Source: a virus
Strand: one strand, 5' to 3'
Length of the DNA stretch: 20,278 nt
Virus record (IMG/VR): IMGVR_UViG_3300036939_000027
Location: 1-20,278 of that record
Shown here: positions 1 through 20,278 of the stretch, one piece after another
How positions within the stretch are numbered: the first letter of the stretch is position 1
Layout of the letters: each line of letters starts with the position of its first letter
Notes under the pieces: model-generated
Database searches by the model: none
Told to the model about the DNA's origin: nothing
What the model saw: the letters and a program-made list of their open reading frames with translations, nothing else
Made by a program: the position numbers and the translations under genes

Positions 1-277
1 GGGCGCCCTCCTCGAACGCCAGCGCGCGGGCGCGCGAGAGGTTCGTGTCGGGCTGGCCCTCCGTGATGTCCCGGCCCGTCGGGGCGCCGGCCAGCTCGGT
101 CTTCGTCAGGATGTGCCCCCGCAGGGATGCCACCCGCGGGTCATCGTGGGCGACGGCGGAGCCGTTGCGCACCAGGCCCTGGGCCTCGTCGTCGGGCAGC
201 TCCAGCTCAGTCCCCCGCGGGGGCCAGCTCTTACCGTCCCGGGTGCCGCTGATGTCCGCGGCGAGCACTACGCGCAT
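1..277 (-). CDS. Small post-capsid phage protein, 3' end missing
   Basis: The reading frame opens at an ATG at 277-275 and runs off the left edge, giving the first 92 residues. A GAGGAG ribosome binding site lies just upstream of the start. The N-terminus begins MRVVLAADISGTRDGKSWPP, followed by an acidic ELPDDEAQ segment and a 'LVRNGSAV' turn. This pattern (short beta-strand, 'G..w...G...elpd.eA..l...G.A') is seen in small proteins encoded directly after the major capsid gene in many actinophages; some are called head-tail or head-associated proteins. It is the next gene after the capsid gene on the same strand, separated by a 102-base gap with a strong hairpin. The role in head completion or decoration is inferred from position only. 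Confidence 0.75.
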   Translation of the reverse strand, partial: MRVVLAADISGTRDGKSWPPRGTELELPDDEAQGLVRNGSAVAHDDPRVASLRGHILTKTELAGAPTGRDITEGQPDTNLSRARALAFEEGA

Positions 278-323
278 GATCGTTCTCCTCGATCTGAAGG
301 GCTGTCGAAGCGTGCTGGGGACC

Positions 324-363
324 ACCGGGGCGCAAGATAACGGTGATTATGTTGCGCCCCGGT
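324..363 (-). terminator. Strong hairpin after the major capsid gene
   Basis: Perfect 12-base arms, 324-335 (ACCGGGGCGCAA) and 352-363 (TTGCGCCCCGGT), are extended inside the loop by a further 4 base pairs (ATAA/TTAT) across one mismatch, leaving a 6-base loop. It begins about 17 bases past the capsid stop codon on the minus strand. No U-tract follows, as is usual for terminators in high-GC actinobacteria. It could terminate or attenuate transcription, or protect the 3' end of the abundant capsid mRNA. Confidence 0.65.
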
Positions 364-379
364 AGTCCGTCAGGGCAGG

Positions 380-1642
380 TCAGGAGGCCCCGCCCTGGAA
401 GGCCTTGACGGCCCCGGTCGTGTCCATGAGGTCGCCGTCACCGCGGATCAGGCACCGGTAGGTGATCAAGTCCGTGTTGAAGGCGAAGTCGAGGGAGCGC
501 TCGAAGCGCAGGCCCTCGACCATGCGGACGACGTACGCGGAGAAGTCGCCGTAGAGCACCGACCGCAGGCCGACGCCAACCGCCGGCATGTTGATCTCCG
601 TATAGATGCGCTCGCCGTCGAAGGTGTTCGGCGCGCCGGCCTGGAGGCTGGGCTGCCAGAGGTACTGGCCGGTCGAGTCCTTCAGCTTGCGCATGACGGC
701 GACGCTGGCGTCCCGGAGCATGTACCCGGTCGCCTGGGTCCGGTAGACCGAGGTGACCGAGTACTTCAGGTCAATGAGGTCATCGGCCGTGAACGCGCCG
801 CCGACGCCGGTCCCGCCCGTCTTGCCGAGGGTGGCCGCCGCGACGAGCCCGTTCGGCTGGTTGGAACCGGTGCCGGACATGAGGTGGGCGCCGAAGGCGT
901 TGCCGACCGCGCGGCCCGCCTGGCGGGCCACGTAGCCCTCCAGGTCGAAGGCCGTGTCGTTGACCAGCTCGTGAGACATCTGGATGAGGTCGCCGTACTT
1001 GTAAGCGTCGAGGACGCCCTGGCCGAAGGCCGGGTCGGACTGCGGGATGGTGCCCGCCTCCGCGACCAGCGCGGCGGTGCCGTGGCTCGTGGTCTTCGGG
1101 AAGATCATCTGCTCGCCACGGGCCGTGGTGATGACCTGGGCGAGACCGACCAGGGAAGCCGTCTCGACCAGGTGCTCCAGGAGCCGGTTGACGAAGGTCG
1201 TGCCGACCAGATTGCCGCCGGCACCGGCCGTCAGCTTCGACAGCGCACGGGCCTCGACGCCGGCCTGACCGAAGGAGCGGAACATGTCGGCCGTCAGCGG
1301 GGCGTCGGGCTTGATCTCCAGGCTGGCGCCGGGCTGGCTGCGCAGCAGGGTCCGGAGCTGCTCCGCGACCTTCGAGCCGCTCTCGTCGGGGGCGTCCTGG
1401 CGCTTCTCGCGCTGGCCGAGGGAGCGGAAGGACTCCTCGACGTCCTTGGCGCGCTGCTCGCCCGCGTGCAGCCGGTCGATGCTCTCGTCCAGGCGACGGA
1501 GGTCGACGTCGGCCTTGTCGTAGGCCGTCTGCTCGTCGGCGTTCAGCTCGCGCTCCTCGGTGGCGGCGCGCTCCAGGATCTCCTTCGTCTGCTCCCACGC
1601 GCGGGCGCGCTTCTCGATCAGGTCCTTCAGGACTGCGGACAT
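380..1642 (-). CDS. HK97-type major capsid protein
   Basis: This 420-residue protein forms the icosahedral shell. Residues 1-75 are highly charged and helical (coiled-coil scaffold or 'delta' domain), typical of capsid proteins that carry their own scaffold and are cut by the prohead protease. The remainder shows the HK97-fold pattern: a hydrophobic segment before 'RGEQMIFPKTTSHGTAALV' near 175-193, an E-loop-like acidic Gly-rich part near 194-212, a long spine helix near 233-255, and the hallmark 'GTGSNQPNGL' at 257-266. Length is normal for the family. A GGAGGG site precedes the ATG. It lies directly downstream of the protease and portal genes, the canonical order. The exact cleavage point is not visible; the linker around residues 80-120 is the likely place. 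Confidence 0.96.
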   Translation of the reverse strand: MSAVLKDLIEKRARAWEQTKEILERAATEERELNADEQTAYDKADVDLRRLDESIDRLHAGEQRAKDVEESFRSLGQREKRQDAPDESGSKVAEQLRTLLRSQPGASLEIKPDAPLTADMFRSFGQAGVEARALSKLTAGAGGNLVGTTFVNRLLEHLVETASLVGLAQVITTARGEQMIFPKTTSHGTAALVAEAGTIPQSDPAFGQGVLDAYKYGDLIQMSHELVNDTAFDLEGYVARQAGRAVGNAFGAHLMSGTGSNQPNGLVAAATLGKTGGTGVGGAFTADDLIDLKYSVTSVYRTQATGYMLRDASVAVMRKLKDSTGQYLWQPSLQAGAPNTFDGERIYTEINMPAVGVGLRSVLYGDFSAYVVRMVEGLRFERSLDFAFNTDLITYRCLIRGDGDLMDTTGAVKAFQGGAS

Positions 1643-1668
1643 GGTGCCCTCCAGGGCATGACGGGGCG

Positions 1669-1691
1669 CCGGCCGCCGTCCGGGCGGCCGG
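1669..1691 (-). other. Hairpin between protease and capsid genes
   Basis: Perfect 9-base arms, CCGGCCGCC at 1669-1677 and GGCGGCCGG at 1683-1691, with a 5-base loop, lie in the 90-base gap between the protease stop and the capsid start. It may be a weak attenuator or an RNA-processing element that lets capsid be made in excess over upstream proteins. In such GC-rich DNA a 9-bp stem is only modest evidence. Confidence 0.35.
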
Positions 1692-1732
1692 GCTGGGTGA
1701 ACGGGGGTTGGCGAGGTGGGTTGCGCCCTGCC

Positions 1733-2443
1733 TCAGAGGGTCTTGCGGCGAGCCAGCCACCCCGGGAGGAGGCTGGCGGCCGACCGGGTGCCCTGGGTGT
1801 CGCCCTGGGGCTCCGGGTCGGGAGTCGGGTTGCCGAGGTCGATGACCGTCGGCGCGCCCTCGCGGAGCAGCTCTCCGAGGGCGTTGTGCGCGGCGGCCTT
1901 CTGGACTTCGTCGAGGTCGAGGCCGCGCCGCTCGGCCAGCGTGCGCAGGCCGGTGCTCGTGTCGAGGTACGCCGGGTTCACGACCGGCGCGACGTCCACG
2001 AGCTGGATCGAGCGCAGGATGCGCAGCGGGAAGTCCTGCCCCGTGAAGCTCCAGTCGTCCTCCAGTACCCGGAAGGCGAAGGAGGAGTACCGAAGGTCCC
2101 CGCGCTCGGCCAGGGCCTTCACGTCCCGGCCGTAGCTGGTCTCGGGCAAGTCCACGTCGTACTCGATCCCGACGCCGTCCGCGGCGAGCCGGAGCGTGTT
2201 GCTGATCTGGCGGCCGAGGAGGTACTGATCGTCGTGCTGCCAGCGGGCAACGACGTCGCCGCGCTCGCCGCGGATCGTGGCCTCGTCGACCGCGCCGGGC
2301 TCGATCGTCTCGACGTAGCCGCCCAGGTTCTGCGACAGCGTCCGCCACTTCAGGGCATAGCCCCCGAGGCGACCCAGGCCCTTGCCGGCGGCCCGCAGCT
2401 CGACGGTCCCCGTGGTCGAGCGCCGCTCAGTCGGTCGGCTCAT
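1733..2443 (-). CDS. HK97-family prohead protease
   Basis: This 236-residue serine protease would remove the N-terminal scaffold domain of the capsid protein during head maturation. The herpesvirus-assemblin-like fold is recognisable: the strand 'GRLGGYALKW' near 24-33, the catalytic histidine in 'ARWQHDDQYLLGR' (His70), the catalytic serine in 'LRYSSFAF' (Ser120 or Ser121), and the family's closing strand 'VDVAPVVNPAYLDTS' near 149-163. The C-terminal ~70 residues are acidic and proline-rich, likely a targeting tail that is itself removed. The ATG overlaps the end of the portal gene by 17 bases, implying translational coupling. Order portal-protease-capsid is classical for the HK97 group. 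Confidence 0.94.
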   Translation of the reverse strand: MSRPTERRSTTGTVELRAAGKGLGRLGGYALKWRTLSQNLGGYVETIEPGAVDEATIRGERGDVVARWQHDDQYLLGRQISNTLRLAADGVGIEYDVDLPETSYGRDVKALAERGDLRYSSFAFRVLEDDWSFTGQDFPLRILRSIQLVDVAPVVNPAYLDTSTGLRTLAERRGLDLDEVQKAAAHNALGELLREGAPTVIDLGNPTPDPEPQGDTQGTRSAASLLPGWLARRKTL

Positions 2444-3572
2444 CGTCGTCTCCTTCGGCCGCCGGGGCGGTCACCTTGGCGTAGTCCTCGACCCACCGGT
2501 CACGCTGGGCCGGGGTGAGCGGCGCACGGTCCTCCAGCAGGCGGGCCTCGTCCTGGGTCTCGATCCCGATCCGCAGCCCGATCTCGTGCGCCTGGTAGCG
2601 CGTCATGAGGTCGGCGCGCACGTTGGCATCGAGGTTGAAGCGGAAGTACTGGCCGCCGGGGACGACCTGGCTCAGGTGCTGCTCGATCCGGACCGCCCAG
2701 GGGCGCACCACGCGGGCGTTGAAGCGAAGCTCGGTCTGCTCCAGCGTCTTGTACGTCAGAGAGTTGCCGGTCTCGCCGCCCACCTCCTCCGGCGGGACGC
2801 CATAGATCGAGGCGAGCTGGGTCGCGGACATCTTCAGCGCGGCCAGGAACTGGGCCTGGTCGGCCGGCAGGCCGATCGTGTTGTACTCCCAGTCCGATCC
2901 GGTCACCAGGGGCTCGCGCCCGCGTACGGCGGACTTGAAGCGCTCGCGGATGGCCCGGCTCTGCGCCGGGTCGAGGGTCATCTGCGTGTTCTTGACGTGG
3001 CCGCTGGGGATCGCCCCGTTGGCGAACCAGTCGCGGGCGGTGGCCTGGGCGTGCGCGCCCGTCTCCAGGGCCGCCTTGAAGGAGCCGACCGGGCTCAGGC
3101 CGCGGTGAGAGCCGACGGGCTGAATCCAGGGGATGTGCACGACCTCGTCCCGGTCGAGCCGGCGCCCGTCGTAGTGGTAGACGGGCAGGCCGTTCTTGTC
3201 CTCGATCTGGCACTTCTTCGGGTCCAGCCAGACGATCGAAGAGGGCCAGCCAGCCCAGTCGCGGGCGGCGATGTAGCCGAAGGCGTTGCCGTCGTAGAGC
3301 AGCGACGCGACGAGCTGGGCGGTCCAGGAGAACGTGGTCCCATCGGTGGCCTTGACCAGCGAGGGCGTGCGCAGGCGGCGCTTCGAACCGTCGGGCTCGT
3401 CGCGGTAGAGGTGCAGCGGCGTCGAGGCAACGGCGTCGATGATCACGCGGTGGCAGGCGAACAGGGGCACCAGGGACAGCGGTTCTTCGAGGCTCAGGAC
3501 GTCCAGGCCAGTACCGAAGACCTGGCTGGCCGAGATCGCCCGGGACTCCGTCCGACGCCGGAAGAGGCTCAC
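2427..3572 (-). CDS. HK97-type portal protein
   Basis: This 381-residue protein would form the dodecameric ring at the capsid vertex through which DNA is pumped. It resembles the HK97 portal family: N-terminal 'SLFRRRTESRA', then 'FACHRVIIDAVASTPLHLY' near 42-60, 'LLYDGNAFGYIAARD' near 92-106, 'SFKAALETGAHAQATARDWF' near 147-166, and the clip/stem pattern 'YGVPPEEVG' followed by 'SLTYKTLEQTELRF'. Length matches the family. The GTG start overlaps the preceding membrane-protein stop by 4 bases (GTGA), so this start is well supported. The acidic tail (EGDDDEPTD) ends inside the protease start region. Confidence 0.95.
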   Translation of the reverse strand: MSLFRRRTESRAISASQVFGTGLDVLSLEEPLSLVPLFACHRVIIDAVASTPLHLYRDEPDGSKRRLRTPSLVKATDGTTFSWTAQLVASLLYDGNAFGYIAARDWAGWPSSIVWLDPKKCQIEDKNGLPVYHYDGRRLDRDEVVHIPWIQPVGSHRGLSPVGSFKAALETGAHAQATARDWFANGAIPSGHVKNTQMTLDPAQSRAIRERFKSAVRGREPLVTGSDWEYNTIGLPADQAQFLAALKMSATQLASIYGVPPEEVGGETGNSLTYKTLEQTELRFNARVVRPWAVRIEQHLSQVVPGGQYFRFNLDANVRADLMTRYQAHEIGLRIGIETQDEARLLEDRAPLTPAQRDRWVEDYAKVTAPAAEGDDDEPTD

Positions 3573-3778
3573 GGGGCCTCCTCGATCCTGGCCGGGAACT
3601 GCTCGGGCTCGCCGCGGTGGACGAAGGCGAGCAGGAAGCTCCAGCCGAAGGCCAGCACGCCAGCCGCGGTGAGGGCGGCGATCAGGCCGAAGCGCTGGTA
3701 GACGGCCAGGGCGACCGCGGTCGACAGCAGGAGGATGCCCACCAGCTCCAGCAGGGAGGTCACGCGCTCGACGGGCAC
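3569..3778 (-). CDS. Small two-helix membrane protein between terminase and portal
   Basis: This 69-residue protein starts at a GTG (3778-3776) with an AGGAGGT site 6 bases upstream, immediately after the terminase stop (3795-3793). It ends with a GTGA overlap into the portal gene. Two hydrophobic segments are visible, about residues 10-27 (LELVGILLLSTAVALAVY) and 31-53 (GLIAALTAAGVLAFGWSFLLAF), then a short charged tail. Small membrane proteins are found at this position in several actinophages but their role is unknown; holin-like activity or a membrane anchor for packaging is conceivable. Sequence only supports 'membrane protein'. Confidence 0.8.
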   Translation of the reverse strand: MPVERVTSLLELVGILLLSTAVALAVYQRFGLIAALTAAGVLAFGWSFLLAFVHRGEPEQFPARIEEAP

Positions 3779-3792
3779 GGGGACCTCCTGGG

Positions 3793-5292
3793 TCAGTAGA
3801 AGCTCAGAAGCGGGTCGTAGTCGGCCGGCTCCGGCGCGGTCGCCAGCCCCCAGTGCGCGAGCGTGCAGGCGACCAGGGGCGTGATGTCCGAGCCGGACTG
3901 CTTGCGGCCCCAGGCCCAGGTATCGAGCAGCTCCCGCTTGCGGGCGGCCGAGGCGGCCAGCTCCAGCGGCCCTTGCTTCAGGTGCCGGACCCGGCCGTTC
4001 ATGACGTCGTCGTAGAAGGCGCCACACGCCTGGGTCATGTCGCGCGCGGTGGTGACGATGACCCAGTCGGGAACGACGGCGCCCTCTCGGGGCCGCTCCC
4101 ACTCCGCGAACTCCGGCAGCAGTGAGGCGGCGGGGCCGGCGGCGTCCAAGACGATCGCCGTCGCGCCGATCTCCTGGCGCAGGCGCAGTACCTCACGCAC
4201 AACCCAGTCCGTCCCGGGCCGGTGGACGAGCACCTGCACGTGCGGGCGCCCGTCGTCGCGCCAGCCGGCGACGGCGATCGAGGTCGACTCGCGCTCGCGC
4301 GAGACGTCGACGGCCAGCACGGTCTTGCGGCTGGCGATCTCGGAGTCGGGGTCGGCGCACCGGTTCCACTCGTCGATGGGGAGCACGCGCTCCCCGGCGT
4401 TCCGGTCGACCCACTGGTTCATGTAGGCGCGGCGGAACTCCGCGGTCGACAGGGTCAGGCGAGCGGCCCGGACCACCGACAGGTCGATGGTGTGCCCGAG
4501 AGCTGGCATGCACCGCGCCCAGGCGTCCTCGTCGTCGGGGTCGGCGTCCTCGGGGGCGCTCCACTCGAAGTAGGCCAGGCCGGAGTTGGCGCCCTTCTCG
4601 ACCAGCTCGCGGCCGGCGTCGACCTTGGCCTTCAGGTAGAGGCTCTCCGGCGTGCCGGCGGTCGAGACGATCCAGAGCTGGGCCTGCCGCCGGGTGGACA
4701 TGGCCGGGATGAAGGCCTGGTCAAGCCGGTCGTCGACCTGGGCGAAGGCCTCGTCGACCACAGGCAGGTCGAGCACCTTCCCGTGCGCCGCCTTCTCCGT
4801 GCTGGCACTGATCCCGATCTGCGACCCGTTGGCGAACTTGATCGCCTCGCGGCCTGAGCCCCGGTAGACGCTGAACTCGCGGCGGTGCAGCTTCGTGCTC
4901 GCCTCCAGGTCAGAGACGTAGTCCTCTTCCCACTTCGAGCGGGCGTCCTTCTGGGTCTGGGCGGTGTAGATGCACCGCTGGCGGCCGGGCGTCCCGCCGG
5001 GGCGGCCGGTGCTCGACCAGAACTTCGACATGCACCGCTGAAGGAAGACCGACAGGAGCAGGGTGGACTTGCCGGACTGGCGAGGGACCGTGAGCACGAC
5101 CGTGCGGTACGCCGGCAGCCCGGAGGCGTCGACCTCCAGCGCGACGTCGGCCACCTGGCGCTGCCACGGCATGAGGTCGCGGCCGAGGTAGTAGCTCGTG
5201 AGGTCGGCGGCCTGCTTGCCGAAGCTAGGCCGGCTCGGAGTCCTCTTCGTCGCCCATCGTGGGGCCGCCGAGGTCTGGAGCGTCGTCGTCAT
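3793..5292 (-). CDS. terL: Terminase large subunit (packaging ATPase/nuclease)
   Basis: This 499-residue motor protein drives DNA into the prohead and cuts the concatemer. The ATPase domain has a Walker A motif 'PRQSGKST' at 70-77, Walker B 'DLPVVDE' at 175-181, and the coupling motif 'IVSTAGT' near 208-214. The RNase H-like nuclease domain begins near 324 with 'LAVDVSRERES' (Asp329) and includes 'IVLDAAG' (Asp383) and 'FYDDVMNGRVRH' near 426-437, the expected acidic metal ligands. The ATG at 5292 has a GAGGAGGT site 8 bases upstream, supporting this start even though it overlaps the small subunit by 68 bases. Length and gene order fit the siphophage family. Confidence 0.96.
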   Translation of the reverse strand: MTTTLQTSAAPRWATKRTPSRPSFGKQAADLTSYYLGRDLMPWQRQVADVALEVDASGLPAYRTVVLTVPRQSGKSTLLLSVFLQRCMSKFWSSTGRPGGTPGRQRCIYTAQTQKDARSKWEEDYVSDLEASTKLHRREFSVYRGSGREAIKFANGSQIGISASTEKAAHGKVLDLPVVDEAFAQVDDRLDQAFIPAMSTRRQAQLWIVSTAGTPESLYLKAKVDAGRELVEKGANSGLAYFEWSAPEDADPDDEDAWARCMPALGHTIDLSVVRAARLTLSTAEFRRAYMNQWVDRNAGERVLPIDEWNRCADPDSEIASRKTVLAVDVSRERESTSIAVAGWRDDGRPHVQVLVHRPGTDWVVREVLRLRQEIGATAIVLDAAGPAASLLPEFAEWERPREGAVVPDWVIVTTARDMTQACGAFYDDVMNGRVRHLKQGPLELAASAARKRELLDTWAWGRKQSGSDITPLVACTLAHWGLATAPEPADYDPLLSFY

Positions 5293-5698
5293 CGGCGCCG
5301 ACCTCCTCGTACTTCGCCAGCTCCTGAAGGGTCGTGCGCAGCTCCTTGGCGATCCCGGCCGAAGCCAGGCCGGCGCCGCGGTCGAGGGTGCGCGCCAGGT
5401 TGAGGGCGATCGCCGTCAGGGCTTCGCCCATCGGGTGCGCGCACACCAGGGCTTCGATGTCCTTGCGGGTCTCGCGCTCGACGTGGCCGGCGCCGTCCAC
5501 GACTTCGGCCCCGAGGCTGGCCTGGAGCAGCTCTGCGGCGTGCTCCTGGCGGGTGCGGCCGAACTCCTCGGCCTCGGCGTCGAGCGCGTCGACCACGTCA
5601 TCACGGAGCCGGATCGTCACGGCCTTTCTGAGCGCGGCCACGGCGTCAGCCACCCTTCGGGGTCTCCCGGGCCCTGACAGGCCGCCAGCGGGGCGCAC
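5225..5698 (-). CDS. terS: Probable terminase small subunit
   Basis: This 157-residue protein lies directly upstream of, and overlaps by 68 bases, the large terminase gene, the standard place for the DNA-recognition subunit. The N-terminus has a 'GPGRPRR' basic tract. Residues about 25-60 look like a ribbon-helix-helix ('AVTIRLRDDVVDALDAEAEEFGRT'-type strand plus two helices, partial quotation 'AVTIRLRDDVVDALDAE'). The end has 'LRTTLQELAKYEEV' followed by a run of Asp, a pattern typical of actinophage small terminases. The GTG at 5698 has only a weak site (CCGGAGC). A GTG further in, before 'ADAVAAL', is an alternative, so the N-terminus is uncertain. Assignment rests on position and general character rather than a diagnostic motif. 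Confidence 0.7.
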   Translation of the reverse strand: MRPAGGLSGPGRPRRVADAVAALRKAVTIRLRDDVVDALDAEAEEFGRTRQEHAAELLQASLGAEVVDGAGHVERETRKDIEALVCAHPMGEALTAIALNLARTLDRGAGLASAGIAKELRTTLQELAKYEEVGADDDDAPDLGGPTMGDEEDSEPA

Positions 5699-5802
5699 AG
5701 GGCCGCTCCGGGGCCCGCTTCAGGTCCCCCTGGGCGCTCTGTGTGATTTTTCGGGACTCAAAGCGGGGGTCCTGGAAAGTGCATGATCAAAAACTCTCGA
5801 CG
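5699..5802. other. Gap between HNH and terminase genes, candidate cos region
   Basis: These 104 bases between the HNH stop and the terminase start contain no gene. They include locally AT-rich patches (GTGATTTTT at 5743-5751, ATGATCAAAAA near 5783) unusual for this genome, and a short inverted repeat CCCGCTT (5715-5720 region) / AAGCGGG (5761-5767). In HNH-associated packaging systems of siphophages the cohesive-end site lies near the HNH and terminase genes. No cut site can be recognised from sequence. Confidence 0.3.
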
Positions 5803-6147
5803 TCAGGCGCTGCCTGCTCGCTTGATCCGCGGGGCCGAGACGAAGCCTGCATCACGCAAGCCCCTCTCGGCCTTCGCTCTGAGCCACTGCTCGGGCGTGC
5901 GGTCGGCCTTGTCGGTGTTGCAGCGGTGGCATGCGGTACACACGTTGTCCCTGTCCAGGGGTGCACCCCCCTGTGCCAAGGGAATGATGTGATCAACAGT
6001 GCCTCGGTCGGGGTGACCTAGTGGCACGTCGTATCGAACCTCGATCGAGCAGTACCTACAGCAGGGCTCCTCCGCACGCACCCTGCGGGCCAGTGCCCAC
6101 CACGCACGACCATGCCGCCCAGGGGAGCGGGGCGTACGACGCACCAC
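5803..6147 (-). CDS. HNH endonuclease of the packaging module
   Basis: This 114-residue protein carries a complete HNH motif: a zinc-binding pair in 'EEPCCRYC' (Cys29/30, Cys33), 'TVDHIIPLAQGG' with the catalytic Asp52-His53, 'RDNVCTACHRCNTDKADRT' with Asn68, Cys70, Cys73 and the final Asn77. Small HNH proteins next to terminase genes are required in several HK97-type phages for efficient cos cleavage by the terminase (known from HK97 gp74 and related systems). Two adjacent GTG codons (6147 and 6144) can serve as start; GGGGAGG lies 4 or 7 bases upstream, so 6144 gives better spacing. The site is inside a predicted hairpin (6117-6162). Confidence 0.92.
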   Translation of the reverse strand: MVRRTPRSPGRHGRAWWALARRVRAEEPCCRYCSIEVRYDVPLGHPDRGTVDHIIPLAQGGAPLDRDNVCTACHRCNTDKADRTPEQWLRAKAERGLRDAGFVSAPRIKRAGSA

Positions 6148-6162
6148 GGTCCTCCCCTGGGC
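6117..6162 (-). promoter_or_regulatory. Hairpin sequestering the HNH ribosome binding site
   Basis: Perfect 11-base arms lie at 6117-6127 (GCCCAGGGGAG) and 6152-6162 (CTCCCCTGGGC) with a 24-base loop. In the minus-strand mRNA the 5' arm contains nearly all of the GGGGAGG ribosome binding site and the GTG start falls in the loop. If it forms, translation of the HNH gene from the long transcript would be held down. The pairing is seen directly; the regulatory effect is inferred. Confidence 0.55.
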
Positions 6163-6164
6163 AG

Positions 6165-6219
6165 CACGAAGGCCCCACCACGACGAGAGGACTGGTCACC
6201 CCGCGGTAGGGCCTTCGTG
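6165..6219 (-). other. Long inverted repeat in the leader of the HNH/terminase operon
   Basis: Arms at 6165-6179 (CACGAAGGCCCCACC) and 6205-6219 (GGTAGGGCCTTCGTG) pair over 15 positions with one G-U wobble and a 25-base loop. The structure sits two bases from the next hairpin (6117-6162), making a tandem pair in the leader between the 6.3 kb promoter and the HNH start. It may be an attenuator, an RNA-processing site, or a terminator for transcripts coming from the replication operon. Confidence 0.55.
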
Positions 6220-6288
6220 TCGGTCGATCGTGCGCCACCTCAGGGCACCCCGCCCCTTGAAGACACTTCACGAGCCTGACGATTCGCA

Positions 6289-6316
6289 GCGTTACGGATC
6301 ATGGGCCTTCTGTCAA
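6289..6316 (-). promoter_or_regulatory. Candidate sigma70-like promoter for the packaging/head operon
   Basis: On the minus strand an exact TTGACA (6316-6311) is followed after 16 bases by TAACGC (6294-6289), or after 17 by AACGCT. It lies in the gap after the zinc-ribbon/HTH gene, pointing to the HNH, terminase and head genes. The predicted transcript would start near 6282, giving a leader of about 135 bases that holds the two hairpins. An exact -35 is rare by chance in such GC-rich DNA. Confidence 0.5.
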
Positions 6317-6331
6317 CCCGACACGCCCAGG

Positions 6332-7186
6332 TCAGGCCGCCGCCAGGGCGACCAGCGCACGGTCGAGCACGTCGCCCAGGCGGTACAGCGGCGACCCCTG
6401 CTCGTTGAGGCCGCGGGGCTCGATCAGGCCCTTGCTCGCCCAGCCCCGCACGGAGCCCGCCGGCACGCGCTTCCTGATCCGGTCCGTGGTGCCGTGCCGC
6501 AGGAAGACGTCCACCAGGCGCTCGCACTGGGTCGCGGTGAGCCATCGCCCCTCGGCGTCGGCCAACATGACGCTCCGGCGCTCCTGCACGCCCCACCTGG
6601 CCCCGCAGCGCCGGCAGGTGATCTGCACGTCACCAGGCCGGGCGAGGAGGCGAGCGCTGCACGTCGGGCAGGTGCCGGCTTCGAGGTAGTCCTTGCTCAG
6701 GTCGATGACCTCGCGGGCGTTCGTCACCGCGGCCCGGATCTCGTCGAGCATGGTCGCGGCGTAGCGGCGGGTCCTGATCCGGTCGAGCACGGCCACGAGG
6801 TAGACGACGGGGTTGTCCGGCGGGCGGGTGGCGCCCCAGCCCTGGCCGGGGATCATGCGCGCGTGCCGCCAGACGTCCAGGGCCCAGCGCGTGATGGTGT
6901 GCGCGAGCAGGACGGCGGTCGCCTCACTGGCGGCCGGGTCGTAGGGCAGGGGGCGCTCGTGGCCCTTGCGCCCGGACGGTGTGCCGATCCGGGACTGCCG
7001 GCTCAGGGCGACGTCGAGGTCACGCAGCAGCTCGGGCACGCTCCCCAGGAGCTGCTTCAGCTCCTGCACGCAGTCGGGGCAGATACGGGCCCGCTCGGTC
7101 TGGCCGTCCCCGAGGACGAGCTGGTCGGCGTGCCCCTGGTTGCAGGAGTCGCAGAAGGCGACGGGGCGGGGGGTGGTCGTGGTCAT
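6332..7186 (-). CDS. Zinc-ribbon and helix-turn-helix protein, last gene of the replication operon
   Basis: This 284-residue protein has two Cys4 clusters: Cys12/Cys15 with Cys36/Cys39, and Cys173/Cys176 with Cys191/Cys194 ('CPTCSARL', 'CRRCGARWG'), the second a typical zinc ribbon. The C-terminus (about 217-275) looks like a MerR/winged-type HTH: 'SVRGWASKGLIEPRG' then 'PLYRLGDVLDRAL'. The middle is helical with no recognised motif. It is therefore probably a DNA-binding regulator or replication accessory protein. The ATG at 7186 has a GAGAGG site. An alternative ATG at 7240 overlaps the RuvC gene stop by ATGA and would add 18 residues, but has no clear ribosome binding site. Confidence 0.8.
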   Translation of the reverse strand: MTTTTPRPVAFCDSCNQGHADQLVLGDGQTERARICPDCVQELKQLLGSVPELLRDLDVALSRQSRIGTPSGRKGHERPLPYDPAASEATAVLLAHTITRWALDVWRHARMIPGQGWGATRPPDNPVVYLVAVLDRIRTRRYAATMLDEIRAAVTNAREVIDLSKDYLEAGTCPTCSARLLARPGDVQITCRRCGARWGVQERRSVMLADAEGRWLTATQCERLVDVFLRHGTTDRIRKRVPAGSVRGWASKGLIEPRGLNEQGSPLYRLGDVLDRALVALAAA

Positions 7187-7236
7187 CCTGGCCTCTCGGG
7201 TCGTGCTGGACACCTGTTCGATGAAGCCCCGCCTGA

Positions 7237-7785
7237 TCATGCTGCGACGGCCGGGGTGGGCCAGGCAACCTTCGCCAGCGCCTGAGCACGCCTCTCGGGC
7301 ATGTCGACCAGCGGGTACCCGAGGTGGTCGGCGCCCAGGGCGGCCAGCCAGACGGCGTCGGCGGCGTTGTCGTCCTCGATCTCGACGCCGGGGAAGGTCT
7401 CGCGGGCGGCGGCCAGCATCACGCCCTTGTCGGCCTTGCCGTGGTCGACGGCCCAGAGCTTCAGGGTCGAGGGCGGCACCAGGACGAAGGGGCGGTCGGC
7501 CTTCCAGCACTGCCGGCGCAGCAGCCAGGACAGGCCGGCGAGCTGGCGCATGGTGTCGTGGCTGTCGAAGCTCAGGCCCTCCAGGACGACCAGATCGGCT
7601 CCGACAGCCCACTCGGAGACCCTGCACAGGATCACGTCGAGGCGCTCCTGCCGCTCGCGCTCGGTCTGGGGCGCCCGCTTCTTCCAACGGGAATCCTTGA
7701 TCACGGTCGCGCCGGTGAAGCGCCCGTCCCGGATCACGGCCACGCCGGTCCCGGTGAGCGATGGGTCGACGCCGACGATCTTCAT
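7237..7785 (-). CDS. RuvC-like Holliday junction resolvase
   Basis: This 182-residue RNase H-fold nuclease would cut four-way or branched DNA made during replication and recombination, before packaging. The catalytic acids are visible: Asp7 in 'KIVGVDPSLTGTG', Glu69 in 'LVVLEGLSF', and the pair in 'EIEDDNAADAVWLAAL' (Asp139, Asp143). The basic 'DHGKADKG' near 114-121 matches the family's DNA-contacting segment. Length is close to bacterial RuvC. The start at 7785 is well supported by GGAGGG and by an ATGA overlap with the preceding gene's stop. Confidence 0.93.
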   Translation of the reverse strand: MKIVGVDPSLTGTGVAVIRDGRFTGATVIKDSRWKKRAPQTERERQERLDVILCRVSEWAVGADLVVLEGLSFDSHDTMRQLAGLSWLLRRQCWKADRPFVLVPPSTLKLWAVDHGKADKGVMLAAARETFPGVEIEDDNAADAVWLAALGADHLGYPLVDMPERRAQALAKVAWPTPAVAA

Positions 7786-8813
7786 GCTGCCCTCCGGGCG
7801 GTCGTGGTGGCGCACCGGTGCTCCAGGTGCGTGGGCCAGCGGCGCTCGCCCAGGTGCCAGGTGTCTCGGCCGTGCAGCTCCTTGCCGGCAGGTCCGGGCA
7901 TGAGCGTGAAGACCCGGCGGCGCTGGAGCCAGCAGGCGACCTCGGTCAGGTAGGCGTACGGGCTGGCCGGGTCGAGCGGGACCAGCTCGGCCACCGACGG
8001 CGCGAGGGCGAAGCAGTTGTCGACGCCGACGAGGACGGGGGCGCCGCAGTCGGGGCAGGCGCGCTCCTTCACCACGCGCTGGGCGTCCTCGATCAACTCG
8101 CGTTGCCAGGCGGGCGTGATGGGCATGCCGTCCCCCCAGGGGCCGATGACGAAGGCGCGGGCGCCCTGGTAGCCGAGGGCGGTCACGGACCGGCCGCGAG
8201 GGGCGGCGTAGCCGAGCGAGGCCGAACCGTCCTCGAAGGCGACGATGGCGTGATCGCCGTAGGGGCTTGCCATGCGCACTACGACGGACTCGACGGTCTT
8301 CCAGGCCGGCACCTTCTTGCGCGCCACCCGCCCCGTCGGCGTGAGCGGGGCGCCGGGGTCCTCGACGAAGGTCGCGCCCTCGACGTAGCCGCGGGCGTAG
8401 GTGGCCGCCACGGTCCAGCCCCGGGCGCGGGCGTCCCGGACGAGGGCGCGGGCGTTCTTCGGCAGCTCCTCGTCGGTCGCCGGCCTCGTCCGCACCTCCG
8501 GCTCGGGCTGTGGGCCGAGCGCGAGCGCAGCCGGCGCGTTGCGCTCACGCTCGATCAACTCCAGGTGCTTCGCCCCTGCCGGCGTCCCCTGGACGATCGG
8601 GCTCGGGCGCAGCGGCAGGGGGAGATCGGCGGGAGCCGGCGCTCTGACGAGACCGGGGAGCGGCTCGACCGTCCGGGCACGCGGACGAGTGGGGGGTGCA
8701 GGCCGGCTCTCGTCCCAGCCGGGCTCGGACAGGGTCCGGCTCAGGATCGACGACAGCGGCTCGATCGGGCCGACCCAGCCGACGTCACCGGGGAAGCGCT
8801 CGTCGGCGCTCAC
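7782..8813 (-). CDS. Unknown 343-residue replication-operon protein with a C-terminal zinc site
   Basis: The GTG start (8813-8811) overlaps the primase stop by GTGA, and the stop overlaps the RuvC gene start by ATGA, so it is translated as part of the replication block. Residues 1-115 are proline- and arginine-rich and probably disordered. Residues 118-230 form a compact domain including 'RDARARGWTVAATYARGY' and 'GDHAIVAFEDGSASLGYA'. Residues 250-335 hold Cys253/Cys256 ('CPDCGAPV'), Cys267, and a terminal 'HLEHRC'. I do not recognise a family. A primase/resolvase accessory role is suggested only by the neighbours. Confidence 0.82.
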   Translation of the reverse strand: MSADERFPGDVGWVGPIEPLSSILSRTLSEPGWDESRPAPPTRPRARTVEPLPGLVRAPAPADLPLPLRPSPIVQGTPAGAKHLELIERERNAPAALALGPQPEPEVRTRPATDEELPKNARALVRDARARGWTVAATYARGYVEGATFVEDPGAPLTPTGRVARKKVPAWKTVESVVVRMASPYGDHAIVAFEDGSASLGYAAPRGRSVTALGYQGARAFVIGPWGDGMPITPAWQRELIEDAQRVVKERACPDCGAPVLVGVDNCFALAPSVAELVPLDPASPYAYLTEVACWLQRRRVFTLMPGPAGKELHGRDTWHLGERRWPTHLEHRCATTTARRAA

Positions 8814-11224
8814 GAGGAGCACCTCGGGCACCCGTCGAGCTTGCCGACCCCGATGCCGTGCCAGGGCTGGGAGCAGGTGCCGCAGATCCGCCACTGACCC
8901 CGCGAGTGGTGGCTCCCCGGACGACCGCACGGGCAGTCGTCCGGGGTGGTGAACCGGAGCAGTCCTTCGACGACGGGGATCGAGCTGGGGAGCCCGCTCT
9001 CCGTGCTCAGGAGGTGGTTCCCCGGTTCCCCACCCTCATAAAGGGGTGGGGAACCGGTGAACCGGTCTCCGGCGTTCCCCGGGGAACCGGTGGGGAACCG
9101 GTGGGGAACCGGTGAACCGGGGTCCGTGAGGGTGAAGTACCGGCCGTTGTTGGGCCCCGGGGAGCCCATGATCAACCGCTGCTCCTCCAGCCGGTCGAAG
9201 GTGGCTTCCATGTCCCGGCGAGAGGGGATCTGGGCCCCCTCCTCCTTCTTGAGCCGGGACAGGTGCGTCCAGGCGGCATTGCGCGTCCAGCCCGGCAGGG
9301 TCTCCCCCTTGGCGCCGACGGGCGCCGCCTCCCGCAGCACGCCCATGACGACGGGGGACCAACGGGCCGTGGCGCCCTCCTCCTTGGCGTCCTTGCGGTT
9401 GCCCTCGACGTAGGACAGGCGCCGGCTGGCCGGGTCGTACTCCAGCCGGCCTTCTGCCACCTCGACGTCACGCCCGTAGGCGGCGAAGAACCGGGGCGCC
9501 GCCGGGTCGATGGGCCCGTCGCCGTCCCGCAGGCGGGTGATCCGCCACTCAGCGTCCGGCCAGTCCCGCAGGCGGGAGTCGCCGCGTGAGCGCTCCCCGT
9601 CGTGTCCCGTGTGGTGGACGACGAGCGCCTCCGGCACGTCGGCCTCAGCGAGCAGGGCATCGAACTGCACCAGGAAGCGCCCGGCGTCCTTGTCCTCGGA
9701 CAGCCCCAGGGCGTCGAGCACGGGGCGCAGGCAGTCGAAGATGACGACGTCGGCGCCGATCTCGCGGATCTGGGCGGCCCACTGGGAGCGCACGGTCGGG
9801 TCGAGCAGGTCGAAGGTGCCGACCTTGCCGCGCATGGGGACTACGACGACCTGGCCGACGTTGCCGATCCCCTGGTCGCGGAGCCAGCGACGGAGGTTGC
9901 GCTCGTCCAGCTCGTTGTCGAGCAGGACCACCTTGCGCTCGACGGGCGCCGTGGCGAAGGCGCCCAGGAACGGGTGCCCGTCGACCAGTGAGCGGATCAG
10001 GTTGCCGACGGTCGTCGACTTCCCGGCCTTGAACGCCGCCGCCAGGAGCACGCGCCCGCCCGCGGGCCACAGGTCGTCGATCCGGTGCGTGGCCGGGTCG
10101 TCCTCAACGGCCAGGAAGGAGCCCAGGTCGACGAAGACCGGCGGGGCAAGCTCGGCCTGTTGCTCCTTGCGGAAGGCGCGGGCGGCCAGGTCCTTGATCC
10201 GCAGCGCCTCGACCTGGGCGGCCACGGCGCGGTTGCGGGCCAGGTCGGCTTCGAGGGCGGCGTCGGTGGCGTCAGCCTCGTCGAGGGGCTGACCGTACTC
10301 CGGCCGCAACGGCGTGACGTTGCTCGGCAGGTCCGGGAAGGTCGCCTCGACCAGATCCACCGGCGCCGGCGTGTACCGGCGCCAGACGTCGTCGAGGGTG
10401 GCCGCCCTGGCCTCCTCCTCGCTCCAGTAGTAGTCGCACGTCGACCCGGGGCCCGGCTGCTCGCAGTCCGCCCAGCGGCGCCGCCACAGCTCCAAGGCCT
10501 CCTCGTAGCTCAGGTTCCGGTCGCGCAGGCGGCCGGCGTAGCTGACGAGGGCGTGGTGGCGCTGGCCGCTGGGGATCGGGCCCGTGTGCCTGCTGTCGAC
10601 CGTCGTCGTCGCTGGGCCCGGGGCGGTCGGCGCCTTCGAGCCGATGGCCTCGACGACCAGCTCTGCCAGGGCCTGCCCACTGTCGTCCTCGTCGATGCCG
10701 TCGAGGTCGGGCTCGACCAGCCAGACGTAGGGCGCCGGCTCGCCGGTGACCTTCGAGATCCGCACGGTCGGGGCGATGAAGGCGAAGCCCCGCCCGGCCT
10801 GCTCGATCCGCCCGTCGCGCCCGCCCTTGACGTCGAGGCCGGGGCGCACGCCGTCGCGGCTGCCGGCGTGCAGCCGAGCAACGAAGTCGTGCGTCCCGCC
10901 CGAGGGCGTCGCCGCCCGGCCGTAGCTGCGCGGCCAGAGCCCCGCGGCCCTGAGGCCCGCCACGGTCTCGTCCCCGCCGTTGCGGGGGTCGACGTCGAGC
11001 AGGTCCATCCGGGCGCCCATGACGGCGCACAGGGCGTCCCCGGGGCGCCAGGTGTCCACGACGGCGCGGTTCGGCTGAGTGAGCTGCCATCGGGGCGGGA
11101 GCTTGAAGCCCAGCGGGGAGCCCGGGTCGGCCTTCGCCACGAAGATGGGCACGCCCCAGTCGGCCAGCCGGCGCGCGATGTCCAGGTCGGCGTCGGTGGG
11201 CTCGATCTTCGGTGCAGCACTCAC
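8810..11224 (-). CDS. Primase-polymerase/helicase replication protein
   Basis: This 804-residue protein combines an N-terminal prim-pol domain (about 10-200) with a RecA/RepA-type ATPase (about 365-600). In the prim-pol part, 'LLDVDPRNGGDE' near 75-86 gives the metal-binding Asp-x-Asp, 'TPSGGTHDF' near 106-114 is the second motif, and 'GRGFAFIAPTVR' near 144-155 the third. The ATPase shows Walker A 'AAFKAGKST' near 396-404, Walker B 'GADVVIFD' near 490-497 and 'LVVHHTG' near 534-540. A winged-helix-like segment, a linker encoded by tandem DNA repeats, and a Cys-rich zinc ribbon ('CPCGRPGSHH', 'CGTCSQPWHG', 'CPRCSS') end the protein. GTG start has AAGGAG upstream. It would open and prime the phage origin; such fusions are typical of actinophages and integrative plasmids. 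Confidence 0.93.
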   Translation of the reverse strand: MSAAPKIEPTDADLDIARRLADWGVPIFVAKADPGSPLGFKLPPRWQLTQPNRAVVDTWRPGDALCAVMGARMDLLDVDPRNGGDETVAGLRAAGLWPRSYGRAATPSGGTHDFVARLHAGSRDGVRPGLDVKGGRDGRIEQAGRGFAFIAPTVRISKVTGEPAPYVWLVEPDLDGIDEDDSGQALAELVVEAIGSKAPTAPGPATTTVDSRHTGPIPSGQRHHALVSYAGRLRDRNLSYEEALELWRRRWADCEQPGPGSTCDYYWSEEEARAATLDDVWRRYTPAPVDLVEATFPDLPSNVTPLRPEYGQPLDEADATDAALEADLARNRAVAAQVEALRIKDLAARAFRKEQQAELAPPVFVDLGSFLAVEDDPATHRIDDLWPAGGRVLLAAAFKAGKSTTVGNLIRSLVDGHPFLGAFATAPVERKVVLLDNELDERNLRRWLRDQGIGNVGQVVVVPMRGKVGTFDLLDPTVRSQWAAQIREIGADVVIFDCLRPVLDALGLSEDKDAGRFLVQFDALLAEADVPEALVVHHTGHDGERSRGDSRLRDWPDAEWRITRLRDGDGPIDPAAPRFFAAYGRDVEVAEGRLEYDPASRRLSYVEGNRKDAKEEGATARWSPVVMGVLREAAPVGAKGETLPGWTRNAAWTHLSRLKKEEGAQIPSRRDMEATFDRLEEQRLIMGSPGPNNGRYFTLTDPGSPVPHRFPTGSPGNAGDRFTGSPPLYEGGEPGNHLLSTESGLPSSIPVVEGLLRFTTPDDCPCGRPGSHHSRGQWRICGTCSQPWHGIGVGKLDGCPRCSS
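9022..9120. repeat. Iteron-like repeats and perfect hairpin inside the primase gene
   Basis: GGGGAACCGGT occurs at 9048-9058 and in three perfect head-to-tail copies at 9081-9091, 9092-9102 and 9103-9113, followed by partial GAACCGG copies (9059-9066, 9114-9120). Upstream, CCGGTTCCCCACCC (9022-9035) pairs perfectly with 9044-9057 around an 8-base AT-richer loop (TCATAAAG). The 11-base period is close to one DNA turn. Such phased repeats inside a replication-initiator gene are a common form of phage origin. They encode a Gly/Ser/Pro/Arg linker between the helicase and zinc ribbon. Confidence 0.6.
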
Positions 11225-11271
11225 GCTCTGGGGCTCCTTGCTCGATCGGGTGCTGGCGGGAAGCTCACCCC

Positions 11272-11298
11272 CGCTCCCGGGCGCTGGGCCCGGGAGCG
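11272..11298 (-). terminator. Perfect hairpin between SSB-like and primase genes
   Basis: CGCTCCCGGGC (11272-11282) and GCCCGGGAGCG (11288-11298) form a perfect 11-bp stem with a 5-base loop in the 89-base gap. It follows the SSB-like gene and precedes the primase on the minus strand. No U-tract is present. It probably reduces read-through so that SSB-like protein exceeds primase, or stabilises the upstream message. Confidence 0.55.
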
Positions 11299-11313
11299 AG
11301 AGTCAGGCGCCCG

Positions 11314-12090
11314 TCAGAACGGGGGCTCGCGGTCCTGCACCGGCTGGGCGACCGCGGGGGCCGCCGGGGCCGGCATGGGGGCCGCGCCGTCCGCGAACGG
11401 GTTCGCCACGGCCGGCTGGGCCGGCGGGATGACGACGCCCGGACCCTGCTGGCCGTACTGGCCCGTGAGCTGCTGGGCGACCGGAGCCGGGATGGTCCCG
11501 GTGTGCATCTCGCCCGCGGCCGGCCGTGCCTGCTCGAACTGGAAGGAGGCGTTCGGCGGCTCGTACCGGGCGGCCCAGTGGGTGGCCGGGATGCCGCCGG
11601 CCGAGGGCACCTGGGCGAGCCAGGTCAGGTACAGGTGGCCGCCGATCTCGATCCGGTCCTTGCCGGCCTTCGCCACGGCGAGCCGGACGGCGCGCTTGCG
11701 GCAGTCGAAGTCGGCGTGCTGCTCCCAGGTCTTGTCAAAGCCGTCGAGCTGCACACGCCGCAGGCCGTCGTCGCCCTCGATCGCAGGGTCACGCTCGTCG
11801 GTCTGGAGCGTGACCATGACGTCCCAGATCGTCTGGCCCTGCTTGGCGCCCGACTGGTAGGTCATGTACTCCTTCGGGCGCTTCCCCTGGGCGTCGGGCT
11901 TGCCCAGCCGGTACGCCGGGACGGCCCGCAGGGCGACGATCTTGCCGCCCTTGACCTCTCCGGGAGCCGACTTCTGCGGGTTGCCGTTGTTGGCGGGGCC
12001 GAGCTTGAGGTAGGCGGCGCTCGGCCCGTCGTCGTTGCCCATGAGGATGTCGTTGACGTCCTGCGGCGGGGCGTAGGTCGGTGCAGTCAT
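11314..12090 (-). CDS. Probable single-stranded-DNA-binding-like replication protein
   Basis: This 258-residue protein has a folded N-terminal ~180 residues (strand-rich: 'GKIVALRAVPAYRLGKP', 'TIWDVMVTLQTDERDP', 'GGHLYLTWLAQVPS') and a low-complexity Gln/Pro/Ala/Gly tail from about 190, ending in 'DREPPF'. A folded OB-like core plus disordered tail finishing in an acidic/aromatic Pro-Phe tip is the layout of bacterial SSB, whose tip recruits partner proteins. It sits directly before the primase/helicase. I do not see the classical SSB N-terminal sequence, so the assignment is by architecture and context. No strong ribosome binding site precedes the ATG (only GAGAGCGAGA). Confidence 0.6.
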   Translation of the reverse strand: MTAPTYAPPQDVNDILMGNDDGPSAAYLKLGPANNGNPQKSAPGEVKGGKIVALRAVPAYRLGKPDAQGKRPKEYMTYQSGAKQGQTIWDVMVTLQTDERDPAIEGDDGLRRVQLDGFDKTWEQHADFDCRKRAVRLAVAKAGKDRIEIGGHLYLTWLAQVPSAGGIPATHWAARYEPPNASFQFEQARPAAGEMHTGTIPAPVAQQLTGQYGQQGPGVVIPPAQPAVANPFADGAAPMPAPAAPAVAQPVQDREPPF

Positions 12091-12151
12091 TTCGCGGTCT
12101 CGCTCTCTCGCTGTACGTACCCGCGGCCGGGCGGCCTCGGGGGCATGTGGG

Positions 12152-12439
12152 TCAGGCGGTGGCGCGCAGGCCGCCGCCGTGACGGCTGTTGCAGGGGGCG
12201 CAGGCGGGTCGGATGTTGTCCCGGCGGTAGCTCCCGCCCTGGCACCCCGGGATCGGGTACCGGTCGACGGTGACGGTCTCGACCGTCAGGAGCCGGTTGC
12301 ACCCGGGGAAGGCGCACTCGACGGTCTGGCCGTCGCCGTAGGTCTGCACGAGCCAGACCCTGCGGCGGCGCCGGGCCTCGGCACTCCCGCGGACGTTCGT
12401 GTTCGTGGTCCCCCGGGTGACCAGCTCCGTCACGGTCAT
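12152..12439 (-). CDS. Small HNH/endonuclease VII-like protein
   Basis: This 95-residue protein shows a zinc-finger HNH layout: Cys42 and Cys47 in 'ECAFPGCNRL', then 'VTVDRYPIPGCQGGSY' near 57-71, and 'RDNIRPACAPCNSRHGG' near 73-89 with Asn75, Cys80, Cys83 and Asn84. The usual Asp-His at the start of the HNH box is Asp59-Arg60, a variation seen in actinophage proteins of this group. The ATG at 12439 has a strong GGAGGGG site and overlaps the preceding gene by ATGA. It lies within the replication operon, so a role in processing recombination intermediates or in homing is possible; activity is unproven. Confidence 0.82.
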   Translation of the reverse strand: MTVTELVTRGTTNTNVRGSAEARRRRRVWLVQTYGDGQTVECAFPGCNRLLTVETVTVDRYPIPGCQGGSYRRDNIRPACAPCNSRHGGGLRATA

Positions 12440-12654
12440 CCCCTCCAGTCCCTCGGGTCGACGGTGGGGCAGTCGGGGCGGCAGAACCGGTGCGATGGCA
12501 CCCGGCACCCGGGGCAGCACCCGCGGTCGGGCCGGAGCATCACGCGCCGTCCGGCCGAGCGCTCCGGGAGCACCAGGACCGCGGTCGGCGCCGGCAGGGG
12601 GATCGGCTGGGTCGGCAGCTCGTCCCCGCGCAGCAGGTAGTCGAAGAGGCTCAC
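12436..12654 (-). CDS. Small cysteine-rich protein
   Basis: This 72-residue protein begins at a GTG (12654-12652) that overlaps the stop of the nuclease gene by GTGA, and ends with an ATGA overlap into the HNH gene. Residues 1-40 are hydrophobic/proline-rich. The C-terminal half has 'RGCCPGCRVPSHRFCRPDC' (Cys47, Cys48, Cys50-region, Cys58, Cys62), a likely zinc site. It is too short for a function to be named, but its embedded position in a coupled operon supports that it is expressed. Confidence 0.7.
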   Translation of the reverse strand: MSLFDYLLRGDELPTQPIPLPAPTAVLVLPERSAGRRVMLRPDRGCCPGCRVPSHRFCRPDCPTVDPRDWRG

Positions 12655-13904
12655 GCCGCCTCCTGCTTGTCCTCGACGGTGACCAGGCCGCCGGCCACGA
12701 GCACGCCGCGGGCCAGCTCGGCCACCCGGACGGCGGCGATCTGGTTCAGCCATGCCGGCCACGGGTCCAGGTCGGCGTCGGCGTGCCACATGGCCCGGAT
12801 CTCGTCGCCGGTCCGCGCGGCGGCGATGCGTGCCACCCGCGGGTCGTTGCTCTCGGGCAGCTCGTCCACGGCGTCGAGGGTGGGGACGGCGCCGCCGGGG
12901 ACGTGGCGCACCAGCAGGTTCTTCGGCTTGGCGTACGAGCGCCAGGCGCGCGCCTCCGTGATGAGCTTCGCCACCGTGCGCCACGCCTTGGCGATCTTGA
13001 CCCAGGAGACCTCACAGGTCCCGTCGCCCGGGAGCCGGACGACGAGGGCCCAGGCCTGGTCCACCTCGAAGGGCCGGGGCTGCCAGCGGTTCACGGGGTC
13101 GTAGGGCGTGCAGTGGACGTACGTGGCGAGCTGCTTCGCCAGCTTGTCCGGGTAGGCCGTGGCCGACGTGCCGGTCTTCAGGTCAAGGATGTAGTTGCGG
13201 CCCTGGTAGTGCACGATCCGGTCCCAGGTGCCGCCGACCTTCAGGTCCGGGTTGGCCCCGAAGCGTTCGATCTCGACGATCTCGAAGTCGCCGGTCTCGA
13301 TCGCGTAGGCGTGCAGATCCTCGACGGCCTGCTTGCGCGCAACGTCGAGGTCCACCTCCCGGCATGGCCGCATGGCGGCGGCGTACTGCTGGAAGGCCCA
13401 GTCGATCCCGGCCACGATCTGCTCCGGCGACCGCTGGCGCCCGGCCCGGTCGAAGGCCTCCGTCACGTGGTGCATGAGGGTGCCCCAGAGCGAAGCCTCC
13501 TCGACGCCGGCCGCGACCTTGAGCTGATCGACGGTGTTCCAGAGCAGCTTGCGCAGGGGCTCGACGCCGGCCTTCTTCTCCTCCTCCGTCGGCTCGTGTG
13601 CCTTGATCACGTAGTAGTCCTCTTCAGCCTCGGGGGCGTCGAGGCGGTCGAAGCAGACGGCGGCGTTGAGCACGAGATCCGGACGGCGGATGGCCCCCAG
13701 GAGGACGTGCGCCTCCTTCCACTTCGTGATGCCCTCGCCGTCCTCCAGGTCGTCGACAAAGGACGTCACGCGGGAGTACCAGACGAGCTTGTCCTCGCCC
13801 GGCGGGATGACGCCGGGGCGCTGCTGGTCGCCGTACCCGCGGGGGACCTTGTACGGGTCGACCTCGGCCGGCAGCAGACCCGGGACGCTGGGGGCGCCGG
13901 TCAT
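12651..13904 (-). CDS. Cas4/RecB-like PD-(D/E)XK nuclease
   Basis: This 417-residue protein carries the RecB-family nuclease motifs in the right order: His145/His146 in 'GTLMHHVTEAF', Asp228 in 'GGTWDRIVHY', the core 'YILDLKTG' with Asp241 and Lys243, and 'KQLATYVH' near 257-264. These proteins are commonly called Cas4-family exonucleases in actinophage annotation, but no CRISPR component is present here. It probably works with the SSB-like and RuvC-like proteins in phage recombination or replication end processing. The ATG overlaps the WhiB-like stop by ATGA. The N-terminal 140 residues and C-terminal 120 residues are outside the nuclease core and are not recognised. Confidence 0.88.
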   Translation of the reverse strand: MTGAPSVPGLLPAEVDPYKVPRGYGDQQRPGVIPPGEDKLVWYSRVTSFVDDLEDGEGITKWKEAHVLLGAIRRPDLVLNAAVCFDRLDAPEAEEDYYVIKAHEPTEEEKKAGVEPLRKLLWNTVDQLKVAAGVEEASLWGTLMHHVTEAFDRAGRQRSPEQIVAGIDWAFQQYAAAMRPCREVDLDVARKQAVEDLHAYAIETGDFEIVEIERFGANPDLKVGGTWDRIVHYQGRNYILDLKTGTSATAYPDKLAKQLATYVHCTPYDPVNRWQPRPFEVDQAWALVVRLPGDGTCEVSWVKIAKAWRTVAKLITEARAWRSYAKPKNLLVRHVPGGAVPTLDAVDELPESNDPRVARIAAARTGDEIRAMWHADADLDPWPAWLNQIAAVRVAELARGVLVAGGLVTVEDKQEAA

Positions 13905-14230
13905 GCCGCCATCACCTGCTGCTGCTGCCGGCGCTCGCGCAGGATCTCGCGGCGCTCATTCGGGGTCGTGCCCCCGCGCACGCCGAAGGTGTTCGGCCCC
14001 TCGACGGCGAGGGCGTCCTCCAGGCACTCGAAGCGCACGGGGCACCCGGAGACCTGGCAGAACTCCTTGGCCGTGCTGTAGCCGACCTGCACGTTCGCGC
14101 GGCCAGGGGGCGCGTCCTCGCCGGCCGGGTAGAAGGTCTCCGGGTCGACGTACTGGCACGCGGCCCGCTCGCGCCACTCGGGGTCGAGGTCCATGCGGTG
14201 CTCGGGAACGTGCTTCTTGAAGCCCATCAC
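13901..14230 (-). CDS. WhiB-family iron-sulfur regulator, divergent
   Basis: This 109-residue protein resembles the actinobacterial WhiB family, small regulators that bind a 4Fe-4S cluster and act on sigma-factor-bound RNA polymerase. Four cysteines are present: Cys25 in 'RAACQYVDPETFYP', Cys58 and Cys63 in 'EFCQVSGCPVRFEC', and Cys69. The turn motif 'FGVRGGTTPNERR' near 82-94 corresponds to G[VI]WGG but has Arg in place of Trp. The middle cysteines are separated by four residues rather than the usual two. Start is either GTG at 14230 (GTGA overlap) or ATG at 14227. Phage WhiB proteins are known to mimic and inhibit host WhiB (mycobacteriophage TM4). Confidence 0.9.
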   Translation of the reverse strand: MMGFKKHVPEHRMDLDPEWRERAACQYVDPETFYPAGEDAPPGRANVQVGYSTAKEFCQVSGCPVRFECLEDALAVEGPNTFGVRGGTTPNERREILRERRQQQQVMAA

Positions 14231-14658
14231 AGGTGCGCTTCGATCAGGGCGGCCAGGTCGAAGAAGTTGTAGGCGTCGGAGTCGTTCAGCTCCGACAGGT
14301 GCTGGCCCTTGAGGACGGGGTCCCCCTCGGCCAGGCCGTACCAGGCGACGACGGCCGGCGGCATGGTGGAGAAGTGGGGCCGCTCGCCCGGGACGACGAA
14401 GGCGCCGTCGGTGCTCCAGTGGCCCTGGCCGGTCGTGATCCGGAAGGCCTCACAGCCCAGCGCGAGGATGCAGAACTTGGCCCCGTCGCGCATCTGGCCG
14501 AAGGCCTGGCGGTGCTTGCCGGAGCGGGCCAGGCCCAGCCAGGCGGCCTTGGCCTCCGGGTTCGCCATCGGGTGTGCGTTCTCCAAGAAGTCCGGGGGCG
14601 GCTCCTGCTCGGACGGCGGGGCCGACACGGTGTCCAGCTCGTGCAGGGTGGCTGACAT
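14227..14658 (-). CDS. Phage protein of the 'CLG...LNDS...IE' small-protein type
   Basis: This 143-residue protein resembles a widespread but uncharacterised phage family with a 'w..aLrSGkyrQ..g.lr....fC.lg..ce' start and a 'L..lND....F..iA..Ie..L' end. Here these are 'WLGLARSGKHRQAFGQMRDG', 'KFCILALGCEAFRI' and 'HLSELNDSDAYNFFDLAALI'. The central part holds the expected 'PPAVVAWYGL' segment. Function is unknown. The ATG has a GAGAGGACACC leader shared with other genes in the window. It is the first gene of the overlapping block that continues to the second HNH gene. Confidence 0.8.
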   Translation of the reverse strand: MSATLHELDTVSAPPSEQEPPPDFLENAHPMANPEAKAAWLGLARSGKHRQAFGQMRDGAKFCILALGCEAFRITTGQGHWSTDGAFVVPGERPHFSTMPPAVVAWYGLAEGDPVLKGQHLSELNDSDAYNFFDLAALIEAHL

Positions 14659-14710
14659 CGGGGTGTCCTCTCGGGTGGGTCGGGGGGTGTCAGGTCGTGC
14701 GAAACGTGAT

Positions 14711-14757
14711 CCAGGCCGCGCCCGCGAGCGCAGGGGCTCTAGCGGGTCGCGGCCTGG
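14711..14757 (-). terminator. Large hairpin after the excisionase-like gene
   Basis: CCAGGCCGCG (14711-14720) plus CCCGC (14721-14725) pair with GCGGG (14742-14746) and CGCGGCCTGG (14748-14757), giving a 15-bp stem with a one-base bulge. The loop has a further GAGC/GCTC pairing. It lies in the 151-base gap between the HTH gene and the next gene on the minus strand, the only sizeable gap in the early block. It may act as a terminator or attenuator that limits expression of the replication genes until antitermination or strong promoter firing. Confidence 0.6.
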
Positions 14758-14809
14758 CGACTGGGGGTGGTGCGCGTTCCTTCGCTGCGCAGGCCGCGGG
14801 CGTTACAGG

Positions 14810-15016
14810 TCATGCCGGCACGGCCAGCTCGTCGTCGACCCCGAGGGGGACGACCTTGTTCGCGTCGATGAAGCGCTCCACCTCGTCCGGCTTGAAGAGG
14901 AGCGGCGAGCGCACCCCTCCGGGCTGGTAGGCGGTTAGGGCTCCGACGGCGATGTACCGGCGCACGGTGCGCTCCGACTTGCGGAGGCGGGCTCGGACTT
15001 CGTCGAGCGTGAGCAT
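14810..15016 (-). CDS. Excisionase-like small helix-turn-helix protein
   Basis: This 68-residue protein is a single MerR/excisionase-type HTH: 'MLTLDEVRARLRKSERTVRR' at the start gives the two recognition helices, 'YIAVGALTAYQPGG' the wing, and 'LLFKPDEVERFIDA' the closing helix. It is transcribed divergently from the repressor and is the first gene of the leftward early operon, the position of Cro- or Xis-type proteins. The ATG at 15016 has AGGAGGGG 12-13 bases upstream; a TTG two codons earlier (15022) would have better spacing. It could be an excisionase or a transcriptional antagonist of the repressor; sequence alone does not separate these. Confidence 0.82.
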   Translation of the reverse strand: MLTLDEVRARLRKSERTVRRYIAVGALTAYQPGGVRSPLLFKPDEVERFIDANKVVPLGVDDELAVPA

Positions 15017-15051
15017 GTCCAAGGGGGTGCCCCTCCTTCCGAGTGGCTCTG

Positions 15052-15083
15052 TGTCCGACCGTGTCCGCGGATGTCCGCAGATG
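15052..15083. repeat. Helically phased 10-bp repeats upstream of the excisionase-like gene
   Basis: TGTCCG begins at 15052, 15062 and 15072, exactly ten bases apart, with a fourth weaker copy TGACCG at 15082. They lie between the leftward promoter and the HTH gene. The regular spacing places each copy on the same face of DNA, as in arrays bound by excisionase or other small HTH proteins. Binding is inferred. Confidence 0.5.
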
Positions 15084-15101
15084 ACCGGCGTTGTCAGTAG
15101 G

Positions 15102-15127
15102 GCCACTCTGGCAGGCCACTTTGGGCC
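15102..15127. promoter_or_regulatory. Two repressor operator-like sites on the leftward early promoter
   Basis: GCCACTCTGG (15102-15111) and GCCACTTTGG (15115-15124) are tandem copies of the core that recurs at 15255 and 18348. They cover the -10 and spacer of the candidate leftward promoter. Further GGCC-containing variants follow (GGCCACTAGAGG at 15134, GTGGCCC at 15154, GTGGGCC at 15174). Confidence 0.6.
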
Positions 15128-15133
15128 AGTCAA
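15105..15133 (-). promoter_or_regulatory. Candidate leftward early promoter
   Basis: On the minus strand TTGACT (15133-15128) and CAGAGT (15110-15105) are separated by 17 bases. The predicted start is near 15098, about 80 bases before the excisionase-like gene. The -35 is strong and the -10 weak. Operator-like sequences lie over the spacer and -10. Confidence 0.5.
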
Positions 15134-15233
15134 GGCCACTAGAGGATGAATTTGTGGCCCATCGTAGGCCGGAGTGGGCCATCCCCCGAACGGACGACTG
15201 CACGCTGTCGATCGCTACAGGGAGTCACCACGC

Positions 15234-15262
15234 TTGCCCTACGTGGCCGAATGGGCCACTCT
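15234..15262 (+). promoter_or_regulatory. Possible weak promoter of the repressor gene
   Basis: TTGCCC (15234-15239) and CACTCT (15257-15262) are 17 bases apart and point to the repressor GTG at 15302. Both boxes are far from consensus. The operator-like site at 15255-15269 overlaps the -10, which would fit autoregulation. Confidence 0.3.
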
Positions 15263-15274
15263 GGGCCACATTGG
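15255..15274. promoter_or_regulatory. Repressor operator-like site before the repressor gene
   Basis: GCCACTCTGGGCCAC (15255-15269) is an exact reverse complement of the sequence at 18348-18362, and an overlapping second core GCCACATTGG follows at 15265-15274, ten bases on. It lies 30-45 bases before the repressor start. Confidence 0.65.
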
Positions 15275-15301
15275 AGCCACGGGGACCTAGGAGGGGCACA
15301 A

Positions 15302-15736
15302 GTGGAAGATCACGAGAGGCTGGCGCGAGCGCAGGAGGCGGTGCGCAAGGCCGTGAAGCACCGCCAGGTCGAGCTAGGCCTGACGCGCGACCAGATCGCA
15401 GATGACGGCGGCGTGCCGCTGCGCACGGTCGGCCGGTTCCTGTCCGAGGGTGTCTGGCCCCGGCCGCCGGCCCTGCGGGGCATCGCTCGCGGGCTCGGGT
15501 GGCCGCCCGACGAGCTGGAGGTGCGGCTGAAGCGGGAGCTGAACGCGCTCCAGCTCTCGGACCTGACGAGCAGCGTGCAGAACGTGATCGTCGTCGACTT
15601 CGGCCCGGACGGGCTCGACGGCCTGGCGCCGGAAGAGGTGCGCGAGCTTCAGGCCGGCATCCAGGCCGCGGGCCTGCGGCTGAAGAACGAGATCAAGGCA
15701 CGCACGCCGGTCGCCGGATTTCAGGTCGCGTCGTGA
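15302..15736 (+). CDS. Putative immunity repressor (HTH protein)
   Basis: This 144-residue protein has an N-terminal HTH domain about residues 8-75: 'VELGLTRDQIADDGGVPLRT' forms the two core helices, with 'VGRFLSEGVWPRPPALRGIA' continuing into the next helices. The C-terminal half (about 76-144) has a hydrophobic strand 'VQNVIVVDFGPDGL' and a helical segment, likely for dimerisation. No Ser-Lys autoprotease motif of LexA/CI type is seen, so induction would not be by self-cleavage. GTG start with AGGAGGGG 6 bases upstream. It is divergent from the early operon and flanked by repeated operator-like sites, the classical place for a lysogeny repressor. Confidence 0.75.
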   Translation: MEDHERLARAQEAVRKAVKHRQVELGLTRDQIADDGGVPLRTVGRFLSEGVWPRPPALRGIARGLGWPPDELEVRLKRELNALQLSDLTSSVQNVIVVDFGPDGLDGLAPEEVRELQAGIQAAGLRLKNEIKARTPVAGFQVAS

Positions 15737-16389
15737 ACCGAGTCCGTAGCGCCTGGGAGAACCGGCCGGTCTGGCTGGAGTGGCCGGAGTTCCGCGGGCT
15801 CCGGCGCATGCGCCCGGCCGCCGTGATGACGAACAGCGCCGCCGTCCTGGGCACGGTCGCCGTGCTGGTGACGGGCTTCTTCCTGGTGCTCGGGCTCCAG
15901 TGGGTGCACAGCACGCCCTCGACGAGCGCCGACGACGTCATCCCCCCGGCGGCCGAAGCGGCGCCCGCCGGCAAGGCGCCGGCTCCTCGGCGGCCGGCGC
16001 CGTCTCCCACCGGCGCGCCGCGCACCCCGAAGCCATGGCCCGGCATCGGGGCGGGCGGCTACGACCAGTGGATTCAGCCGGCCGACCCGGGCGAGTACGA
16101 CGGCCCCGCGCCGGTGCAGGTCGTCCAGCGCCCCGCCGGCAACGCGCCGGCCGCGCCGGCCAGCTCGACATCGGCCCGGCCCGGGACCCGGCCGCCCTCG
16201 ACGCCTCGCCCGGCCCAGCCGGCCCCGGGGACTTCCACCGGTTCCCCTGTGCCGGCCAGCCCGACGCCGGTACCGTCGGAGACAGACGAAGTCCGCCCCC
16301 CGACGGACGACGTCGCGGAGGTCGTCTGCCGGCTCCTGCCCACGGGCGTGGAGAAGTGCAAGCCCGCCAAGGGCGAGCGCACCGACTGA
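15733..16389 (+). CDS. Single-pass membrane protein with proline-rich tail, co-transcribed with the repressor
   Basis: This 218-residue protein starts at a GTG that overlaps the repressor stop (GTGA). A charged/aromatic N-terminus (to about 33) precedes one transmembrane helix (about 36-57, 'AAVLGTVAVLVTGFFLVLGL'). About 130 residues rich in Pro, Ala, Ser and Thr follow, probably spanning the cell wall, then a small C-terminal part with two cysteines ('VVCRLLPTGVEKCKPA'). The topology suggests an extracytoplasmic tail. As it would be expressed from the prophage, a superinfection-exclusion or surface-modifying role is plausible but unproven. Confidence 0.78.
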   Translation: MNRVRSAWENRPVWLEWPEFRGLRRMRPAAVMTNSAAVLGTVAVLVTGFFLVLGLQWVHSTPSTSADDVIPPAAEAAPAGKAPAPRRPAPSPTGAPRTPKPWPGIGAGGYDQWIQPADPGEYDGPAPVQVVQRPAGNAPAAPASSTSARPGTRPPSTPRPAQPAPGTSTGSPVPASPTPVPSETDEVRPPTDDVAEVVCRLLPTGVEKCKPAKGERTD

Positions 16390-16398
16390 AGACAGCCG

Positions 16399-16433
16399 AG
16401 AGCCCCGCCGCTTCCCCCGAGCGGCGGGGCTCT
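16399..16433. terminator. Terminator between converging operons
   Basis: Perfect 14-base arms AGAGCCCCGCCGCT (16399-16412) and AGCGGCGGGGCTCT (16420-16433) with a 7-base loop follow the membrane-protein stop by 9 bases and precede the end of the leftward small-gene cluster. Its symmetrical form and place between convergent genes suggest bidirectional use. No T-run follows. Confidence 0.8.
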
Positions 16434-16446
16434 GTCGTGTGCGGGC

Positions 16447-16656
16447 TCACTCTCCCGGGGGGATCTCCCTGCCCGTGAGCGCGTCGGTGACGACTTCGTC
16501 GTAGGGGTCGCCCAGGTCGAGGTGGTTCGCGCACTGGTGGCACAGACCGGCCTCCGACTGTTGCTGCGCCAGATCGACGGCGCTTTCGCGGTCCTCGGCC
16601 TCGACGGTGATGCTCTCGCTTGCGCTGTAGATCAGGCTCACGTGGTACTGCGGCAT
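16447..16656 (-). CDS. Small phage protein, beta-rich with a Cys-x-x-Cys pair
   Basis: This 69-residue protein begins 'MPQYHVSLIYSASESITVEA', a strand-turn-strand, then 'EDRESAVDLAQQQSE' (helix), then 'GLCHQCANHLDLGDPYDEVV'. The Cys-x-x-Cys pair may bind zinc or simply be an artefact of length. The ATG at 16656 has a GAGAGGACACC leader. It is the last gene of the leftward accessory group, just before the terminator. No function recognised. Confidence 0.72.
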   Translation of the reverse strand: MPQYHVSLIYSASESITVEAEDRESAVDLAQQQSEAGLCHQCANHLDLGDPYDEVVTDALTGREIPPGE

Positions 16657-16668
16657 GGCGGTGTCCTC

Positions 16669-16818
16669 TCAGGCGTGGATCGGGTGGGCGACTGGCTTCG
16701 GCCAGCTCCCGTCGGCGCACAGGGTCGCGCCGGTCTCGGGGTGAATCCAGCTCGCGCCATAGCTGGTCGGGCGAAGGGTCAGAGCGCCTCCGCAGGTGCA
16801 GGTGACGGGCTGGGTCAT
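16669..16818 (-). CDS. 49-residue small protein
   Basis: ATG at 16818, stop at 16671-16669. The protein begins 'MTQPVTCTCGGALTLRPTSY' and ends 'GSWPKPVAHPIHA'. It has three Cys (two in 'CTCGG', one in 'TLCADGSW'), so it may bind a metal. It lies 3 bases after the previous gene's stop and its stop lies just before the ribosome binding site of the next, in the packed style of the operon. A weak GGGGATCTG precedes the start. No family recognised. Confidence 0.55.
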   Translation of the reverse strand: MTQPVTCTCGGALTLRPTSYGASWIHPETGATLCADGSWPKPVAHPIHA

Positions 16819-16821
16819 GAC

Positions 16822-17100
16822 TCAGATCCCCAGTCGGGCGAAGTCGAGGGCCAGGGCGTCGCGGAGTTCATCCTGCGCCGGGGCGCCCACGAACCACATG
16901 AGAGCGTCGGCGGTCGCGGAGAGATCTGCGCTGCGCACGTCCATCACGGCGGCCATGTAGGCCCTGCATGACGTGCTGTCCCCCTCGAAGGGGACCGAGA
17001 AGTAGATGCGCTGGCGCTGGAGCGCGACGACGACCAGGCGCAGAAGGCGGTCGCGGCAGGTGCGGCAGGCGGGCTCAGCGTGGCTCGTGCTCGGGGGCAT
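16822..17100 (-). CDS. 92-residue small protein of the accessory operon
   Basis: The ATG at 17100 has the GAGAGGACAC ribosome-binding leader and is about 23 bases past a predicted transcription start. The N-terminus has 'EPACRTCRDRLLRLVVVALQ' (Cys-x-x-Cys at the head of a helix), the middle 'IYFSVPFEGDSTSC', and the C-terminus a helical 'DELRDALALDFARLGI'. It is soluble-looking and of unknown function. It heads a three-gene group ending at the terminator near 16.4 kb. Confidence 0.72.
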   Translation of the reverse strand: MPPSTSHAEPACRTCRDRLLRLVVVALQRQRIYFSVPFEGDSTSCRAYMAAVMDVRSADLSATADALMWFVGAPAQDELRDALALDFARLGI

Positions 17101-17129
17101 GACGTGTCCTCTCGTCGGGGCGTGTCCTA

Positions 17130-17158
17130 AGTATGGCATACGGCGTCTGCCTTTACAA
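17130..17158 (-). promoter_or_regulatory. Leftward promoter P-A with dyad
   Basis: On the minus strand TTGTAA (17158-17153) and CATACT (17135-17130) are exactly 17 bases apart, with an extended TGC just upstream of the -10. The -10 overlaps an 11-base dyad GTATGGCATAC (17131-17141). Nearly the same sequence occurs at 18319-18347. It precedes the 92-residue gene. Confidence 0.6.
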
Positions 17159-17263
17159 GCCCCTCCAGGGATCGAACAGGAGGATCAGGGCGACGACCAG
17201 GAGCGCGAGCGCCAGTACCACCTCCAGGGCCGCCTCGGCCTGGCGCAGGGTCGGCCGCCTCAC
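17153..17263 (-). CDS. 36-residue single-helix membrane peptide
   Basis: GTG at 17263-17261 overlaps the previous stop (GTGA), and the stop TAA at 17155-17153 lies inside the -35 of the next promoter. The peptide is 'VRRPTLRQAEAALEVVLALA' then a hydrophobic run to 'LFDPWRGL': a basic N-terminus plus one long transmembrane helix (about 12-30). Overlap with its neighbour supports expression. Function unknown; small hydrophobic peptides may be antiholin-like or membrane regulators. Confidence 0.5.
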   Translation of the reverse strand: MRRPTLRQAEAALEVVLALALLVVALILLFDPWRGL

Positions 17264-17541
17264 TGCGACAGGTCGGGGGCTTCGGGCACGTAGATGTCCC
17301 CCTCGCTGTCGACGTCGGGGACCTCGGCCAGGGCCCGACGGGGGCGACCGGGCTTGCCGGGGCGCGCGGCGTCGTGGGCGTCGATGGTCGACTTCAGCCA
17401 GAGCACGGCCTGGCCCTCCTGGAAGTCGGGTGCCGGCGCCCGCCCCCGGTGGACGTAGGCGAACCACGTTCGGCGCTTGATCCCGCGGCGCGTGGCGATC
17501 TCGTCGGCGTTCAGGTAGTCGTCGCGGTTGAAGCCGGTCAC
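17260..17541 (-). CDS. Small helix-turn-helix protein (AlpA/excisionase-like)
   Basis: This 93-residue protein starts at GTG 17541, chosen because AGGAGG lies 6 bases upstream. The HTH is 'YLNADEIATRRGIKRRTWF' followed by 'AYVHRGRAPAPDFQEG' and 'WLKSTIDAHDA', the pattern of MerR/HTH_17 domains. A basic 'RPGKPGRPRR' tract (AT-hook-like) and an acidic tail ('VPDVDSEGDIYVPEAPDLSQ' region) follow. It could bind the dyad shared by the two leftward promoters that flank it, or act as an excisionase. Confidence 0.78.
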   Translation of the reverse strand: MTGFNRDDYLNADEIATRRGIKRRTWFAYVHRGRAPAPDFQEGQAVLWLKSTIDAHDAARPGKPGRPRRALAEVPDVDSEGDIYVPEAPDLSQ

Positions 17542-17562
17542 GGGCTCCTCCTTCGGGGGGAA

Positions 17563-17590
17563 GCCCCCGGACCACATCAGGTCCGGGGGC
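17563..17590 (-). terminator. Perfect hairpin between the 236-residue gene and the HTH gene
   Basis: GCCCCCGGACC (17563-17573) and GGTCCGGGGGC (17580-17590) make an 11-bp perfect stem with a 6-base loop (ACATCA). It begins 11 bases after the stop of the upstream gene on the minus strand and ends before the AGGAGG of the next. No U-tract. Likely an attenuator or mRNA-stabilising hairpin. Confidence 0.55.
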
Positions 17591-17601
17591 CGGCGGGTGG
17601 G

Positions 17602-18312
17602 TCAGGACGGGTCGGTGAGCAGCCTCTCCGCGGGCACCGCAGCCCGGTAGATCCGCCCCTCGCTGGACGGCGTCGTGTAGGCGACCTGCACAGTGGTGCG
17701 GCCGATCTTCACGACGAGCCCGCGACGCATCCGGCCCATGCCGTGGACGTACACGACGTCACCGACGGCCGGCGCCGGCGCTCGGACCAGCTCGGCCGCA
17801 GGGGCGCTGCCGACCAGACGGACCACCTGGGCCCGGATGGCGTCGTCGGCGGCGATCAGTTCGGCACGCTTGCGGCCCCGGGCAGCCAGCTTGGCGATGT
17901 CGGCGTCCGTCCGGTCGGCCGAAGCCCAACCTCTGCTGGTGCGGACCTGGAGCCACGTGCGGTCCGGCTTCTCCAGCGCGGTCACGTCCTCGATCTTGAC
18001 GACCTGCACACGCTGGCCAGCGTGCTCCTCATCGTGCAGGACGGTGACGGTCCGGCCGTCGCGGTCGTCGTAGGCCCAGGGCATGGGGGCGGGGGTGGTC
18101 TCGGTCACGGCGTCCTCCGGGACGGGGGTCGGGGTGAAGGTGGCGGCGACGTCGGCGGTGGCCCAGTGCTTCCGGCCGGACGGGGTGTACCAGAAGGTCG
18201 TGATCCGCTCGGGAGCGTCCACGAACCAGTACTGGCGGGCCTCGCGGACGGTGCCGCTGGCGAGGGTGACGGTGCCGTCCTGCTGGGCCTCGGGCCGCTT
18301 CGTCGTCGTCAT
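17602..18312 (-). CDS. Unknown 236-residue early protein, probably leaderless
   Basis: The ATG at 18312 lies just 6 bases after the -10 (CATACT, 18324-18319), so the transcript would start at or next to the initiation codon, with no Shine-Dalgarno site. This is common in actinobacteria. The protein has a beta-strand-rich N-terminus ('GTVTLASGTVREARQYWFVD'), a charged helical middle ('TDADIAKLAARGRKRAELIA'), and a C-terminal SH3/KOW-like stretch 'VGDVVYVHGMGRMRRGLVVK'. No family recognised. A nucleic-acid-binding role is possible from the last domain. It is the first gene of the leftward accessory operon. Confidence 0.75.
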   Translation of the reverse strand: MTTTKRPEAQQDGTVTLASGTVREARQYWFVDAPERITTFWYTPSGRKHWATADVAATFTPTPVPEDAVTETTPAPMPWAYDDRDGRTVTVLHDEEHAGQRVQVVKIEDVTALEKPDRTWLQVRTSRGWASADRTDADIAKLAARGRKRAELIAADDAIRAQVVRLVGSAPAAELVRAPAPAVGDVVYVHGMGRMRRGLVVKIGRTTVQVAYTTPSSEGRIYRAAVPAERLLTDPS

Positions 18313-18318
18313 GCCCTA

Positions 18319-18347
18319 AGTATGGCATACGCCGTCTGCCATTGCAA
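18319..18347 (-). promoter_or_regulatory. Leftward promoter P-B with dyad
   Basis: On the minus strand TTGCAA (18347-18342) and CATACT (18324-18319) are 17 bases apart, with extended TGC. The same dyad GTATGGCATAC (18320-18330) overlaps the -10 as in the 17.1 kb promoter. The -35 abuts the 15-base operator (18348-18362). Confidence 0.65.
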
Positions 18348-18362
18348 GTGGCCCAGAGTGGC
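18348..18362. promoter_or_regulatory. Operator between divergent promoters
   Basis: GTGGCCCAGAGTGGC is the exact reverse complement of 15255-15269, before the repressor gene. It exactly fills the space between the two divergent -35 boxes (18342-18347 and 18363-18368), so one bound protein would contact both promoters. Confidence 0.7.
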
Positions 18363-18391
18363 TTGACCGTGACAGCGGCACCCCGTACGCT
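18363..18391 (+). promoter_or_regulatory. Rightward promoter for the plus-strand membrane operon
   Basis: TTGACC (18363-18368) and TACGCT (18386-18391) are 17 bases apart; transcription would start near 18398, about 34 bases before the HTH gene start. Weaker operator-like cores (GCCACATCG at 18393, ACCACATTCG, GCCACACGAG) follow downstream. Confidence 0.55.
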
Positions 18392-18431
18392 CGCCACATC
18401 GACCACATTCGCCACACGAGGGAGCCGACGT

Positions 18432-18620
18432 GTGTTGACCACGAAGCAGGCCGCCGCGCGGCTCAGGGTCTCCAGCGAGACCGTTCGCCGCTGGTACCGG
18501 GCCGGGATTCTCGACGGCAACCGGATGAACCCGACCGGACGTATCAAGATCCACGAGCAATCCGTCGAGCGGCTGCTCGCCAGAGTGAAACTCCCACCGA
18601 AGGAGGGGGAAAAGCAGTGA
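18432..18620 (+). CDS. BldC/excisionase-like HTH protein, first gene of the rightward operon
   Basis: This 62-residue protein is a compact MerR-type HTH: 'LTTKQAAARLRVSSETVRRW' gives the two main helices, then 'YRAGILDGNRMNPTGRIKIH' the wing, and 'EQSVERLLARV' the closing helix. The GTG at 18432 has GAGGGAG upstream; a TTG at 18435 is an alternative. It ends in GTGA overlap with the next gene. Such BldC-like proteins head transfer or replication operons in Streptomyces integrative elements and also serve as excisionases. Which role applies is not known. Confidence 0.8.
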   Translation: MLTTKQAAARLRVSSETVRRWYRAGILDGNRMNPTGRIKIHEQSVERLLARVKLPPKEGEKQ

Positions 18621-18841
18621 TCATCACCACGGATTCCGTCGTTGCCGGCGTCACCTACGCCGCGCCGACGTGGTTCGCCCTCGTGAACGGCGGGACCCTG
18701 GCTGGCGGCACGGTATTCGTGCTCTCGGCCGGGCGCATTCTCGCCCAGAGCCGTAGACGTAAGCAGGCGGCCACCGTGACCCAGATCCACCCGACGACGC
18801 CGACACACGTTCGCGCGTCCCTGAGCAAGGAGGCTGCATGA
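18617..18841 (+). CDS. Small single-pass membrane protein
   Basis: 74 residues from GTG 18617, overlapping the HTH gene stop by GTGA and the next gene's ATG by ATGA. Residues about 11-43 are hydrophobic ('VTYAAPTWFALVNG', 'GTVFVLSAGRILA'), followed by a basic 'QSRRRKQ' cytoplasmic-type segment and a hydrophilic tail. GGAGGGG precedes the start. Unknown function; part of the packed rightward operon. Confidence 0.72.
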   Translation: MIITTDSVVAGVTYAAPTWFALVNGGTLAGGTVFVLSAGRILAQSRRRKQAATVTQIHPTTPTHVRASLSKEAA

Positions 18842-19071
18842 AGAACTTCTACGACCACGATCCAGGCGCCGACATCGTCATGGACGGCGTGCGCTGGGTC
18901 TTCGCCATTCTGGTGATCATCGCTGCCGGGATCGTCGCTTTCCGCGGCGAGCCCGTTCAGCTCGCAGCGATCCTCGCGCTGGCCGTCTTCGGCATGTGGG
19001 TGCTCGACCGGCCTGACGCCAACGATGCCCCCGACCTGCCGGCGCCGCCCGCGCACCCCGGGAAGGACTGA
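18838..19071 (+). CDS. Small two-helix membrane protein
   Basis: 77 residues from ATG 18838 (ATGA overlap; AAGGAGG upstream). A hydrophilic N-terminus ('MKNFYDHDPGADIVMDGV') precedes two hydrophobic helices, about 19-37 ('WVFAILVIIAAGIVAF') and 41-57 ('VQLAAILALAVFGMWVL'), then an Asp/Pro-rich tail. No signal peptide or family recognised. It could be a small membrane partner of a downstream transporter or transfer protein. Confidence 0.75.
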   Translation: MKNFYDHDPGADIVMDGVRWVFAILVIIAAGIVAFRGEPVQLAAILALAVFGMWVLDRPDANDAPDLPAPPAHPGKD

Positions 19072-19075
19072 CCCC

Positions 19076-19285
19076 GTGCCGATCTTCCGGTGTGAGCTGA
19101 CGAACGGCCGGCGGACCCTGAAGCGGGAGGACCGGCAGATCCACAACGTGAAGGACGGGGCAGAGGTGGCGACCCACCTGGCCGCCATGGCCGGCTCGCT
19201 GGGCCTGGGCGCCAAGGGCCACACGCTCAAGATCTTCGACACCTCCGGCCGCCGGACCCGGCTCATCCGGACCTTGACCGGATGA
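19076..19285 (+). CDS. Small basic soluble protein, family unknown
   Basis: 69 residues from GTG 19076, with GGGAAGGA upstream spanning the preceding stop. The sequence looks like a compact alpha/beta domain: 'IFRCELTNGRRTLKREDRQI', 'GAEVATHLAAMAGSLGLGAK', 'HTLKIFDTSGRRTRLIRTLTG'-type strands (partial quotes only). It is rich in Arg and Lys. It ends with an ATGA overlap into the next gene. The repeated 'strand-Arg' pattern may fit nucleic-acid or membrane-surface contact; no family recognised. Confidence 0.7.
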   Translation: MPIFRCELTNGRRTLKREDRQIHNVKDGAEVATHLAAMAGSLGLGAKGHTLKIFDTSGRRTRLIRTLTG

Positions 19286-19464
19286 GCAGCAAGACGATCA
19301 GGAAGGAGGCCGCCGCCGCCTGGGACTCGATCAGGCGGACGGCGGCCACCCTCGACCGGCTTCGACCGGGCACGGGGGACGAGCTGCTCCAGCGGGTCAC
19401 CAGGACCCTGGAGCAACTGGAGACCGACGCCCTTTCCGCGGCGGCTTCCGGACGGAAGACCTGA
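19282..19464 (+). CDS. 60-residue helical protein
   Basis: ATG at 19282 overlaps the previous stop by ATGA. The protein is almost entirely helical and charged ('KTIRKEAAAAWDSIRRTAAT', 'DELLQRVTRTLEQLETDALS'). It is likely a small coiled-coil or helical bundle partner. Its stop is followed by the GC-alternating palindromic cluster. Function unknown. Confidence 0.68.
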   Translation: MSSKTIRKEAAAAWDSIRRTAATLDRLRPGTGDELLQRVTRTLEQLETDALSAAASGRKT

Positions 19465-19546
19465 CCAGCGCAACCGCGCGTAGGCGCGCGCGATCACGCG
19501 CGCAACAGGCGCGCGTGCACGCGCGCGTGATACCTCACGGAGGAGA
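19465..19546. repeat. GC-alternating palindromic cluster
   Basis: This 82-base gap carries ATCACGCGCGC (19493-19503) and its perfect inverse GCGCGCGTGAT (19521-19531), and inside the second half an 18-base perfect palindrome GCGCGCGTGCACGCGCGC (19509-19526). Runs of alternating C and G continue from 19475 on, favouring Z-form or cruciform DNA. A GGAGG site for the next gene follows. No coding ORF fits here. It may be a recognition site, an RNA hairpin, or a terminator before the next gene. Confidence 0.7.
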
Positions 19547-20041
19547 GTGGATCAAGTGATTGCCGCAGCAACCATCGCCGTCATCGTGGCGGCCCTCATG
19601 GACTGGAAGCCGCCCCTGCCGGCGTGGATCGGGGACCGGATCGCCGCCGTCCTGGCCCTGTTCGCCGCTTCGGTCTTCGTGGCCTCGACGCCGCTGGCCG
19701 CCCTCGTGCTCGGCTGGGGCGAGCAGTTCTCCGGCTGGCTGGGCGGTCTGATCCGCGGGTGGGCGCCGGACCTGGGCGTCGCGGTGTCCGAGTACCTGAT
19801 CGGCGCCCTGGTGATCGTCGTCGCCTGGCTCTGGGTGCTGGCGATGCTCCCGACGAGCAAGCTGTCCGGCGTCCTTGGCGACGGGAGGTCCAAGGAGCTG
19901 GACTCCTGGCTCATCTGGGGCGGCGCCATCGTCCTGGCGGTCGGCGTGGCCGGCGTGCCCGGCGGGTTCGGGGACGTTCTGCGCTGGATCGTGACTCTGG
20001 GCGTCAGTGCTGGCCGCACTCTCGGGGAGCTGGCGACGTGA
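19547..20041 (+). CDS. Multi-pass membrane protein
   Basis: 164 residues from GTG 19547; a GTG three codons later (19556) is an alternative with better spacing from GGAGGAG. Hydrophobic helices can be seen at about 4-18, 31-54 ('IAAVLALFAASVFVASTPLA'), 80-101 ('YLIGALVIVVAWLWVLAMLP') and 118-134 ('WLIWGGAIVLAVGVAGVPGG'), and a weaker one at 139-155. This is a four- or five-helix integral membrane protein. No family recognised. Its stop overlaps a short dead frame, and the next gene starts 14 bases later. Confidence 0.8.
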   Translation: MDQVIAAATIAVIVAALMDWKPPLPAWIGDRIAAVLALFAASVFVASTPLAALVLGWGEQFSGWLGGLIRGWAPDLGVAVSEYLIGALVIVVAWLWVLAMLPTSKLSGVLGDGRSKELDSWLIWGGAIVLAVGVAGVPGGFGDVLRWIVTLGVSAGRTLGELAT

Positions 20042-20054
20042 GCGGGGGCGTGAC

Positions 20055-20278
20055 GTGGACCCGTTGAGCGCCGTCCTGCTGTTCCTACTGATCACCGGCG
20101 GCGTCGACTGGGCCTCCGGCGGGATGGTCCGGGCCGACGTCGGCGGGGCCCTGAAGGAGTCCGCCTCCCGGGGCTGGGGCCACTACCGGACCGAGCGCGA
20201 GAAGCAGCGCCGGGCCCGTCGGGCCCAACGGGCGAAGACCCCGTTCGGCCGGTTCCGGAACCGGGTGGGCGACGCCGT
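20055..20278 (+). CDS. Membrane-anchored protein with basic cytoplasmic domain, 3' end missing
   Basis: The frame starts at GTG 20055 and runs off the right edge (74 codons seen). It has one hydrophobic segment ('LSAVLLFLLITGGVDWASGG') and then an exceptionally basic stretch with 'YRTEREKQRRARRAQRAK' and 'TPFGRFRNRVGDA'. A short membrane anchor followed by a positively charged region fits the start of a membrane-bound DNA-handling or ATPase protein, but the rest is outside the window. GGGGGCGTGA upstream gives only a weak ribosome binding site. Confidence 0.65.
   Translation, partial: MDPLSAVLLFLLITGGVDWASGGMVRADVGGALKESASRGWGHYRTEREKQRRARRAQRAKTPFGRFRNRVGDA

Follow-up and report, generated by a model that had tools for sequence, protein, structure and literature searches.

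Tandem copies of an asymmetric motif very likely form a shared early operator in a viral genome fragment

The window analyzed here, a virus record taken over its whole length of 20,278 bases, has a GC content of 72% and carries head and packaging genes, including that of the terminase large subunit, in its left part. A leftward early operon encodes an AAA primase/helicase, a Cas4/PD-DExK exonuclease, and a WhiB protein. The gene of a 144-aa HTH_3 protein (15302-15736, plus strand) runs divergent from this operon, and accessory operons are located further right. No near relative of the window was found among 50,697 phage records, and the distant relatives of single genes were mostly actinobacterial. 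McProf shares the exonuclease and helicase genes at about 28-45% identity, and its annotation gives the same order, with a repressor followed by divergent Cro, excise, and replication genes. The WhiB-type protein (13901-14230; Pfam Whib, E 9.5e-16) is encoded inside the early replication operon. Iteron-like GGTGGGGAACCGGTGAACCGG repeats, both direct and inverted, occur at 9016-9126 within the primase/helicase gene and are a possible candidate for the replication origin.

The 144-aa protein is the candidate immunity repressor. Its Pfam HTH_3 match (E 5.7e-5) scored 23.5 bits, just over the cut-off of 23, and its PHROG repressor matches were weak. No homologue was detected in viral contigs, phages, plasmids, 395 genomes of the class, or 35 genomes of one family, nor was there any match among the 50,697 phage records at E 1e-5; as the protein has no relatives in these collections, a pairing of repressor and operator draws no support from conservation or co-variation. 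AlphaFold modeled its structure with low confidence (pLDDT 46), and the model was set aside. The next gene (15733-16389) overlaps the stop codon of the 144-aa gene (GTGA) and encodes a 218-aa protein with an N-terminal membrane segment, as judged by eye, a Pro-rich tail, and no family match. This protein is probably coexpressed with the repressor in lysogens.

Two further small DNA-binding protein genes were found, each the first of its operon. XisL (68 aa, HTH_17/excisionase-like; 14810-15016, minus strand) heads the leftward replication operon, with a Pfam HTH_17 score of 33.8 bits (cut-off 27) and a match to PHROG 66 excisionase (E 2.6e-7). XisR (62 aa, HTH_17/excisionase-BldC-like; 18432-18620, plus strand) heads the rightward membrane-protein operon and scored 38.1 bits with HTH_17 and 30.3 bits with TIGR01764 (cut-off 28.8); its nearest PDB structures, which are weak matches, were Pukovnik Xis (4j2n) and BldC (6ama/6amk). 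XisL and XisR are paralogous (35% identical in alignment; BLASTP E 1e-6).

The exact 15-base repeat GCCACTCTGGGCCAC described in the earlier note is indeed present at 15255-15269 (plus strand) and 18348-18362 (minus strand), as are the ten-base cores GCCACTCTGG at 15102 and GCCACTTTGG at 15115. A promoter consensus scan also bore out the placement of all four noted sites, which are intergenic and lie at or beside promoter-like boxes. The exact pair taken alone, however, is not significant: Markov shuffles of the 72% GC window led us to expect 7.5 ± 3.5 exact 15-mer repeats. The same 15-mer was found in 26 IMG/VR stretches, apparently inside open reading frames of unrelated contigs, and the other IMG/VR copies of its 16-mer extension were also apparently coding and unrelated. 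It is the clustering of the motif, rather than the exact 15-mer identity, that carries the significance.

To quantify the clustering, hexamers were counted in the two intergenic regions, 15018-15301 and 18313-18431, which together comprise 403 bases or 2% of the window. GCCACT/AGTGGC was the top enriched of 2080 hexamers, with 7 of its 16 window copies falling in these 403 bases (P about 2e-9 uncorrected and about 4e-6 after Bonferroni correction). Furthermore, a position weight matrix (PWM) was trained on seven sites and used to score 40,524 window positions. In leave-one-out analysis, each of the seven training sites ranked in the top 12 of the 40,524 positions. The scan gave about nine sites where four had been counted before, and all nine are intergenic and score above every other window position; two of them, 15037-15053 and 15119-15135, come from outside the training set. 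When the same kind of matrix was applied to 15 other phage-related loci, only scattered matches were obtained, with no close pairs or clusters. The loci with a related primase or terminase were too distant, showing neither a homologous regulatory region nor motif clustering.

The operator unit reads CCAGAGTGGCC and is asymmetric, with scores of 15.1-18.2 on the forward strand vs ≤4.3 on the opposite strand; the inverted symmetry expected of a CI-like palindromic operator was not found in the motif. Four sites, named O_L (15096-15145, minus strand), occupy motif windows 15096-15112, 15109-15125, 15119-15135, and 15129-15145, with cores at 15102, 15115, 15125, and 15135 and spacings of 13, 10, and 10 bp. 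Two sites, named O_rep, lie at 15249-15265 and 15259-15275 (minus strand; cores 15255 and 15265, 10 bp apart), with a weaker third core copy nearby at 15276. Two more, named O_D, are located at 18342-18358 and 18352-18368 (plus strand; cores 18348 and 18358, 10 bp apart). The remaining site (15037-15053, plus strand; GAGTGGC, core 15043) ranked eighth in the PWM scan without having been used in training, and it lies in the leader of the leftward operon in an orientation opposite to that of the O_L array. The sites of a cluster share one strand and form head-to-tail direct repeats. The close spacings are 13, 10, 10, 10, and 10 bp, four of five being exactly 10 bp, which would put most adjacent units on one face of the helix; as this pattern was spotted after the sites had been discovered, its P value can serve only as an indication.

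A stricter promoter scan of the window returned no promoters, and a looser consensus (TTG-type -35, NANNNT -10) was used instead, which yielded 16 candidates in 20 kb, five of them plausibly placed. The predicted leftward early promoter P_L (15105-15133, minus strand; TTGACT-17-CAGAGT) is spanned by O_L from upstream of the -35 box to the -10 box. O_rep overlies the -10 box and the start of the predicted repressor promoter P_rep (15234-15262, plus strand; TTGCCC-17-CACTCT), whose -10 box is weak. At the distant region, a predicted leftward accessory promoter (18319-18347, minus strand; TTGCAA-17-CATACT) would serve a 236-aa gene at 17602-18312, and a predicted rightward promoter P_R (18363-18391, plus strand; TTGACC-17-TACGCT) faces away from it. 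The 15-mer copy at 18348-18362 makes up exactly the 15 bases that separate the two divergent predicted -35 boxes. P_L and P_R, the two promoters of the TTGAC type, have sites that read AGTGGC along the direction of transcription. One motif is therefore shared by the repressor promoter and the early lytic promoters, all of them predicted, as in an immunity operator. The sign of regulation at O_D, immediately upstream of both predicted -35 boxes, could be either repression or activation, as both fit its position.

These results suggest that the motif is very likely a shared early operator, and the motif statistics and promoter geometry lend good support to the earlier proposal that one operator serves the leftward early, repressor, and divergent accessory and membrane promoters. 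The most likely role of the array is the control of lysogeny, for which related phages have operators of the same kind, and its layout is unusual; the binding proteins considered below are candidates. The distant third control point had been called unusual, but actinobacteriophages commonly have dispersed repressor sites: the BPs gp33 repressor has five binding regions, including one within P_R, one beyond P_rep, and distant ones (PMC4557955), and 18-30 such sites are known from L5 and phiC31 (PMC4557955, PMC5712189). The present locus resembles BPs in that one operator lies within the early promoter and another downstream of the repressor promoter, with further sites at a distance, but BPs uses 12-bp palindromic half-sites and a multimer, whereas asymmetric tandem direct repeats are found here (PMC4557955). 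The stacking of asymmetric units every 10 bp sets this case apart from BPs, L5, and phiC31. In lambda, one palindromic operator set serves the repressor and early promoters and is contested by two proteins, CI and Cro. In the window, too, one operator set lies at the repressor and early promoters, where two proteins may compete, but the motif lacks inverted symmetry.

The more specific reading, that this shared early operator belongs to a temperate phage of actinobacteria and has the 144-aa HTH_3 protein as its binder in the lysogen, we consider evenly balanced between true and false. According to this reading, the HTH_3 protein in a lysogen would bind the tandem, same-face motif copies with one unit per 10 bp. 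Binding over P_L would shut off the leftward replication operon, binding at O_D would occlude both divergent promoters, accessory and rightward, at their -35 ends, and binding over its own promoter would result in negative autoregulation. A competitor for this array, like Cro in lambda, may be the HTH_17 protein that heads the P_L operon. It is the position of the gene that suggests the 144-aa protein as binder, as proposed in the earlier note, which left the HTH_17 proteins out of account, and the 144-aa protein was placed somewhat ahead of other candidates because a site lies over P_rep and because the layout is the usual one of an immunity region. HTH_3 phage repressors usually act as dimers on palindromes, and the asymmetric direct repeats seen here argue against a binder of this class. 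The two site regions are also directly upstream of the HTH_17 genes, so that binding by HTH_17 proteins fits this position equally well.

Such binding by XisL and XisR is a less probable alternative, in which they would form head-to-tail polymers on the 10-bp repeats in the manner of BldC, with Cro-like autoregulation, and the 144-aa protein would act elsewhere or compete. The two HTH_17 paralogues, which are candidates as binders, head exactly the two operons that have both sites and a TTGAC promoter. BldC molecules line up head to tail on direct repeats of 9 bp (PMC5859096), with one protomer per DNA turn in the filaments they form (PMC5859096, PMC11963761), and RdfS, a protein of this fold, negatively autoregulates its promoter (PMC11963761). 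The window shares with BldC, RdfS, and Xis the same-strand direct repeats, spaced by about one DNA turn and mostly within the 9-10 bp range of such systems, and the adjoining HTH_17 genes (PMC5859096, PMC11963761); repeats at this spacing are no less compatible with the HTH_17 class than with an HTH_3 dimer. Three further CCACA units in the P_R leader (18392-18418, between the -10 box and the XisR start codon), namely CGCCACATC, GACCACATT, and CGCCACACG, exactly 9 bp apart, are also in line with this alternative. However, the BldC consensus is the AT-rich AATTNNNN(C), unlike the GTGGCC of the present unit (PMC5859096). In addition, XisL matched the excisionase model only moderately (22.8 bits, below the cut-off of 28.8), and a site over P_rep is also classical for a repressor. 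A combined form, in which XisL and XisR assemble head to tail on the GC-rich operator and compete there with the HTH_3 repressor, appears unlikely; if true, a filament-forming protein would act as the Cro of two operons 3 kb apart.

It is rather improbable that the copies are monomer sites of the L5 type, where each asymmetric copy would be bound by one two-domain repressor and its orientation would follow that of transcription. In L5, about 24 sites of 13 bp are dispersed and also block elongation (PMC5712189, PMC9283540). The window is similar to cluster A phages such as L5 in its asymmetric GTGGC-containing sites at early promoters, oriented with transcription (PMC5712189, PMC9283540), those at P_L and P_R sharing one orientation in this respect. 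The L5 consensus, GGTGG(c/a)TGTCAAG, has GTGGC and asymmetry in common with the present motif, although a resemblance of five bases may be due to chance. Unlike in L5, the nine sites fall in two control regions and are stacked 10 bp apart, and many dispersed, one-directional, stoperator-like sites were not found in the 20-kb fragment. The 144-aa protein is shorter than the 183-residue L5 repressor, and searches with it gave no match to L5-type repressors such as L5 gp71 at E 10 and none in PDB. That the repeats merely reflect chance, base composition, or promoter duplication is very improbable, since the GC content, the chance-level 15-mer pair, and a duplicated neighboring promoter would fit such an origin, but the corrected GCCACT enrichment, the leave-one-out ranks of 7-12, and the lack of clusters in the other phage-related loci do not.

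With its nine named sites, the shared operator outlines a predicted immunity control circuit for a phage that has no close relative in the collections searched. The system could discriminate between a classical repressor, filament-forming excisionase-like proteins, and both acting on the same DNA. A control for this purpose is built into the window, as the 37-nt leftward accessory promoter is duplicated 1.2 kb away: 17123-17159 and 18312-18348 are identical at 33 of 37 bases, and the operator adjoins only the right copy. The left copy contains the near-duplicate promoter (17130-17158, minus strand; TTGTAA-17-CATACT), the fifth of the plausibly placed candidates, with no adjoining operator. The duplicated promoter sequence was absent from IMG/VR. 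A near-palindrome, GTATGGCATAC, overlies the -10 box of the duplicated promoter, and the gene behind the right copy may be translated from a leaderless mRNA.

Follow-up and report, generated by a model that had tools for sequence, protein, structure and literature searches.

In the PRM/OR2/PR region of phage lambda, two back-to-back promoters with 17-bp spacers are bridged at both −35 elements by an operator, an arrangement shared by the locus described here. OR2 is a 17-bp operator read by dimers of CI or Cro, and CI acts oppositely on PRM and PR. In phage 186, Apl (like Cox of P2, a small protein of the excisionase type) represses both early promoters, and, as here, direct repeats 10–11 bp apart lie between and over these two promoters (PMC7498355). 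Streptomyces BldC is, like the candidate proteins here, a MerR-like winged helix of 62–68 aa; excerpts of PMC5859096 give its consensus as AATTXXXX(C), and sections of PMC11963761 describe 9-bp repeats for BldC at whiI. Across the BldC/Xis class, portions of all three sources report head-to-tail binding of direct repeats about one turn apart (PMC7498355, PMC5859096, PMC11963761). The repressor and stoperators of Cluster A mycobacteriophages resemble the present case in that asymmetric phage operator sites are found at early promoters, the stoperators being 13-mers that occur singly through the genome (passages of PMC9283540).

The locus lies in a window of 20,278 bases (the whole stretch of viral DNA analysed) with a GC content of 71.8%. 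For the terminase-like protein there are 1,761 matching phage records, mostly of actinobacterial phages and none reaching 60% identity. The stretch is best explained as a pair of divergent promoters, predicted from their hexamers, in an as yet unclassified phage of actinobacterial type. Its likely role is as a piece of the phage early/immunity regulon; in appearance it is a phage control region of an ordinary type whose operator layout is uncommon. The promoter pair and its surroundings comprise:

17123–17159, minus strand: duplicate of the leftward promoter module (here TTGTAA-17-CATACT), preceding a 92-aa ORF (16822–17100) and lacking the 15-mer
17602–18312, minus strand: leftward gene of 236 aa and no family, its ATG at the predicted +1, with coding-like third-position GC (0.92)
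18312–18348, minus strand: 37-bp leftward promoter module (−35 to +1), identical at 33 of 37 positions to 17123–17159
18319–18324, minus strand: predicted leftward −10, CATACT, with a 17-bp spacer and the predicted +1 at 18312
18322–18342, no strand assigned: 21-bp dyad (10-1-10, one mismatch) over the leftward spacer and −10, a candidate second operator
18342–18347, minus strand: predicted leftward −35, TTGCAA, assigned by consensus match only
18348–18362, no strand assigned: putative operator GTGGCCCAGAGTGGC, with two head-to-tail half-sites, minus-strand GGCCACT (18347–18353) and AGCCACT (18357–18363)
18363–18368, plus strand: predicted rightward −35, TTGACC, a consensus match with checked coordinates
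18386–18391, plus strand: predicted rightward −10, TACGCT, with a 17-bp spacer and the predicted +1 at 18398
18391–18417, plus strand: three direct 9-bp repeats (TCGCCACAT, CGACCACAT and TCGCCACAC) over the predicted rightward start site
18432–18620, plus strand: HTHc, which opens the rightward operon, a 62-aa HTH_17 protein with a modelled winged helix of BldC/Xis type

The back-to-back promoters and filled gap described in an earlier note hold in every coordinate when the sequence is re-checked, including the two 17-bp spacers and the 15 bases that occupy the whole interval between the −35 elements. An A is present at both predicted starts; at 18312 it is the first base of the leftward gene's ATG, which would make the mRNA of that gene leaderless. 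In Streptomyces coelicolor, leaderless mRNAs arise from 21% of primary starts and the mapped consensus elements are TANNNT and NTGACC (portions of PMC4895711). The rightward hexamers agree with this consensus, which may not be that of the host, and the leftward −10 is without its first T; the leftward −35 matches at four of six positions and is the weaker of the two.

Compared to lambda, the promoter hexamers of which were matched to the lambda record, the gap is 15 bp rather than 12 bp and the predicted starts are 86 bp rather than 83 bp apart. The bridging of two back-to-back −35 elements is of the OR type. OR2 is read by a dimer, while the site here consists of two direct half-sites that do not form a dyad, and, unlike lambda, no second or third operator of the same kind resides inside the promoters. 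As in Apl/Cox-type systems, the early promoters carry direct repeats at one-turn spacing; however, the 186 promoters face each other with seven sites between them, whereas those here are back to back with two. By contrast to the single stoperators of Cluster A, the sites here are one-turn tandems clustered in two gaps.

A standard promoter scan (at least 9 of 12 positions) over 17000–20278 finds no promoter and misses both members of the pair. With relaxed limits, set after the claim had been seen (TTG fixed, a spacer of 16–18, A2 and T6 of the −10, and 8 or more of 12 positions matched), a scan gives four sites in the window, where 200 shuffles average 1.03. These sites (15133, 17158 and 18347 on the minus strand and 18363 on the plus strand) all have a 17-bp spacer and all lie upstream of the gene they face. 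Allowing a gap of up to 30, the window has a single back-to-back pair and the 200 shuffles have none.

The 15-mer had been read as an operator for a single bound dimer, but a symmetric site of this kind is not supported: the 15-mer is formed of direct half-sites and is symmetric at only 3 of 7 positions. A palindromic (inverted-repeat) 15-mer is ruled out on this count, and no dyad is found in 18341–18372. In the leftward direction the 15-mer reads AAGCCACTCTGGGCCACTTG, in which (G/A)GCCACT occurs twice, 10 bp (one helical turn) apart; its edges are the limits of an exact match, not a measured footprint. The exact match is the reverse complement at 15255–15269, a copy that alone proves little because such exact repeats abound in the window (33 direct and 16 inverted 15-mer pairs, against shuffle means of 2.8 and 3.9). 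With up to three mismatches, the 15-mer has six matches compared to 2.14 expected, a number reached by 2 of 100 shuffles.

The half-site and its spacing are more telling. With at most one mismatch allowed, GGCCACT has 81 occurrences in the window, including 11 in 15095–15300 and 18340–18366. Same-strand pairs of such sites at 10 bp number four, all inside the two divergent gaps, while 100 whole-window shuffles average 0.22 and never exceed 2; the motif for this count was chosen after looking at the sequence. In a motif-free test of all 7-mers at spacings of 8–12, the top pair in the two gaps has four copies, at spacing 10, and among 500 shuffles of the gaps none gives four pairs and seven give three. 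Arrays of at least three units also number four in the two gaps (periods 10, 10, 10 and 9) compared to a shuffle mean of 0.094 (of 500 shuffles, 454 have none, 45 have one and one has two). The whole window holds 38 short-period arrays, against an average of about 18 in 20 shuffles, many of them with period 9 or 12 and in coding DNA, and four of the seven period-10 arrays are outside the two gaps.

Outside the window, the operator pattern AGTGGCCNNNAGTGGCNNGAC has two matches in viral contigs, both within ORFs of unrelated contigs, and the pattern GGGCCACNNTGGGCCACNNTGG has one, a minisatellite. In an unrelated viral contig (L022, 9416–9497 and beyond), GGGCCACCCT forms a plain 10-bp tandem repeat of the minisatellite type; thus, caution is due, as not every such array is an operator.

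The second divergent gap (15017–15301), which resembles an immunity region and from which HTHa is oriented leftward and Rep rightward, includes:

14810–15016, minus strand: HTHa, a 68-aa HTH_17 protein, first leftward early gene
15051–15100, plus strand: five 10-bp GTGTCCG-like units (GTGTCCGACC, GTGTCCGCGG, ATGTCCGCAG, ATGACCGGCG and TTGTCAGTAG) on the near downstream side of the predicted start of HTHa
15101–15140, plus strand: four GGCCACT-like half-sites (15101, 15114, 15124 and 15134) covering the predicted HTHa promoter
15105–15110 and 15128–15133, minus strand: predicted HTHa promoter, −10 CAGAGT and −35 TTGACT, with a predicted start at 15098
15153–15179, minus strand: three weaker half-sites, 10 bp apart, from the array and motif scans
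15254–15280, plus strand: half-sites directly ahead of rep, including the exact reverse complement of the 15-mer
15302–15736, plus strand: Rep, a 144-aa HTH_3/XRE-type protein and candidate immunity repressor

The array at 15051–15100 represents a second one-turn motif that is unlike GGCCACT.

Among the candidate binders, HTHa, HTHc and, weakly, HTHb are HTH_17-like, and HTHa and HTHc are identical at 14 of 27 positions over the first helices. HTHc scores above the cut-offs of HTH_17 (PF12728, 38.1 bits compared to 27) and of the excisionase-family DNA-binding domain TIGR01764 (30.3 bits compared to 28.8); however, it is not a BldC by the subfamily model NF033787 (NCBIfam), because its 27.6 bits are far under the cut-off of 77. 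The single-sequence model of HTHc (pLDDT 82) matches the Xis of mycobacteriophage Pukovnik (Z 8.4, rmsd 1.4 over 51 residues) and BldC (Z 8.0, rmsd 2.2 over 52 residues), with the next row at 6.6, and Foldseek ranks BldC first (E 3.1e-3). Head-to-tail binding, described for BldC (in part of PMC5859096), is predicted for HTHc by class only, and the GC-rich motif here is not the BldC consensus. HTHa has no match among solved structures. Rep scores barely over the HTH_3 cut-off (23.5 bits compared to 23), and its model (pLDDT 46) is too poor for a structure search.

The preferred reading, held tentatively and at somewhat below even chances, is that the 15-mer is a two-site tandem operator bound cooperatively by an HTH_17 protein of the BldC/Xis type (HTHa or HTHc), and that control of the two directions is coupled without being all-or-none. 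What the analysis shows is the layout of the sequence, the surplus of one-turn repeats in the two gaps and the fold modelled for HTHc; promoter activity, the binder, repression and cooperativity are inferred. A small phage DNA-binding protein, most likely HTHa or HTHc, would occupy the pair of half-sites cooperatively. Two protomers on 18347–18363 would span the space between the −35 elements together with the edge of each, hindering both promoters, and the bound pair would block sigma at both −35 elements, the rightward one more firmly. A BldC/Xis-type HTH_17 protein is preferred over Rep because this class binds direct repeats about one turn apart; the preference is only slight, as Rep adjoins most of the sites and HTHa is without a solved match. 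If confirmed, the region would join the back-to-back shared-operator layout of lambda with the one-turn repeats of the 186/P2 excisionase type in one small region, and would provide a minimal two-site case of a head-to-tail DNA-binding protein acting on two polymerases at once. Otherwise, it would be a normal control region of an undescribed phage.

A substantial though lesser possibility is that immunity repression falls to the XRE-type Rep, which alone would read GGCCACT, shutting the HTHa, HTHc and leftward promoters in the lysogen and controlling its own gene. Monomers or dimers of Rep would then occupy the direct half-sites. In favour of this, such sites immediately precede rep and cover the promoter of its divergent neighbour, both HTH promoters belong to the regulon as would suit a repressor, and the HTH_3 score is above its cut-off. 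XRE dimers mostly read dyads, and tandem 10-bp half-sites would be unusual for them; the unusable Rep model also counts against this alternative. A phage repressor that is monomeric and has asymmetric sites has, by contrast, been described (PMC9283540).

The two directions bear different extra elements, namely the dyad and duplicated module on the left and the AGTGGC/TTGAC junction and 9-bp repeats on the right. AGTGGC abutting TTGAC (0 or 1 base between) occurs only twice in the window, at the HTHa (15129–15140) and HTHc promoters, and none of 100 shuffles has two such junctions. The duplication of the module at 33 of 37 positions is not reproduced in 50 shuffles. Dyads with 10-base arms arise in 2.35% of shuffles of the gap that holds 18322–18342; dyads of such size number five in the whole window compared to a shuffle mean of 2.58, and so are not rare. 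The dyad of the module copy is 17 bp, GGCCACT is absent from that copy, and a scan of viral contigs with the leftward dyad pattern gives no matches.

Under the preferred HTH_17 reading, the leftward promoter would be under additional control from the 21-bp dyad that it has in common with the promoter at 17123–17159, and this dyad together with the 9-bp repeats at the rightward start site would permit each direction to be set separately. Since the leftward promoter has its own dyad, also found at 17123–17159, the directions are probably linked rather than switched as one. The all-or-none control proposed earlier is not supported: this dyad is a separate element, the module recurs away from the 15-mer, and nearly the same geometry in lambda gives opposite effects on two promoters. 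Because the lambda slot can have such effects, all-or-none control is only one of several outcomes and is not favoured. Moreover, as the starts are 86 bp apart, the two polymerases would be expected to interfere and not to fire together. What stands of the shared control element is a plausible set of divergent promoters with a common recurrent motif between their −35 elements; the symmetric single dimer and the all-or-none output do not.

The two leftward ORFs downstream of the 37-bp module copies are unrelated, one being leaderless and the other having a leader and a Shine-Dalgarno-like sequence. The 236-aa ORF is coding-like by codon position (GC of 0.70, 0.55 and 0.92), whereas its antisense ORF is not. 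Between the 236-aa gene and HTHb, a GC-rich hairpin without a T run is read by eye at 17565–17592 (minus strand CCCCCGGACC-TGATG-TGGTCCGGGGG). This hairpin is a possible terminator, and HTHb would then have its start further downstream.

An element similar to OR2, by which one protein represses one direction and activates the other through sigma at its −35 for a mutually exclusive output, appears unlikely. The gap and start spacing are close to those of lambda, and the leftward −35 is the weaker, as in an activated promoter; however, the 15-mer has no dyad, and 17123–17159, which closely resembles the leftward promoter, is without the site, so that activation from the 15-mer is no general need of that promoter. 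An extension of the HTH_17 reading, similarly improbable, would assign the two one-turn codes GGCCACT and GTGTCCG to separate BldC/Xis-type paralogues that polymerise on DNA (HTHa and HTHc), with the 15-mer as a two-site filament nucleus in a lambda-like slot and the side of growth choosing which promoter closes. Chance resemblance of GC-rich DNA to promoters and repeats, with the true starts and operators elsewhere, is very improbable: the empty standard scan, the abundance of exact 15-mer repeats, and the relaxed thresholds and motif picked after looking speak for it, but shuffles do not give the placement ahead of genes or the confinement to divergent gaps, and the module is duplicated at 33 of 37 positions.

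The evidence comes from the sequence of one phage fragment; relatives of the region were not found in the searched sets. The 236-aa protein has no relative in viral contigs, phages or genome contigs, and no match in 394 genomes of the class, a search graded uninformative by its own output. Rep has none in phages, viral contigs or plasmids, a weak match in one of two genomes reached by locus (E 4.1e-4) and, in the 394 genomes, one distant chromosomal relative at a locus without one-turn 10-bp arrays. HTHa has relatives in 2 of the 394 genomes, also at loci without 10-bp arrays. HTHc and a 164-aa protein have no match in plasmids, HTHb has none in phages, blastn of 13501–20278 against phages gives none, and no relative was found for the 417-aa exonuclease-like ORF. 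No integrase gene or att site is recognised in the 20,278-base fragment. The primase-like protein is found at nine viral and two genome loci, and a regex search of these 11 loci for an HTH_17 gene gives none.

Downstream of HTHc, 18617–20278 is a run of small rightward ORFs, several of them hydrophobic-rich by eye; those tested have no convincing Pfam, PHROGs or NCBIfam match. A near-perfect GC inverted repeat (19485–19527; arms of 19 nt, 89% complementary, with a 5-nt loop) lies between two of the rightward ORFs.
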